Shown piece after piece: positions 1 to 64,000 of a stretch of 64,000 nt of DNA; within the stretch, counting starts at the first letter, position 1; each line of letters begins with the position of its first letter. The notes under the pieces were generated by a model. The model made no database searches. It saw only the letters and a program-made list of their open reading frames with translations, and was not told the origin of the DNA. Source of the stretch: Gammaproteobacteria bacterium (GTDB lineage Bacteria > Pseudomonadota > Gammaproteobacteria > Pseudomonadales > Azotimanducaceae); assembly GCA_026707945.1 (NCBI GenBank), contig JAPOVV010000038.1, positions 1-64,000 on the forward strand, in the 5' to 3' direction. Made by a program: the position numbers and the translations under genes.

Positions 1-802
1 GCGCATTGTTGTACAGCAATGTCAGTTCCTCGATCATTTCTTCTGCATTGTCGGTCGCGTTCTTCATCGCGATCATGCGTGCGGCTTGTTCACAAGCCGT
101 GTTTTCTACCACTGCTTCGTAGACCTGCGACTCCAGAAATCGCTGTACTAATCCTTCGATCAGCTCTTCTGCGTCAGGTTCGTACAGGTAATCCCACATG
201 TGCTTGTAGGTGTCTTCAGGGTCTGGGTCCAACGGCAGTAGCTGTTCGATGAGCGGCCGGTGCGTCATGCTGTTGACGAACTGATTCGAGACCAGATCCA
301 ATCGATCGATGCTCCCTTCTTCGAAAAGATCAAGCATGCGCCGGATGCCACCGATCAAGCTCTCGACTTCTGGATTTTCGCCGACGTTGTTGATCGCGGC
401 GACCACGTTTCCCCCCACTGAACGGAAGAAACTAGCCGCCTTGTTCCCGACCAAAGCCAAACTAGCCGGAACGCCTTGTTGTTCCCATTTCCGGATGTCT
501 TGTATCAAGACTCGAAACATGTTCGAGTTCAAGCCGCCGCACTGCCCCTTGTCCGTGGAGATGACAATGTAGCCGATGTTCTTGACGTCGCGCGAGACCA
601 TATATTTGTGGGTATATTCCGCCGACGCGTTCGCCAAGTGTCCGATCACGTTACGAATGCGGCGCGCGTACGGTCGCGCTTCTTCCATCCGATCTTGCGT
701 CCGTCGCATTTTGCTAGCCGCCACCATCTGCATGGCACTAGTCACTTTCTGCGTGTTCTGGACGCTTCCGATCTTCTTTACGATCTCACGACCGCCAGCC
801 AT
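1..802 (-). CDS. atpG: ATP synthase F1 subunit gamma (3' end cut by window)
   Basis: Central rotor shaft of the F1F0 ATP synthase, coupling c-ring rotation to catalysis in the alpha3beta3 head on the cytoplasmic side of the inner membrane. The protein starts [20 protein letters not shown], the typical gamma N-terminal helix, and carries the GQCGGLN segment. It is open to the window edge after 267 codons, so about 20 C-terminal residues are missing compared with the usual length of about 287. The last visible residues ([14 protein letters not shown]) are the expected C-terminal coiled-coil helix. ATG start 6 nt after the atpA stop, in the same leftward operon; atpD and atpC should follow beyond position 1. 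Confidence 0.97.
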
Positions 803-808
803 CTTGTG

Positions 809-2362
809 TTACTCGTCCGCGTACGAATGGGTTTTGACGAATTCTTCCAGCGCTTCACGCAGGAACGCTTCGATCTCGTCTGAATAGTCACCCGAATCAG
901 TGATTTGCTGCATCCACTCGGCGTGGTTCGTGTTCATGTGGTCGAGAAGATCGCGCTCGAAATCCAGCACCCGGTTGACCGGCACCCCGTTGAGATACCC
1001 TTCGTTGGCCGCGAACAGCGCAACGCCCATTTCCGATACCGTCATTGGTGAGAACTGGGGTTGCTTCATCAGCTCCTCAACGCGTTGCCCATGTTCTAAC
1101 TGGGAGCGCGTTGCTTCATCCAGGTCGGATGCGAACTGTGAGAACGCTGCCAATTCGCGATACTGCGCCAGCGCGAGTTTGATGCCGCCCGAGATCTTCT
1201 TCATAAACGGCACCTGTGCAGCACCGCCTACTCGAGATACTGAAATACCTGGGCTCATTGCAGGTCGAATCCCTGCGTTGAAGCGATCGGTCTCAAGGAA
1301 GATTTGACCGTCGGTAATCGAAATGACGTTCGTTGGTACGAACGCGGACACGTCGCCAGCTTGCGTTTCGATGATGGGCAGCGCCGTTAGCGATCCTGAT
1401 TGACCCTTCACTTCACCATTGGTGAACTGCTCCACGTAGTCAGGATTGACCTTCGCCGCTCGTTCAAGTAGTCGCGAATGGAGATAAAAGATATCGCCGG
1501 GATACGCCTCGCGCCCTGGCGGTCGGCGTAACAGCAACGAAACTTGGCGATACGCCCACGCCTGCTTTGTCAGGTCGTCATAAATGATCAGAGCGTCTTC
1601 GCCGCGGTCTCGGAAGTACTCGCCCATCGCACAGCCAGAGTAAGGCGAGATGTAGAGCATCGGGGCCGGGTCAGCCGCGGCGGCGGCGACCACCACGGTG
1701 TGATCCATCGCGCCGTGCTCTTCAAATGTGCGTACGATGTTCGCAATCGTCGACATCTTTTGCCCGATCGCTACGTAGACACACTTGATGCCCGTACCTT
1801 TCTGATTGATGACGGTGTCAACCGCAAGCGCAGTTTTACCGATCTGGCGATCCCCAATGATGAGCTCCCTCTGGCCACGCCCGATTGGAATCATTGAGTC
1901 GATACATTTGACGCCAGTCTGCACAGGTTGGTCCACGCTTTGCCTAGCGATGACGCCTGGTGCGACTTTCTCCACCGGTGAGGACGCGGTCGCTTCGATG
2001 GGGCCTTTGCCGTCAATGGGATTCCCGAGCGCGTCGACGACTCGACCCAGCAATTCAGGTCCCGTCGGAACTTCAACAATTCGCTGCGTGCATCTAGCCG
2101 TCATTCCTTCCGAGAGATGCTTGTAGTCACCGAGGACGACTGCACCGACGGAATCGCGTTCCAGGTTCATCGCCATGCCATAGACACCGCCTGGGAACTC
2201 GATCATCTCGCCGTATTGTGCGTCCGCTAAGCCATGGATACGCACGATCCCGTCTGACACGGATACGATCGTTCCTTGGTTTTGCGGCTGCGAACTGATG
2301 TCCAGATTCGCAATTCGATCCTTGATCAGATCGCTAATTTCTGAGGGATTGAGTGTGTTCAT
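809..2362 (-). CDS. atpA: ATP synthase F1 subunit alpha
   Basis: Non-catalytic nucleotide-binding subunit of the F1 head, 517 residues (family about 513). The N-terminal beta-barrel is followed by the nucleotide-binding domain with a P-loop reading GDRQIGKT near residue 169; most bacterial alphas have GDRQTGKT, so the Thr to Ile change is a small oddity. The segment [21 protein letters not shown] and the alpha signature [17 protein letters not shown] are intact. ATG start, 15 nt after the atpH stop, in the standard order between atpH and atpG. Confidence 0.99.
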
Positions 2363-2377
2363 GTATTTCGCTCGTAT

Positions 2378-2920
2378 TTAGGCGCGAGTGAGCGCCTCTT
2401 GCATTTTTGCCAATTTACCGCGGACTGAGCCGTCCACTACAGAGTCGCCCGCTCGAATAAACGCGCCTCCCATCAAGCTGGGATCAAGTTCGGTAGTCAC
2501 GGAGACGTCACGGTCAAACCGTTTACGTAGTGCGGCCTCAAACATTGCTTGCTGATCAGGAGATAGCGGTACCGCCGAAGTAATCGTCACATCTAGGATC
2601 TTGCTGTCTTCCGCCTTGCGGGCTTCAAACAGCGCTGCGATGTCTGCCAGTAAATCCAATCGATGGTTCTCCGCTAGCACGGAAACGAAGCGCCGGACCT
2701 CCTCAGGCGCGTTTGATTCGCCCAGCAAGCCATTCAGCGTATGCGATTTCTGTCCGTGGGCGATGACCTGCGATCCGATCAATTCCCGAATTTCAGGGGT
2801 TTTCCCGGCTTCGACCAGAAGTTCCAGCGCTGAAGACCAAACGTCTACACGACCGGCTTGCTTCGCCAATTCGTAAGCCGCGTTGGCATACGGTCTGGCG
2901 AGAGTCGCGAGTTCTGCCAT
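2378..2920 (-). CDS. atpH: ATP synthase F1 subunit delta
   Basis: Delta (OSCP-like) subunit, 180 residues, normal length. It joins the peripheral b-subunit stalk to the top of the F1 head so that the stator resists rotation. The N-terminal helical domain starts AELATLARPYANAAYELAKQ, the usual delta opening, and the C-terminal part has the family motif region around DPSLMGGAFIRAGDSVVDGS. ATG start 3 nt after the atpF stop; position between atpF and atpA confirms the call. Confidence 0.97.
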   Translation of the reverse strand: MAELATLARPYANAAYELAKQAGRVDVWSSALELLVEAGKTPEIRELIGSQVIAHGQKSHTLNGLLGESNAPEEVRRFVSVLAENHRLDLLADIAALFEARKAEDSKILDVTITSAVPLSPDQQAMFEAALRKRFDRDVSVTTELDPSLMGGAFIRAGDSVVDGSVRGKLAKMQEALTRA

Positions 2921-2923
2921 TGC

Positions 2924-3394
2924 TTAGAGTTCTGCGGCCAGTTTTTCTAACAACTCGCGATGCTTATCGCCGTCGATATTCGTTTCCAAGATTTTTTCGG
3001 CGCCTTGGACCGCGAGTGCCGCCACGTCGCTCCGCAATGCTTCGCGAATCCGATTGGCTTCCTGTTCGATTTCCGCGACACCTGCCGCTTTCAACCGTTC
3101 GCCTTCTTCTCGAGCCTCGGTCTTCGCGGCCTCTACCATCGATGTCGCCTGACTTCGAGCCTGATCAAGAATGGTCTGTGCTTCGTGGCGCGCATTGCGC
3201 ATGATCTCGTCCGCTTGCTGTTCGGCTTGCGCCAGATCGCGCGCCGCCGTTTCAGCGTTTTCGATACCGTCAGCGATCGTTTGCTGCCGGGTACGAATCG
3301 CATTCACGAGTGGTGGCCAAATAAAGTACCAACACGACCATGTGAATATGAAGAATGCGATCGAACTCCAGAGTATCGTGATGTTGATGTTCAT
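2924..3394 (-). CDS. atpF: ATP synthase F0 subunit b
   Basis: Peripheral stalk subunit, 156 residues, same length as in E. coli. One N-terminal membrane helix (about residues 7-27, with a WPP motif at its end) is followed by a long charged, Ala/Glu-rich helix typical of the b-dimer coiled coil. It starts MNINITILWSSIAFFIFTW; many gammaproteobacterial b subunits start MNxNxTxxG. It anchors delta and alpha to the a subunit. ATG start, 56 nt downstream of atpE. Confidence 0.97.
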   Translation of the reverse strand: MNINITILWSSIAFFIFTWSCWYFIWPPLVNAIRTRQQTIADGIENAETAARDLAQAEQQADEIMRNARHEAQTILDQARSQATSMVEAAKTEAREEGERLKAAGVAEIEQEANRIREALRSDVAALAVQGAEKILETNIDGDKHRELLEKLAAEL

Positions 3395-3450
3395 GGGCGA
3401 CCTACGATTTAGTAACTATGGTCCAGTACGTGGCGGTGTTCAAGGTTGTC

Positions 3451-3705
<255 letters not shown>

Positions 3706-3711
3706 CTAATG

Positions 3712-4572
<861 letters not shown>

Positions 4573-4968
4573 TTATGCGCTCGTTCTATTACTCATATGT
4601 GCTGGTCGCAACAACGAAAGTGCAATCGGCACGAATGTCATCACCACGATCCCTAGACCAGCGCCAATCAAATAAGGCATCGTCGCCGGTTTAAACAGCA
4701 AAAGCACGCAAATAACGGCGAACGCTATAACGATGGAGCGAAGCATGCCGAACATGACAAGTGCCCCGGGGTTCGCATTTCGCATGATGAGCGTGATAAC
4801 CGAGTTTGGAAGTACCACGGCTAGTGCGCCAATCGTTACATAAGGCGCATGCACTGGTACGGTCAGTGCGGAAAGAGCAAGAACAACGGCGACGGCGACT
4901 AGTTGGCATAGCACAAAAAGCACTAATCGCCTGTCGTCGCTTGATGCGCCGGAAGAAGAATCTAACAA
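4573..4968 (-). CDS. atpI: ATP synthase accessory protein I
   Basis: Small membrane protein, 131 residues, usually first in the atp operon and helping c-ring assembly. Four hydrophobic helices are visible (LVLFVLCQLVAVAVVLALSA, ITIGALAVVLP-like, the AFAVICVLLLF region, and GAGLGIVVMTFVPIALSLL). The frame has no ATG or GTG; TTG at 4968 is the best start, and an ATT at 5010 is an alternative. The sequence family is weakly conserved, so the call rests on position directly before atpB, size and topology. Confidence 0.85.
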   Translation of the reverse strand: MLDSSSGASSDDRRLVLFVLCQLVAVAVVLALSALTVPVHAPYVTIGALAVVLPNSVITLIMRNANPGALVMFGMLRSIVIAFAVICVLLLFKPATMPYLIGAGLGIVVMTFVPIALSLLRPAHMSNRTSA

Positions 4969-5061
4969 GTGGAGCGGTCGGTTCGAAGAGCTGCCGAATC
5001 GATGTTTAATGCGATGGTTTTTAACGCTGGAGCGACTTTCCGCCCCTAAAAAACCGTGCGA

Positions 5062-5067
5062 ATTATA
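5062..5067 (-). promoter_or_regulatory. possible -10 element for the atp operon
   Basis: The bottom strand reads a perfect TATAAT about 95 nt upstream of the atpI TTG. No good -35 is present at 16-18 nt spacing, so this is a candidate only. It is the best -10-like match seen in the gap between atpI and the rightward phosphoesterase gene. Confidence 0.4.
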
Positions 5068-5261
5068 GGTATGGCGATCTCTTGGACTTCGCGTCTGACA
5101 AGATCAGTTTTTTGAAATTTCCGTATCGGTCGAGCCCGCTGCTCCGAAGGCTGGATAGAGACGCTTGCCTAGAACAATTTCTTGGCTTCCCGCACTTGAG
5201 AGGCATCAATTTTTGCGAGATTTTGTTTCTTTGCTTCGCGTCTGATCCTAAGATTGAGCCC

Positions 5262-5942
5262 ATGCAATCACCACTAGTAGATATCTATCGCGACGACTTA
5301 CGCGAAGTGTTGGGGCGGGGAGGCAAGACCTACCGAGCGATGTCTCTCGCGCTGGACAAGTACGGCGAAGGCGTTCTTGACGCACCCGATGAAAAGGTCA
5401 AGGTCTGGTCGGATCTCCATATCGGACACGCGAACATCATTCGTTACTGCCACCGTCCATTTCGCTCCGCCGAGGAGATGGATGCCGCGCTCTGGACGAA
5501 CTGGCAGTTGGGTGTTGAACAGGGTGAAACGCTCGTCTGTGTTGGCGACATTTGGTTCGGAGGCGCTTCGGTGCCAAGGCCGGTCCCGAAGGGCCATCAG
5601 AAAATTCTGGTTCTCGGCAATCACGACTTAACGAAGGGCGGGAACGTGAGAGTCACGGAGTTTGACCAAGTGAAAGCAGTATTGACCTCCCTAGGCGACC
5701 CGCCTCTCGTATTCACCCATCTTCCTTTGCCGAATGTTCCTCCCGGGATTGTTAACGTCCACGGACATACTCACGAGAAGATCGCCTCGCCGGAATCACC
5801 GCACATCAACGTCTCGGTCGAGCAACTCGAGTATCGACCCATTGTTTTGTCGCGCTTACGCAAGCTGGCCCGCGCAATTCTCGCGGGTATCGCTCCTGAT
5901 GGCGATACCACCCTCAAACGCGTACAACAAATCGAACAATAA
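5262..5942 (+). CDS. calcineurin-like metallophosphoesterase
   Basis: Predicted two-metal phosphoesterase of 226 residues. All signature motifs of the family are in order: WSDLHIGH (Asp51, His53), VGDIWFGG, LGNHD, FTHLPL and NVHGHTHEK. The frame is open upstream to 5082, but ATG 5262 gives the best N-terminus. It resembles small phosphoesterases of the AQ_1575 type, whose substrates are not established. It sits alone, divergent from atpI, within an accessory block that separates atpI from parB. Substrate unknown. Confidence 0.85.
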   Translation: MQSPLVDIYRDDLREVLGRGGKTYRAMSLALDKYGEGVLDAPDEKVKVWSDLHIGHANIIRYCHRPFRSAEEMDAALWTNWQLGVEQGETLVCVGDIWFGGASVPRPVPKGHQKILVLGNHDLTKGGNVRVTEFDQVKAVLTSLGDPPLVFTHLPLPNVPPGIVNVHGHTHEKIASPESPHINVSVEQLEYRPIVLSRLRKLARAILAGIAPDGDTTLKRVQQIEQ

Positions 5943-6120
5943 CCGTTTATTGTGACTCGCGATGCAGCTAGTTTCCTGCGTGCGCGATGGTCTTAGAGAT
6001 ACCGGAACATCAACCGCTAGAAATTAATTTCACCTGATGATCCATTAGCGCATGGGTTCTGCAGTCCGGCCTATGCAACATAAACGCGAGACCATTGCGA
6101 TGACATAAAGCGATGAACTT

Positions 6121-6468
6121 CTACGCTCCTCGCTTAATAGCTGTTTCCAAGGTAAATTCGTAGTATGTAATCGCCTCCGACAGCGCGAACTTCTCCTTTA
6201 CGAACTCGATCTTTGGTTCATGTTTCGCCAACGACCCTTCAACGAAATTCGCGCCGAGTTGTGGCCATCGCGTTAGAAACGGCATCTTCCACCCGGGTCG
6301 TGGTTCAAGTTCTTCAGTGGTTAGTTCGGGTTTGAGCTCGAGCAAGCGATATAAGGCTCGAACGACTGACTTTACTGCCTCGTTTGCTTGTCCTGTTCTC
6401 ATTGAGCCCTGAGCTTCTACAAACAAATCCCGTAGTTGATCGTCCTGTACTTGGTCGGGTCTAGCCAT
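6121..6468 (-). CDS. hypothetical protein, partner of LLM oxidoreductase
   Basis: A soluble protein of 115 residues that I do not recognise. It is helical in appearance: an N-terminal segment with evenly spaced Leu and Ala (DQLRDLFVEAQGSMRTGQ, then AVKSVVRALYRLLEL), a short Pro/Arg/Trp turn (EPRPGWKMPFLTRWPQLG), and a C-terminal acidic-hydrophobic helix. ATG start only 2 nt after the stop of the upstream flavin oxidoreductase gene, so the two are almost certainly cotranscribed and may act together. No signal peptide, cysteines or membrane segments. Confidence 0.75.
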   Translation of the reverse strand: MARPDQVQDDQLRDLFVEAQGSMRTGQANEAVKSVVRALYRLLELKPELTTEELEPRPGWKMPFLTRWPQLGANFVEGSLAKHEPKIEFVKEKFALSEAITYYEFTLETAIKRGA

Positions 6469-6470
6469 CG

Positions 6471-7715
6471 TCAGATGCTCGAATTGATCGGGAAGTCAAC
6501 AGACGCCAACTGTTCTTCGCGCCACGCCTTATGGTTGGTTTCGTGTCGTTCCTTGAATTCTGGCAAGATTTCCTTGCCGAACAGTTCAATTGATTCCATG
6601 ATGTGTTCGTGCTTGCGATCGCCGCATTGTGCGACGAAGATCATGACGTCTAGGTTGTTTTCTTCATAAGTCAACAGCATCTCGCGCACTCGATCCACCG
6701 TCCCGACTGCGGTGCCAGTCCGAGCCGCTCGGTAAAGGGCACGTTGAACCTCTTCTTCTGGTTCGTCTTTGCGGATGTCTTCTTCTTTCACGAACCCGGT
6801 TTTGGCTGACAGCGTGTTCTGCTTCTTATTGCTCTCAAGGAAGCTGTCGTAGATGTTCTTTTCACCCGGTTGATGTTTACCGCCAGTAATCGGGTTGTAG
6901 TAGTACCCCAGTGAGTGCGAAAAGAAAGCAGGACCGTTTGCGCTCCGTTCTAGTGCTTCCTGGTCAGTCTGACCCATCATAAAGGTCGTAAGAACCGCTA
7001 AGCCCGGATTGATCGCATGTCCGATCGGGTAGCACTCTTCCCGAATAATGCGGTAGTACTCATTGGTGCGTTCCGCTAGTTCCTCAGGCGTTTCAAATCC
7101 GAAGCCAAGACTCCCCATCCCAAATCGTGCCGCTAACATCGTGGTTTCACGCCGCGACGCAGCAACCCACAACGGCGGATGCGGATCCTGTTGGGGCTTT
7201 GGAATCACGTTGCGTGGCGGCATTGAAAAGAACTGCCCCTGGAAACCTTGATAAGGCGTCTGCACCATCATGTTTGCAGCTTCTCGGGTGCATTCTTCCC
7301 ACATTGCCTTTTTCTGTTCGCGTTCGACTTCAAACCCGCCCATTTCCATTGTTGACGCAGATTCTCCTGTGCCGAACTCGACGCGCCCATCGGACAGCAA
7401 GTCAAGTGCGGAGATGCGTTCGGCAACTCGTGCGGGATGGTTGTAACCGGGCGGCATCAAAACGATGCCATGCCCCAACCGAATGTTCTTCGTTCGCTGC
7501 GACAGTGCCGCCATCAACATTTCTGGCGCAGACGAATGCGAGTATTCCTCTAGAAAGTGGTGCTCAACCTCAAATACGTAGTCGAACCCTAAACTATCAG
7601 CGAGCTCGACTTGATCCAACATGTCATGATAGATTTTGTGTTCATCCTCGGGATTCCACTGCGGCTGTCCAGCCGGTTTCGGAAGCTGCAATTCGTAAAA
7701 CAGGCCAAATTTCAA
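6471..7715 (-). CDS. LLM-class (luciferase-like) flavin-dependent oxidoreductase
   Basis: Predicted FMNH2/F420-type monooxygenase with the luciferase TIM-barrel fold, 414 residues. It starts KFGLFYELQLPKP and has the family landmarks VEHHFLEEYSHSSAPEML, IRLGHGIVLMPPGYNHP (pterin/flavin pocket) and DLLSDGRVEFGTGES. The start is TTG at 7715 with a strong GAGGAG 7 nt upstream, so TTG use is well supported here. Similar proteins degrade alkanes, sulfonates or aromatic compounds; the substrate cannot be read from sequence. Followed 2 nt later by the 115-residue unknown. Confidence 0.9.
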   Translation of the reverse strand: MKFGLFYELQLPKPAGQPQWNPEDEHKIYHDMLDQVELADSLGFDYVFEVEHHFLEEYSHSSAPEMLMAALSQRTKNIRLGHGIVLMPPGYNHPARVAERISALDLLSDGRVEFGTGESASTMEMGGFEVEREQKKAMWEECTREAANMMVQTPYQGFQGQFFSMPPRNVIPKPQQDPHPPLWVAASRRETTMLAARFGMGSLGFGFETPEELAERTNEYYRIIREECYPIGHAINPGLAVLTTFMMGQTDQEALERSANGPAFFSHSLGYYYNPITGGKHQPGEKNIYDSFLESNKKQNTLSAKTGFVKEEDIRKDEPEEEVQRALYRAARTGTAVGTVDRVREMLLTYEENNLDVMIFVAQCGDRKHEHIMESIELFGKEILPEFKERHETNHKAWREEQLASVDFPINSSI

Positions 7716-7860
7716 ACTAGATCTCCTCGGATAAGTACTTACGCCGCTTACGCCGATTGTCTAACGACGGCCAGCGGTGAACTCTCTGCTTTGACTATTA
7801 AACCAGCAAGCAACCCGCGTGGCTATGCTCTACACCTGCAGAACCAGAAGAAATGTTGCG

Positions 7861-8457
7861 ATGCAAATTGCGAGGCACGGTTGGATTGAGGTCATTACCG
7901 GCGTCATGTTCAGCGGAAAGTCTGAAGAACTCATCCGACGCGCACGACGCGCACTAATTGCTGGACGTCGCATTCAACTGTTCAAATCAATACTTGACGA
8001 CCGATACGGCGGGCAATTTCGTATTTCTTCGCACGACGGACGTCAGATAGATGCTGAACCCGTGTCTCACTCCAAGCAGATCGCAGAGAAAGTCAAAGCG
8101 GATAGCGAGGTCATCGCAATCGATGAAGCCCAGTTTCTGGATGATGGCATCTGTGAAGTCGTGGATGCACTGGCTAATTCCGGGAAACGTGTCATCCTGG
8201 TAGGCACGGACATGGATTTTCGCGGTCAGCCATTTGGGCCAATGGGTTTACTATTGGCGTGTGCAGATGAAATCGACAAGCTCAACGCGATCTGCGTCGT
8301 ATGCGGCGATCCGGCAACAAGAAACCAGCGATTAATCGATGGCAAACCAGCGCCTGCGGACGCGCCAACTATTTACGTTGGCGGATCAGAGTCCTACGAA
8401 GCAAGATGCCGTCGATGCCACGAAGTGCCAGTTTCCGACGCGACCCAAGCTGAGTGA
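7861..8457 (+). CDS. tdk: thymidine kinase (type II)
   Basis: Salvage enzyme phosphorylating thymidine to dTMP with ATP, 198 residues from ATG 7861 (the frame is open to 7819, but the family starts about ten residues before the P-loop). Motifs: P-loop GVMFSGKSEELIRRARR, the Walker B-like AIDEAQF, the lasso/substrate segment, and a zinc site of two CxxC pairs (CVVCGD and CRRCHE). Single gene between two leftward units. Confidence 0.95.
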   Translation: MQIARHGWIEVITGVMFSGKSEELIRRARRALIAGRRIQLFKSILDDRYGGQFRISSHDGRQIDAEPVSHSKQIAEKVKADSEVIAIDEAQFLDDGICEVVDALANSGKRVILVGTDMDFRGQPFGPMGLLLACADEIDKLNAICVVCGDPATRNQRLIDGKPAPADAPTIYVGGSESYEARCRRCHEVPVSDATQAE

Positions 8458-8475
8458 GATAGGGCGGCAAAGTCG

Positions 8476-8507
8476 AAAGGAATCGCAAGCAACGTCGCGA
8501 TTTCTTT
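8476..8507. terminator. bidirectional hairpin between tdk and the formyltransferase
   Basis: AAAGGAATCGC and GCGATTTCTTT pair over 11 positions (one G-U) around a 10-nt loop, in the short gap between two convergent genes. The 3' arm ends in a short T run on the top strand and the 5' arm gives the same on the bottom strand, so it could end both transcripts. Confidence 0.6.
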
Positions 8508-8515
8508 AGCAAGTC

Positions 8516-9433
8516 CTACTTCCCCAGTACGTCTCCAACCTTTATAGCTACTGATTCAATGAATTCCGGGACGTGGACTTTCCCTCCACCCGTGGGCCGC
8601 ACTCGAAGTATGTCTATGCTGCCTCCATCTGCGGCTACTTCTATGCAGTCCTCCTTGATTGCAACAACTTGACCGGGGTTAGAGTCGTCTGAGTCACCCC
8701 GACGACTATCAAAGATCTGCAGCCGCTCACCTTTAAACAACGTCCACGCTCCAGGTTGCGGGTTACAGCCTCTGATTAGGTTGTACACCTCGTCGACAGG
8801 TTTCGTCCAGTCAATCTCCGCTTGCTCCGCCCGGCACCAACCTTCGTAGGTTCCGGCTTCCGGATCCTGTTCTATCCGAGGTGCATCCCCGTTACGCACT
8901 AGGTCGACCGATTCCATCATGGCATCTACGCCTATGGGGTAAAGATGGTTGAAATAGACGCTCCCCAGCGTGTCGTCCGGTCCTATCGCGACTTCCTTCT
9001 GCATAAGGATCGGACCGGTGTCGAGACCATCGTCCGGCCAAAATATGCTCAATCCGGTCTTCTCTTCGCCAAAAATGATGGGCCAGTTAATCGAACTGGG
9101 TCCCTTATGCATAGGTAGCAGCGAAGGGTGATACTGAATGGTGCCATGGGTCGGAATATTTAGCACGGTCTCAGGTACGAACAGCGTAACGTACGCCATC
9201 ACACACAAGTCTGGATTCAGTTCACTCACCTGCTCACGTACAGACTCGCGTCGAAACGACTTAGGCTGAATTACTGGTAGATCGTTCTCAATGGCACATT
9301 CCTTTAGCGGGTCTTGCGAACCACTGTCGCCATCCGGCGCTGTAAACACACCGACAACCTCTTCGTCCCGTTCGAGAAGCGCCTCCAGGACAGATCTTCC
9401 GAAAGCCTGTTGGCCATTTACGATGATTCTCAC
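8516..9433 (-). CDS. formyltetrahydrofolate hydrolase/dehydrogenase N-domain-like formyltransferase
   Basis: A stand-alone formyltransferase-fold protein, 305 residues, with a GTG start. It is closer to the N-terminal hydrolase domain of 10-formyl-THF dehydrogenase (ALDH1L) than to Fmt: MRIIVNGQQAFGRSV, EVVGVFTAPDGD, YHPSLLPMHKGPSSINW, IFWPDDGLDTGPILMQKE and the C-terminal IRGCNPQPGAWT all fit that family. The catalytic His (YHPSLLP) and Asp (DDGLDTG) are present; the Asn of Fmt is replaced by Gln (IQYH), where ALDH1L has Ile. A true fmt lies at 31395-32354, so this is not the initiator-tRNA enzyme. Likely a folate one-carbon or sugar-formylating enzyme; exact role unknown. Confidence 0.75.
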   Translation of the reverse strand: MRIIVNGQQAFGRSVLEALLERDEEVVGVFTAPDGDSGSQDPLKECAIENDLPVIQPKSFRRESVREQVSELNPDLCVMAYVTLFVPETVLNIPTHGTIQYHPSLLPMHKGPSSINWPIIFGEEKTGLSIFWPDDGLDTGPILMQKEVAIGPDDTLGSVYFNHLYPIGVDAMMESVDLVRNGDAPRIEQDPEAGTYEGWCRAEQAEIDWTKPVDEVYNLIRGCNPQPGAWTLFKGERLQIFDSRRGDSDDSNPGQVVAIKEDCIEVAADGGSIDILRVRPTGGGKVHVPEFIESVAIKVGDVLGK

Positions 9434-9534
9434 GATTCAGTCTCTATCAATGAAAGTTCTTTAGGTCTCTTTCGCATCGACTTTGTCACGACCCGATAAT
9501 CTCGGATTTCTACCACGCCGCCTACGCCTGGAAT

Positions 9535-10386
9535 CTAGCCCGTGCCCGAGTTCTTAATCCGCTCGATAATGCTCTGCAGCTGCTCGAGGTTCCGGTATTG
9601 AATTCGCAGATAGCCGCCGCGCTTGCCTCGTTGCGTAATGTTGACACCAGCTCCTAATGCATCGGAGAGCTCTTCTTCAAGTCGCAAAGTGTCCGGGTTT
9701 GTTCGTTTCGTGACCTTCGATTTATTGTGGCGGCGGACCAGATTCTCAGTTTCCCTCACGCTCAGTCGGTTCTTCACCACTCTCTGTGCAACGCTTGGTT
9801 GCGATTGCTCTGGGAGCGCAAGCAAAGCACGTGCGGAGCCTTCTTCTAGCTCCCCGCTACGGAGAAGGTCATGCACCGATTTGTGAAGATTGAGTAGCCT
9901 GATCGAGTTGCTGATGGTCGATCGTGACTTGCCAATGGCGCTCGCAACCTCTTCCTGGGAAAAGCCGTGCTCCTCCTGCAAACTTTGCAGCGCAACCGCA
10001 GCATCGTACGGGTTTAGATCCTCGCGTTGCAGGTTTTCGACCAATGCCAGCACCATGGCTTCGCTGTCCGTGGCTTGGCGTTCGATGATTGGTACCGCTG
10101 GCAAGCCTGCTATTCGAGCTGCATGCCAACGCCGTTCACCCATGATGATCTGATAGGTACCGTCATCAATGCGCCGCACCGTAATCGGGTGCATGACGCC
10201 TTGTTGCTTGATGGACTCCGCGAATGTGGCCAGTGAGTCCTCATCAATGATCTTTCGAGGCTGGTTTGGATTCGGCTTAACCTGCGAGATTGGTACTTCC
10301 TTCAGTCCATCTCCCGACTGCGGCGATTGACTTTGCGCCACTTCCCCCAACAACGCGTCAAGACCTTTCCCGAGAGGTTTTCGCAC
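9535..10386 (-). CDS. parB: chromosome partitioning protein ParB
   Basis: CTP-dependent DNA clamp that loads at parS and spreads to organise the origin for segregation, 283 residues. N-terminal MRKPLGKGLDALLGE is the ParA-contacting tail; the CTP-binding region has GERRWHAARIAG; a helix-turn-helix follows (FSQEEVASAIGKSRSTISNS). The C-terminal dimer domain ends YRNLEQLQSIIERI. GTG start 5 nt after the parA stop. Two parS sites are in this window near gyrB. Confidence 0.98.
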   Translation of the reverse strand: MRKPLGKGLDALLGEVAQSQSPQSGDGLKEVPISQVKPNPNQPRKIIDEDSLATFAESIKQQGVMHPITVRRIDDGTYQIIMGERRWHAARIAGLPAVPIIERQATDSEAMVLALVENLQREDLNPYDAAVALQSLQEEHGFSQEEVASAIGKSRSTISNSIRLLNLHKSVHDLLRSGELEEGSARALLALPEQSQPSVAQRVVKNRLSVRETENLVRRHNKSKVTKRTNPDTLRLEEELSDALGAGVNITQRGKRGGYLRIQYRNLEQLQSIIERIKNSGTG

Positions 10387-10391
10387 GCCAG

Positions 10392-11171
10392 CTACCTTGC
10401 ACTCACTACTTTGGCGTGCCGGCGAACAATTTCATTCGCGAGCGCCGCATAAGCCGTCGAGCCTTTCGAGTTTGGTTCGTATAAAAGTACTGGCACACCA
10501 TGACTGGGGGCTTCGGCTAGCCGGACGTTTCTTGGGATCACTGTGCGATAGACGATATCTGGAAAGTGCTGAAAAAGTTGCCGGGACACGGCTTGCGTTA
10601 AACTCAACCGCGGGTCATACATCGTCCGCAGGAGGCCCTCGACACGAAGTCCTGGATTGCCCGCAGACCGAATTCGTTCCACCGTATTCAGCAGTGAAGT
10701 CAAGCCTTCGAGCGGGAAGTATTCACATTGGAGCGGAACAATCACACCGGTAGCACAGACAAACGCGTTGACCGTGAGAACATTTAAGGAAGGCGGACAG
10801 TCAATGATTGTATAGTCGTAGGCTCGATCGCGTCCGTCCAAACGATTCCGCAAGCGAACGGTACGATCTTCTGAGGTCAAGAGATCTGTCTCTATTGCGG
10901 TCAGATTCTCATCGCTGGGAATAACATCCATCCCTGGAGGTCTTGTTTGTACCACGTCATCGAAGGCATGGTCTTCGCCCAACCAGTCGTACACGGTCAG
11001 CGTATCGGCGTTACGAAGCGCGCCACTCCCGCTACTCGCGTTGCCTTGTGGATCCAAGTCCAGGAGTAAAACAGATTTACCGATACCCACCAGCGACGCC
11101 GCGAGATTGATTGCCGTCGTCGTCTTGCCCACTCCACCTTTTTGGTTGGCGATCGCGAGGGTGTGCGTCAC
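10392..11171 (-). CDS. parA: chromosome partitioning ATPase ParA
   Basis: Deviant Walker A ATPase that positions ParB-parS complexes, 259 residues. The Walker motif KGGVGKTTTAINLAAS is close to the N-terminus, followed by LLDLDPQGNASSG and the IIDCPPSLN switch region. GTG start at 11171 overlaps the rsmG TGA as GTGA, so translation is probably coupled. Soj/ParA type of the chromosome rather than a plasmid, judged by its place between rsmG and parB. Confidence 0.98.
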   Translation of the reverse strand: MTHTLAIANQKGGVGKTTTAINLAASLVGIGKSVLLLDLDPQGNASSGSGALRNADTLTVYDWLGEDHAFDDVVQTRPPGMDVIPSDENLTAIETDLLTSEDRTVRLRNRLDGRDRAYDYTIIDCPPSLNVLTVNAFVCATGVIVPLQCEYFPLEGLTSLLNTVERIRSAGNPGLRVEGLLRTMYDPRLSLTQAVSRQLFQHFPDIVYRTVIPRNVRLAEAPSHGVPVLLYEPNSKGSTAYAALANEIVRRHAKVVSAR

Positions 11172-11746
11172 GACACATTCCTTTGCACAACGTTAATCCA
11201 ACCGACACCGCTGGACAGATGAGATTCAACGATTGCGTCGTGCAATTTTCCGTCGTATGACGAGGCGGTCTGTAGCAATAGACGGCCATGCTCGGCTAGC
11301 ATGCCGCGACACCAGCGCCAGACCTGATCTGGACTAGCGACCGCTCTTGCGGAGATTACGTCGAATTGATTCAACTCTTCTTCAATATCGCGAATGTCCG
11401 CATTTACTACGTCAACATTTCTTAACTTCAGCGTCATGACAACGTGCCTAAGAAAGCTGCATTTCTTCTGATTACGCTCAACTAGCGTCGTCCTAATGTC
11501 TGTATTCGATACTGCCAGCGGGATTCCCGGGAAGCCTCCCCCAGAACCCACATCCAATAACGATCGGGCGCATCCTAAGTGCTCTTGCAACGCCAAGCTA
11601 TCCTCAAGATGTCGAGACCTCAAGTGTTCCAAATCACGAGACGAAACTAAACCCGCCGTCTTGTTCCACTTCCGAACTAGGTTCAGATATTGTGTGAACG
11701 TCTTAACGACGGGTTCGGCGTTATGCTGTTTTCCGGAGTCCAGAAT
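11168..11746 (-). CDS. rsmG: 16S rRNA (guanine-527 N7) methyltransferase, non-canonical start
   Basis: SAM-dependent methyltransferase for G527 of 16S rRNA. The SAM motif [16 protein letters not shown] and the ISARAVAS segment are present. The first usual start codon in frame, TTG 11632, would give 154 residues and delete the conserved N-terminal helix. That helix is encoded upstream in the same frame ([20 protein letters not shown], matching the YVNMLHKWNKAYNLTS region of E. coli RsmG). Between the upstream in-frame stop (789-791) and 11632 there is no ATG, GTG or TTG; ATT 11746 or CTG 11743 are the plausible starts, inside the 3' end of mnmG. With ATT the protein has 192 residues. Confidence 0.8.
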
Positions 11747-13604
11747 GTCGTTTCGCGTGAACGGATAGTAAAGATAACGCGGCCGGAGTCATGCCAGGAA
11801 TGCTGGCAGCCTTGCCTAACGTTGAAGGCCGCACCTTTTCAAGCTTCTCCCGCAATTCGTTCGATAAGCCGTCTATTCCTTCAAATTCCATGTCAATAGG
11901 CAGTTTTATGCCCATCTGTTCTTTCGAACGTTCAATCGCTTGGTCTTGTCGACGTAAATAGCCTTGATATTTGACGTCAATCAGCGCTTGGACCAGATAT
12001 GCTTCGTCTTTATCCGTAAAAACACCGCTGGCCGTTAAATGTTCAGCTCTGACTCCGGGCCGTTTAGCGAAATCAAGCAACGAAACATCCCTAGATATTG
12101 CTTCTCCCGTCTCCTTCGACAACTTATTTGCAAGGTCACTGTTTAAATATACCGTTGTACCTGCGAGTACGGAGTTGCATTTATCCAATCGATCCCGACG
12201 CGCTACAAACGTCTTGAATCGATCTTCTGTTACGAGGCCTAGCTCACGACCAACCGGCGTCAACCGTAAATCTGCATTGTCTTGACGTAGGCGTAACCGG
12301 TATTCGGCGCGGCTGGTGAACATGCGATAGGGTTCATTCGCACCCATCGTCGTGAGATCATCTATCAAAACGCCAATATAGGCTTCATGCCGTTGCGGCA
12401 CCCATGCTGTTTGACCGGCAACCTTCCTTGCGGCGTTAAGACCCGCTACCAAGCCTTGTGCTGCAGCTTCTTCGTACCCAGTCGTCCCGTTAATCTGTCC
12501 CGCGAAGAACAGGTTTTCGATGCTCTTCGTCTCTAGAGACGGCATCAAGCCGCGGGGGTCAAAGAAGTCATACTCGATTGCATACCCCGGACGCGTGATA
12601 TGAGCATTTTCAAACCCGCGAATCGTTCTTACAGCCTCGTACTGAATATCAAAGGAAAGGCTCGTAGATATTCCATTCGGGTAGAGCTCGGTGGTCTGGA
12701 GACCTTCAGGCTCAACAAAGATCTGATGTTGGTCTCGCTCCGCGAAACGCACGATCTTATCTTCGATTGATGGGCAGTATCGTGGTCCCACGCCTTCGAT
12801 GTCACCCGAGAACATCGGGGAACGGTCCAAGCCACGTCGGATGACTTCGTGTGTTTGAGGGTTCGTATGCGTGATATGGCAGGAGATCTGACGAGGATGA
12901 ACGTCAGACGAACTTAAAAACGACATCACGGGTCTCGGTTCGTCGCCAGGTTGCTCTTCTAGTTTGGTGAAGTCAACACTACTGCCATCGATACGTGGAG
13001 GGGTACCCGTCTTTAACCGTCCTGCAGCCAATGGTAGCGTGCGGAGCTTTTCGGACAACTCAAGTGACGCTGGATCCCCCGCGCGACCGCCTGTATGCTG
13101 TTCCGAGCCGACAAATATGCGGCCGCCAAGAAAGGTGCCGGTGGTCAACACCACAGCGCCGCCTTCGATCTCCATCCCGAGCCGAGTTGAGACGCTGACG
13201 ATGCGATCTGACTTCAACGTCAAATCCACCATCATGTCCTGATAAATGGTTAGGTTGGGCTGGCGTTCAACGACCTGGCGAATCGCGTTGCGATAAAGAA
13301 CGCGGTCCGCTTGCGCACGGGTTGCCCGAACGGCCGGTCCTTTGCTATTGTTGAGTGTTCGGAAATGAATGCCTGCTTGATCTGCCGCGATGGCCATGGT
13401 GCCGCCAAGTGCATCGATCTCCCGCACAAGATGACTCTTGCCGATCCCGCCAATCGCGGGATTGCAAGACATCTGTCCGATGGTCTCAATCGCTTGCGTC
13501 AGCAACAGCGTGGACGCACCGACCCTGGCGGACGCTAGGGCGGCCTCCACGCCAGCATGTCCACCGCCGATGACAATCACATCGAATGCGGTGGGATACT
13601 TCAT
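11721..13604 (-). CDS. mnmG: tRNA uridine-5-carboxymethylaminomethyl modification enzyme MnmG
   Basis: FAD-dependent partner of MnmE in modifying wobble U34, 627 residues (family about 630). FAD motif [19 protein letters not shown] at the N-terminus; [19 protein letters not shown] and the [11 protein letters not shown] segment are the two GidA signatures. The C-terminal domain ([19 protein letters not shown]) that binds MnmE and tRNA is intact. ATG start; the 3' end is probably overlapped by rsmG. The mnmE gene lies upstream at 14.4 kb, with an unrelated gene between them. Confidence 0.98.
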
Positions 13605-13654
13605 TTAAGGAAGGCTATCACCCTCCGTGCTACCCACATGTAAGTACGCAGCTT

Positions 13655-14245
13655 CTACAGCGTAAATGCCGAACTCGCGTGTTCTTCCCAAGCAGATTGG
13701 GTCGGCTTGGAGTACGCAAATTTCGAGTCGTAATCGCAACTAAGTTGCGCCATATTAGAGCCTAGTGGCGCTTTCATCCGACAGGTAACGGCGGCTTCGC
13801 CACTACCATAGCGCTGCGAAAAGGAAGCCACTGCACGCTCAACCGCAGCGTGATTTTCTTCGGGCACCTGTGCCAACGCACGCTCATATATTCCGGTGTA
13901 ATTTGCGCTGGAAGGTTTTGACGCAGCAGTGCCTAGCCACGCAAGCCCTCGCAATGGGTTCTTCTCAACCGACCCTAATCCTTTGAAGTAAATCTGACCA
14001 AGGCGTACCTGAGCATCCTTAAACCCCCACTCTGCCGCCAACTGTAAATACGGGACTGCCGCTTCATATTCTTTGGCTTTGTAGAGCTTGGTACCTTCTT
14101 CGTTCGCTTTGTGGCCTGCCATCGACGATACATCTGATTCATCTTGCGCATACACCGACATCAGGCAGAAGCTCGCAACAATGACGGCCGCAACTCGTGC
14201 CACTGACCATCTGGTCGATTTACCGTCGCTATCTATCGCTTTCAT
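13655..14245 (-). CDS. exported Sel1-repeat protein (paralogue 1)
   Basis: Predicted periplasmic protein of about 196 residues. ATG 14245 has GAAGGGG 6 nt upstream and is preferred over upstream in-frame codons. The N-terminal segment VARVAAVIVASFCLMSVYAQ is a signal peptide with a likely cut after YAQ or VYA. Then comes a TPR/Sel1-like unit (NEEGTKLYKAKEYEAAVPYL, then WGFKDAQVRLGQIYFKGLGS and NPLRGLAWLGTAASK). The C-terminal part has two cysteines (VTCRMK, LSCDYD). The same architecture is found in the protein at 25680-26339. It sits between mnmE and mnmG. Function unknown; Sel1 repeats generally bind other proteins. Confidence 0.8.
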   Translation of the reverse strand: MKAIDSDGKSTRWSVARVAAVIVASFCLMSVYAQDESDVSSMAGHKANEEGTKLYKAKEYEAAVPYLQLAAEWGFKDAQVRLGQIYFKGLGSVEKNPLRGLAWLGTAASKPSSANYTGIYERALAQVPEENHAAVERAVASFSQRYGSGEAAVTCRMKAPLGSNMAQLSCDYDSKFAYSKPTQSAWEEHASSAFTL

Positions 14246-14409
14246 AACCATCCCCTTCGAGGTCCCAACTGAGTTTGTGCGGATGTTTACAACATGTATT
14301 GCTAGAAAGTCCAGCGCAAACCAAGTCGTCAATGAATAAGTTTAGAGATTTTTCGCGAATTTCAATGACGACAGTTATTGAATTAGTGCCGTACTTCGTT
14401 CAATTAGGA

Positions 14410-15720
14410 CTATTTACCGATGCAAAAAGTAGCGAAAATCTCGCCGAGCAGGTCGTCGGAGGTAGTCACACCCACGATCTCACCCAAGCATTCATGGGCA
14501 ACGCGTAGGTTCTCTGCGACTAACTCTCCCTGAAGCGCCGACAGCTCGTTGGCAGCCGTAACCAAAGCGTTGTGTGTTCGTTTCAATGATGCGATATGTC
14601 GAGGTCTACCGGCAAATGCATCGATTCCCGAGCGAAACCCTGCGACACCCTTCAGTCCTTCACGTAATTCATCCAAACCAGCACCGGTCAGAGCACAGGT
14701 ACGGAAGACCTTGTCGTTGACAGCCCCTGGTTCCCTTCCCGTGAGATCGCATTTATTACTGACTGTAAGAGCCTTCGTTTGATAGGCCTCTGGCACCGCG
14801 GCATTCACATCTTCGTCGTCGACGACCCAAAGGACGCAATCCGCCTGCTCAAGGGCAGCTTCAGCGCGTTCCATGCCCATCACTTCGATAGGATCATCGC
14901 TCTCACGAAGTCCAGCAGTGTCAGTCAATCTAACCGGAAGTCCGTCGATAGATAGTTCACCGTGTAGCGTGTCGCGCGTGGTACCCGCAGTCGCGGTCAC
15001 GATGGCGCGATCCTCGCCGAGTAATTGATTCAAAAGACTCGACTTCCCAACATTTGGATCTCCCGCGATGGCGACGTCCAGACCGAGCTGCATGGTGAGA
15101 CCTGCACTGGAACGTTCAATAAGACTCTCAACCAGGGCTTGCATTTCGGCCAGCTGCTTCTGCTGCTCCTGGTCGCCGAGAAAATCAATCTCTTCTTCTG
15201 CGAAATCGATCGCGCTTTCAATGAAAATCCTCAGCATCAAGACGCCCTGATCCAGCTCACGTACACGCCGTGAAAACTCGCCTGAAAGCGATCGGGTCGC
15301 CGCTCGCGCCGCCTCAGCACTGCCACTCGCAATCAAATCAGCGACTGCTTCGGCCTGAGCTAGATCTAGTTTGTCATTGCGAAACGCACGTTCGGTGAAT
15401 TCGCCGGGATTCGCCAATCGAACATCCTGCTCCAAGAGATATCCCACGATGCGGTCCAGCGCAACTGGCGAGCCGTGACCTTGAAGTTCAAGGACGTCTT
15501 CACCTGTATAGGAGGCTGGAGACGGAAAATAAAGGGCGATTCCCGAATCCAAGATTTCGCCTTCCGTCGTACAAAAATCGCTATGCGTTGCTGAACGAGG
15601 TGGCGGCACGTTCCCGAGTAGCGTTTGCGCCACATTCCGACACGCCGGTCCGGAAATGCGGACGATGCCTATCCCACCTCGGCCGGGAGGCGTTGCGATG
15701 GCACAGATGGTCTCGCTCAT
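14410..15720 (-). CDS. mnmE: tRNA modification GTPase MnmE
   Basis: GTPase partner of MnmG, 436 residues. The N-terminal formyl-THF-binding domain starts ETICAIATPPGRGGIGIVRI. The inserted G domain has GDPNVGKSSLLNQLL (G1), GTTRDT (G2), DTAGLRES (G3) and NKCDL (G4), and the C-terminal CIGK motif that supplies the catalytic cysteine is the very end of the protein. ATG start 19 nt after the yidC stop. Confidence 0.98.
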   Translation of the reverse strand: MSETICAIATPPGRGGIGIVRISGPACRNVAQTLLGNVPPPRSATHSDFCTTEGEILDSGIALYFPSPASYTGEDVLELQGHGSPVALDRIVGYLLEQDVRLANPGEFTERAFRNDKLDLAQAEAVADLIASGSAEAARAATRSLSGEFSRRVRELDQGVLMLRIFIESAIDFAEEEIDFLGDQEQQKQLAEMQALVESLIERSSAGLTMQLGLDVAIAGDPNVGKSSLLNQLLGEDRAIVTATAGTTRDTLHGELSIDGLPVRLTDTAGLRESDDPIEVMGMERAEAALEQADCVLWVVDDEDVNAAVPEAYQTKALTVSNKCDLTGREPGAVNDKVFRTCALTGAGLDELREGLKGVAGFRSGIDAFAGRPRHIASLKRTHNALVTAANELSALQGELVAENLRVAHECLGEIVGVTTSDDLLGEIFATFCIGK

Positions 15721-15739
15721 GCGAGCGCTTCAGATAAAG

Positions 15740-17476
15740 TTACTTCGGGGCGACGGTCTTGCTGGCAGCCGACGCTCGCTCAACGCTTTTGGTGACGTAA
15801 TACTGTTGTGCGTACGACAGAATGTTGTTCATCAACCAATAGAGAACCAGCCCGGCAGGAAAAAAGACGAACAGAACAGTGAAAAGTATGGGCATGATCT
15901 TCATCATTTTCTGTTGCATCGGATCTGGCATCGGCGGATTGAGCATTTGCATCAATAGCATCGACGCACCCATCAAAATCGGCAGCACAAAGTACGGGTC
16001 CATGATCGATAGATCCTGGATCCACAGGAAAAACGGTGCCTGACGCAATTCGACGCTTTCATAAAGCACCCAATAGAGCGCCAAGAACACTGGCATCTGC
16101 GCAAGCATCGGCAGGCAACCGGTCATCGGGTTGACTTTTTCCTTCTTATAAAGCGCCATCACTTCCTGGCTAAGGCGTTGCCGATCACTACCGAATCTTT
16201 CTTGTATGCGCTTGATCTGAGGCGATACCGTCCGCATTCGCGCCATGGACTTGTAACTCATAGCCGACAACGGGTAGAGCAGCAATTTCACGATGATCGT
16301 GAGAATGATGATCGCCACGCCCCAATTGCCGACGAGACCATGTGCAAACTCAAGCACATAGAACAAGGGAACAGATAAGAACCACAGAATGCCATAGTCG
16401 ACCGTCAGTTCTAAGTTATCGGCGATCGCATCCAGCGTGCGTTGCGTCTTCGGACCCGAGTAGAACCGAAGAATGAACTCGCCGGACTCGCCGGGATAAA
16501 CCACGCTTTCTGGTCCAGTTAGACCGAAGCGGTACTTGCCAGACGAATCCCGCATACCGTAATAGAGGTAATTGGCGTTGTCGTTGACTACCCAAGTCGA
16601 TAGGAAATAGTGCTGCAGGATCCCGATCCACCCGCCATCCACTTCCTCACGGAATCGTTCCTCGTCCACATCGTCGAAGCCAATTTTTTCGTAGCGCGTC
16701 TCGTTCGTGGTTAGTGCAGCACCTAGATACGGTCGCGGGCCAAGAAACGTTGTCGACTCTTCGCGTTTGCCGTCATGTGTAAGTTGCGCGAATAGATTTA
16801 CAACAAACGGTTCAGTCGACCTATTGTCGACTTCGTGCACAACATCGACCAAGTACTGTTGGGGGTCAATCTTGAAGATTTTTCGAACCGTAATGTCTCC
16901 TCCATCAAGCGCCCGCGTGGTGCTGAGAACAATGTCTTGGGGCGCATTAACGATTTCATAATCAAGTTGTGGTGCTGAATATTGCGGTTTAGTGGGAGAC
17001 CCGTCGAATCCATCCTCGCCGAGCAACCCGCTTTGCGCGATATACGTGCGATTCGAGTTCTTCTGAAGGAGTGTCGTAGGAACATCCGGATATTCCAAGG
17101 AAATCGGATGTTCCAGCAGTTCAATGAGACGAATGTCACCGCCCACCGGGTCGATCTTCATTCGCATCAATGGCGTATTGATATTTATGAGGTCGCTCTC
17201 ACGGCTTGTCAGCCGCGCGGTCGATTGCTCCGTCTGACTACGCCGAACCAATGATGCATCAGGCACATCACCTGACTCCGCGGCTAACACTGGTACGTCG
17301 TCAACTCGCTGATCCGGCGCCATTGGTTCTTCAGATTCGACAACTAGCGGCGCTTCCTCCGACGGTGCTGGTGGGGTTGCGCCACCATAGTCCTCCGTCC
17401 ACTGCATGACGAGTAAGTAAGCGCAGATTCCCAATCCGAGCAACAACCCGTAGCGGAGGATTTCCTGAATGTTCAC
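15740..17476 (-). CDS. yidC: membrane protein insertase YidC
   Basis: Inner-membrane insertase for Sec-dependent and Sec-independent proteins, including F0 subunit c, 578 residues. It has the gram-negative layout: N-terminal membrane anchor ([19 protein letters not shown]), a large periplasmic beta domain (about 70-350), then five C-terminal helices with [20 protein letters not shown] and the [20 protein letters not shown] segment. GTG start 17476 overlaps the yidD TGA as GTGA. Confidence 0.98.
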
Positions 17477-17775
17477 GAAACGGCTCGCTCTGTGTGATCC
17501 AGATCTTGATGTCGCCAGGGCGCTAAAACGAACGTTTCTGGAACAAGATCAACGCCGCCGTGGCAAAACGGATGACATCTAGCAATACGCATGGCGGCGA
17601 GATACAAACCACGAAGGACACCAAACCGATTGATGGCTTCGATCGCGTATGAAGAACAGGTTGGATAAAACCGACAGCACGGAGGGAATAGCGGAGAGAT
17701 ACAAACCTGGTAGGCGCGAATCACCGATCGAGTCGCTCTACGAGCCAGCGTTCGTTGTTTAAGCGTAGTTTTCAA
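17473..17775 (-). CDS. yidD: membrane protein insertion efficiency factor YidD
   Basis: Small peripheral membrane protein of 100 residues assisting YidC. The family core is complete: [20 protein letters not shown] with its three cysteines, [19 protein letters not shown] and [18 protein letters not shown] start at 17775, 9 nt after the rnpA stop; no ATG or GTG gives a full-length protein. A basic N-terminus ([12 protein letters not shown]) suits an amphipathic membrane-binding helix. Confidence 0.95.
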
Positions 17776-17784
17776 GCTAACACT

Positions 17785-18276
17785 TCAGCTGCGTCTTCTA
17801 AGGCATGTCGACGCCGTTGAGAGCCACCCATGGATATGTTGCGGCTCTTCAATTCTTTGACGTAAAGACACCATGAGATCAATGCAGACAAATTCGCCTT
17901 GGTTTTGACGAAACCACTCCCGTATCGCCCGTTTCAGGTAATTCCGACACGTAGCCTTTTTCGCATATCGTTTCGCGATAGCGAGACCTAACCGCGGAAA
18001 CCCGAGTTTGTTCTCGACGCCCGTAATAGCGATGGGACCAAACGTTTTTCTCAGCGTAGCGTTTCGGAAAACGTGATCGATCTCTCGTTTTTTCGTGATT
18101 CGTACGCGACGGGGAAACCCGAGCTGCGTTCGGTGCGCTATGGCGCTAACCGTTTCCGCTGGCGAGCTCGACGCGCGTTGATCACCTTGCGGCCGTTCTT
18201 CGTCGACATACGTTTGCGAAACCCGTGAGTGCGTTTCCGGGAGATATTGCTGGGTTGGAAAGTGCGTTTCATCCAA
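17785..18276 (-). CDS. rnpA: RNase P protein component, possibly extended through rpmH
   Basis: Protein subunit of ribonuclease P, which trims tRNA 5' leaders. The core is clear ([21 protein letters not shown] near residue 52, then [21 protein letters not shown], the RNR-type signature, though R-N-Y here). The only ATG, GTG or TTG in frame before the core is TTG 18276, directly after an in-frame TAA and 4 nt before the rpmH ATG. Starting there gives 163 residues, 45 more than usual, with rpmH nested inside out of frame. The alternative is a rare ATA start at 18141 overlapping the rpmH stop, giving 118 residues, the normal length. Sequence alone cannot decide. Confidence 0.85.
18138..18272 (-). 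CDS. rpmH: 50S ribosomal protein L34
   Basis: Complete 44-residue L34: [20 protein letters not shown], then [20 protein letters not shown] and RLAP. Highly basic, as expected for a protein buried in 23S rRNA. ATG at 18272, TAG at 18138-18140. It lies wholly within the open rnpA frame but in a different reading frame. The predicted promoter at 18303-18330 would leave a leader of about 24 nt with no clear Shine-Dalgarno. Confidence 0.98.
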
Positions 18277-18302
18277 TTAGGGCTGGAATCGGCAAGTGGG
18301 GA

Positions 18303-18330
18303 ATTGTAGAAAGCGATGGCGGGGTGTCAA
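18303..18330 (-). promoter_or_regulatory. sigma-70 promoter for rpmH-rnpA-yidD-yidC
   Basis: The bottom strand has TTGACA (18325-18330, a perfect -35), a 16-nt spacer and TACAAT (18303-18308, five of six matches to the -10). Transcription would begin near 18296, about 24 nt before the rpmH ATG and about 20 nt before the rnpA-frame TTG, so one short leader would serve both starts. Confidence 0.7.
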
Positions 18331-18558
18331 TCGTGCTGAAATTCAGTACAGCCAACGACGAGATTAGAGAACTTGATGTAGGATGATGCGAACTTAATAA
18401 CAAGACGATTAGTTGTCGTTGGGGGTGACGAATTTGGTGGAAAACAGAGCTGTTTCATTGATTTTTCTAGGGTTTTGTATGTTGAAACAATGGGAAAAGG
18501 GGTGCAAAACCAAGGTAAGAATTAGCCTATTTCTGTTCGTTCATAATTAACCCTCAGG

Positions 18559-18567
18559 TTATCCACA
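18559..18567 (+). promoter_or_regulatory. DnaA box
   Basis: Exact TTATCCACA, the high-affinity DnaA box, about 170 nt upstream of the predicted dnaA -35. It may serve origin function, dnaA autoregulation, or both. Confidence 0.8.
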
Positions 18568-18729
18568 AGGTTTTCACACCCTTTACGAATCAGGGCACTT
18601 GACCGGTACGAAAGAAGAAAAGAAGAGTAGCAAGAGACTGAGTCTGATGAATCACATTCGCACTGATCTTATCAACGTGACTATTGAATTTGGAGCGGGT
18701 TTGAGCGATTGCCAGGGATTGGCTAACAC

Positions 18730-18759
18730 TTGATTTCATGGATCGAAGACGCGTATAAA
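18730..18759 (+). promoter_or_regulatory. sigma-70 promoter for dnaA
   Basis: TTGATT (18730-18735), an 18-nt spacer, then TATAAA (18754-18759). Transcription would begin near 18766, about 40 nt before the dnaA TTG start. Confidence 0.55.
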
Positions 18760-18805
18760 CAGTGGGGAAATAAGACGACTAGAACACAAGATAGCGAGAA
18801 CATCA

Positions 18806-20167
18806 TTGAGCGACAAATCGGAACTCTGGGAGCGATGTCATCACCAATTCAAGCGACGCTTCAATGCAGATGAATATGACAAATGGATTAAGCCTCTTCG
18901 AGCAGATTTCCAAGGCGACGTTCTGCTGATATCTTCAACTAACGGGTGGGCTGGTCGCAAGGTCCAAGACGCGTTTGGCGAAGCGATTAGAACGGTTATA
19001 CGCAACCAGGTTGGTGACGCATCTATCAAAATTGAGTTCAGCAATAGGCGATCTCTGCCTGTTGGGAAGCCACTTCGGTCGAATCGTCGCACGTCTCCTA
19101 CGCGGACATCATCGCAACCAGATCTTGACAAGCAGTTCACCTTCGACCAGTTTGTGACTGGAAGCACAAAAGGGGTCGAGAAAGCAGTCGCGCTCGATGT
19201 TGCCAATTCATTCAACGACGATTTGATGGTGTTGGTGATTTATGGTGATAGTGGCATGGGAAAAACGCACCTGCTCCATGCCATCGGACACCACATCTAT
19301 GAGAAATTCCCCGACAAAGCGATCGAGCTCACCCACTCGACGTCGCTCGTCAACGAAGTTACTTCGATATTGACCACAAAGAACCCTCAAAACCGAAACA
19401 TCAACGCAGCAATGCGTTCGCTACAGGATAAATATTCCCAACATGACGTGATTTTGCTTGACGACCTCCATCGGCTTGTCGGCAAGCAGAAAATTCAGGA
19501 AGAATTTCTTCACCTTCTTAATATCTGGCAGAAGCAACGAACGAAGCTGGCGTTTACTTCCCTAGGGCCACTCGCGGATCTCGAGCGACTGGATCCTGCG
19601 CTCCGGTCCCGCTTGTTAGGGGGCATATCGATCCACGCGGTGGAACCGGACGAGGATACAAAAGTGCAGATTCTGCTGCAGCACGCGGCAAAAGAAGATG
19701 TCAATCTCCCTCAAAATGTTGCTCAGTATCTGGCTCAGCAGTTGGAAGGGGACATTCGAATTCTTAAGGGCACGTTGCTGAGCATTGTTAAAGCGGAGAA
19801 GCATTCTGGACGACGACTACGATCGATAACCGAAGAATCGGTTGATCGTGCATTACGAAATTTGAATCGCACCAGAAAACCGATAACGGCAGAACGTGTC
19901 TTAGATCTTGTGAGTGAGCGGTTTAATGTCAGCGTTACTGACATCAAAGGTGCGGCTCGAGTCCACAGCAAATTGATACCACGGCAAATGGGTATGCTGC
20001 TTACTCACGAATTTACGTCGTTACCTCATACGGAGATCGCAACTGCGTTTGGACGAAAGGATCATTCCACGGTTAAGAATGCGTTGAGTGCTATCGAACG
20101 TAAGATGAATTCGGATGCTCGGCTCCGTCGTGATTACGATTGGCTAAAGCATGAGTTGAAGAAATAG
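18806..20167 (+). CDS. dnaA: chromosomal replication initiator DnaA
   Basis: AAA+ initiator, 453 residues. Domain I (KSELWERCHHQFKRRFNADEYDKWIKPL), a linker, the ATPase domain with Walker A GDSGMGKTHLLHAIG and Walker B VILLDDLHRL, and domain IV with IPRQMGMLLTHEF and FGRKDHSTVKNAL. TTG start, set by domain I. It is divergent from well-studied DnaAs: the usual SRFGWG after sensor I is SRLLGG, and the basic loop before PRQ is AARVHSKLI rather than RRSRSVAR. Position at the head of dnaA-dnaN-recF-gyrB leaves no doubt about identity. Confidence 0.98.
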   Translation: MSDKSELWERCHHQFKRRFNADEYDKWIKPLRADFQGDVLLISSTNGWAGRKVQDAFGEAIRTVIRNQVGDASIKIEFSNRRSLPVGKPLRSNRRTSPTRTSSQPDLDKQFTFDQFVTGSTKGVEKAVALDVANSFNDDLMVLVIYGDSGMGKTHLLHAIGHHIYEKFPDKAIELTHSTSLVNEVTSILTTKNPQNRNINAAMRSLQDKYSQHDVILLDDLHRLVGKQKIQEEFLHLLNIWQKQRTKLAFTSLGPLADLERLDPALRSRLLGGISIHAVEPDEDTKVQILLQHAAKEDVNLPQNVAQYLAQQLEGDIRILKGTLLSIVKAEKHSGRRLRSITEESVDRALRNLNRTRKPITAERVLDLVSERFNVSVTDIKGAARVHSKLIPRQMGMLLTHEFTSLPHTEIATAFGRKDHSTVKNALSAIERKMNSDARLRRDYDWLKHELKK

Positions 20168-20200
20168 TCAGAATTCCTTAAGCAGTAAAGACCAAAGAGC

Positions 20201-21394
20201 ATGAAGTTCGAAGTCCAGCAAGACGAAATGCTAAACGTGCTTTCGCACATTACAGGAGTCCTGGAACGGACGCAGACTCGCGACGTACTTTCGCATGCCC
20301 GCGTTCGGGTAGCGGAGAACGGCGAGTTGCAGGTAAGTTGCACAGATCTCACCATGACCATGGTGGCACAGATGCAGCTGGATCATGTCGACGAGCCAGG
20401 AGGCGCATCTATCCCAGGTTTGCGCTTATTCAACATATTCCGGGCGATTCGAAAGAACGAACCAGTCGTTTTTGAGACTGCCGGCGACATGATCAAGATC
20501 ACGTCTGGTCATTCTGAATATGAACTAAACGTTATGACGGGGCCGAATTCGACGGTATTAGACGGGTATCTTCCGACCCCACCCGACGATCATGTCGAAA
20601 TACAGATTCCTGCATCGCGCCTACACGAACAGCTCATGTACACAAACCCAGTTATGGGGGTAAAAGATTCCCGTCAGTATATGGTTGCGACATGTTTTGA
20701 ACTCAGCCCAACCTATTTACGAACCGTAAGTACGGAAGCGTCTGTATTGGCGATGGCCACGTCTTCAGGAGGTGTACCGTCATTAGGCCAAAGTGATGAC
20801 GATGGCGATGGGATTAAGCGATTCGTCGTACCACGCAAGACGGTTTTGCAAGTCACGTCGATGTGTAGTGCAGCAAATGCATCAGACGTTGTCAAGATGA
20901 CGTTCGGTAGCAATCACTTTTCGGCAAACGTTGGCGTATTTACGTTGACTTCTAACCTGGTTGACAGTGTCTTCCCTCAATACCAAAACGTATTTCCTGA
21001 AGAATATGGCTGGTCGATGGTATGTGACCGAGAACGCCTCCGTGAAGGGCTTGATCAAGTCGAAGTCGTCGCAATCGACAGTAGCCATCGGGTTCAGTGG
21101 GAATTTGATGAGAACGTGCTCTCTATGCGCTCCGCGTCAACGCGTAACGATCGTGTTTCCGCGCAAGTCGCGCTTGATAGCTTGACAGATTCGCGAAAAC
21201 TCGCTGTTAATGGCGAGAAAGTCCTACGCGTCTTACACGCCCTCAAAACGGAGAAGGTTGAATTTAGTACGAATGCAACGGACTTGCGCGCAAATATCCG
21301 GATCGTAGGAACAAAAGGCGGCGATGGGGCGGAGGCAGATGCTTCTGATGACATCGGCGTCGCTTATCTGCTAGCCACAATGTCAGATCGATGA
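20201..21394 (+). CDS. dnaN: DNA polymerase III sliding clamp (beta)
   Basis: Ring-shaped processivity clamp, 397 residues against about 366 in E. coli. Three clamp domains are recognisable (MKFEVQQDEMLNVLSHITGV; FVVPRKTVLQV; LAVNGEKVLRVLHALKTEKV). The extra length is in a Ser/Asp-rich insert before the second interdomain junction (PSLGQSDDDGDG) and an acidic loop near the C-terminus (TKGGDGAEADASDD). The usual end MPMRL, part of the partner-binding cleft, is replaced by ATMSDR. ATG start; the stop overlaps recF as ATGA. Confidence 0.97.
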   Translation: MKFEVQQDEMLNVLSHITGVLERTQTRDVLSHARVRVAENGELQVSCTDLTMTMVAQMQLDHVDEPGGASIPGLRLFNIFRAIRKNEPVVFETAGDMIKITSGHSEYELNVMTGPNSTVLDGYLPTPPDDHVEIQIPASRLHEQLMYTNPVMGVKDSRQYMVATCFELSPTYLRTVSTEASVLAMATSSGGVPSLGQSDDDGDGIKRFVVPRKTVLQVTSMCSAANASDVVKMTFGSNHFSANVGVFTLTSNLVDSVFPQYQNVFPEEYGWSMVCDRERLREGLDQVEVVAIDSSHRVQWEFDENVLSMRSASTRNDRVSAQVALDSLTDSRKLAVNGEKVLRVLHALKTEKVEFSTNATDLRANIRIVGTKGGDGAEADASDDIGVAYLLATMSDR

Positions 21395-22476
21395 TTCTTG
21401 ATCGGCTGGAAGTCGATCATGTACGAAACATCGGAAACCTCTCGCTCGAGTTAGAACCGGGTATTAATCTTCTCACGGGACCGAACGGTGCCGGTAAGAC
21501 GTCGTTGCTTGAGGCAGTTCACCTCCTAGTGCGCGGTAAATCATTTCGTCGAGGGGGCTTGGAGAGCCAGATTTCCCATTCGGCCGACGACATGGCCATA
21601 CGTGGACGATTTAATACGGACGAGTCCTCGTTTCGACTGGACTTTACCAAACGTCGAGGTACTCCCCTCGAACTGCGCCTCGACCGACGACGCGTTCAGC
21701 GAATATCAGAAATTGTCTCCTTAGTTCCGATTCAGACGTTCTTACCTGACCTGGCCGAACTTATCTTCGGCGCGCCGATCGAACGACGTAAATGGCTCGA
21801 TCTTGGGGTCCTTTACGAGAGTTCTGACGCACTTCGCACGATGGCACATTTCCGGCATGTCTTGCGGCAGCGAAATGCTGCGCTTCGAACCCGACAGGTC
21901 GCTCAACTCGACGCGTGGGATTTCGAATTAGTCGCTAGCGCTGAAGCCCTTACTGCGCTGCGACGTAGGTGCTTCGAAAACATGGTCAAAGAAGTCGCGT
22001 CTAGTGCGTCTCAACTATGCCCAGAGCTTGAATTGTCGATGCGATTTTTCCCGGGCTATCGAGGTGAGGAATTCGCAGAAGAATTGAGAAAACAGAGGCC
22101 AAGAGATGTACAATTACGCATGACAAATTCAGGGCCACATCGCGCTGACGTTCATGTGCGGATCAGCGTGGACGGCAGGCAGCGCAGAGCATTGCCGAGC
22201 GCAGCGGTTCTCGTTTCTCAAGGTCAGGCGCGCGCACTCGCTGCGGCGTTCAAATTAGGGCAGGTTCAGCATCTGAAATCACTCGGATATCGCTCTTTGC
22301 TGTTGGTGGACGATCTTGGTTCAGAGTGGGACGATATCCACTTTGACCGCTTCCTCAATCTTATGGCGAAATTGGGATCTCAAGTGCTTAGCTCGGCTGT
22401 GAGCACGAGTCTGTTACCGGACGACTGGGTAGAACGAATAACCCGCTTTGAATTGAACAAGGGAAATGTACTGTAG
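21391..22476 (+). CDS. recF: DNA repair and recombination protein RecF
   Basis: ABC-type ATPase that helps load RecA at gaps, 361 residues. Walker A GPNGAGKTSLLEAVHLL near residue 30, signature-like segment LVSQGQARALAAAFKL, and Walker B LLLVDDLGSEWD. It starts MILDRLEVDHVRNIGNLSLE, the typical RecF opening. ATG overlaps the dnaN stop, so translation is coupled. Confidence 0.97.
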   Translation: MILDRLEVDHVRNIGNLSLELEPGINLLTGPNGAGKTSLLEAVHLLVRGKSFRRGGLESQISHSADDMAIRGRFNTDESSFRLDFTKRRGTPLELRLDRRRVQRISEIVSLVPIQTFLPDLAELIFGAPIERRKWLDLGVLYESSDALRTMAHFRHVLRQRNAALRTRQVAQLDAWDFELVASAEALTALRRRCFENMVKEVASSASQLCPELELSMRFFPGYRGEEFAEELRKQRPRDVQLRMTNSGPHRADVHVRISVDGRQRRALPSAAVLVSQGQARALAAAFKLGQVQHLKSLGYRSLLLVDDLGSEWDDIHFDRFLNLMAKLGSQVLSSAVSTSLLPDDWVERITRFELNKGNVL

Positions 22477-22506
22477 CCGTTCCGCTGAAAGCGTTTGTTT
22501 TATGAA

Positions 22507-22522
22507 TGTTTCACGTGGAACA
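22507..22522. promoter_or_regulatory. parS site 1 (ParB binding)
   Basis: TGTTTCACGTGGAACA, the exact universal chromosomal parS, between recF and gyrB. A parB gene is 12 kb to the left. Confidence 0.93.
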
Positions 22523-22546
22523 TTGGCCGAGAATAAAGCCCCATAA

Positions 22547-25072
<2,526 letters not shown>

Positions 25073-25679
25073 TCGACGATCACCGAAAAACTGCACGGAT
25101 AGAGCAAACGGCGGATGTTTCACGTGAAACATCCGCTACATCCCAAGCCCCGATCGGCCAAGAGCGTTACTTAAAGTGCTAAAACTAGCAACGCTCAAAG
25201 ACGAGACGGTCGCCATTATTCGGTCGCACTGTCCCTAAAAATCTAACTATTTCTAGTCAGAGGGTTGTATCTGCACTTGGTTGACGATTATTGCTGGTTA
25301 GCGCTAATCCAAACTCAAGCCTCCTGACAGGCAGTTCTCCGCCGGAGCAATCACAAACGGGATTGCGGGCAACATTCCGCTGCTCGCAGAATCCCACGTG
25401 ATAAAGCGGTCGCCGTCTCATCCGCCACCAAGCGAATGGTTGACTACTGACTTGCAATCTACAGGTAGCGTTTCCGAATTTTTCGGTTGAACGTTACTCC
25501 AAGGCGTAATTTTAGATAGATTTGACCGGATATTTCACAACAGATTTGATCTCCAAATGCGAGTAAGATAGACCAACGCGTCGAAACGTCTTTAAGGCAA
25601 CCTTAAGTTGTCGGGCAATGTTTGGAGAGTTTACTGATTTGATAGTGGTATGTGTACGGTGGTGATACCAAGTAACTTA
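25073..25679. other. 607-nt gap after gyrB
   Basis: Holds parS site 2 (25116-25131) and, at 25162-25196, a hairpin in which GAGCGTT pairs with AACGCTC, with GCTA/TAGC inside and a 9-nt bulge. The hairpin could end gyrB transcription, though it lacks a T run. From 25200 to 25640 I see no supported gene; a 66-codon bottom-strand frame at 25257-25457 shows no recognisable motif. Confidence 0.5.
25116..25131. promoter_or_regulatory. parS site 2 (ParB binding)
   Basis: TGTTTCACGTGAAACA, a perfectly symmetrical parS. The symmetry extends five bases on each side, making a 26-bp perfect palindrome at 25111-25136, so the site may also form a hairpin in the gyrB transcript. Confidence 0.93.
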
Positions 25680-26339
25680 ATGGCTCGAGTGATCCAGAGT
25701 ATGTCTCTGCCCCTTGCGCTGAGTGCATCTCTATGGATATTCCCCGCAACCGCAGACGAAGCGAGCGAGCAGACGTCGTCAGTTCTCCAACGTGCGAGTG
25801 GGTATCGAGCGCAGGACATGGAAGAAGTCATCGTAGAAGGAGAACGAATCGATCCAGGCAGTATGGATTTCCTTGAACTTGAGCAGATCTATCGCCAAAA
25901 GGAAAGCGCGTCGCGAAACTTCAAGATAGGTAAATACGAGGAAGCGTTTCCAGAGCTTCTTCAACTAGCGAAACTGGGGTTTAAGGATGCCCAAGCTCGA
26001 GTGGGTTTCTTATTCCTTCACGGTCTTGGCGGTCAACAAAAAAGCAATCTCAAGGCTTTAGGATGGCTCGGTGTTGCTTCTCAAGGCACTACGCGTCCCC
26101 AGTACCGCAATATTTTCAATCATATGATGAGTGAAGTCCCGGAAGAACAGCAATCACTGGTCGCGTTCGTTGTCGCGGACTATCGCGAGAAGTTTAATTC
26201 AGAAAAGCTGGGTGTCGAGTGTTGGCATAGTAACGTAAATCACATACGCCAGTTTACATGCCGCTATCATGACGAGATGCATAAATATTATAACCACATG
26301 AGCATGTCAGGGACGCCTTTCTCTACTTCTTTAGAATAG
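25680..26339 (+). CDS. exported Sel1-repeat protein (paralogue 2)
   Basis: Predicted periplasmic protein, about 219 residues from ATG 25680; ATG 25650 and 25701 are alternatives. Signal peptide MSLPLALSASLWIFPATA. After an acidic stretch (MEEVIVEGERIDPG) comes the TPR/Sel1-like unit (FKIGKYEEAFPELLQLAKLG, then FKDAQARVGFLFLHGLGG and NLKALGWLGVAS). Two C-terminal cysteines (VECWHS, FTCRYH) match those of the protein at 13655-14245, its paralogue. Unknown function. The stretch EEVIVEGER resembles a linker seen in outer-membrane receptor proteins, but nothing else here does. Confidence 0.75.
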   Translation: MARVIQSMSLPLALSASLWIFPATADEASEQTSSVLQRASGYRAQDMEEVIVEGERIDPGSMDFLELEQIYRQKESASRNFKIGKYEEAFPELLQLAKLGFKDAQARVGFLFLHGLGGQQKSNLKALGWLGVASQGTTRPQYRNIFNHMMSEVPEEQQSLVAFVVADYREKFNSEKLGVECWHSNVNHIRQFTCRYHDEMHKYYNHMSMSGTPFSTSLE

Positions 26340-26497
26340 CTGGATTTGTGAGGCTGCTTTGGGTTTTAGGGCACAACCCTGAAATTAGCACAAAAATAGG
26401 ATATTTTCGGGCTCATTTGACGATTTTTCTTTAGATTAAGGTTGTTTTTTGGAAGATTTCGTTCATTTTTTCGTTAAAAGCTTGGGGTCGCATTAAT
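26340..26497. terminator. convergent AT-rich gap, possible terminators
   Basis: Between two convergent genes. It has GGGTT/AACCC (26361-26379) around a short loop and several T runs (26425-26480). No single canonical stem plus T run is clear, so termination is inferred from the convergent layout. Confidence 0.3.
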
Positions 26498-27235
26498 TCA
26501 CGACACTGCGTCAAGTTCTGCGATCTGGTCTCGCATCCACGCTTCAGCATCGCTATTAAATTCCTGAGAGGTCCGTTCGCCGACTACTTGCGGTGGCGAG
26601 ATTCGTACTTGAACGACGCCTGGCCGTTTGATGAATGATTTGTTACTCCATAGACGTCCTCCGTTATGAGCAACAAAGTAGGTCGGCACTCCGCTCTGCT
26701 TAGCTAGCATCGCTCCGCCTCGCTGAAATCGGCCGACTTGCCCGGAAGGCATTCGGGTTCCTTCTGGAAACAAGGTCACCCAACAACCGGAGTCTAATCG
26801 CTTCCGTCCTTCACCCACGATGTAGCGCAACGCTGACATGCGCTGTTCGCGATCGATCGCGATGGGGTTAGTGACCCAAAACGCCCAGCCGAAACAGGGA
26901 ATCCATAAGAGTTTTCTTTTGATGACGGTGGTTTGTGGGCACACAAGCAACTGGGAGTAAAGGGCATCCCAGGTACTTGCATGTTTCATAAGCAGGATAC
27001 CCGGTTCATCTCCTAGGTGCTCTTTGCCCGTTACTTCAACGCGGATACCACATGTCAGCTTCAACCACCATAAAACGAACGTGACCCAAGGCACGATGAC
27101 GACTCGGAAGCGTGAGTGTTTTGGAACAAACTGAGCGATGGCCGTGAGCGATGTGCCCCAAAGCATGGTCGAGAGCGAATACCCAATGTAAAACAAGAGC
27201 GATCGAACCCACAGTACGGGTCGAGTTCGCATCAT
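26498..27235 (-). CDS. plsC: 1-acylglycerol-3-phosphate O-acyltransferase
   Basis: Phospholipid synthesis enzyme, 245 residues, inner membrane. Catalytic HxxxxD is KHASTWD, glycerophosphate-binding block is FPEGTRMPSGQ, and a further block is VAHNGGRLW. Two N-terminal hydrophobic stretches (SLLFYIGYSLSTMLWGTSL; FVLWWLKLTCGI). ATG 27235 overlaps the trkH TGA as part of GATGATG, suggesting coupled translation. A similar acyltransferase follows gyrB in Pseudomonas. Confidence 0.9.
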   Translation of the reverse strand: MMRTRPVLWVRSLLFYIGYSLSTMLWGTSLTAIAQFVPKHSRFRVVIVPWVTFVLWWLKLTCGIRVEVTGKEHLGDEPGILLMKHASTWDALYSQLLVCPQTTVIKRKLLWIPCFGWAFWVTNPIAIDREQRMSALRYIVGEGRKRLDSGCWVTLFPEGTRMPSGQVGRFQRGGAMLAKQSGVPTYFVAHNGGRLWSNKSFIKRPGVVQVRISPPQVVGERTSQEFNSDAEAWMRDQIAELDAVS

Positions 27236-28686
27236 CGATACCAATACCGTGGTGCAAGTAATACGAGCAACGTAAATATCTCAAGCCGACCTAATACCAT
27301 CGCGAGAATCAGCAGCCACTTAGTTGGCGCATTCAAGGATGCATAGTGATTGGCGACTTCGCCAAGCCCGGGACCAAGGTTGTTTAAGCATGCAGCAACT
27401 GCCGAAAAAGCGCTCTTAATATCTAGGTCCGAGACCATTAGTACACATGTTAGTAAAAACACGAAGAGGAGCCCATACATCGTCACGAAGCCCCACACAG
27501 CCTCGATCACCCGGTCTGCGACGACTTCGGAACCGAGCTTTACAGTAAATACACCATCGGGCAAGATCAAGCGCCTGATTTCGCGGACCCCTTGTTGCAT
27601 AACCACGAGAACGCGGTAGATTTTGACGCCGCCAGCGGTCGAACCGACGCAACCGCCAACAAATGAAGCGAGAACTAGGACTACGGGACACAACAGCGGC
27701 CAGCTGTCAACTGAAGTGGTCGTGTAGCCCGTCGTTGTCGCGAATGAGACAGCCTGGAAGAGCGCGTCGCGAAACCCGCTTCCGGTCATATCGTCAGCCA
27801 TTGCGAGTCGTGCTGTTACGAGCACTGTTACGGCTACTATAAAGACGGCGTAGGTGCGCGCTTCAGGATCGCGGAAGTACTCGCGTATATCCGTTTTGAC
27901 TAGGATTGCGCGATAGTGTAAAGAGAAATTGAGACCAGCCAACAGCATGAACAGTATGGCGACCGTCTCGATCATGGGCTCGTCGAAGTAACCGATACTC
28001 GCATCGTAATTTGAGAAGCCACCAATTGCCACCGTTGTGAACGCGTGGCAAATTGCGTCAAACATGGACATACCGGCGAACCAATATGCGAGCGCGCAAG
28101 CAATGGTCAGTGCGAGATAGAGGAACCACAACGATTTCGCCGCTTCTGCGATACGAGGTTTAAGGCTTGTGTCCGTAATCGTGCCTGGTGCTTCGGCACG
28201 AAAAAGCTGCATCCCACCGATTCCTAGCATCGGGAGGATCGCTACGGCAAGCACGATGATGCCCATCCCGCCAATCCACTGTAAAGAAGCGCGATAGAAC
28301 AAAAACGTGCGAGGAAGTTCCTCAAGGCCCGTCAGTACCGTCGCGCCGGTCGTCGTCAAGCCGGAGAACGACTCAAAGGCAGCATCCGTGAAACTTTGCG
28401 TAACGTTGGCCGAGCTGACCATAAACGGTAGAGTACAGAGCAGACCTAACACGAAGTACGTTAGCGTCGTAATAAAAAAGCCTTCTCGAACGCGTACCGT
28501 TCGATCAAATCGAGCGAGTAATAGATGAACAAAGCCGCCGCTGAGAATAAACACCAGCCCCAAGCCCGCAAAGACCATAGCGACTTGCTCGCCGTACAAG
28601 AAACCTACGCCCGCACTTACTAACAACGGTCCGCCGATGATCATCACAAGTACGGCTAACACGCTGCCTACGGCCGCGTAGTTCAT
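27232..28686 (-). CDS. trkH: Trk potassium uptake system membrane subunit
   Basis: Potassium-translocating subunit, 484 residues, about ten membrane helices with the four pore-loop repeats of the TrkH/KtrB fold (for example GLTTTGATVLTG, FTTVAIGGFSNYD, FATTTGYTTTSVDSW and ACLNNLGPGLGEV). The Gly of each loop lines the selectivity filter. ATG shares one base with the trkA TAA (TAATG), so the two are cotranscribed and coupled. Confidence 0.97.
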   Translation of the reverse strand: MNYAAVGSVLAVLVMIIGGPLLVSAGVGFLYGEQVAMVFAGLGLVFILSGGFVHLLLARFDRTVRVREGFFITTLTYFVLGLLCTLPFMVSSANVTQSFTDAAFESFSGLTTTGATVLTGLEELPRTFLFYRASLQWIGGMGIIVLAVAILPMLGIGGMQLFRAEAPGTITDTSLKPRIAEAAKSLWFLYLALTIACALAYWFAGMSMFDAICHAFTTVAIGGFSNYDASIGYFDEPMIETVAILFMLLAGLNFSLHYRAILVKTDIREYFRDPEARTYAVFIVAVTVLVTARLAMADDMTGSGFRDALFQAVSFATTTGYTTTSVDSWPLLCPVVLVLASFVGGCVGSTAGGVKIYRVLVVMQQGVREIRRLILPDGVFTVKLGSEVVADRVIEAVWGFVTMYGLLFVFLLTCVLMVSDLDIKSAFSAVAACLNNLGPGLGEVANHYASLNAPTKWLLILAMVLGRLEIFTLLVLLAPRYWYR

Positions 28687-30119
28687 TAGAAGAGCTTGAA
28701 GGCCTTGGCTCGAAACAGTTGTTCGGCCTTCGTCGTGGCATCGCTACTCTCTGTAATGAAGATCGCGCGATCGCCTTCCTCTAGCCTAACATCTGGATTG
28801 GCGTGAAACGGGAAGATTTCCGTCTGCCCGGCACTGTTTTCCTGGTCGGCACCCCGGACTAGGCAAAGTAGATGTGTTCCCTTTGGCAACTTCATTTGCG
28901 AAGGTTGTTGTCCGACGACACGGCTTGTTTCCGCGTTCCCCTGGACTTTCAGCTCGAAAAGGTCGAGGTTGAACAACGCCAAATGGCGGAACACCGATAA
29001 GGTTTTTTCGCGGAATAACCGTTGAATGATGTTCGCGGTGGTCTGCTGTGGCGAAATCGGAATCTCAATGCCTGCTTGTACGAGCGATTCCAAGTAGTGA
29101 ACGTGTTGAACGAGTGTGAACACTGTCTTAACGTTCAACCGCTTAGCAGTCAACGACGATACAACATTGACGAGGTCATTGTTCGTCACAGCGCAGTAAA
29201 GATCAGAGTCGTTGACGTCGTTCGCTCGTAGGAAATCTTCACTTGAGGCGTCGCCGCTCAGTACCGTGAGGTCCATGGATGACTCGAGTTCACCGGCCAG
29301 CTGCTCTGCCCGAGCCGGGTCTGCTTCAATGATCTTGATGTTGCGTCGAGGGGAGAGCTCGTGCACGTCCTTGGCAAGGCGCATCCCGATTTGCCCTCCG
29401 CCTCCGATAACTACCTGCCGATACGGCTTGATGATGCCACTCAAGTCGCGCGAGAGTTCGTGCATGGCGTTTTTTTGGCCCAGAATGAAGGCAAGATCGT
29501 CTACCGCGATCTTCGCATCCCGAAGCGAATTCACCATCTTGTTGTCTCGCAACAACCCGACGAGCTGTGCTCGGTTCCCGCTCGCTGTCGCAAATTGATT
29601 CGGCTTCAATCCAATCAAATCGCTGCCGGCCAACATTCGCGTACATGTCATCACGACTTCTGCATCTGCAAATTCCGCAATGTAGACAGCGCCCTGATAC
29701 TCAACTAGGTCTTTGAGATGATTTACGACGGTTAGCTCAGGACTGATTGGCTCATCGACTGGAATTCCTCCCGCAGAAAACAGTTTGACGTGGTTTTCAC
29801 CGAGATAATCGAGATTCCGTACACGCGCAATCCGCATTGGGGTATCGTGTAACGTGAGCGCAACCTGACAGGCGACAAGATTGACTTCGTCGCTTGCGGT
29901 GACGGCGACAATTGCATCGCAATCTTCAATGCCCGCTTCCCTGAGCACATCTGGACTTGAGGCGTGTCCTGCTACGGTGCTACACGAGTGCATTGCTCGG
30001 ATTTCCGCGAGAGCATGCTGGTCCGTATCTACAACTGTCACGTCCATGTTGATGTCAGCGGCTAACGACTGTAGCACGGTTCTGCCGACTTGACCCGCGC
30101 CGAGGATAAGTACATTCAT
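28686..30119 (-). CDS. trkA: Trk potassium uptake regulatory subunit
   Basis: Cytoplasmic NAD(H)-binding gating subunit, 477 residues, built as two RCK repeats. The first starts MNVLILGAGQVGRTVLQSLA, and the second Rossmann motif is VVIGGGGQIGMRLAKDV near residue 235. ATG overlaps the rsmB TGA as ATGA. The order fmt-rsmB-trkA is that of Pseudomonas; trkH adjacent is an added link. Confidence 0.97.
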   Translation of the reverse strand: MNVLILGAGQVGRTVLQSLAADINMDVTVVDTDQHALAEIRAMHSCSTVAGHASSPDVLREAGIEDCDAIVAVTASDEVNLVACQVALTLHDTPMRIARVRNLDYLGENHVKLFSAGGIPVDEPISPELTVVNHLKDLVEYQGAVYIAEFADAEVVMTCTRMLAGSDLIGLKPNQFATASGNRAQLVGLLRDNKMVNSLRDAKIAVDDLAFILGQKNAMHELSRDLSGIIKPYRQVVIGGGGQIGMRLAKDVHELSPRRNIKIIEADPARAEQLAGELESSMDLTVLSGDASSEDFLRANDVNDSDLYCAVTNNDLVNVVSSLTAKRLNVKTVFTLVQHVHYLESLVQAGIEIPISPQQTTANIIQRLFREKTLSVFRHLALFNLDLFELKVQGNAETSRVVGQQPSQMKLPKGTHLLCLVRGADQENSAGQTEIFPFHANPDVRLEEGDRAIFITESSDATTKAEQLFRAKAFKLF

Positions 30120-31402
30120 AACGCAGGATTCACTTTGCGCAATTTAGCGAGATAGAACCCGTCTCCCCAATTGGGATCTGGGAAGATTTGAACGCCGTAG
30201 TCCTGTGGAATGATCAACGGACGTTCCGATGGGTGCACACTAAGAGACTCGAACTGAACGTCATTGTTTGTATCTGCCAACTCGGCAATGACAGCATCGT
30301 TTTCTTCTGGCAACAGTGAGCACGTTGCGTAAACCAATACACCGTCGGGCGCAAGCACGTTCCATAGATTACTCAAAAGTTGGACCTGGCGTTCATGCAA
30401 GGCGTCCAGCTGCTCGGGAGCTCGGTGAATTTTGACATCCGGATGCCGACCGATCGTGCCGGTCGCCGAACACGGCGCGTCGAGAAGGATTCGTTCAAAC
30501 GGGTGACCGTCCCACCAGATCTGGTTGGTTGCGTCACCTTTGATGATGGTGAGAGGAAGGTCAAGTCGCTTGCTCTCGCTATCAGACCACGCGCGTCGCA
30601 CAGGATTAACGTCAAGAGCGGTTAGTTCTATGTCGTGTTCTAACAACTGGAACGACTTGTTCCCCGGAGCTGCGCAAGCATCCAACACCCTTAACTTGGG
30701 CCGGAGGTCGAGCTCGCGAACCGGAAGCTGTGCACTTGCATCCTGCACCGCGAACCAGCCCTCAGTGTAACCTGGAATCGAATGAGTAGGCTGAGGGGAA
30801 CAAAGTCGCAGGGTTGCGTCCTGACGCAGAGTCGTGAAGGCAATATCTTGTGCCCGCAATACTCCGTGAAAATCTCGCGGCGAGATCTTGTGCTGATTTA
30901 CGCGGAGACACTGAGGCATCCTGCTATTGAGGAGCACCAGTTGGCTATGGACGAACTTGTCGCCGTATGCCTCCCTTAGTTTCTCGATGATCCAATCGGG
31001 TAGTTCGTATTTACCGCACAAGGACTTGGGCTTGAAGTCCCGTTCAACTTTTCTCAGGACGGCGTTGACAAGAAACGCGGCGGATTGTTTGTGAAGCCGC
31101 TTGATGGCTTCTACCGATTCAGAGACGACAGCGTGTGGTTTCGCATCCGAATGGGTGAGTTGGTACACACCGAGCAAGAGCACGGCGAGTACTTCACGAT
31201 CTAGTTTCGGCAGCGGCGTGTTACAAAGGCGAGCCAGTTGCTCTGAAACAGAGAAGTAGTGACGGCAAACCCCATAAACCCAGGCTCGGATACGCGCGGA
31301 AGCCAACGCTGCGCCAGATACCTCCAATGCCGTTTCTAACGATTCGCCCTTGAGGACCCGGATTAGGAGGCGAGCGGCGAGACGAATATCGTCATTACGC
31401 AT
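30116..31402 (-). CDS. rsmB: 16S rRNA (cytosine-967 C5) methyltransferase
   Basis: SAM-dependent methyltransferase, 428 residues, nearly the length of E. coli RsmB. An N-terminal NusB-like RNA-binding domain (RLAARLLIRVLKGESLETAL) is followed by the catalytic domain with DACAAPGNKSFQLLEH, LDAPCSATG and YATCSLLPEEN (the two catalytic cysteines). The SAM loop reads APGNK rather than APGGK. ATG 31402 lies inside the last codons of fmt and has GAGGT upstream. Confidence 0.95.
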   Translation of the reverse strand: MRNDDIRLAARLLIRVLKGESLETALEVSGAALASARIRAWVYGVCRHYFSVSEQLARLCNTPLPKLDREVLAVLLLGVYQLTHSDAKPHAVVSESVEAIKRLHKQSAAFLVNAVLRKVERDFKPKSLCGKYELPDWIIEKLREAYGDKFVHSQLVLLNSRMPQCLRVNQHKISPRDFHGVLRAQDIAFTTLRQDATLRLCSPQPTHSIPGYTEGWFAVQDASAQLPVRELDLRPKLRVLDACAAPGNKSFQLLEHDIELTALDVNPVRRAWSDSESKRLDLPLTIIKGDATNQIWWDGHPFERILLDAPCSATGTIGRHPDVKIHRAPEQLDALHERQVQLLSNLWNVLAPDGVLVYATCSLLPEENDAVIAELADTNNDVQFESLSVHPSERPLIIPQDYGVQIFPDPNWGDGFYLAKLRKVNPAL

Positions 31403-32354
31403 CTTGCAGTACCTCTGGGTTCTCGAAGCGCGTCCCGGAACGCCACAGATAAGCAAAACCGTTTACGGCGTCGGTCCCGGACATCGCACGCCCTTTTCCG
31501 ATGCTGAGCTGAATGGTCCGCAAAGCCAGTGCGTTTTGACCGCAGCCAATAACTGGTTCGGATTCCGCCGCGAGGACTTGACCGGGTGAGCCATCACGTT
31601 CGACCAGCTTGGCTTCGAGGACGCGGATTCTCACATTTCGATCAGGCAGTTGTAACGTCGTGAAAGCCATTCCGCGGCCATGAAACGCGCGAATGTGACG
31701 CTCAATTTGAATCGCACTTCCGCGCCAGTTGATTTGTGCTGCTTCATTACTCAATCGTGGCGCATAGGAGGCTTGCGATTCGGCTTGAGGTTGAGGTTCG
31801 TCAAGCGCATCGTCTTCGGCATGATCAAGAACTTTAACGATTTCAATGCCCCCTAGCTGAGCTAGCGCTTCCGTTACCGATGATGTTGTGCTCTTGTTAG
31901 TTAACGGCAATGTGGCTTGGCGGTACACTGGTCCTGCGTCAAGGCGAGAGGTAATTCGCATGATGGATACGCCGGTTTCGTTATCACCATGTAGGATGGC
32001 GTGTTCGATCGGCGAAGCTCCGCGCCATCTTGGCAGTAAAGATGCATGTACATTGATGCATCCGAATCGCGGCGCGGTCAGTACGCGCTTGGGGAGCAAC
32101 AGACCGTACGCCGCAACAACTAACACGTCCAGAGGTTCAAGCCTCGTTTCGACGCCACGCAGATCTGTGGGAGCGTGAACAACCAATCCTTGTCCGAGGC
32201 TCAGTGATTCCACTGGTCCTGGACGGACGCGGCGACCTCGACCGGCCGGTCTTCCGGGTTGCGTGAGAACCAACGACACATCGTGTTTGGACGCGAGAAG
32301 CGCGTCTAAAATCGTTGCGGCAAACACGGGCGTGCCAGCGAATCCGATGTTCAT
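31395..32354 (-). CDS. fmt: methionyl-tRNA formyltransferase
   Basis: Formylates initiator Met-tRNA with 10-formyl-THF, 319 residues. MNIGFAGTPVFAATILDAL, then CINVHASLLPRWRGASPIEH with catalytic Asn and His, and MRITSRLDAGPVYRQ with the catalytic Asp. The C-terminal tRNA-binding domain is present (WRGSAIQIERHIRAF). The usual upstream def is absent: the next gene is a divergent serine hydrolase. Confidence 0.97.
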   Translation of the reverse strand: MNIGFAGTPVFAATILDALLASKHDVSLVLTQPGRPAGRGRRVRPGPVESLSLGQGLVVHAPTDLRGVETRLEPLDVLVVAAYGLLLPKRVLTAPRFGCINVHASLLPRWRGASPIEHAILHGDNETGVSIMRITSRLDAGPVYRQATLPLTNKSTTSSVTEALAQLGGIEIVKVLDHAEDDALDEPQPQAESQASYAPRLSNEAAQINWRGSAIQIERHIRAFHGRGMAFTTLQLPDRNVRIRVLEAKLVERDGSPGQVLAAESEPVIGCGQNALALRTIQLSIGKGRAMSGTDAVNGFAYLWRSGTRFENPEVLQDA

Positions 32355-32529
32355 GGAACTAGGTATAGCACCGACTATTCGTTAACACACTTAGCGTGGA
32401 ACAATAGACCTCAAGTGCGCAAAAAGATTCGACGTTCGTGAGATTCGCTGGCTCTTGTCGAAGATGCGGAATTATTGCGATTTGTCGTTCGGCACCGTTT
32501 AGTTTGGATGTAGAAAAGGAAGCTAGTTC

Positions 32530-33831
32530 ATGATCGCAGGGATGTCAGAGACACGGCTAGGTCGTATCGGGGCTCATGTCCAAAAGTACATTGAAACGGG
32601 CAAATTGCCTTGTGCATCAATTTTGATTACACGCGATATGGATGAGACATACTACTTTGCGTCGGGTTATGCGGACGTAGAGCGGAAAACGCCTGTTGCG
32701 CGAGATACCGTATTTCGGTTCTACTCGATGACCAAGCCGATCACTAGCGTTGCGTTGATGACGCTTTATGAGCATGGCTTATTTCAGCTTGACGATCCCG
32801 TCAGCAAGCACATCCCCGCTTGGGAAAATCTAACAGTCTATGAAAGCGGCGAAGGCAGTTCAATGAAGACTAGAGAACTCGCCGAGCCCATGACGATTAA
32901 GCACCTACTGACCCACACATCCGGGTTGACATATGGCTTTATGGAGAGTCATCCGGTGGATGCGTTGTATCGCGAGAAGCAAGTAGGCGGCGGGCCGGGG
33001 CGAACCTTGGATGACATGATCGAGGGACTCGCGGACATCCCATTGGTTTTTGATCCGGGATCTCGATGGCACTACAGCGTTGCCACGGATGTTTGCGGAT
33101 ACTTGGTACAACATTTCAGTGGCCAAGATTTAGACGAATACATCGAACAGGCGATTCTCAAGCCATTGGGAATGGCTCACAGCGGCTTTTGCGTCAAACC
33201 TGACGATCGGGACAAACTGGCGGCATGCTATAGCCATCATCCGTCAGGCTATCGACTACAAGATGACCCATCGGACTCGAACTATCACAAACGTCCGACA
33301 TATTTTTCCGGGGGCGGAGGTATGGTCGGCACAATCGATGACTACATGAGCTTCGCATGCATGCTGCTGGGATATGAACCAACGAGCCTCGAGAACCCGC
33401 TTCTTGGTATTCGAACGCGTCAATACATGCTCTCCAATCACCTGCCAGGAAGTGTGGATCTTGCTGCGATGGGTCAGTCTGTTTTTTCTGAAACGTCGTT
33501 CGCGGGTGTTGGGTTCGGTCTGGGGTTCTCCGTGGTCGTCAATCCTATAGAGTCGTCGGTGGTGGATAACTACGGAACGTCGGGTTGGGGAGGCGCGGCG
33601 AGCACCTATTTTTGGGTTGATCCCTCGGAGAGAATGGCCGTGGTGTTCATGACGCAGCTGCTACCCTCCTCCACGTTTCCAATTCGCCGTGAACTCAAGA
33701 CGTTGGTCAATCAGGCAACCGTGTTGGATCCGATCGAATTGGATATGGGCGACCCGTCGTTGGACGATTTGTTCGATCCAGAATATGACGAGGAATACTC
33801 TGAACCAGACGTAGACGACATCCGACATTGA
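32530..33831 (+). CDS. beta-lactamase-fold serine hydrolase/esterase
   Basis: Class C-like serine hydrolase of 433 residues. Nucleophile motif SMTK (Ser66, Lys69), tyrosine motif HYSVATDV in the YxN position, and YGTSGWGGAAST in place of KTG. No signal peptide, so cytoplasmic. This pattern suits EstB-type esterases or 6-aminohexanoate-dimer hydrolases rather than a true beta-lactamase. The last 30 residues are strongly acidic (DPEYDEEYSEPDVDD). ATG with AAGGAAG 8 nt upstream. Divergent from fmt. Confidence 0.9.
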   Translation: MIAGMSETRLGRIGAHVQKYIETGKLPCASILITRDMDETYYFASGYADVERKTPVARDTVFRFYSMTKPITSVALMTLYEHGLFQLDDPVSKHIPAWENLTVYESGEGSSMKTRELAEPMTIKHLLTHTSGLTYGFMESHPVDALYREKQVGGGPGRTLDDMIEGLADIPLVFDPGSRWHYSVATDVCGYLVQHFSGQDLDEYIEQAILKPLGMAHSGFCVKPDDRDKLAACYSHHPSGYRLQDDPSDSNYHKRPTYFSGGGGMVGTIDDYMSFACMLLGYEPTSLENPLLGIRTRQYMLSNHLPGSVDLAAMGQSVFSETSFAGVGFGLGFSVVVNPIESSVVDNYGTSGWGGAASTYFWVDPSERMAVVFMTQLLPSSTFPIRRELKTLVNQATVLDPIELDMGDPSLDDLFDPEYDEEYSEPDVDDIRH

Positions 33832-33880
33832 GACGATCACACCTCGCCTTGCACAAATATTGATCGGGACAAGGCGGAGT

Positions 33881-33939
33881 TTGCGCAATTAATGGGCGCA
33901 ATATGGCAAGAAATGTTGGTTTTCGCACGAATCTGTGCG
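33881..33939. promoter_or_regulatory. two dyads upstream of the glnII promoter
   Basis: TTGCGC/GCGCAA (33881-33901, 9-nt spacer) and CGCAC/GTGCG (33924-33939, 6-nt spacer). They resemble NtrC half-site spacing but do not exactly match the GCAC-N7-GTGC form, so NtrC binding is only a suggestion. The second is only 2 nt from the sigma-54 -24 element, closer than usual for an enhancer. Confidence 0.35.
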
Positions 33940-33940
33940 C

Positions 33941-33956
33941 TGGCACAGATTTTGCA
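33941..33956 (+). promoter_or_regulatory. sigma-54 promoter for glutamine synthetase
   Basis: TGGCACAGATTTTGCA matches the -24/-12 consensus TGGCACN5TTGCA exactly, with the GG and GC doublets the required distance apart. It is 54 nt upstream of the glnII ATG, so nitrogen-limitation control through RpoN is expected. Confidence 0.85.
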
Positions 33957-34009
33957 TAAAATCCCGCGATTCGAAATTTCGCAACCCATTTTTACGAGGC
34001 AGTATCTAC

Positions 34010-35020
34010 ATGAAATGCAAACTCGAATACATCTGGCTTGATGGTCGAGCTCCGACTCAAAGTCTACGTTCTAAAACGCGTATTGAGGAAGATTTCGACG
34101 GTTCGCTTGACGCCGCGCCCATGTGGGCGTTCGACGGTAGTTCTACCGAACAGGCTGACGGCGCAACATCAGATTTGTTATTGAAACCAGTCGCGGTATT
34201 TCCAGATCCCGCACGCAACAACGGCTTTTTGGTCATGACTGAAGTCCTAAATGCCGACGGCACGCCCCATCCAACGAATGGTCGTGCGACTATTGATGAC
34301 GATGACGACGATTTTTGGTTCGGATTTGAGCAGGAGTACTTCCTGTGGGACACTAAAACGTCCTTGCCGCCGGGTTTCCCAAGTAAAGGATTCCCGCGAC
34401 CACAAGGTCCGTACTACTGTTCAGTCGGTGCGGAAAACGCCTTCGGTCGAGCGTGTGTTGACGAACACTTAGACCAATGCCTGGAAGCAGGTCTCAATGT
34501 TGAAGGCATCAATGCTGAGGTTGCGGCGGGTCAATGGGAATTCCAAGTCTTTGCAAAGGGCGCAAAGGCGGCTGGCGATGAAACATGGATCGCTCGATAT
34601 CTCGCTGAACGTAACGCTGAGAAGTACGGCTACGGCATTAACTGGCATCCCAAGCCACTAGGCGACACGGACTGGAACGGTTCCGGCATGCACGCGAACT
34701 TCTCCAATGGCATCATGCGGGACGAAGGAAGTGAGGACCTGTTTACCACGATCTGTGAGAAGTTCGGCGAGAACATTAACCGTCACATCGAGGTTTACGG
34801 TGCGGACAACGAACAACGATTGACGGGCCAACACGAGACACAGTCAATCCACCAATTCAGTTACGGTTTATACGATCGAGGCGCGTCGATCCGAATACCT
34901 GCGGCCACTTATGAAGCAGGTTGGAAGGGACGCCTAGAAGATCGACGACCGGCTTCAAATGCGGACCCATATAAGGTTGCTTCCGCGATCGTCAAGACGA
35001 CAAAAGAGGCGCTTGCTTAA
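34010..35020 (+). CDS. glnII: glutamine synthetase, type II (eukaryotic-like)
   Basis: Makes glutamine from glutamate, ammonia and ATP. 336 residues, the short GSII form (about 330-370), not the 470-residue GlnA. MKCKLEYIWLDG, WAFDGSSTEQADG, FGFEQEYFL, GINAEVAAGQWEFQ and NGSGMHANFS are GSII landmarks. GSII lacks the adenylylation tyrosine of GlnA and is controlled mainly by transcription, which suits the sigma-54 promoter. ATG 34010 with GAGG upstream, chosen over an in-frame ATG at 33935 that lies before the promoter. Confidence 0.95.
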   Translation: MKCKLEYIWLDGRAPTQSLRSKTRIEEDFDGSLDAAPMWAFDGSSTEQADGATSDLLLKPVAVFPDPARNNGFLVMTEVLNADGTPHPTNGRATIDDDDDDFWFGFEQEYFLWDTKTSLPPGFPSKGFPRPQGPYYCSVGAENAFGRACVDEHLDQCLEAGLNVEGINAEVAAGQWEFQVFAKGAKAAGDETWIARYLAERNAEKYGYGINWHPKPLGDTDWNGSGMHANFSNGIMRDEGSEDLFTTICEKFGENINRHIEVYGADNEQRLTGQHETQSIHQFSYGLYDRGASIRIPAATYEAGWKGRLEDRRPASNADPYKVASAIVKTTKEALA

Positions 35021-35048
35021 CCGCTAGCGTTTCACAATCTGCCTCGTA

Positions 35049-35082
35049 GGCAAGAGCGGCGACCTTGGTTGTCGCTCTTGCC
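35049..35082. terminator. bidirectional hairpin after glnII
   Basis: GGCAAGAGCGGCGACC and GGTTGTCGCTCTTGCC pair over 16 positions with two G-U pairs and a minimal TT loop. It lies between convergent glnII and the hydratase gene. There is no long T run, so it may protect 3' ends as much as terminate. Confidence 0.6.
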
Positions 35083-35103
35083 GAATTCAATTGCGAGGTG
35101 AAT

Positions 35104-36069
35104 TTACAAGGGGTATTCGTCGGCTAGGGCGCGAATGTTCGCGTCATCTAGACCGAGCCGACGTGCCTCTCGCAACATACGCTGATAGCTCGCGCGAAAG
35201 GCAGCTAGATCAGCGTTGCGGCCATTGCTTAACCATGCGTTGAAGTTTGGTGCACGTTTCTCTCGAAACGCGGCACCGCCTTCGCGAGCATCGGGATGAT
35301 GATCAGAGACTGCGGTTTTAGCGGCGATCTCGTCAAGTGATTGTTCAAACGACATTTCGTAAGCGTTGTAAATCGAGCGCTTGAGCAATCGCATCGCGAC
35401 TTGTGGTCCATTTGCGAGTTCTTCCGCGAGTGCCATCACATGCGATTCAAGTTCATCTCCAGGCACCACCTCGTGAAGCAGACCCAGGTCTAGCGCTTCT
35501 TCGGCGAGCACGATGCGCTTGCGCATTAGAAAATCGATGGTTTTCGCGATCCCGATCAGTTGGACCATGAGGTACTGGCCGCCTTCATCAGGTAGCAGAC
35601 CAAATCGCAAGGTCGCGCTTCCGATACGCGCGCCAGCTGCGGCGATTCGATAGTCACATGCGAGCGCTAGCGTCATGCCCGTCTGAACGGCGACGCCGTT
35701 GATCGCGGCGATGGAGAGCTTGTCGCAATTCCGAATGGCCACGTTCACTGCTTGGGAAAGGTGCCGCAAACCCTCATACGTACCGATCTCGGTATCGTGA
35801 CCGGGCGGAATCGGCGGTACGAGCGGTTCCCCGCCAATTGGCTTGTTCTGTCCGGAGATGTCGTCGCCGGCGCAAAACGCACGTCCCTCGCCTGTAAATA
35901 CCAGCACTCGAACGGCGTTGTCCATCTGAGCTTGAATGATGGTTTCAACCAGATCCCGCTTGATGGGTTGCGTTAAGCCGTTTAAACGTTCGGGGGTGTT
36001 GAACTTGATCCACGCAATGCCAGGATCTCGGACTTCAACTTCAAACCCTGTGAAAGCTCCTGTTTGCAT
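35104..36069 (-). CDS. enoyl-CoA hydratase/isomerase family protein
   Basis: Crotonase-fold protein, 321 residues from ATG 36069. Oxyanion-hole segments RAFCAGDDISG and the region SIAAINGVAVQTGMTLALAC are clear, then GSATLRFGLLPDEGGQ. The position of the hydratase glutamates has Asp/Glu (PDEGG), suggesting activity, but the exact reaction is not clear. The C-terminus is about 50 residues longer than plain hydratases (a Leu/Arg-rich tail FRASYQRMLREARRLG). Divergent from the membrane gene at 36162. Confidence 0.9.
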   Translation of the reverse strand: MQTGAFTGFEVEVRDPGIAWIKFNTPERLNGLTQPIKRDLVETIIQAQMDNAVRVLVFTGEGRAFCAGDDISGQNKPIGGEPLVPPIPPGHDTEIGTYEGLRHLSQAVNVAIRNCDKLSIAAINGVAVQTGMTLALACDYRIAAAGARIGSATLRFGLLPDEGGQYLMVQLIGIAKTIDFLMRKRIVLAEEALDLGLLHEVVPGDELESHVMALAEELANGPQVAMRLLKRSIYNAYEMSFEQSLDEIAAKTAVSDHHPDAREGGAAFREKRAPNFNAWLSNGRNADLAAFRASYQRMLREARRLGLDDANIRALADEYPL

Positions 36070-36161
36070 CGAGTCAAACTCCCTTGGTCGCGGCGAAATC
36101 GCGCTATTGTATGGTCGCGAAATCGAGGCAGATAATTCGACTTGAAGCGCTGGATAAAAGT

Positions 36162-37154
36162 ATGTCGGAACAAACAATCCCGAAACGTCGCGTACCGAGT
36201 TACCTATTTAAAGCAGTTAGCTGGCTATTAGCGGCCGGCTGTTTTTACTTGGTTCTAAGCCGTTTAAGCGCTGCCGCGGCTCGCGAAGGACTAACGCTGC
36301 TTGCTTACTTGCTTGACTTTATCGGCGACGTGAACTGGCTTGTCTGGTTTGCGGTCATGATGCCATATTCGGTGTTCTTTTTTCTCATCGACTCAAACGT
36401 TACGTGGCGTGCGGTTCGCTGGTTTAACGCACCAACGCTCAGGTATCGTGACATTCTGCCGATTCGGGCTTCCGCATACATCCTTTCACTGCTTAACGAG
36501 CAAGTCGGGAAAGGCGCAATGACGCTTTATCTGCTAAGGCGTCACAAAACTCCGGGCTGGGAAACCCTGTCTACGATGATCTTCTTGGGGCTCATGGAGA
36601 TTTATCAACTTTTGTTGTTCTCCGTGATCGGACTGATCTATTACTTTGAATACGTTGTTGAGGCGTCAAAACTGTTACCGTTGGACGTAATCCTGCCCGT
36701 TGTATTTATTGCGGCGTTTGTGTTCTTGGTCGTCTGGATTTCGTTCTTTCGAGGGCTATTCCTGAAGAACCTGAACATACGCAATCATCGATATCTTCGT
36801 GCGTTTCGCGAAGCACGCTTAAAACACTACGCCTTAACCGTACTTTACAAAGCGCCAAATCTGATTGGCGCGGTGATCGTCTACACGATCGCATTAGCGC
36901 TATTCAATGTCGAAGCAAGTTTCGGACAACTCTTGGTCTTTCTGCCGCTGATTTTTCTTGCGGCGGCGCTCCCGCTACCGTTTCATGCAGGCGCACTGCT
37001 GCTATGGACGGCGTTGTTTCCCGATTACCCCGAAGTAGGCGTATTTAGTTTGTTCATGCACACGTTTTTTGTGCTGTTCAACGCGTCAATTGGTTTGCTG
37101 TTTCTACCGAGAGCGAACAAGGAGCTATTCGACGAAGCAACTTCGCCTCAATAG
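36162..37154 (+). CDS. multi-pass membrane protein, possible YbhN/flippase-like family
   Basis: Integral membrane protein of 330 residues with about eight hydrophobic segments (for example LLAAGCFYLVLSRL, WLVWFAVMMPYSVFFFLID, LLLFSVIGLIYYFEYVV, VVFIAAFVFLVVWISFF). A segment NEQVGKGAMTLYLLRR recalls the conserved loop of lysylphosphatidylglycerol synthase-like (YbhN) membrane domains, and the last part LPLPFHAGALLLW also fits, but the match is loose. ATG 36162 chosen because upstream in-frame codons overlap the divergent gene. No function assigned. Confidence 0.6.
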   Translation: MSEQTIPKRRVPSYLFKAVSWLLAAGCFYLVLSRLSAAAAREGLTLLAYLLDFIGDVNWLVWFAVMMPYSVFFFLIDSNVTWRAVRWFNAPTLRYRDILPIRASAYILSLLNEQVGKGAMTLYLLRRHKTPGWETLSTMIFLGLMEIYQLLLFSVIGLIYYFEYVVEASKLLPLDVILPVVFIAAFVFLVVWISFFRGLFLKNLNIRNHRYLRAFREARLKHYALTVLYKAPNLIGAVIVYTIALALFNVEASFGQLLVFLPLIFLAAALPLPFHAGALLLWTALFPDYPEVGVFSLFMHTFFVLFNASIGLLFLPRANKELFDEATSPQ

Positions 37155-37720
37155 GCGAGTTTCGGCTGCCAGTCTTCGTATCCCTCCGGAATCAGGTCGA
37201 ACAGGTTGAATACCGCGCAGTACGGATCGCCGGGGCCGAACGGGGTGTCGGCTACCTTAGCGATAGAACCGTCATCAAGTTTCTTCAATACGGTGACTCC
37301 CGGTAGATACTCACCTGCCCCGTTGTCGTAACCTAAATCAACAGCTAGTGTAGAGTTTCCTAGCGAAGCCATGGGGAAACGCCAACCTCGAGATTCGGCG
37401 AATTCTTTTTGTTTCTCCGGAGATTCTGGATTGGTTAGGACGAATCCCGCACGATCTTGAAGATGGTCGATGACGCCGTTGAAGCCGTCTGCCCATAGTG
37501 TGCAGTAGACACAGTGAGATCCCATGTTGTGAATGAGAAAGAGGGTGTCGTGCTCACCGAAAAAGGATGACACACGACGCTTGCCGTCCAACGTGACTAG
37601 CTCGTAATTCTCGACCGGTTCTGGCTCTATACCCTTCTGGAGTTCCAGCATTGCATTGCGTACCTCCATGAGCTGTTGGTAGAGTTCACCGAGCTTTTCC
37701 TTAGTCGCATCATTGCTCAT
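37148..37720 (-). CDS. DUF899-like thioredoxin-fold protein
   Basis: Soluble protein, 190 residues from ATG 37720. After a helical N-terminus comes a thioredoxin-like domain: FGEHDTLFLIHNMGSHCVYC, TLWADGFNGVIDHL, then NPESPEKQKEFAESRGWRFP. The CVYC motif is in the redox position, and the CxYCTLWADG pattern is that of the DUF899 family. Its end overlaps the convergent membrane gene by 7 nt. Redox role inferred, partner unknown. Confidence 0.75.
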   Translation of the reverse strand: MSNDATKEKLGELYQQLMEVRNAMLELQKGIEPEPVENYELVTLDGKRRVSSFFGEHDTLFLIHNMGSHCVYCTLWADGFNGVIDHLQDRAGFVLTNPESPEKQKEFAESRGWRFPMASLGNSTLAVDLGYDNGAGEYLPGVTVLKKLDDGSIAKVADTPFGPGDPYCAVFNLFDLIPEGYEDWQPKLAY

Positions 37721-37778
37721 TCGCCGATCTCCATCTGCACAACAAATCAAAATGGGTGGCTATGGTACGGAGGGCGCG

Positions 37779-38780
37779 TCATTCGAAATACATGCTATGG
37801 TCAACAGGATAGACTTCATCTGCCGAGCGCTCGATGGCCGATATCAGTCCCGACGCCCGTCTTGTGCGTCCTGCGGCGTATTGAAAACCGGGGCCGGAGA
37901 CGTTTTCATCGCACGCCAGACAAGGATTTAGATTCCCCGTGTCATCGACGTGAGCTTCTCCGAGGTCGTTTCGAACGACGCGCCAAACACCATAATGTTT
38001 AAGACATGTTGTCATGCATTGTCGCCTGGTATGTGCTACGTTGTATGCCCAGGTTTCCGCGCAGAGCGCTTCAAATCCGATCGATTCCATTAGGCATTTT
38101 TTGATGCCTCGAAGGGTGAGTTTCCGTGCACACGTTCGTACAGGTGTCATTAGGTCGGGTTTCGCCAAGTAAACGGAAAGATTCCGAAGTGAGGAGCATG
38201 TACCGCAGTGGTATCGGTGGGTGATCACGTGGTCATTGGCGATGGCTTCGTCCGAATTGGAATACGTCCGTAGTTCATAGTCCTCTCGACGTGTATCAGC
38301 GAATCGAACAGCACATACTTGGGTGTTCGTCGGCATGGAAACGTACCACTCCAAAACCGGTTCTTGCCAAAAGTACTCGATTCGACGCTCCGATTCGTCC
38401 ACCTCATATCTTCGCGCGATACGAGGGAGACTGTTTTCTATTTCGGCGAATCGATCAAAGGACCGCTGATAACGTGGTTCATAGGGATTCGCCGTAAAGA
38501 ACGCGCGAGAAGGCGCCGTATGTGGACCTTTTCCCGAGGAAGTCCTTTTCGGGACAAGCTTCAGCTCGTCGTAAATTTCGAATCCATTTAGTAAGTTCGT
38601 TTTGCTGAGGCGTTCGATCAGGACGGTGGCGTCGGCCGACTCAGCGACTTCCGGTTGCGCACTGACAACATTTCCCGTTTGGAGAAGTACCAACGTGATC
38701 AAAGTCAGCGGCGAAAAAAACACGTAGAGCTTCGGCGTTGATCGTTTTAGAGAAGCCTGCACTTGAGTAAATACCTTCAA
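37779..38780 (-). CDS. exported cysteine-rich protein of unknown function
   Basis: Predicted secreted or periplasmic protein of about 333 residues. No ATG or GTG precedes the signal peptide region except GTG 38762; TTG 38780 has AAGG 4 nt upstream. Hydrophobic signal: LYVFFSPLTLITLVLLQTGN, cut near VVSAQ. The C-terminal half holds many cysteines in pairs (HCGTCSS; CARKL and KKCLM; CAETW; CMTTCLK; CLACDE), typical of disulfide bonding or metal binding. I do not recognise a family. It overlaps nothing with the TTG start but follows the phosphatidyltransferase gene by 5 nt, so cotranscription is likely. Confidence 0.7.
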   Translation of the reverse strand: MKVFTQVQASLKRSTPKLYVFFSPLTLITLVLLQTGNVVSAQPEVAESADATVLIERLSKTNLLNGFEIYDELKLVPKRTSSGKGPHTAPSRAFFTANPYEPRYQRSFDRFAEIENSLPRIARRYEVDESERRIEYFWQEPVLEWYVSMPTNTQVCAVRFADTRREDYELRTYSNSDEAIANDHVITHRYHCGTCSSLRNLSVYLAKPDLMTPVRTCARKLTLRGIKKCLMESIGFEALCAETWAYNVAHTRRQCMTTCLKHYGVWRVVRNDLGEAHVDDTGNLNPCLACDENVSGPGFQYAAGRTRRASGLISAIERSADEVYPVDHSMYFE

Positions 38781-38785
38781 GAGCC

Positions 38786-39325
38786 TTAGTGTTTCTTTCG
38801 AATTCGAGATGCGATGCGAATCGCCATCGAGAGGATAGTGGACGCGACTAAGAGCCAACAGAAACCAAAAATCAATTCCGTAGGAATCCAATAAAGTTGA
38901 AAGGCGTATTGAGTGGTGACTGTAGTTACGACGACGAAATACAAGATGCCGTTGTATCTACCTAAGTGGCTTGGCAGGAGCGACGTGTTGGTTTGTGCGC
39001 CGGTGTAGGCGTATTCGAGAAATGCGCAAAGCTGGACTAACGGGAGGACAACTGGAACGACGCTACCATCATGCAACGCTAGACCCACGAGCCCGAGAAA
39101 AACGAAAACAAAATCGGCGGTGTGATCGATCCGAGTTCCGAGGCTCGTTGCTTGTTCGAGGCGACGTGCGATTGGCCCATCGATTAGGTCGCTCACTACG
39201 GCATAGACCGTCACAACAAACGCCGCGAACCAATGCTCGGTGAAAGCGGCCCAGAGAAAGAACAACCCACACAAACCCCGCACGACGGATAGGGCATTAG
39301 GGATATTTAGAGGGGGATACCTCAA
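38786..39325 (-). CDS. CDP-alcohol phosphatidyltransferase
   Basis: Membrane enzyme of phospholipid head-group exchange, 179 residues. The family motif DG-x2-AR-x8-G-x3-D-x3-D is complete: DLIDGPIARRLEQATSLG followed by TRIDHTAD. About six membrane helices. TTG start at 39325; the N-terminus NIPNALSVVRGL is a normal family opening. The alcohol acceptor (glycerol phosphate, serine or other) cannot be read. Operon with the cysteine-rich exported protein. Confidence 0.85.
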   Translation of the reverse strand: MRYPPLNIPNALSVVRGLCGLFFLWAAFTEHWFAAFVVTVYAVVSDLIDGPIARRLEQATSLGTRIDHTADFVFVFLGLVGLALHDGSVVPVVLPLVQLCAFLEYAYTGAQTNTSLLPSHLGRYNGILYFVVVTTVTTQYAFQLYWIPTELIFGFCWLLVASTILSMAIRIASRIRKKH

Positions 39326-39586
39326 TTCGGCCTACAAGTAGTTGGAAGGGGTTTTCACGCAGTTCATGGCGCTAGCATAGCGAATTTGATTCGCCGCGTC
39401 ACGAGCATCTAGATCGCACGCGTACAGCAGGTACGTAAAGTGAAATTCGTTGAATTGACAACTTTGTACTGAACAGACGCATCGGGCATTCGGCGGATTT
39501 CAGTGCAACAATAGAATTAGCGTGACCAACAGTTAGGTCGGCATGACCAATACCTGTAGTCGTTCGCGTAAGGAGCTGCGAGAAAT
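39326..39586. promoter_or_regulatory. divergent promoter region
   Basis: The 261-nt gap between leftward phosphatidyltransferase and rightward signalling genes. One perfect TTGACA on the top strand (39455-39460) has no good -10 at normal spacing. Nothing else recognisable. Confidence 0.3.
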
Positions 39587-40006
39587 TTGGCGGGGAAACT
39601 TTCTGTTCGACTCGAGAATCGTCTCGACGAAATCCAGCGAGTTGACACGGCGATTGAGGAGTTCACTGAGCAACTAGACCTTTCGTTTTCTGACGTCTTT
39701 CAAATCCGACTCGTCGTTGAAGAACTGTTCACCAATATCGTGAGCTATGCATACGAAGACGACGATCTACATGAGATCTTTGTCACGGTCGCGTATGAGG
39801 AGGGTCGACTTGAGGTCACGCTCGTTGACGACGGTATGGAATTCAACCCACTAACAGTCGACCCACACCACAACGAAGCGGATACGATCGAAGAGCTTGA
39901 AATCGGTGGCAAAGGCTGGACATTGGTGCGAGCGTATATGAACGAGTTCGAATACGACTACAGCGACGGCAAGAACCGCCTGAAACTGGTGAAACACCTT
40001 TCTTAA
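39587..40006 (+). CDS. RsbW/SpoIIAB-like ATP-binding protein
   Basis: GHKL-fold serine kinase of the anti-sigma type, 139 residues. N box VEELFTNIVSYAY, G1-like box VDDGMEFNP and G2-like box GGKGWTLVRAYMNEFEYDY. The TTG start has AAGGAG 11 nt upstream. Such proteins bind sigma factors or phosphorylate STAS-domain antagonists; no STAS, PP2C or sigma gene is adjacent. It leads an operon with a periplasmic binding protein (6 nt to the open frame, 80 nt to the likely start) and a histidine kinase. Confidence 0.85.
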   Translation: MAGKLSVRLENRLDEIQRVDTAIEEFTEQLDLSFSDVFQIRLVVEELFTNIVSYAYEDDDLHEIFVTVAYEEGRLEVTLVDDGMEFNPLTVDPHHNEADTIEELEIGGKGWTLVRAYMNEFEYDYSDGKNRLKLVKHLS

Positions 40007-40086
40007 TAACCATGAGCCGTGATCTCGTCGAACGTGCGACGGGCGCATTCGTCAAACGGCGGATTTCGGTGTTAAAGGTGGGAAGT

Positions 40087-41289
40087 ATGGTGACCGGAAT
40101 ACACACGATACGTCGGTTTGTCTTTTGCATAGCGCTCACGCTCGGTTTAAGTGGGATCGCGCAAGAGATTGAAGATTCCGCTAGCGACGATGCGTCGCAA
40201 GCCATACCGGCTATTCCAGGCGTTACGGAGGACCAGATTTTGTTTGGTCAATCGGCTGCGTTTGAAGGACCCGCGGCGGCGTTGGGACGAGGCATGAACC
40301 TAGGGATCAAAGCGGCGTTCGCGGAAGTGAATGCAACGGGAGGGGTGTATGGTCGCGAACTTAAACTCGTGCAACGGAACGATGGTTACGAACCTGAATT
40401 AGCCATCGTCAATTCCCGCGCACTACTTGAAGAAGATCAGGTCTTTGCGTTGATCGGCGGCGTCGGCACGCCGACTTCGCGCGCCGCTCTACCCATTGCA
40501 GATTCGGCAAAAGTCCCATACATCGCACCGTTTACCGGAGCGGGATTTTTACGGGACTCAACGTCCTATTCGGTTAATTTGCGTGCATCTTACGATCAAG
40601 AAACAAGCCGCATCGTTCAGTACTTAACTGATACGCTCAACGTTTCTCGCATCGCCGTCGTTTACCAAAACGATTCATACGGCCAAGTTGGTTTGCAAGG
40701 TGTGCAAAAGGCGATGGGTGCGCTCGGACGGGAGCTTGTAGGGATAGGCGCATACCCTCGTAACACCAAAGCCGTCAAGACAGCGCTCTTGGATGTAGCG
40801 AAAACTAATCCGGAAGCGATTGTGATTATCGGCGCGTACGCACCAACGGCGGAGTTCATTCTTTGGGCGAAGAAACTTGGACTTGACAGCGTGTTTTTCA
40901 CCATCTCGTTCGTTGGTAGTCAAGCGCTCGCAAGCGCTTTGGGTGAACAAGGCAAAGGCGTATACGTTTCCCAAGTCGTGCCGACACCAGACAGTAAAGA
41001 GCTCCTTATCGCTTGGCAATATCGCGAAGCGTTGCGGAAACACGACCCATTAGCAGAAACGGGGTTCGTGTCGTTCGAGGGTTACTTGGCAGGACGTATG
41101 ACGATCAGCCTGCTAGAGGAAGCTGGTCGTGAGCTCACGCGTGCAAAGTTCATGGACGCAATGCGCAATATGACCTTTGATGATCTTGATGGTTTTAGTT
41201 TGCAGTTTGGAGAGACGGACAATCAAGGATCTGATCAGGTATTCCTCACCATGATCGGCGACAACCAGACCTATCAAGCGGTGCAGTAA
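40087..41289 (+). CDS. periplasmic ligand-binding protein, LivK/ABC substrate-binding type
   Basis: Two-lobe ligand-binding protein, 400 residues from ATG 40087. Signal peptide TIRRFVFCIALTLGLSGIAQ. Mature part starts near VTEDQILFGQSAAFEGPAAA, then FAEVNATGGVYGRELKLV and LIGGVGTPTSRAALPIAD, the usual branched-chain-amino-acid/amide-binding layout. No permease or ATPase gene is nearby. It is followed 15 nt later by a histidine kinase with a periplasmic domain, so it probably acts as a sensor co-receptor rather than in transport. Confidence 0.88.
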   Translation: MVTGIHTIRRFVFCIALTLGLSGIAQEIEDSASDDASQAIPAIPGVTEDQILFGQSAAFEGPAAALGRGMNLGIKAAFAEVNATGGVYGRELKLVQRNDGYEPELAIVNSRALLEEDQVFALIGGVGTPTSRAALPIADSAKVPYIAPFTGAGFLRDSTSYSVNLRASYDQETSRIVQYLTDTLNVSRIAVVYQNDSYGQVGLQGVQKAMGALGRELVGIGAYPRNTKAVKTALLDVAKTNPEAIVIIGAYAPTAEFILWAKKLGLDSVFFTISFVGSQALASALGEQGKGVYVSQVVPTPDSKELLIAWQYREALRKHDPLAETGFVSFEGYLAGRMTISLLEEAGRELTRAKFMDAMRNMTFDDLDGFSLQFGETDNQGSDQVFLTMIGDNQTYQAVQ

Positions 41290-41304
41290 GGAAGGGATTC
41301 GACG

Positions 41305-43536
41305 ATGGCTGACGATCAAGACACAGCTGTTCTCCCTGCTGACGAATCGCGCACCGCAAGTCGCCGCGCTTCTACGTCGTTAATGGGCGACGAGTCGATC
41401 CCTTTCTTCCGACGTTTGTGGGGATCTCGAGAGCGAATATCAACACGGTTGGTGTTCTACTTCATTGGTGCCGCCTTAATCACGCTCTTTGCCAGTGCTG
41501 TGGCGTTCGCGTTTTTCGCGTTCCTTGACACAAAACTCCAGCAAGTCAACGATGAGAACGTGCCGCAGATGATTTCCGCATTTGAAGTCGCACAAGAAAG
41601 CGCGGCACTTGCGGCTTCGTTGCCACGGCTTTCGACAGCTGCACAAAGTGACTTCGGTGCCATCGTTCAAAGTGTGTATGAGACGCAGGAAGCGTTCGAG
41701 AGTTACATTGCCACGATCTCAGAAACTGAAACCGGTAGTGAACGAGCCGCTGAGTTACTTGAGGCCGGCAAAGCGATGCGGACTAATATCGAGGCGTCGA
41801 TTGCAGTAGTTAACCGGCGTTTCGAGCTACTCGCCGCGACAGACCGAGTCATGAATGAAGTCGACCGCTTACAAAACCAAGCGCGCGGTCAGCTGCAACA
41901 GATTCTGGACGATCAACTCTTTTTTTCGATGACAGGTTATCGTGATCTGTCGGACCCCCCGAGTACGCAAATCGGCGTGAACACGGCGGATTTCGATACA
42001 TATCGCCACTTAAGTGAGATCGAAAGTGCTTTGGAGTCGTCCGCAGAGCTGATCGCTGCGGCGTTCAATGAGACCGATGCGGATCAGCTGGTGCCGTTGC
42101 TTGAGAGATTCGAAGCCACCAAGGCGACGGTGGAGCGTTATTCGAAATTGATTCCGCAAGAGATGGATGTTTCCATGATCCTTGGTCCGCTTCAGCAGCT
42201 GTTCGCCATCGGTGAAGGACCCGACGGCGGATTCGCTTTGCGGCAGGAGATTCTTCGCTTGAAAGCCGTTGAAGAACAGTACATCGTGGCCAATCGCGCG
42301 ATCGTTGAGAACCTGTATGCGAGTGGAGAAGCTCTGGTTAATGCTGCTTCGATCGATACGAATACCGCGACAGGTCAGGCCGAAAGTGCAACGACCGTGG
42401 CGGTTTACCTGCTGCTTGCATTGAATATTGCTGGTATTGCGGGCGTCGCGTTGATTGTTCGTCAGTTCGTATTGCGCAAGTTCGTCCGAAGGGTCGACAC
42501 GCTGGCCGATCGGATGCACACGATGGCGGATGGTGATCTGGAAATCGACATTCCCATCGATGGCAAAGACGAGATAGCGACGATGGCCGAAGCGCTTGAA
42601 GTGTTTCGCAAAAAATCACTTGAAGCACTGAGACTGAATGAAGTCGAGCGATTAAATGCGGAATTGGAAGAGAGCAATGACCGCCTGGAAGCGATGAATG
42701 AGGAGCTCAAAGCCGCACAGCAGCAGATCGTGATGCGCGAAAAGCTTGCCGCTATGGGCGAGCTCACCGCTGGGGTGGCGCATGAGATCAAGAATCCGCT
42801 CAACTTCATGATGAACTTTGCCGAAGTCTCACAGGAGCTGATAGAGGAGTTGTTCGAGGAACTCGAAGTTGATGAAAAAGATCGTGACGAAGGGATCGTC
42901 GAGGAAATCCAGCAAGACTTGACAGGCAACTTGCAGCGAATCCGTGACCACGGGGATCGTGCGAATTCGATTGTTCGTGACATGCTCGCGATGGGCAGGG
43001 AAGCGTCTGACTGGGTACCGACTGACATCAATCGCGTTCTGTCAGAACATGCCCGACTGGCGTTTCATAGTGCACGAGCGGCGGATTCTGAATTCCAGCT
43101 CGATATCAAGGAAGAATTAGCTGAAGATCTGCCGGAAATCGATGCGATACCGAACGATATAGCGCGGGTATTCCTCAACATGTTTATGAATGCGTGTTAC
43201 GCAACCAACAAACGGCGCGTCGAACAAGAGGAGGGGGATTCCTATAGCCCAACGCTCACCATCCGTACACAACTTGACAGCAACCGAGTCGAGATTCAAA
43301 TCGAAGACAATGGCACAGGCGTCGAAAAAGAGGCCATCGAGAAGATCTTCCAGCCTTTCTTCACAACCAAACCGACGGATGAAGGAACGGGTCTTGGGTT
43401 AGCGTTAGCAGCGGATATCGTACGCGCGCACGGTGGTAACGTATCGGTTGACAGTGCAGTCATGGAATTTACACGCATGACCGTTCGATTGCCGTTAAAA
43501 CAAAGCGCGGAAGTTCAAGCCGCTAGCACGAACTAG
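41305..43536 (+). CDS. membrane sensor histidine kinase
   Basis: 743 residues. Membrane helix 1 (about 51-78, LVFYFIGAALITLFASAVAF), a largely helical periplasmic sensing domain (about 80-350), helix 2 (VAVYLLLALNIAGIAGVALI), HAMP, a coiled coil (LNAELEESNDRLEAMNEELK), HisKA with phosphoacceptor His493 (GVAHEIKNPLNF), then ATPase with NACYATNKRR, DNGTGVEKE and TGLGLALAADI. The acceptor helix carries an unusual acidic insert (EELFEELEVDEKDRDEG). No response regulator is adjacent. ATG start. Confidence 0.93.
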   Translation: MADDQDTAVLPADESRTASRRASTSLMGDESIPFFRRLWGSRERISTRLVFYFIGAALITLFASAVAFAFFAFLDTKLQQVNDENVPQMISAFEVAQESAALAASLPRLSTAAQSDFGAIVQSVYETQEAFESYIATISETETGSERAAELLEAGKAMRTNIEASIAVVNRRFELLAATDRVMNEVDRLQNQARGQLQQILDDQLFFSMTGYRDLSDPPSTQIGVNTADFDTYRHLSEIESALESSAELIAAAFNETDADQLVPLLERFEATKATVERYSKLIPQEMDVSMILGPLQQLFAIGEGPDGGFALRQEILRLKAVEEQYIVANRAIVENLYASGEALVNAASIDTNTATGQAESATTVAVYLLLALNIAGIAGVALIVRQFVLRKFVRRVDTLADRMHTMADGDLEIDIPIDGKDEIATMAEALEVFRKKSLEALRLNEVERLNAELEESNDRLEAMNEELKAAQQQIVMREKLAAMGELTAGVAHEIKNPLNFMMNFAEVSQELIEELFEELEVDEKDRDEGIVEEIQQDLTGNLQRIRDHGDRANSIVRDMLAMGREASDWVPTDINRVLSEHARLAFHSARAADSEFQLDIKEELAEDLPEIDAIPNDIARVFLNMFMNACYATNKRRVEQEEGDSYSPTLTIRTQLDSNRVEIQIEDNGTGVEKEAIEKIFQPFFTTKPTDEGTGLGLALAADIVRAHGGNVSVDSAVMEFTRMTVRLPLKQSAEVQAASTN

Positions 43537-43623
43537 ACAGGGGATCGACAACTCGATCTGCGTTACAACGAAATTTGTTAGTCGACATCTTTAAGTCTTG
43601 GTGAATCACGACTGATTTCAGCC

Positions 43624-43842
43624 CTATTCCGATTTTCGGGAAGACCGTCTGCGCCACAGCCATGAACAGAGCGCCACGACCGAATACCCGAACGTTCCTC
43701 CGAGAAGACCCGCCCCAGCAACACGCACGGCTTCCTCGAATGGCCAGTAGAAATTTAGTACAGTCGTAGCTACGGTGAAGACCAGAACGAAAACAACGGC
43801 TTTGGGAATTAGCCGCTTGAATTGTTCCCGCATACTCATCAT
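43624..43842 (-). CDS. small two-helix membrane protein, unknown
   Basis: About 72 residues from ATG 43842 (43836 and 43833 are also possible). Two membrane segments (AVVFVLVFTVATTVLNFYW; VAGAGLLGGTFGYSVVALCSW) and a basic C-terminus (RRRSSRKSE). Not recognised. It resembles the neighbouring small membrane genes in size and orientation, but no sequence match is evident. Confidence 0.6.
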   Translation of the reverse strand: MMSMREQFKRLIPKAVVFVLVFTVATTVLNFYWPFEEAVRVAGAGLLGGTFGYSVVALCSWLWRRRSSRKSE

Positions 43843-44011
43843 TTGATGTACAGCTCTTTTTTGAATTGCCAAAAGGAAGACGATGTTTCTAGAGATTTAG
43901 ATTACGGTTTGCGATTCGAGGTTCAATCTCAAAGCAGAACGCTAATCCGAGACAACCATGAACCCGATTAAATGGCCGTTCCTTCAATCATCGCAGAATC
44001 GCGAAGTGGGT

Positions 44012-44458
44012 TTATTTGCCGCTGTGTCGAATGACGAGCCTGGAATCCCACCAATATGCGTATACCCCAAACCAAGTCGGGGCTGCGACGAGCGCCCAAG
44101 CCGCTGCCATACGCCACTCTTCGAAGAAGCCTAATAGAGCACATAGCGTGGTAGCCAATCCAAGAAAAATTTGAAAATGCCACCTGCTTTTTGGATATTT
44201 AGAAGTAGTAGGCGCATTTGCGTTGGTTTTGTGAGACCCGTTTTTTGGTTTCATAGGTCGATTCCTGATTAGCACGTACCAGAAGAAGATTGCCAAAGCT
44301 GTAAAGATCAGGATATAGAACCACTCCGGCTCGTCCTTTAGCAAGGTCGTTAGAGCGAACAATGTGGCTAGTGGCGCAACGATCGCGTAAATCACGACGA
44401 ACTTCGGTTTAGGAGGGTTTTGGACAAGAGATTGCAAGAATGTAGCGTTCATCGTCAT
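44012..44458 (-). CDS. small membrane protein, family B copy 1
   Basis: 148 residues, four predicted membrane helices in two pairs split by a polar linker (RPMKPKNGSHKTNANAPTTS). It is paralogous to the protein at 46813-47250: MNATFLQSLVQNPPKPK aligns with MKSTHWKSIVRNPRTPK, and ALAIFFWYVLIR with GLSIFFWFAAIL. ATG 44458 or 44452; the second fits the paralogue better. It follows family A copy 1 by 43 nt. Function unknown. Confidence 0.75.
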   Translation of the reverse strand: MTMNATFLQSLVQNPPKPKFVVIYAIVAPLATLFALTTLLKDEPEWFYILIFTALAIFFWYVLIRNRPMKPKNGSHKTNANAPTTSKYPKSRWHFQIFLGLATTLCALLGFFEEWRMAAAWALVAAPTWFGVYAYWWDSRLVIRHSGK

Positions 44459-44501
44459 TGGATTTACCGTACGCTCGGATCGACGGCGCGACCCGCGATA
44501 T

Positions 44502-44729
44502 TTATCGTTTGACCGATCTGAATTTTCGCCAGTTTAAATATGCGAGACCCCAAGCGGCTGCAGCGAGCACGCTCCATGCGATCCCCCACTTTACATCAAC
44601 TAGGAACCACAGGACCGCGAGCGGTGTGTATAAGATGCCCATGCCAGAATACAAACCCATTCTGGATTCTGGATCGTCAGTGAAACGAGCTGCGAATTTA
44701 CGTAGTTTCTCTTTCCAAGAAAGCGACAA
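44502..44729 (-). CDS. small membrane protein, family A copy 1
   Basis: 75 residues with two membrane helices. TTG start. It is paralogous to the protein at 47316-47546: KFAARFTDDPESR aligns with SFYARYTEDPAHQ, and WGLAYLNWRKFRS with WYLAYTCWRKSKN. The cytoplasmic N-terminus is basic, and the C-terminus ends in Arg/Lys. Divergent from the sigma-acetyltransferase fusion (138 nt to its start), so a shared control region is likely. Confidence 0.75.
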   Translation of the reverse strand: MSLSWKEKLRKFAARFTDDPESRMGLYSGMGILYTPLAVLWFLVDVKWGIAWSVLAAAAWGLAYLNWRKFRSVKR

Positions 44730-44866
44730 AACTCCGCCCTATAGTCGATGACGTCGCATTCTATCGAGAGACTCCGCTGGAAATCAACGGTATCTATCTT
44801 TAGACAAATTGGGTCTCTCGTAAGCAAGTTGCTTGGACAGACCTCTTGAGAGAAAGTACGCCCAAT

Positions 44867-46693
44867 ATGACGCCTCGGCGCGATCGAGCTTCGCTCGCCG
44901 AAACTGTTGAACGAGCGCAGCATGGCGACCGCGAAGCGTTTCGCGATCTCGTGCTGCGATTTCAAGACATGGCGGTTGGCTACGCATTCTCCTTGTTGAA
45001 GGACTTTCATTTGGCGGAGGACGCGGCGCAAGAAGCTCTGGTGGCTGTTTTCTTTGAACTCAAATCATTGCGCTCGCCGAACGCCTTTGTACCCTGGTTA
45101 CGAACGGTAGTGCGAAAACACTGTGACCGCATTAGCAGACGACGCCAACCCGATGTGCCTCTTGAAGAACAAGAAGAAAGATGGATGACAGACGCACCGT
45201 CACCACTTGATGCGATTGAGCAAGGAGAAGTGTCAGAGCTGGTGGGTCGAGCGATCGCTTCCCTGCCGCAAAAACAGCGCGATGTCGTCACCTTGTATTA
45301 CATTGGCGAAAAATCAAGTTCCCAAGTAGCGGAGTTTCTAAATCTCCCTATTACAACCGTCAAAAAGCGCTTGCATGATGCGAAACCTAAACTGAGAAGG
45401 AGCACGTCAAAGTTGGCCAAGCGATTCTTGAGTGATCACAAACCATCAGAAAGTAGGGAGTTCAGCGATCGCGTGCTGCGATTTACGGCTCCCGATCGGG
45501 CAAAAGACGCACCTACGGTGTACAACCTCTTCGAAGCCGAAGATCATCCCAGTCGTCATGAATGGCGAGGGGGGCGATTGTCGGATAGTCATGCAGACTG
45601 GGACGCATCTCGCGTAGCGTTCATTCAGGAAGGAGGCGATGAAAAACTGGTCGCGGCACTAAACGTTTACGACTTGACGATGCAGATCGGTCAAGCTGAG
45701 GTGCGTGTTGCGGGAATCAATGGAGATGTACTTGATGCGGAACTAACCGACTGGCGAGAGAACGTCTTTGATCGAATCGTATCGGATGCCCTCAAGTCGT
45801 TGTCGGAATCGGGCTACGACTTGGTAGTGACGTTCGATGATGAATCCTTTTGGTTGAGACATGGTTTTACATTAGGCTGGCGCGCATTACAGTGGCAAGT
45901 AAAGGTAACTGACCTGCCGCTTAACGGTGAGCAAACGCTCGAACGGGTCGAATCAACGCACCGTGAGGAACTAGCTGCAGTCTATAACGCGTCGAGCACC
46001 GGATTGACCGGGACGGTTCGAAGACCAACCTACAGACGGAATAAGCATCCAGGCGAATTTTCAACTTACATGTGGCGGAACTCAGGCGGCCAGATCGCAG
46101 GCTATGTCAGCGGAAACCCCGGTCCTGGTGAAGCAAGTTTTTGGGTCGACGAAGTCGCAGGGGACGCGGAAACATGCTTAGCTGCTCTAAGGTCTGTCGC
46201 AGATGCTGAGCAATGCGCTGAGTGCTATTTCGACCGGTTGCACTATAAGAGCGCGGTCGGGACAAAGCTACGGCAGATGAGTTCGTGCCGGTTGTTCACT
46301 GGTACGAGAAATGGAAGAGCTCGATGGTATGTTGCGAAAATCGTTAACTTGAAAACACTAATGACTAAGATCGCGCCGCTTCTAAGTGATCGGCTCCAAA
46401 CGACAGGATTCGCGGAGTGGCCAGGCGCACTGTCGATTTGTCTCCAAGAACACGATGCCTCTCAAGAGATAACTCTGGTCACTGAAGAAGGGGGAGTACA
46501 GGTGGTCGACGGCGCTGATACTTCGAATTGCATCAGCGGCGATCAATCGATTGTGCAGCTCGTTCTCGGTTGTGAAACCCCTGATGAAGTGATAGCTTCA
46601 AATGGCATCGAAGTGAAAGGTGAGCGCACAGCTGATCTAGTGTCCGTACTTTTTCCGGCGCAATACCCTCAGATGGAGAACCAAGCGCTGTAA
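44867..46693 (+). CDS. ECF sigma factor fused to Eis-like acetyltransferase
   Basis: 608 residues from ATG 44867 (TTG 44846 possible). Residues about 15-190 are an ECF sigma factor: region 2 LVLRFQDMAVGYAFSLLKDF and HLAEDAAQEALVAVFFELKS, region 4 LPQKQRDVVTLYYIGEKSSS and PITTVKKRLHDAKPKLRR. Then follows an Eis-like layout: a first GNAT domain (KLVAALNVYDLTMQIGQAEV, VAGINGD, and DESFWLRHGFTLGWR), a second degenerate GNAT half (REELAAVYNASSTGLTGTVR), and a C-terminal SCP2-like domain (ICLQEHDASQEITLVTEEGG). The GNAT acetyl-CoA loop is poorly conserved, so it may sense rather than catalyse. No anti-sigma gene is adjacent. Confidence 0.85.
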   Translation: MTPRRDRASLAETVERAQHGDREAFRDLVLRFQDMAVGYAFSLLKDFHLAEDAAQEALVAVFFELKSLRSPNAFVPWLRTVVRKHCDRISRRRQPDVPLEEQEERWMTDAPSPLDAIEQGEVSELVGRAIASLPQKQRDVVTLYYIGEKSSSQVAEFLNLPITTVKKRLHDAKPKLRRSTSKLAKRFLSDHKPSESREFSDRVLRFTAPDRAKDAPTVYNLFEAEDHPSRHEWRGGRLSDSHADWDASRVAFIQEGGDEKLVAALNVYDLTMQIGQAEVRVAGINGDVLDAELTDWRENVFDRIVSDALKSLSESGYDLVVTFDDESFWLRHGFTLGWRALQWQVKVTDLPLNGEQTLERVESTHREELAAVYNASSTGLTGTVRRPTYRRNKHPGEFSTYMWRNSGGQIAGYVSGNPGPGEASFWVDEVAGDAETCLAALRSVADAEQCAECYFDRLHYKSAVGTKLRQMSSCRLFTGTRNGRARWYVAKIVNLKTLMTKIAPLLSDRLQTTGFAEWPGALSICLQEHDASQEITLVTEEGGVQVVDGADTSNCISGDQSIVQLVLGCETPDEVIASNGIEVKGERTADLVSVLFPAQYPQMENQAL

Positions 46694-46812
46694 GTCAAAC
46701 GATGCACAAATAGAAAGCTGATATATTGTCTTGGGCGATTGCACCGATCAGTCGTCTTCACTCATATAGCTGGGGCTCGTTGATTGGTTGTTGGGGCGTT
46801 AAGGCTGATAGC

Positions 46813-47250
46813 TCAATCGAGTTGCTCGATGGTCGATTTCTTCTTTCGATAGGAGACGTACGCCAAATACCCGAAGAGCGCCGCCGGAAAAGCCAAAACG
46901 ATGCCAAAACTCCAGTCGATGAAAAATATGATCGTGGCGCTAAACGTGGAAATCGTCGATATGACCACAAAATAGTGGACAGCGTAATTCTCACTAACCA
47001 ATGAATCTCGGAGAAATTCGTCGATTGTCGGAGTTTCGTTTCTTTTCTCTTTTCTCCGTACGAGAATGGCTGCAAACCAGAAGAAGATGCTAAGTCCTGC
47101 ATAACTCAGAACAATGAATAGATAAGGCTCTTGAGCCAGTGCTTGGACAAGTGCGACGATTGCCGTTAGTACGGTGAAAAAACGATAAACCACGGACCGC
47201 TTGGGCGTACGAGGGTTCCGAACAATACTTTTCCAGTGAGTACTTTTCAT
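46813..47250 (-). CDS. small membrane protein, family B copy 2
   Basis: 145 residues from ATG 47250, chosen by alignment with its paralogue at 44012-44458. Four membrane segments in two pairs (FFTVLTAIVALVQALA, YAGLSIFFWFAAILV, then YFVVISTISTFSATIIFFID and GIVLAFPAALFGYLAYV). Polar linker RRKEKRNETPTIDEFLRDS between the pairs. It follows family A copy 2 by 65 nt. Unknown function. Confidence 0.75.
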   Translation of the reverse strand: MKSTHWKSIVRNPRTPKRSVVYRFFTVLTAIVALVQALAQEPYLFIVLSYAGLSIFFWFAAILVRRKEKRNETPTIDEFLRDSLVSENYAVHYFVVISTISTFSATIIFFIDWSFGIVLAFPAALFGYLAYVSYRKKKSTIEQLD

Positions 47251-47315
47251 CGGGTTCGGACGTACTAGATTCACTCTCACTTAATGTGCGGGAGAGGGCG
47301 TCGACACGCTAACGG

Positions 47316-47546
47316 CTATTGTTCGGCATTCTTGGACTTTCGCCAGCATGTATACGCTAGATACCAATTCAGAGTAGCTAACACCAGCCATAAGGTTACA
47401 AACCATCTTGATCCAAGTAATGAGAATACAACGGCAAGCAATGAGTAGGTCCATACTAACGCGAGATAAAAGTGCTTCTGATGTGCTGGATCTTCGGTGT
47501 ATCTTGCGTAGAACGAACTAAGTACTTTGTAGCGCAAAGAGTCCAA
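47316..47546 (-). CDS. small membrane protein, family A copy 2
   Basis: 76 residues if started at TTG 47546, which places the conserved Arg of ARYTEDP at residue 15, exactly as in the 75-residue paralogue at 44502-44729. The frame is open to TTG 47660, giving 114 residues, but the extra part has no counterpart. Two membrane helices (FYLALVWTYSLLAVVFSLLG; WFVTLWLVLATLNWYLAY). Unknown function. Confidence 0.7.
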   Translation of the reverse strand: MDSLRYKVLSSFYARYTEDPAHQKHFYLALVWTYSLLAVVFSLLGSRWFVTLWLVLATLNWYLAYTCWRKSKNAEQ

Positions 47547-47720
47547 GAACGGGGATGAAACAAACGCATTCGTATTGTAACTAGGATGCGAAATTGGAGC
47601 TGCCAAGATGCGACACTGTTGCGGCGACCAATCAGAAAGCGGAATGCCGGATTGGAACAAGGCATGTTTTAGTGCAGCCGATGGCTTGGAAGTGAATCAT
47701 CGTTTTCCGGGTTCAGACCA

Positions 47721-48134
47721 TCAATCGAGAGTGGGTCTTCGACGATTCGCCTTGGTAAGCGCCTGCCGACGTTTTAGATTCAATCGCTTGCGTTTTGAAG
47801 CGACCGTAGGTTTGGTACGGACCCGCGCCTTGGGTGTTCGCGAAGCTTCGTCAAGCAATGAGAGCAGTCGATTCCATGCAGCAATGCGGTTCTGCCATTG
47901 ACTCCGCTGGGCAGAGGAACGTATAACGATCTCGCGATCGTTGACATTGCTGACCAGCGCTAATTCCATCATTCTCTGTCGAACTTCTGGTTTTACATGG
48001 AGCGCGTCGACCGATACTCGCAAGGAGACGGCTGTTGCGACTTTGTTGACATGCTGTCCGCCAGGTCCTCTTGCTTGGGTGAATTGCCAAGAAAGTGCGT
48101 TATTTGGTATGGCGGGATGAGACGGAAAGTACAA
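47721..48134 (-). CDS. arfB: alternative ribosome-rescue peptidyl-tRNA hydrolase ArfB
   Basis: Release-factor-like hydrolase rescuing ribosomes on mRNAs lacking a stop, about 137 residues. GGQ motif in QARGPGGQHVNKVATAVSL, then NVNDREIVIRSSAQRSQ, and a basic C-terminal tail (SKRKRLNLKRRQALTKANRR) that enters the empty mRNA channel. TTG 48134 gives IPNNALSWQF the same spacing as IPESELEWQF in E. coli ArfB (140 residues) and avoids overlap with the lipoprotein gene; ATG 48182 is the alternative. Confidence 0.93.
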   Translation of the reverse strand: MYFPSHPAIPNNALSWQFTQARGPGGQHVNKVATAVSLRVSVDALHVKPEVRQRMMELALVSNVNDREIVIRSSAQRSQWQNRIAAWNRLLSLLDEASRTPKARVRTKPTVASKRKRLNLKRRQALTKANRRRPTLD

Positions 48135-48148
48135 GGCCGCAACTCTAT

Positions 48149-49084
48149 CTAACAGGCAATGCTTGGAGGGGGAATGGTCCATTCGGCTAGCGGGTGGTCG
48201 CGCAACTGGAATTTCATGATGTCTCCGCGTCCAGTGTCTTCAATGAGCTCAAGCACACTCGTATTGTTGCTCGCCCACAACGTCCGCCCTTTCCAGCCAC
48301 CATCAGGATCGTCGATACGCCCGTCGTCTGCGGTGACCACGATCTTTCGGAATGGCGTTGGGGTATCCGTTGTTTGCGCGATCACCCATAGTCCGCCAGG
48401 GTCGCCATCCGTGACGGTTACGGTGCCATCGATATCGTCCGAAGGTGTCGTATTCGGAGCGATTGTCCAATCGAAAATGACGGGGTCGCTGACATTGCCA
48501 GCAGGATCCTCCGCGGTTACGCTGATTGAATGTTCGCCCTGAACGATTCCTGGGAGAATCCAGGGATTTGTACAACTTACTGCGTCCAAATCGTCGCGTT
48601 GACATTCGAACGAAGCGCCTTCCTCGGAAACCACAAAATGAAAAATCGCACGATTAGACGGGGTCGTCGCAAGTGGTCGGCTTACGAGCCGGATGGTCGG
48701 CGCTGTTAGATCAACACGCCAGGTGGCTTCAGCCCATGTGGCGTCGGTGTTCCCGGCCATGTCAGTGGCACGTACGCGAAACGTGTGTTCCCCTTCGCTA
48801 AGGTCAGATTCGGTGTGCGGCGAGGTGCAACTGGCGATGGTGCCGTCGTCTAGTTGGCACTCGAAGGTTGAACCTGCTTCATTACTGGCGAACCGGAATT
48901 CGGCTGTCGTCCGATTCGTCGCTGAAGGCGGTACGCTCGTAAGGCTAGTTGATGGGGGTACGGTATCGGTCGCCGGTCGAGGCGTCGTCGTCGTGGGGTC
49001 TGAGCCGCCGCCTCCACCACAGCCGCAGATCAAGGTGGCTATCGCAAGCGGGATAAAAGTAAGTTGTGTGTTATTCGCGATCAT
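48149..49084 (-). CDS. lipoprotein with two Ig-like repeats
   Basis: Predicted outer-surface or periplasmic lipoprotein, about 311 residues. Signal NTQLTFIPLAIATLICGC with a lipobox-type cut before the second Cys (ICGC), then a Gly-rich and Thr/Pro-rich linker. Two repeats of about 80 residues follow, each with a STFECQLDDG- or ASFECQRDDL-type Cys, a second Cys (IASCTSP, AVSCTNP), and the ending EGEHTFRVRATDMAGNTD or QGEHSISVTAEDPAGNVSD. A C-terminal domain of about 100 residues (DGTVTVTDGDPGGLWVIAQT) resembles no family I know. ATG 49084 or 49096. Confidence 0.8.
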   Translation of the reverse strand: MIANNTQLTFIPLAIATLICGCGGGGGSDPTTTTPRPATDTVPPSTSLTSVPPSATNRTTAEFRFASNEAGSTFECQLDDGTIASCTSPHTESDLSEGEHTFRVRATDMAGNTDATWAEATWRVDLTAPTIRLVSRPLATTPSNRAIFHFVVSEEGASFECQRDDLDAVSCTNPWILPGIVQGEHSISVTAEDPAGNVSDPVIFDWTIAPNTTPSDDIDGTVTVTDGDPGGLWVIAQTTDTPTPFRKIVVTADDGRIDDPDGGWKGRTLWASNNTSVLELIEDTGRGDIMKFQLRDHPLAEWTIPPPSIAC

Positions 49085-49193
49085 CAGAAGACCCATCTGA
49101 ACTCGCTCATGCACCGATGAAGTTATACGAATAGGTGGTTTTAGGTGTCTGTGTGTGAGGGTATCGTCCTGAGGCGACAGTTACTACATCCAG

Positions 49194-49607
49194 TCACATT
49201 GACTTAGAACGATCGCGTAAGGCAAGGCGTGCCCCATACGCAAATCCCACAAATTCGATGAATGCGAGACCTAGCGCAGAGTAGAGGAAGGAAGCTTTGT
49301 GTTTCGGCACCACGTTCAAGTACAGGTCCGGACTTTCCACGAGAAAGTGCAACATCAGACCGAAGACTAGTGACGCGCCCATCGAGAGTGAAAACAGGAT
49401 CGCACCTAGCTTGAATTTCCTCTTCCACACGAGATAGATCGCTACCCATGGTGCGATCGTGACGACGATCAAAATGAACAGAATTTGCAGCGGGGAGTTC
49501 TGCACTCCGGCGAGGATATGAGTGTATTGGTGACCTCCTCCGATGAAAAGGTGTAGCGTAGCAATGATCACAAGAAGTGTTATTTCAGATCTCACAGGCG
49601 TCTCCAT
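49194..49607 (-). CDS. four-helix membrane protein, unknown
   Basis: 137 residues from ATG 49607, with four membrane segments (EITLLVIIATLHLFIGG; LQILFILIVVTIAPWVAIYL; ILFSLSMGASLVFGLMLHFL; ALGLAFIEFVGFAYGARLAL). Layout suggests a DoxX-like or general small carrier, but no motif decides. The ATG lies within the read-through frame of the upstream DCC gene, so the two form one unit. Confidence 0.7.
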   Translation of the reverse strand: METPVRSEITLLVIIATLHLFIGGGHQYTHILAGVQNSPLQILFILIVVTIAPWVAIYLVWKRKFKLGAILFSLSMGASLVFGLMLHFLVESPDLYLNVVPKHKASFLYSALGLAFIEFVGFAYGARLALRDRSKSM

Positions 49608-49899
49608 TGCATCCTGGTCGCGACTTTTCAAGCTGGTTTCGGAATGGAGGGAAATAGAGCAGAAGGCCGTACAGAAAGAGCAGTGGGACTCGCAGACATA
49701 CTTTTCACGTAGCGTAGATCCCGGAGAATACTTGGCGGCGTTTCTTGTCGACGACAACAATCTCGCCAATAGGGACTTCGCCTATCGGGGAAATCTCTGT
49801 CGTGAGATCAATCGTCCGCAGCCAGTCCAGTCGGGCGGTGCGTTTCGCTTGCCGCACGCAGACTGGACAGTTCGGGTTGTAGTGGAGCGCAAGCCTCAT
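49585..49899 (-). pseudogene. DCC-family thiol-disulfide oxidoreductase interrupted by in-frame TGA
   Basis: Starts RLALHYNPNCPVCVRQAKRT with the family CxxC, and continues IGEIVVVDKKRRQVFSGIYA to a TGA at 49705-49707 after 64 residues. Past the stop, in the same frame, the family C-terminus goes on (KVCLRVPLLFLYGLLLYFPP, then FRNQLEKSRPGC) and ends at 49585. A single CGA to TGA change would explain it. Either a nonsense pseudogene, read-through, or a sequence error. ATG 49899; the open frame goes back to 50004, just after rsgA. Confidence 0.65.
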
Positions 49900-50004
49900 T
49901 CTGGTGAAATGGCGTACGACGTATATAACCAAGCATAAGACGAGAGAGCCACCCGATTCGCTCTTCATAACTTCGCGTGAATCGGTGAGCTTAGACGGAC
50001 GCAT

Positions 50005-50991
50005 CTATGTGTATGTGGACAAAGGTCTCGCTTCTGAGAGCAGTTTGACGTAATTGCTTAATCGACGTTCCGTGAGTTCGCCTTGGTGTACCGCACGCTG
50101 AACCGCGCAGTCAGGTTCCGCACTGTGTTCGCAGTTGTTAAAGCGGCATCGGATGGCAAGTTCTGAAATATCGTCGAATACCGAAGCGACTGCATCTTCA
50201 CCGTTGACGATTCCAAGCTCACGAACGCCTGGGTTATCGACGACGATTGCGCCAGAAGGAAGTTCGATCAACGTCCGACGAACTGTGGTGTGGCGACCTT
50301 TTGCATCTTGAATGCGAGTGGCTTGAGTAGCTTGACGGTCCTCCCCTATGAGAGTATTGATTAATGTGGACTTGCCTACGCCTGATGAGCCGAGTAGCGC
50401 GGTGGTTTCGCCAGGACGTAGAAGCGAAGTAAGCGACTGGCACGAGCGAGCATTTCGAGCGTCGACTTCATGCACTTGGGGTAATATCGGGATTTGACGC
50501 AGTCGACGCCGAAAGGAAGCTAGATCGATGCATTGATCGACCTTCGTTAGGACGATCACGGCTTCCACTCCGCTTTGCGCCGCAAGCACCATGCCTCGTT
50601 CTAGACGAGACTCGTTGAAATTCTGATTTGCGGATACAACCAGAAAGATACATTCGAAGTTTGCGAGCATAGTTTGCGCGCCCCGGTCGCGGCCGCTCCG
50701 ACGGCGCTGCAATAGGTTTTTTCGGTTTAGAAGCTGAACGGGTTCGTGAGTGGTCTCGTCACGTAGTAGCCAGTCGCCAGTGGTAGGACTTTCGCTAAGT
50801 TGAGGCGCATCGCGCATTCGTACGTTTTGTCGTAACGTAGCCGATTGAATCTCAAAGGACTGCCGGCTTACGGAGATGACGCGGGCTGGTTCGAACGCCC
50901 CGTTTTTTTCGGAGATCTGGGCGTCAAAAAACGCCGTCCAGCCTAAAGAAACCAGTGCGGAATTCGTTGTTCGGAGCAACCTGTTTGTCAT
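50005..50991 (-). CDS. rsgA: ribosome small subunit GTPase RsgA
   Basis: Circularly permuted GTPase maturing the 30S subunit, 328 residues from ATG 50991. OB domain, then G4 (VLTKVDQC), G1 (LLGSSGVGKSTLINTLIG) and G3 (DNPGVRELG) in permuted order, and the zinc site CRFNNCEHSAEPDC. TTLR/TTVRR switch region is present (GRHTTVRRTLIELP). Divergent from the reductase at 51078, with 5' ends 86 nt apart. Confidence 0.95.
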   Translation of the reverse strand: MTNRLLRTTNSALVSLGWTAFFDAQISEKNGAFEPARVISVSRQSFEIQSATLRQNVRMRDAPQLSESPTTGDWLLRDETTHEPVQLLNRKNLLQRRRSGRDRGAQTMLANFECIFLVVSANQNFNESRLERGMVLAAQSGVEAVIVLTKVDQCIDLASFRRRLRQIPILPQVHEVDARNARSCQSLTSLLRPGETTALLGSSGVGKSTLINTLIGEDRQATQATRIQDAKGRHTTVRRTLIELPSGAIVVDNPGVRELGIVNGEDAVASVFDDISELAIRCRFNNCEHSAEPDCAVQRAVHQGELTERRLSNYVKLLSEARPLSTYT

Positions 50992-51077
50992 GCTATTTCT
51001 GCAGTCTAAATCGTACGGCAACAAAGGCTGTGAATACCATAGGCGCCGCAAATTCATTAACTGAGAAAGGAAATCGC

Positions 51078-52154
51078 ATGCCTGCAATCCCCAAGGGAGG
51101 AACCGTCGCAGTAACGGGTTCTGCTGGATTTATTGGAAGTTGGGTCGTACGCCTGTTACTTGACAAAGGTTACCGTGTCCGAGCCTGTGTCCGAGATGTC
51201 AACGACGATAACCGTTGTGCGTTTTTACGCAACATGCCAGGATATGCGTCGGGTCGTTTGACGCTGCATTCCGCCAATCTAGACGATCCTGGTGTATTTG
51301 ACGACATTTTTGCGGGTTGCCATGGTGTCGCACATGTCTCTCATGTAAGTAATTACAACGATCAGGATTACGTAAAGATGGTTTGCGACCACATGATCGA
51401 AAGCGTCAACAAGTCGCGGACGGTTGGACGGGTCGTGGTCACATCAAGTATTGCAGCCGTTATCTCAGAAATGGATCTGAATGAAATTGAGCGGCGACCA
51501 ACGCTCTACGAAGATCGCTACCCGGATGAGTTGAACGAACGTCGCACACCAGACCGTCAAGGCTACTCAATGGGCAAAGTACTGGCGCAACGAACCTTCT
51601 CCGATGCGGCGGAAGAGAGTGGTGGAGAATGGGATGCCATTACGGTCTGTCCTGCGGATAACGTAGGGCCGATCCAGTCCGCGCACCAGAAGGATATGGG
51701 GCCATGGCAGCACAATGTCGAGATGATGCTAACCGGGAAATACTTCCAGAATGGCGTGTATCGACCGTGGATGACGGTGGATGTACGCGACGACGCGTTG
51801 TGTCATATCGGAGTCCTTGAGAGCGTTTTTGCGAAAAATGGTGAACGCTATATCGCCTGGTCGACCGACACGCCGAAAGTCGAAGAAATCTGTGCGATGA
51901 TTGACGAGATCCTGCCGGAAATCGGGCATGCAACGCCAGAAGTCACTGACAACCATCCGGAGCGTCACCAAGCTCGTGAAGCGGAATTTCGCGGAATTTG
52001 GGCGAAAGCCGATCTGCGTAATGACCGGATTCGCGACTTGATCGGTATCGAGTTTAGGCCGTTTGAAGTATCCCTGCGTGATTGCGTTGAGTCATTGTTG
52101 GCCGTTGCGAAAGTCAAACCGGTCTTGCGTGAAGGGTTTAGTCACCACATTTAG
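51078..52154 (+). CDS. NAD(P)-dependent epimerase/dihydroflavonol-reductase-like SDR
   Basis: Extended short-chain dehydrogenase, 358 residues. Nucleotide motif VTGSAGFIGSWVVRLLLDKG at residues about 12-31, catalytic VVVTSSIAAV and YSMGK (Tyr-x3-Lys). Closest in feel to dihydroflavonol-4-reductase or cinnamoyl-CoA-reductase-like proteins. ATG 51078 with AAAGGAA upstream. The substrate is unknown. A hairpin with a T run follows at 52189. Confidence 0.9.
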   Translation: MPAIPKGGTVAVTGSAGFIGSWVVRLLLDKGYRVRACVRDVNDDNRCAFLRNMPGYASGRLTLHSANLDDPGVFDDIFAGCHGVAHVSHVSNYNDQDYVKMVCDHMIESVNKSRTVGRVVVTSSIAAVISEMDLNEIERRPTLYEDRYPDELNERRTPDRQGYSMGKVLAQRTFSDAAEESGGEWDAITVCPADNVGPIQSAHQKDMGPWQHNVEMMLTGKYFQNGVYRPWMTVDVRDDALCHIGVLESVFAKNGERYIAWSTDTPKVEEICAMIDEILPEIGHATPEVTDNHPERHQAREAEFRGIWAKADLRNDRIRDLIGIEFRPFEVSLRDCVESLLAVAKVKPVLREGFSHHI

Positions 52155-52188
52155 ACTATGCGAGGCTGGAGGCTGGAGTAGGAATAGG

Positions 52189-52217
52189 CACCCGTTGCCT
52201 TAGGCAGCGGGTGGTTT
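52189..52217 (+). terminator. terminator-like hairpin covering the next ribosome-binding site
   Basis: CACCCGTTGCC and GGCAGCGGGTG pair over 11 positions (one G-U) with a TTA loop, followed by GTTTT. The 3' arm includes the GGGTGG that is the only Shine-Dalgarno-like sequence before ATG 52222. It can therefore stop transcripts from the SDR gene and also hide the ribosome-binding site of the next gene. Confidence 0.65.
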
Positions 52218-52221
52218 TCGC

Positions 52222-53049
52222 ATGAGTGCACATCTAAGCGCTGAGGCGATACGTAGTTTTCAAAAAAATGGGTTTTGTTCACCCATTCGTGTTTACAGCG
52301 AAGTGGAAACTGCGGAGTTACGACGTCAGTTCGAAGCGGTGGAGACCTATTTCGGTCCCGAGCGTGCCAAGCGTCACATCACAGATCTTCATCTGATTGC
52401 TGATTGGGCGTGGCGCGTCGTGCACGATCCGCGCATTGTCGAACCAATTTCAGACGTATTAGGTCCAAACGTACTTCTCTGGTCACTGAATTGGTTTATT
52501 AAAGAGCCTCTTGACCAGAAATTCGTGAGTTACCATCAGGACGCGACTTACTGGGGATTAGAACCTCATGACGTGGCGACAGCGTGGATAGCGCTGTCAG
52601 ACGCTTCAGAAGCAACAGGACCGATGAAATTCGTGTCAGGAAGTCACTTAGAGGAAGTCCGATACCACGAAGACACATTTGGCAAGGACAACTTGCTGTC
52701 ACGTGGGCAGGTCATTGAGGGAGACATCGACGAAGAAAAGGTCGTACTCTCGCCGCTTGGCGCAGGAGAAATGTCGTTGCATCACGTGCGTCTGATCCAT
52801 GGTTCAACGCCAAATCAGACGACCGATCGACGTATCGGTATGGTGTTGAGGTATTGCGCGACGCACGTCCGACAAACCAAGGTTCGTGATACCGCGGTTC
52901 TCGTCAGAGGCGAGGACAGATTTGGTAACTTTGACCTGTTGCCGAAGCCCGAGAAGGAATTTGGCGAGGTTGAACTAGCGCGACAGCGAGATGCCCTAGT
53001 CCGAATGCAGCGAGCGTTACACTCTAAGGACTACGAAGACCAAGACTAG
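52222..53049 (+). CDS. phytanoyl-CoA dioxygenase (PhyH) family protein 1
   Basis: Fe(II)/2-oxoglutarate-dependent oxygenase, 275 residues. Metal ligands His105 and Asp107 (YHQDATYWG) and distal His193 (RLIHGSTPN), with the 2-oxoglutarate-binding Arg near 203 (TDRRIG). No signal peptide. Sequence like MKFVSGSHLEE fits the family. Substrate unknown. Convergent with a second PhyH gene 22 nt away. Confidence 0.92.
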   Translation: MSAHLSAEAIRSFQKNGFCSPIRVYSEVETAELRRQFEAVETYFGPERAKRHITDLHLIADWAWRVVHDPRIVEPISDVLGPNVLLWSLNWFIKEPLDQKFVSYHQDATYWGLEPHDVATAWIALSDASEATGPMKFVSGSHLEEVRYHEDTFGKDNLLSRGQVIEGDIDEEKVVLSPLGAGEMSLHHVRLIHGSTPNQTTDRRIGMVLRYCATHVRQTKVRDTAVLVRGEDRFGNFDLLPKPEKEFGEVELARQRDALVRMQRALHSKDYEDQD

Positions 53050-53071
53050 ATTCTTGTTGGATGATTGCGTC

Positions 53072-53830
53072 TCAGCTGTCAGCTTGAACGAGCGTTGCAC
53101 GCACTTCATCCGCAAAGTTCTCTCCGGTACGCTCACCCGATATGACCGTTTGTTCCCAATGCTTCTCTTGTAAAGGCGAAGTGTAATCCCGATTGACGAA
53201 GTGAATGCCGACGCCGACACGGGATTCATTGCTTAGATTGTTGCCTGTTGCGTGGGGCGTACCGAAACAGAAGAACACTACGCCGCCAGCCTCAAGTTCA
53301 CAATGCACAGCACGCGCCTCGTCGAGTTCGGTGTGGATGTGGTGGTCGGAAGCAGGATCGCGCGTGTGAGGAAAATCCTCGTTGAATGCGCGCGGGGCGA
53401 CTTTGAGAGTTCCGTTTGCGATATCGCCATCGTGGATGGCGATCCACATAGCTGTTCCACGGAGTGGATCCTGCAGCTTGAAGTAGGCGTTGTCGGTATG
53501 CCAGCTCGTTCCCATCCCTGATTGCGGAGGTTTGTAAAACGACTGATCGAGGATTTTGATCACTGGGTGCCCAATCAGATTGCCGACTGCGTTGATGACC
53601 TTAGGCGCGAACGGCAATGCCTTAAACAGAGGGCTTCTTGAGTAGAGAGGAATGAGCTGGTAGTTCTGTCGAACCTCCGGATTTGTTGATACGTCGCGAA
53701 ACATCCCAGTATCGATCCATCGAGCGACTTCGATCTGCATCGCAGCCACTTCATCCTCATTAAAGAAGTGTGGAACGGTGGTGTAGCCTTCCGTTAGGAA
53801 TTGATCGATTTGCGCTTGACTGAGCGACAT
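53072..53830 (-). CDS. phytanoyl-CoA dioxygenase (PhyH) family protein 2
   Basis: 252 residues from ATG 53830. Metal ligands His111 and Asp113 (SWHTDNAYF), distal His193 (GTPHATGNN) and Arg204 (NESRVGVG). KILDQSFYKPPQ and TLKVAPRAF are typical of the family. It differs clearly from PhyH 1, so it is not a recent duplicate. The sequence begins with the family-type SQAQIDQFLTEGYTTVP. Substrate unknown. Confidence 0.92.
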   Translation of the reverse strand: MSLSQAQIDQFLTEGYTTVPHFFNEDEVAAMQIEVARWIDTGMFRDVSTNPEVRQNYQLIPLYSRSPLFKALPFAPKVINAVGNLIGHPVIKILDQSFYKPPQSGMGTSWHTDNAYFKLQDPLRGTAMWIAIHDGDIANGTLKVAPRAFNEDFPHTRDPASDHHIHTELDEARAVHCELEAGGVVFFCFGTPHATGNNLSNESRVGVGIHFVNRDYTSPLQEKHWEQTVISGERTGENFADEVRATLVQADS

Positions 53831-53950
53831 CTTGATGAGTTCGACTAGCGTTGCGGAATTAAACATAGGTAGTAAAGCCCGTCGCTACCACTTGGCAGAC
53901 AGACTCGTGCTCGGCCTCGGTACTTTGCATATTCAGTTGAAAATAAGAAA

Positions 53951-53969
53951 ATTACCCCCATGTAATGGG
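53951..53969. promoter_or_regulatory. small competing hairpins before rpoH
   Basis: ATTAC/GTAAT (53951-53966) and CCCAT/ATGGG (53957-53969) overlap and cannot form together. They lie 36-54 nt before the rpoH ATG. A role in heat control is possible but unproven. Confidence 0.3.
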
Positions 53970-54004
53970 TGTGAGCGAAGATAAATACGCAAACATCCCG
54001 AGTT

Positions 54005-54916
54005 ATGCCCGTGGAAAAGCCTAAGTTGACGACATCGAACGCACTTGTAATGTCGAACTTGGTGCCTGGCGCCAATCTTCAGCAGTACATCAATGCGGTC
54101 AATTCATTCCCGGTACTTACCGTTGAGCGTGAGCGGGAACTCGCACGTCGTCTTTATGAGCATGATGATTTAGATGCGGCTCGAGAGCTTGTGCTTTCAC
54201 ACTTGCGATTCGTAGTTCATGTTTCTCGTTCATATGAAGGTTACGGGCTACCGCAGGAGGACTTGATCCAGGAAGGAAATGTCGGCTTGATGAAGGCCGT
54301 CAATAAATTCGATCCGAATCGTGGCGTCCGTCTTGTTACATTCGCCGTCCACTGGATTAAGGCGGAAATGAATGAATACGTACTACGCAACTGGCGAATC
54401 CTCAAGATCGCTACAAATAAGGCGCAACGCAAACTGTTTTACAAACTGCGCAGTAAGAAACAGGAACTCGGCCAGCTCAACACCTTAACCGCTGCCGAAA
54501 CCAAACTCGTTGCGAAAGATCTTGGTGTAAAACCCGAAGAAGTGCGCGAGATGGAAGCCCGATTAGGCGGTCAGGATGTTTCCTTCGAGACTTCCACTGA
54601 GGACGACTATGCGTCGGATGATGGTGATGGTCTCGCGCCTGAAGATGTTCTGTATGTCGACCATTCTGATCCTGCTGAAATTGCAGAAGACGAACAGTGG
54701 TCGAAGCTGATGCACAAGAAACTGCAAGCCGCACTTGAAGCGCTCGACGACAGGTCGCGCGAAATTGTCTACGGTCGATTTATCAGCGAAGAAACGCGGA
54801 CGTTAGAGGATCTAGGAGCTGAGTTCGGCATCTCTGCGGAACGTGTGCGCCAGCTTGAACGCCGAGCGTTGCTCGATATCAAGGAGTCTATTGGCGGCGA
54901 ACTGACGCTTGCGTAG
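54005..54916 (+). CDS. rpoH: heat-shock sigma factor RpoH
   Basis: Sigma-32, 303 residues. Region 2 LVLSHLRFVVHVSRSYEGYG and DLIQEGNVGLMKAVNKFDPN, the RpoH box QRKLFYKLRSKK, an acidic stretch (FETSTEDDYASDDGDG) and region 4 with TLEDLGAEFGISAERVRQLE. About 20 residues longer than E. coli RpoH, mostly in the acidic part. The usual ftsE-ftsX neighbours are absent; trmB follows after 50 nt. Confidence 0.97.
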   Translation: MPVEKPKLTTSNALVMSNLVPGANLQQYINAVNSFPVLTVERERELARRLYEHDDLDAARELVLSHLRFVVHVSRSYEGYGLPQEDLIQEGNVGLMKAVNKFDPNRGVRLVTFAVHWIKAEMNEYVLRNWRILKIATNKAQRKLFYKLRSKKQELGQLNTLTAAETKLVAKDLGVKPEEVREMEARLGGQDVSFETSTEDDYASDDGDGLAPEDVLYVDHSDPAEIAEDEQWSKLMHKKLQAALEALDDRSREIVYGRFISEETRTLEDLGAEFGISAERVRQLERRALLDIKESIGGELTLA

Positions 54917-54966
54917 AGCGAACCCAGGCTTTCGCGACGTGGCGATTTAACTCCGAATCAGCCACG

Positions 54967-55632
54967 GTGAAAAAAGAAAAACCAGAATCCCTCCCGCAGC
55001 GACGCGTCTACGTACGTCGTCGTAGTCGCACAACTGTCGCTCAGGCTAGAGCGCTCGAACGACTGGACGAGTACTTACTCTCATCGGCTTCTATCGAAGA
55101 AGCATTTGGTCGCACAGCCCCTGTATTAGTTGAGATCGGTTTCGGCAATGGCAACGCGTTGGCGGAATTCGCATCGTTGAATCCGGAATGGAATTGTGTC
55201 GGAGTCGAGGTCTTTCGGCCAGGGATCGGTGCGTTAATCAATCGATGTGAACAGCAAGATATCAAGAATGTTCGCATCGTCGATGGAGAAGGTCTTACGT
55301 ATCTGGAATCAATTCCTGACAACTCGCTTGATCTGATTTGGGTGCTTTTCCCGGACCCGTGGCCCAAAACCCGGCATCACAAGCGTCGCTTGATCACGCG
55401 CGAATTCGCAAAGGTAGCGGCAGGGAAGCTGAAGTTCGAAGGAAAACTAGCGATCGCAACTGACTGGGCTTCTTACGCAGAGGAAATAGAAGAAGCGCTC
55501 GGCGATGTGGATGCTCTAATAGGTGGTATCGTCAAAGGCACATCTGACCGAATTACGACGAAATACGAAATACGCGGTATCCGATTAGGGCATTCGGTTA
55601 CCGAGTTTGAGTACGTCAAACGAGAATCGTGA
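54967..55632 (+). CDS. trmB: tRNA (guanine-46 N7) methyltransferase
   Basis: SAM-dependent enzyme making m7G46 in tRNA, 221 residues. SAM loop LVEIGFGNGNALAEFA, EVFRPGIGALINR, and the family motif VLFPDPWPKTRHHKRRL. GTG start at 54967, 50 nt after rpoH. C-terminus has SDRITTKYEIRG, the usual end of TrmB. Confidence 0.96.
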   Translation: MKKEKPESLPQRRVYVRRRSRTTVAQARALERLDEYLLSSASIEEAFGRTAPVLVEIGFGNGNALAEFASLNPEWNCVGVEVFRPGIGALINRCEQQDIKNVRIVDGEGLTYLESIPDNSLDLIWVLFPDPWPKTRHHKRRLITREFAKVAAGKLKFEGKLAIATDWASYAEEIEEALGDVDALIGGIVKGTSDRITTKYEIRGIRLGHSVTEFEYVKRES

Positions 55633-55720
55633 TTCGCTGCGTATAAAGCGTGACTTAATTCTCTGTTCGATGGATTCGAGCTATCGCACTGGCGGGCTCT
55701 GTTAGAACAAAAGGTTGGAC

Positions 55721-56755
55721 GTGGACGCGATATCACAAGACTCTCGATTAGAACTGGTTGGGGCTCCAGGGTCCCCGTACACGCGCAAAATGCTCGCCTG
55801 GTTGCGCTACAAGCGCATCCCATATGCGATTGATTGGTCTAACCGCAAGATCAACGAGGGCTACCCGCCGCCGAAAGTAAGTCTTATCCCGACGTTTTAT
55901 CTACCAGATGACAACGGCGAAATTGAAGCCGTCGTCGATTCAACACCCATCATCAAACGCTTGGATATTGAGTTTCCCGCTCGTTCTACTACGCCGCCGC
56001 ATCCAATAACACGGTTTTTGAGTGACCTCGTCGAAGACTATGCCGACGAATGGCTGACAAAGATCATGTTCCACTACCGCTGGGCGTATGAAGAGGACGC
56101 CGCAAACGCTGGTTCGCTGCTGCCCTTCTTTAGAAACATACAAGTCGACGACAACCAAGCATCCGTGCTTGAAGCAGCATTTACGGACCGTCAAATCAAC
56201 CGGTTGTACGTCGTCGGCTCAAACGACGTGACGCGTCCGATCATTGAAGCCAGCTATCTTCGTGTGATTGATATCCTCGCCAATCTTATTCAACGAAACG
56301 AGTTCGTATTAGGTTCGCGACCTTGTCCTGCCGACTTTGGGATTTTCGGTCAATTCACGCAACTATCGCAAATCGAACCGACGTCGCTGGCCATTCTCGC
56401 TAAGCGCTCACAGCGCGTACGAGCTTGGGTTATGAGGGTTGAAGATCTCTGTGGGCTTGAAGTTGATGATGAGGATTGGTTTGAGCCAGAGCAAGCAGCT
56501 ACGGAGTTACGAGATTTACTCACTGAAATCGGCCGAACCTACGTGCCCGTTATGCTCGCCAATAGCGCCGCGATAAACGGCGGCGAATCGGAATTCGAAG
56601 CAATCGTGGACGGTCAGCGTTGGGCTCAACCGACCTTTCCGTACCAGGCGAAATGTCTCCAATGGATTAGAGAGGCTTATTTCGCTCTTGACCCAGAGGA
56701 TCGCGGGACCGTCATGGATTACCTGTCGGGTACTGGTTGCGAGAAACTGATCTGA
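55721..56755 (+). CDS. glutathione S-transferase-like protein
   Basis: 344 residues from GTG 55721 (TTG 55715 is 6 nt before). Thioredoxin-fold N-terminus LELVGAPGSPYTRKMLAWLR and VVDSTPIIKRLD, the glutathione-site STPI in place of ESxAI. The all-helical C-terminal domain includes LGSRPCPADFGIFGQFTQLS. It is about 120 residues longer than a plain GST, with a C-terminal part ending in ALDPEDRGTVMDYLSGTGCE. Substrate unknown. Confidence 0.85.
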   Translation: MDAISQDSRLELVGAPGSPYTRKMLAWLRYKRIPYAIDWSNRKINEGYPPPKVSLIPTFYLPDDNGEIEAVVDSTPIIKRLDIEFPARSTTPPHPITRFLSDLVEDYADEWLTKIMFHYRWAYEEDAANAGSLLPFFRNIQVDDNQASVLEAAFTDRQINRLYVVGSNDVTRPIIEASYLRVIDILANLIQRNEFVLGSRPCPADFGIFGQFTQLSQIEPTSLAILAKRSQRVRAWVMRVEDLCGLEVDDEDWFEPEQAATELRDLLTEIGRTYVPVMLANSAAINGGESEFEAIVDGQRWAQPTFPYQAKCLQWIREAYFALDPEDRGTVMDYLSGTGCEKLI

Positions 56756-56766
56756 CCTAAAGTCAG
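56752..56766. terminator. short hairpin at the end of the GST-like gene
   Basis: CTGAC and GTCAG pair around CTAAA, overlapping the TGA stop, in a 43-nt gap between convergent genes. It is too short to be a strong terminator. Confidence 0.3.
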
Positions 56767-56798
56767 TTGATGTCGCTTAGAGATTAGGGTTCTTTCGT

Positions 56799-57923
56799 TT
56801 ATAGAAATCGTTCGACAACTGAGTTCAGGTGGTTTCGACCGAAATTTGTTAGAGAGATTCGATTAGGATCGATTAGGTTTTCTTCTCGCGACTGGCTCAA
56901 TGCAGGCTCGAGCTTTTGAAGCGACAAACCGGTGCGGTAATTGAAGTGACGGTTGTCGACGCCATCGTTCAGTCGCAAAACATTCATCATGAATTCAACC
57001 GGTAGCTCATCTCGATCGATGTCTCGCGCAAGGGTTTTCTGGTCTCCCATGTAGTCTTCCGGGCGCCGGGTCTTTTGTGTCCGCACGATCGTTCCATTTT
57101 GTTGGGTCACCTTGCCATGCGCTCCAGCACCGATACCCAGATAGTCTCCGAATTGCCAATAGTTGACGTTGTGACGACATTCGAATTCGCCCGTGTTGAT
57201 AGCAAACGCTGAAACTTCGTACTGACGATAACCAGCTGCAGCGAGTCGTTCTAATCCCGCGTCACTCATATCTGCGCGATCGTCATCAGAAGCAACAGTT
57301 GGGGGTCGCTTACCAAAAACTGTGTTTGGTTCGATGGTTAGCTGATACCACGAGATGTGCTCAGTTTCAAACGCCACTAACTGGTCAAGATCGCACATCG
57401 CCATGTCGATCGATTGATCCGGGAGGCCAAACATCATGTCGACGTTGACTGAATCGAAACCCGCCTTTTTCGCTTGTTCGACGGCAACACCAGCTTCATC
57501 GATTGAGTGAATGCGTCCCAATTTACGCAAGGACTTTGGATTTAGTGACTGGACACCAATCGAAACACGATTGATACCGGCTCGCCGATAGTCGGCAAAA
57601 GATCCACACTCAAGAGCGCCTGGGTTTGCCTCCATCGTGACTTCGACCACGTTCTGCAGAGCAGGATGCTCAAGAATCTTTGCAAATGAATCCGGCCGAA
57701 ACAGACTAGGGGTGCCACCTCCGAAGTAGACGGTGTTAATCGTCCCGTTGGTCCGTGCTAGCTCAGAGTTGAGATCGCGTAATAAACAGGTGACATATTC
57801 GCTTTCTCCTATTGGTCCGTTAAGTTCATGTGAATTGAAGTCACAGTAAGGACATTTACGTACGCACCATGGTATGTGGACGTAGAGGCCAATAGAGTTC
57901 GGCGAAGTTGGTAACGAAGCCAC
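56799..57923 (-). CDS. hemW: heme chaperone HemW (radical SAM)
   Basis: Radical SAM heme-binding protein of the oxygen-independent coproporphyrinogen-oxidase-like group, 374 residues from GTG 57923 (TTG 57956 would overlap rdgB). Cluster motif PWCVRKCPYCDFNSH has three cysteines and lacks the fourth cysteine of HemN, which supports HemW. YFGGGTPSLF, TMEANPG and VSIGVQSLNPKSLRKLGR follow the family order. Last gene of the long leftward operon. Confidence 0.93.
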   Translation of the reverse strand: MASLPTSPNSIGLYVHIPWCVRKCPYCDFNSHELNGPIGESEYVTCLLRDLNSELARTNGTINTVYFGGGTPSLFRPDSFAKILEHPALQNVVEVTMEANPGALECGSFADYRRAGINRVSIGVQSLNPKSLRKLGRIHSIDEAGVAVEQAKKAGFDSVNVDMMFGLPDQSIDMAMCDLDQLVAFETEHISWYQLTIEPNTVFGKRPPTVASDDDRADMSDAGLERLAAAGYRQYEVSAFAINTGEFECRHNVNYWQFGDYLGIGAGAHGKVTQQNGTIVRTQKTRRPEDYMGDQKTLARDIDRDELPVEFMMNVLRLNDGVDNRHFNYRTGLSLQKLEPALSQSREENLIDPNRISLTNFGRNHLNSVVERFL

Positions 57924-57930
57924 AGATCTT

Positions 57931-58527
57931 TCAGCTTCCGTGCAGTTTTGCGACAAGCTGCTTCGCGGCTTTCGCTCGGTGACTGATCGCGTTCTTTTCC
58001 TCGGTTGTCAGTTCGGCGGCCGTTCGATTTAGGCTAGGCAGGAAGAACAAAGGGTCGTAGCCAAATCCCTGAGAACCTCGTGGAGCGCGAAGGATTTCGC
58101 CTTCCCAGGAACCAATGCCGATTAGCGGCACCGGGTCGTCGGGATGACGTAAATACACAAGAACGCATTGAAATGACGCCTCTCGCTCCCTGTCGGGTAC
58201 ATCACTCATGGTGGCCAAGAGTTTTTCATTGTTCCTCAATGCGTCGCTAGGTGTACCAGCGTAGCGTGCGGAATGGATTCCTGGTTTTCCGTCGAGCGCG
58301 TTGACGCTGAGTCCAGAATCGTCAGCGATTGCTGGAAGTTGCGTAATTGCCGATACGGCTCGCGCCTTGATAAGCGCGTTTTCGATGAAGGTCAAGCCGG
58401 ACTCTTCGATTTCACTCATCAATCTTGCATCGGGTAACACGAGCTCGATGTCCAGTTCTTCGAACAGAGGGGCAAGTTCCGCCCGTTTGCCCTCGTTCGA
58501 TGTGGCGAGAGCAACTTTGGCGGTCAT
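57931..58527 (-). CDS. rdgB: dITP/XTP pyrophosphatase
   Basis: House-cleaning NTP pyrophosphatase, 198 residues. KVALATSNEGKRAEL binds the triphosphate, ADDSGLSVNALDGKPGIHSA has the metal-binding acids, and the C-terminal RAKAAKQL ends as in the family. ATG overlaps the DUF4426 stop as ATGA. Confidence 0.96.
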   Translation of the reverse strand: MTAKVALATSNEGKRAELAPLFEELDIELVLPDARLMSEIEESGLTFIENALIKARAVSAITQLPAIADDSGLSVNALDGKPGIHSARYAGTPSDALRNNEKLLATMSDVPDREREASFQCVLVYLRHPDDPVPLIGIGSWEGEILRAPRGSQGFGYDPLFFLPSLNRTAAELTTEEKNAISHRAKAAKQLVAKLHGS

Positions 58528-58958
58528 TGGTCGTAGACGGGTTGTTTGAAGCTGAACTCGTGGGATTCGTCGGACAGGTGCAGCTGAACTTTGAAGGTCA
58601 GCGGCTCCTCGCTGGTGAATAGAAAGGTCGCAAGGTAATACCGTGCGCTGCCTTCCTCGACAAGCTTGAATTCGAGAGGGGTTTGCTGCGATAAGAGATT
58701 AGTGACCGTTCCTGTGATACGGTCAGGAGGCGGCTTTGAATCGTCGTGAAGTGCGGAGATCGTTATGACCGCTCGATTTTTCGCACGTACGATGTCGTGG
58801 CGTTCAGCTACTTGCGGCTGGAGAAATGTTGAGCGTATGACACTGTAATGCACTTCGTATCCAGCTAGTTCGACACTTTGTTCGGCGGTTGCGAATTGGC
58901 AAACACTAATCACCATAAATGGCCAGAAAAACCAGCGCGGAGGACGGAACTTCGTCAC
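58524..58958 (-). CDS. DUF4426 periplasmic protein
   Basis: 144 residues with signal peptide (WFFWPFMVISVCQFATA) and a beta-rich domain opening ELAGYEVHYSVIRSTFLQPQ. The same family sits between metW and rdgB in Pseudomonas. GTG start overlaps the metW TGA as GTGA. The name is a domain name only; no function known. Confidence 0.85.
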   Translation of the reverse strand: MTKFRPPRWFFWPFMVISVCQFATAEQSVELAGYEVHYSVIRSTFLQPQVAERHDIVRAKNRAVITISALHDDSKPPPDRITGTVTNLLSQQTPLEFKLVEEGSARYYLATFLFTSEEPLTFKVQLHLSDESHEFSFKQPVYDQ

Positions 58959-59551
58959 GATGGTCGACCAAGCCGATAAAACGCCGTGACCCCTAGGACA
59001 TTTCGAAACATCTTTGTTGCGATCGTTTCGCGACCATTGTGGTTGAACACATAGCGCGAGATCACGCGTACGTTCTCAGATGCGCACATCGTGTCGAAAT
59101 CGTGAATTGTGCAAAGGTGAATGTTGGGTGTGTCGTACCACTCGTTAGGCAGATGCTTCGAGACCGGCATACGACCGCCAAAGAACAATTGCTTGCGACA
59201 CTGCCAGTAGGCGAAGTTGGGGAACGTCACGATACACTCTTCCCCGATCCGCAACATCTCGCGAACGAGGGTTCGCGGTTCGCTGATTGCCTGCAAAGTT
59301 TCGTTCATGATCACGATATCGAAGCTATTCGTTGGGAATCGCTCCAAGCCTGCATCGATGTCGTGTTCAATCACATTGACGCCACGTGCCAGGCACCCCT
59401 CGATACGGTTATGTTCGATTTCGACGCCGTAGCCTGTTACTGACTTGGTTTGACGTAGTCGACACAGCAAATCGCCGTCGCCACACCCCAAGTCAAGGAC
59501 TCGGGCGTTGGGATTTACCAGATCGATGATGATGTCATCGGCTTGCTTCAC
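58955..59551 (-). CDS. metW: methionine biosynthesis protein MetW
   Basis: Methyltransferase-fold protein, 198 residues. SAM loop [40 protein letters not shown] and [20 protein letters not shown] are strongly conserved in MetW. It works with MetX in making acylated homoserine. GTG start overlaps the metX TGA. Confidence 0.95.
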
Positions 59552-60717
59552 GTCGCCAAGCTCTCCGAGATCTGTTTCATGTACGACGTGAGAATTCGGT
59601 GGTACCGCGGAATCTCAAGCAAGAATGAATCGTGTCCACTGAGCGACTCGATGTCGGCGTACGAAACGTCGCAACCCGCGGAAATCAGGGCGTCCACAAT
59701 CTCCCGCGAACGCTCAGGTGCAAATCGCCAGTCCGTCGTGAAGGAAATCACGAGGAACCTCGCCGTTGCTTTCTTTAGTGCTTCGACCAGATCATTGTCG
59801 AATGAGCGTGCCGGATCGAATTGATCCAAAGCATGCGTCATCAGCAGGTAGGTGTTCGCGTCGAACATCCCGGCGAACTTCTGACCGTTGTATTGAAGGT
59901 AGCTCGTCACCTCTCCTACGACGTCGTAGTAGTCAGCAGCGTCATCGCTCTTTACGTCACCGCCAAATTTCAGTTCCATGCCGTCGGCGGAGAGATACGT
60001 GACGTGACCAAGCATCCTGGCAGTTCCTAGACCGTCCATCGGCTTCGAGGCTGCTGCAAGATAGCGACCTTCATTGAAATTACGGTCTTTGAGAATGGCT
60101 TGCCGTGCGATTTCGTTGAACGCGATGTTTTGCGCTGACAAATTTGGCGCGCACGCGATGAGTAACGCATTACGCACACGATCAGGGTAATCGATCGCCC
60201 ATTGCATTGCTTGCATACCACCGAGACTACCACCGATCACGGCAGCAAATGATTCGATCCCCAAATAGTCTGCAAATCGCGCCTGACTGTTCACCCAATC
60301 GCCGACCGTGACTTGCGGGAAATCCGACCCGTACGGTTCGTTGATTTCAGGGTTGTTCGACGTGGGTCCTGTGCTTCCATGACAACCGCCGATATTGTTC
60401 AACGCGACGACGTAAAAATCGTTCGTATCGATGGGTTTGCCGGGCCCGATGCAGTTGTCCCACCAGCCAAGGGTACGACGGTCATCGGCATCGTGATAAC
60501 CAGCCGCGTGATGATGACCTGAAAGCGCATGACATATCAGCACCGCGTTTGTTCGATCCGCATTGAGCTCGCCATACGTTTCGTACATGAGCTGGAAATA
60601 CGGCAACATTGCGCCGTTCTCCATCTTGAAAGGTTCGTTGAATTCGGCGCATTCGGGCGTGACGACGCCGACAGAATCTGCCTCCACTTGATCCTTCTGT
60701 GAGGATGGTTGACTCAT
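59548..60717 (-). CDS. metX: homoserine O-acyltransferase
   Basis: Alpha/beta hydrolase of methionine synthesis, 389 residues. Nucleophile in [14 protein letters not shown], Asp in DWRFAPERS and His in [10 protein letters not shown]. The front part [20 protein letters not shown] and [11 protein letters not shown] are conserved. Acetyl or succinyl donor not decided here; Pseudomonas MetX uses succinyl-CoA. ATG start, 65 nt after yggT, so an operon break or attenuator may lie between them. Confidence 0.96.
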
Positions 60718-60782
60718 GCGGAATAGTTTAAAAAGGTTCTGAAGATGTCAGCTTGATAAACCTAAGCTGACGCGTCCATGGA

Positions 60783-61361
60783 TTAGAAGAAAAGACCATT
60801 CAGCCAGGGAATGATGCGGCTGTTAATAGCGAAGAGAGCAATTAGGACGATCATCGGCGAGAAATCAAGAATGCCTAGATTTGGCATGACGCGCTGTACA
60901 GGGCGCAGCAGGACTGCGGGAAGTTCGCGCGCCAACTGCGCATAGGGAGACGTGCTTTGGGGCGCGACCCAACTCAATATCACGCCTACGACCAACGCTG
61001 CGATGAATATCCAGATCGAATACTGTAACAGTCGGACCAGACTCATGCCAAGACTCGTCAAAAGGAAGCCAAGGGCAGAGACAGATTGAGTTGCGTCGAG
61101 CTGCATGTAACCGGGTAGCAATTGCATCGCGACGCGACCGGACATGGCAATCCATGCGACGAGAAGGGACGCAGTATCGATAAATCGCCCACTTGGGACA
61201 ACAGCTCTAAAGGGATTGAGCAGTCTGTCAGTAAGTCGCCGCGTTGAAGCTACCACCATGTTCAAGGGGTTCACGCGCGAAACCTGAAAGAGAAAGCGCA
61301 AGAGGCAAGCGATTGCCACCACGCCAAGCAGAATTTCAATAAGAAAGAAAATGAGGTCCAT
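60783..61361 (-). CDS. yggT: YggT family membrane protein
   Basis: 192 residues with two YGGT repeats (about 1-75 and 95-185), each with membrane helices and the motif NPLNMVVA or SPYAQLARELPAVLLRPVQR. A conserved neighbour of proC in gammaproteobacteria; linked to osmotic or membrane stress in other bacteria, role unclear. ATG start, 135 nt after the proC stop. Confidence 0.92.
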   Translation of the reverse strand: MDLIFFLIEILLGVVAIACLLRFLFQVSRVNPLNMVVASTRRLTDRLLNPFRAVVPSGRFIDTASLLVAWIAMSGRVAMQLLPGYMQLDATQSVSALGFLLTSLGMSLVRLLQYSIWIFIAALVVGVILSWVAPQSTSPYAQLARELPAVLLRPVQRVMPNLGILDFSPMIVLIALFAINSRIIPWLNGLFF

Positions 61362-61496
61362 CAGTAAGAAACTAGATCTATCTTGTTACGAGTCAATCTA
61401 CTTGGATAACCGAATGCGGTAATGCAAGGATTGTGAGCGTCTGCGTCATGGTGCATTGTATGGTGAATTCAAGACGAAACGCCATATCGTCATCAG

Positions 61497-62291
61497 TTAG
61501 GTCGCGAGCTCTCGAGCTCGGCGGTAAGCCGCGGTTACGGCAGCTACAAACTCCTGGTCGACGTGCTTTTGTGAGAGATGATTCAAAGCGGCTTCAGTTG
61601 TACCACCAGGCGACGTCACATTTTCTCTAAGCTGACTAGGGTCGTTACCGTCCCGAGAGACCATCGCACTGGCGCCGATAGCGGTTTGCACAACGAGCTG
61701 CAATGCGGCTTTACGCCCTAGACCCATAGATTCCCCTGCGGCGACGAGCGATTCAATTAGATAGAAGAAATAGGCAGGTCCACTTCCTGACAGCGCGGTG
61801 ACCTTGTCGAGATCGTCGTCGGATTCAAACCACACGACGAGCCCACATACACGAAGAATCGACTCGGCAGACGAGCGTTGTGCAGCTGTGACATTGGCAT
61901 TCGCAAGCATGCCGGAGATTCCTTCACCGACTAACGCCGGGGTGTTCGGCATACATCGCACAATCGCGAGCTGTTCGCCGAACAACGCGTTTAGTTTTAC
62001 CAGTGGCGTACCAGCGGCGATTGAAATGACCAGTTGGTCGTTGAGGATTGGATGCAACTCCGATGCGACCGCTTTGATGGTTTGCGGTTTAACAGCCAGC
62101 ACGACGACGTCGGCGTCGCGAATCGCTTCGGAATTGGACGGTGTCGTCGCAATACCTTCAGTCTCAAATCGCTCGCGCTGACCTGCGATGGGGTCGGCGA
62201 CTGTGAGTTGATGATCGGGAAGCGACTTTTTTACACCAGCGGCCAGGGCATAACCCATATTGCCACCGCCAATAAATGCGATCCGGGTCAT
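61497..62291 (-). CDS. proC: pyrroline-5-carboxylate reductase
   Basis: Last step of proline synthesis, 264 residues. FIGGGNMGYALAAGVKKSLP for NAD(P)H, VLAVKPQTI, RCMPNTPALVGEG, and the C-terminal ALSGSGPAYFFYLIESLVAA and LRENVTSPGGTTEAAL. ATG overlaps the yggS TGA. Confidence 0.97.
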   Translation of the reverse strand: MTRIAFIGGGNMGYALAAGVKKSLPDHQLTVADPIAGQRERFETEGIATTPSNSEAIRDADVVVLAVKPQTIKAVASELHPILNDQLVISIAAGTPLVKLNALFGEQLAIVRCMPNTPALVGEGISGMLANANVTAAQRSSAESILRVCGLVVWFESDDDLDKVTALSGSGPAYFFYLIESLVAAGESMGLGRKAALQLVVQTAIGASAMVSRDGNDPSQLRENVTSPGGTTEAALNHLSQKHVDQEFVAAVTAAYRRARELAT

Positions 62292-63019
62292 TTAGTCGGC
62301 CTCGGGCCAAACAACACGGTACCGAGTCGTACGAGATTTGCGCCACAGCGTATCGCGGTTAAATAGTCTTCAGACATCCCCATCGATATCGTGTCCCAAT
62401 ACTGGGGTTGTGGTTTTGGCGCATTGTCAAACATCTCCTTGACACGTTCAAACGAAGCGATTCGTTGTGTAAGGTCTGGATAAGGTTTTGGAATCGCCAT
62501 GACCCCACGGAGACGTATGCCGGGTAAATCAGTAGCTATTTCCACAAGCTCGTCGTAGCTATCCGCACTAACACCGGCTTTCTGAGATTCGTCATCGACG
62601 TTGACTTGGATACAGCAGTTCAGAGGTTCGTTAGGGTGTGAGACGAGACGCGCGTCACTCAGTCGTTTCGCCAGTCGGAGGCTATCCAGTGTCTGAACCC
62701 AGGTAAATCGCTCAGCCACCTGTTTTGCCTTGTTTGTCTGGATGTGGCCGATGAAGTGCCACTCTAGGTCGTATGGTTTGAGCTCGTCGAGTTTCGTAAT
62801 CGCTTCCTGGAGATAGTTCTCGCCGCACGCCTTTATGCCGGCTTGCGCAAATGCTCGAATCGTGGTTAAAGGTTGAGCTTTTGACGCGCCCACGAAACGG
62901 ACCGTATCTGTTGAAAGGCCAATCTCGTCAGTTACTGAGTTTATCTGATCTTGAATCCACTCAAGTCTTGTACGCGCATCGTTCGCGGAAATGGCATGCT
63001 GTTCTGTAACCATGCTCAT
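62288..63019 (-). CDS. yggS: pyridoxal phosphate homeostasis protein
   Basis: PLP-binding TIM-barrel protein of the YggS/PROSC family, 243 residues. VRFVGASKAQPLTTIRAFAQ with the PLP lysine, FGENYLQEA-like CGENYLQEAITK, WHFIGHIQTNKAK and SMGMSEDYLTAIRCGANLVR. ATG 63019 overlaps the ruvX TGA (ATGA), chosen over an in-frame codon 24 nt upstream. Confidence 0.96.
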   Translation of the reverse strand: MSMVTEQHAISANDARTRLEWIQDQINSVTDEIGLSTDTVRFVGASKAQPLTTIRAFAQAGIKACGENYLQEAITKLDELKPYDLEWHFIGHIQTNKAKQVAERFTWVQTLDSLRLAKRLSDARLVSHPNEPLNCCIQVNVDDESQKAGVSADSYDELVEIATDLPGIRLRGVMAIPKPYPDLTQRIASFERVKEMFDNAPKPQPQYWDTISMGMSEDYLTAIRCGANLVRLGTVLFGPRPTK

Positions 63020-63447
63020 ACCGATGTTTGCTCTCCGAGCCACGCTTCTGCGATTACCAAAGCAGCTAAACTGTGATCCGGATTCGGATTTTCACTGCGG
63101 TCGATTGCTTCACGCGTTGTCAGACGTTCATCCATGTATGCGACAGGCAAGTCAAAACGGTTGCCTAGATGTTGACCCAATCGCTGTGCGTGCTTCGTCT
63201 CTTTCGACGATGAGCCGTCCATATTCAACGGTAACCCGACGACAAGCACATCGGGCGAGTGATCTCGCACCAATTCATCCACTTGCGCATGTCCGATCTG
63301 GCCTCGTTTGGCATCCAGAGTTTTTAGTGGGATCGCGACATGTGTCGATTTAGTCACCAAGGCTACGCCGATATGACGCATGCCCCAGTCAAAGACGAGC
63401 GCTGTCTGATGGGTCGTTGCGGAACTGAGGCACGAATGAGAGGGCAA
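63016..63447 (-). CDS. ruvX: Holliday junction resolvase-like YqgF/RuvX
   Basis: RNase H-fold nuclease implicated in 16S rRNA 5' processing, about 143 residues from TTG 63447, one base after the algH stop. VFDWGMRHIGVALV holds the first catalytic Asp, LVVGLPLNMDGSSSKET the second region, and YMDERLTTREA the last acids. The frame goes on to 63498, but that would overlap algH by 50 nt. Confidence 0.95.
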   Translation of the reverse strand: MPSHSCLSSATTHQTALVFDWGMRHIGVALVTKSTHVAIPLKTLDAKRGQIGHAQVDELVRDHSPDVLVVGLPLNMDGSSSKETKHAQRLGQHLGNRFDLPVAYMDERLTTREAIDRSENPNPDHSLAALVIAEAWLGEQTSV

Positions 63448-63448
63448 T

Positions 63449-64000
63449 TCACGCGTACCCAGAAGAGTCTCCAGATAACAGGTGAAGATCAATACCAATT
63501 GATCGCGCAGCCTCGTCGGCTCGACTTCCTATGGGCGTTTCAAAGAGAAGCTCATGCGAACCCGGACATGTCAACCACACGTTGTCGTTGATCTCTTTGT
63601 CGAGTTGACCTTGATGCCAGCCAGCGTAGCCCAGCATCACCATGTATTTCTGGGGACCTTCATCACCTGAAATGCGTTCTAGCATGGAGTGGAACGCCGT
63701 ATCTTCGACCGGCAAAGTCAGCCCCAAGCCGTGTCCTAGTTCGATCGATCCTTCGACCATGACGTCGTCTGTGTGCAGAACGCTGGGAGCGTTCATTTCG
63801 ACCGGGCCACCTTCATACACTTGGGGCGCAGATTTCATCGATCGCTTGATCTCAACGAGTTCGAGCAGCTTGTTCAGATCGATTTTTGTGGGTCTATTCA
63901 CGATCAGACCGGAAGCTCCCATATCACTATGGGTGCAGATATACGTGAGTGATCCGTCGAAATAAGAACCGTCTTGGTCCGGTAACGGCAACAGAAAATG
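63449..64000 (-). CDS. algH: YqgE/AlgH family protein (5' end cut by window)
   Basis: UPF0301 protein, 183 residues visible. The frame is open to the right edge and begins HFLLPLPDQDGSYFDGSLTY, matching HFLIAMPALQDPIFRRSV in E. coli YqgE, so only about five residues are missing. GLIVNRPTKIDL, YEGGPVE, MVMLGYAGWHQGQLDKEI and NVWLTCPG are conserved. A TTG at 63991 would drop the conserved start. First visible gene of the leftward operon. Confidence 0.95.
   Translation of the reverse strand, partial: HFLLPLPDQDGSYFDGSLTYICTHSDMGASGLIVNRPTKIDLNKLLELVEIKRSMKSAPQVYEGGPVEMNAPSVLHTDDVMVEGSIELGHGLGLTLPVEDTAFHSMLERISGDEGPQKYMVMLGYAGWHQGQLDKEINDNVWLTCPGSHELLFETPIGSRADEAARSIGIDLHLLSGDSSGYA

Follow-up and report, generated by a model that had tools for sequence, protein, structure and literature searches.

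RnpA is essential in bacteria where studied, and the question raised by the present locus is where its gene begins. The window (the whole stretch of DNA that was analysed, 64,000 nucleotides) carries rpmH, rnpA and a third gene in this order on the minus strand, as read from the open reading frames. The third gene is named from a ten-residue motif, which we take to be that of yidD. An earlier note on this DNA, made from the letters of the window, described rpmH as nested inside an extended, out-of-frame rnpA. The features concerned are listed below.

18303..18330, minus strand: sigma-70-like promoter candidate for an rpmH-rnpA mRNA, TTGACA-16 nt-TACAAT, 11/12 matches
18274..18276, minus strand: TTG, possible start of an extended 163-residue RnpA (not favoured), 4 nt 5' of the rpmH ATG
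18138..18272, minus strand: rpmH, ribosomal protein L34, 44 residues, stop TAG; TIGR01030, 76.3 bits (NCBIfam)
18150..18157, minus strand: weak purine-rich stretch within rpmH, candidate ribosome binding site for the ATA (anti-SD energy; weak evidence)
18139..18141, minus strand: ATA, proposed rnpA start codon, ATAG overlap with the rpmH stop, in 6/6 clade species
17785..18141, minus strand: rnpA, RNase P protein, 118 residues with the ATA start; TIGR00188, 46.0 bits, residues 14-94
17473..17775, minus strand: yidD-like gene, TTG start, 3' of rnpA, served as control gene

The rpmH and rnpA products both score above the NCBIfam cut-off, and TIGR00188 gives 44.8 bits to the 163-residue form of RnpA versus 46.0 bits to the 118-residue form. 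Among 37 aligned sequences, the RnpA residues R111, N112 and R116 of the RN..KR signature are invariant and K115 is nearly so. What the earlier note had read from the letters was confirmed. An in-frame TAA is followed at once by TTG 18276, from which the rnpA frame runs on uninterrupted for 163 residues until its stop, whose last base is 17785; the TTG stands 4 nt before the rpmH ATG (TTGGATG); and no other ATG, GTG or TTG precedes the RnpA core, the next in-frame ones being 263 and 266 nt past rpmH, well within the protein. The candidate promoter placed at 18303-18330 was also found, as a promoter-like TTGACA/TACAAT pair of a kind for which 0.7 sites are expected on average in shuffles of the 1-kb region. 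TTGACA with a TACAAT- or TAAAAT-like hexamer also occurs 5' of rpmH in four relatives (G010, G016, G017 and G006). The true anomaly of the locus is the lack of a usual start (ATG, GTG or TTG) close to the RnpA core, rather than the open frame.

The extended frame in close relatives

The genus comprises 18 genomes, with rpmH found in 18/18 and an rnpA match in 18/18. Six species form a clade with rnpA in one frame relative to rpmH, namely the species of the window (G000), G010, G001, G016, G017 and G006. The remaining 12 members have rnpA in another frame, and 11 of these have a usual start after rpmH (TTG 3-9 nt past rpmH in ten, GTG at +19 in G011); G013 has GTG codons solely inside rpmH. A search of viral contigs for relatives found none, and a search of genome contigs returned G016 and one distant match labelled Bacteroidales.

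The main reading of the earlier note was modelled on Thermus, in which rnpA and rpmH are nested with start codons 4 nt apart (AUGGAUG) at a site said to use GGAGG (Feltens et al. 2003, as described in PMC9841429). By this analogy, TTG 18276 (ATG in G010) and the rpmH ATG would form a double start, and some ribosomes would make a 163-residue RnpA by passing through rpmH out of frame. The window, G001 and G010 do resemble the arrangement outlined in that source, with an rnpA frame that stays open across rpmH, out of register with it, and NTG at -4 of rpmH (TTGGATG, TTGGATG and ATGGATG, respectively), and the heptamer of G010 is identical to the one given there for Thermus. In G016, G017 and G006, however, rpmH contains a TAA that interrupts the rnpA frame, and usual starts are lacking from there to the core; therefore the long protein is impossible in 3/6 species. 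The stop arises in G016 and G017 from the L34 codons for FRK (TTT CGT AAA) and lies further on in G006; NTG at -4 of rpmH is absent in these species, and the first usual start past the stop is 185 nt (G016), 83 nt (G017) or 89 nt (G006) after rpmH, inside the conserved core. A usual start able to give an intact RnpA is thus missing in three species and is available to G000, G001 and G010 only via the extension, at 69 codons before a fixed landmark in RnpA. Stops in relatives across rpmH were named by the earlier note as telling against its Thermus-like reading, and with such stops in three of the five nearest relatives that reading failed this test.

The phylogeny of the clade, (G006,(G001,(G010,(G000,(G016,G017))))) with support of 0.94-1.0 inside the clade, places the broken-frame pair G016 and G017 as a branch within an open-frame grade. 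The extension, if ever used, would therefore be dispensable. Frame statistics were taken from 250 loci with a located rpmH. The offset frame is open through rpmH in 27/98 loci with rnpA in that frame versus 35/152 with rnpA elsewhere (Fisher p = 0.45), so that it is no commoner when rnpA uses it. The caution of the earlier note that such a frame can be open by chance was borne out by the latter fraction and by synonymous shuffles of L34, 11-13% of which leave it open. An open frame through rpmH, being present in 62/250 loci, is no evidence for a Thermus-like extension. The combination of an open frame and NTG at -4 is rarer and speaks for the extension; it occurs in 3/98 loci with rnpA in that frame (G000, G001 and G010) versus 1/152 elsewhere, and so once otherwise in the 250 loci. 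The single other case is a chance example (L156, from G082), in which GTGGATG precedes rpmH, the offset frame is open and rnpA lies in another frame. The ATGGATG of G010 (L036:1497-1503) is an exact double start with the rnpA frame open across rpmH and would be the prime place to look for a long RnpA.

No Shine-Dalgarno match was found in the rpmH leader (18273-18296 in the window) of any of the six species, in contrast to the GGAGG reported for Thermus in PMC9841429. The best anti-SD duplex in the leader of the window is unfavourable at +0.3 kcal/mol, computed with anti-SD letters that do not come from this genome. L34 is expected in bulk, yet its leader lacks such a match in all six. Compared with the Thermus nest as far as that source describes it, the clade differs further in that the arrangement is missing in half of its species, with the other 12 genus members using another frame; in that the window has TTG rather than AUG, AUGGAUG occurring only in G010 among the six; in that its leader has no Shine-Dalgarno sequence to serve both starts; and in that ATAG is what is conserved. 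Sequence divergence is of little help. The rpmH genes of G000 and G010 differ at 13 places, each of which alters the extension; this is weakly telling against it and is expected because the rpmH wobble base is the first codon base of the extension. Silent changes in the extension number 0 when G000 is compared with each other clade species, as also expected from the frames, and carry little weight.

An extended RnpA is accordingly considered unlikely, and as a general explanation for the clade it was ruled out by the TAA in three species, the nesting in the tree, the open-frame counts and the leader devoid of a Shine-Dalgarno match. A long RnpA is possible as a second or side product in G000, G001 or G010, given their open frames. 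The Thermus-like nest is not the best explanation for the open frame, an observation that is real but was mislabelled, and the locus is probably no such nest maintained by selection.

An AUA codon in the rpmH stop

The usual start is missing near the core, ATAG is conserved at the rpmH/rnpA junction in 6/6 clade species, and the upstream frame is broken in three relatives. We propose, with a probability of about three in four, that rnpA of the clade starts at a non-canonical AUA (18141-18139) sharing bases with the rpmH UAG, which would give an RnpA of about 118 residues. This start was the competing view in the earlier note and gains support because the ATA is kept in all six species.

ATA 18141-18139 overlaps the rpmH TAG at 18140-18138. 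This stop sets two of its three bases and leaves free only the one that is also the wobble position of the last L34 codon. Four clade species have CCA as their last L34 codon, G001 has GCA and G006 has GTA, so that the amino acid varies while the final A is constant. Among the 12 genus members outside the clade the wobble base is T in eight, C in three and G in one, making A 6/6 in the clade versus 0/12 in the rest of the genus (Fisher 5e-5, kinship not corrected for); the six species being related, conservation of the ATA could reflect few events. From the last in-frame stop to the FP motif, the ATA at -4 is the sole ATN or CTG codon common to all six; a second ATA occurs at +2 in G017. Translation from the ATA would yield 118 residues and put the FP motif eight positions past the initial residue, as in a normal RnpA N-terminus. 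The E. coli RnpA has about 119 residues. The anti-SD energy before the ATA is -3.5 in the window and ranges from -0.5 (G016) to -6.5 across the six, the real sites being slightly better than synonymous shuffles (mean -1.7, sd 1.8); with anti-SD letters that do not come from this genome, a Shine-Dalgarno sequence before the ATA was not used as proof.

With this start, a single mRNA from the promoter at 18330-18303 would direct synthesis of L34 at a high rate, and ribosomes finishing L34 would stop on the UAG. A small share of the terminating ribosomes would then re-initiate with initiator tRNA at the overlapping AUA, and the weakness of this start would hold RnpA far below L34, both being made from one mRNA. 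We infer use of the AUA in the cell, its coupling to termination, the low yield and a dependence on IF3. The junction is like the AUGA-type overlaps named in PMC9841429, in which an upstream stop and a downstream start share a 4-nt overlap, and is unlike them in that the clade start is AUA, giving AUAG.

Near-cognate starts of this type are known from Staphylococcus aureus, where infC, ccpN, cvfC1 and citZ have AUA or AUU starts. Such codons lowered the yield in reporters: in poor medium they gave ~10% of what AUG gave, and for ccpN up to 30% in rich medium (PMC13009471). That source has ribosome profiling and an extended Shine-Dalgarno sequence for infC, ccpN and cvfC1, whereas the start proposed here has a weak one, overlaps a stop and is judged from sequence. 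The word rnpA is absent from the main text of PMC13009471, and a literature search, in which coverage of subscription journals was thin, found no report of rnpA with an AUA-type start. If the proposed start is true, an AUA conserved as part of the L34 stop would offer a simple means of making two proteins in very different amounts from one mRNA.

Another near-cognate codon could start rnpA in place of the AUA, for example ACG at +8 after rpmH, which stands in the same place in 5/6 species, two codons before the LGFP stretch. We consider this quite improbable. ACG is a weaker start codon, G006 has AAG at this position, and the ATA is present in all six at the rpmH stop, with the L34 wobble base always A. 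A -1 frameshift near the rpmH end, yielding an L34-RnpA fusion, was dropped as scarcely credible for want of a conserved slippery site; rnpA does lie in the -1 frame and CCCCA precedes the stop in G010, G016 and G017, with AAAAAGG in G010 and G017, but G000, G001 and G006 have no such stretch and ATAG alone is the junction feature common to all six.

Most likely, then, this small group of uncultured bacteria has an rnpA that seems to be without usual start codons and to begin at a rare, weak AUA in the rpmH stop. Gene finders that require ATG, GTG or TTG would miss, truncate or wrongly extend rnpA here.

Starts of rnpA across the family and beyond

The earlier note had also named ATG or GTG at the position of 18141 in relatives as evidence against the extended form. 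Neither occurs there within the six clade species; in other genera of the family, starts with the same -4 overlap were found in 10/159 loci, as TTG (9) or GTG (1) overlapping a TGA stop. Usual starts at the identical overlap again favour an overlap start. The 159 loci are 163 minus G068, G089, G022 and G211, in which rpmH was missed by the pattern although all four show L34 sequence.

An rnpA with no ATG, GTG or TTG 16-60 codons before the fixed landmark was counted in 27/153 loci of the family (of 206 genomes searched, 177 matched and 153 entered the count), versus 4/105 loci outside the family (p = 7e-4, uncorrected for kinship or choice). The 27 include three (G000, G001 and G010) whose usual start at 69 codons lies beyond the 60 limit, and which count only with the long form set aside. 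Scoring G118 as having a usual start (its landmark was misaligned) lowered the count from 28 to 27, and the 27 tends to be low in that a start within rpmH was scored as usual if it lay no more than 60 codons ahead of the landmark. The outside loci came from 287 matches in an order sample and 259 in a class sample, both samples including a few family genomes. The 4/105 is possibly biased, the 105 being 59 best-scoring loci, 40 hand-picked low in the class match list and 6 from the rnpA search that also gave the genus matches, and one of the four outside cases (L244) is doubtful. L253, L282 and L294 are gammaproteobacterial rnpA genes outside the family in which, likewise, no usual start lies acceptably near. 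As a control, the yidD gene has a usual start in 54/54 found (57 loci given, eight of the 27 rnpA cases among them); rpmH was of no use as a start-codon control because its search pattern required ATG, GTG or TTG. Judged from these genomes, rnpA in the family of the window is often without a usual start.

Candidate starts could be named in several of these cases. In genus g53 (G127, G131, G134 and G144), the third or second codon past the rpmH stop or the next in-frame stop reads ATT or ATC, and there are few alternatives. In genus g56, the same codon position, +45, is ATG in G182, GTG in G178 and ATC in G175, G179, G181 and G187. In genus g57, G189 and G191 have ATC, and G195 has ATA or ATC. 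Less clear family cases are seven genomes of genus g42, G167 (CTG), G112 and G213. In the g42 loci (L131, L135, L148, L151, L160, L175 and L176), the rpmH stop and rnpA share bases as TTAG, CTAG, ATAG or GTAG, and usual starts are lacking within an acceptable distance. The overlapping codon varies there (TTA, CTA, ATA, GTA), and therefore the start is not set by the overlap by itself; no near-cognate codon is common to all seven.

Weak starts and infC

The textbook weak-start gene is infC. In the family, ATT or ATC stands at the expected place of infC in 21/21 readable loci, while 9/30 gave no pattern match, and 15/21 readable loci have no in-frame ATG, GTG or TTG ahead of the conserved part. 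Weak starts are thus in use in the family of the window, as infC illustrates. If true, recurrent near-cognate starts would place rnpA beside infC as a habitual weak-start gene and suggest checking other "missing" essential genes for such starts.

The infC of the six species with the ATA-rnpA (L203, L204, L205, L312, L313 and L314) starts at GTG, and therefore infC offers no example of a weak start from within the clade. In 11/11 other readable genus members, G013 not among them, infC has ATC, ATT or ATA. A swap of starts between rnpA and infC in the genus would be one evolutionary event and is taken as a lead only. A broader proposal, which we regard as tentative and rather doubtful, is that rnpA has repeatedly been selected to use sub-standard starts, with AUA, AUU and AUC having evolved separately in several genera of the family and holding RnpA low relative to L34. 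In the clade of the window, the weak start would have moved between genes, infC passing from AUU or AUC to GUG and rnpA taking AUA, which would shift the sensitivity to IF3 from the gene of IF3 itself to that of RNase P. The swap was rejected as a general rule, since G195 (rnpA ATA or ATC) and G167 (rnpA CTG candidates) both have infC at ATT.
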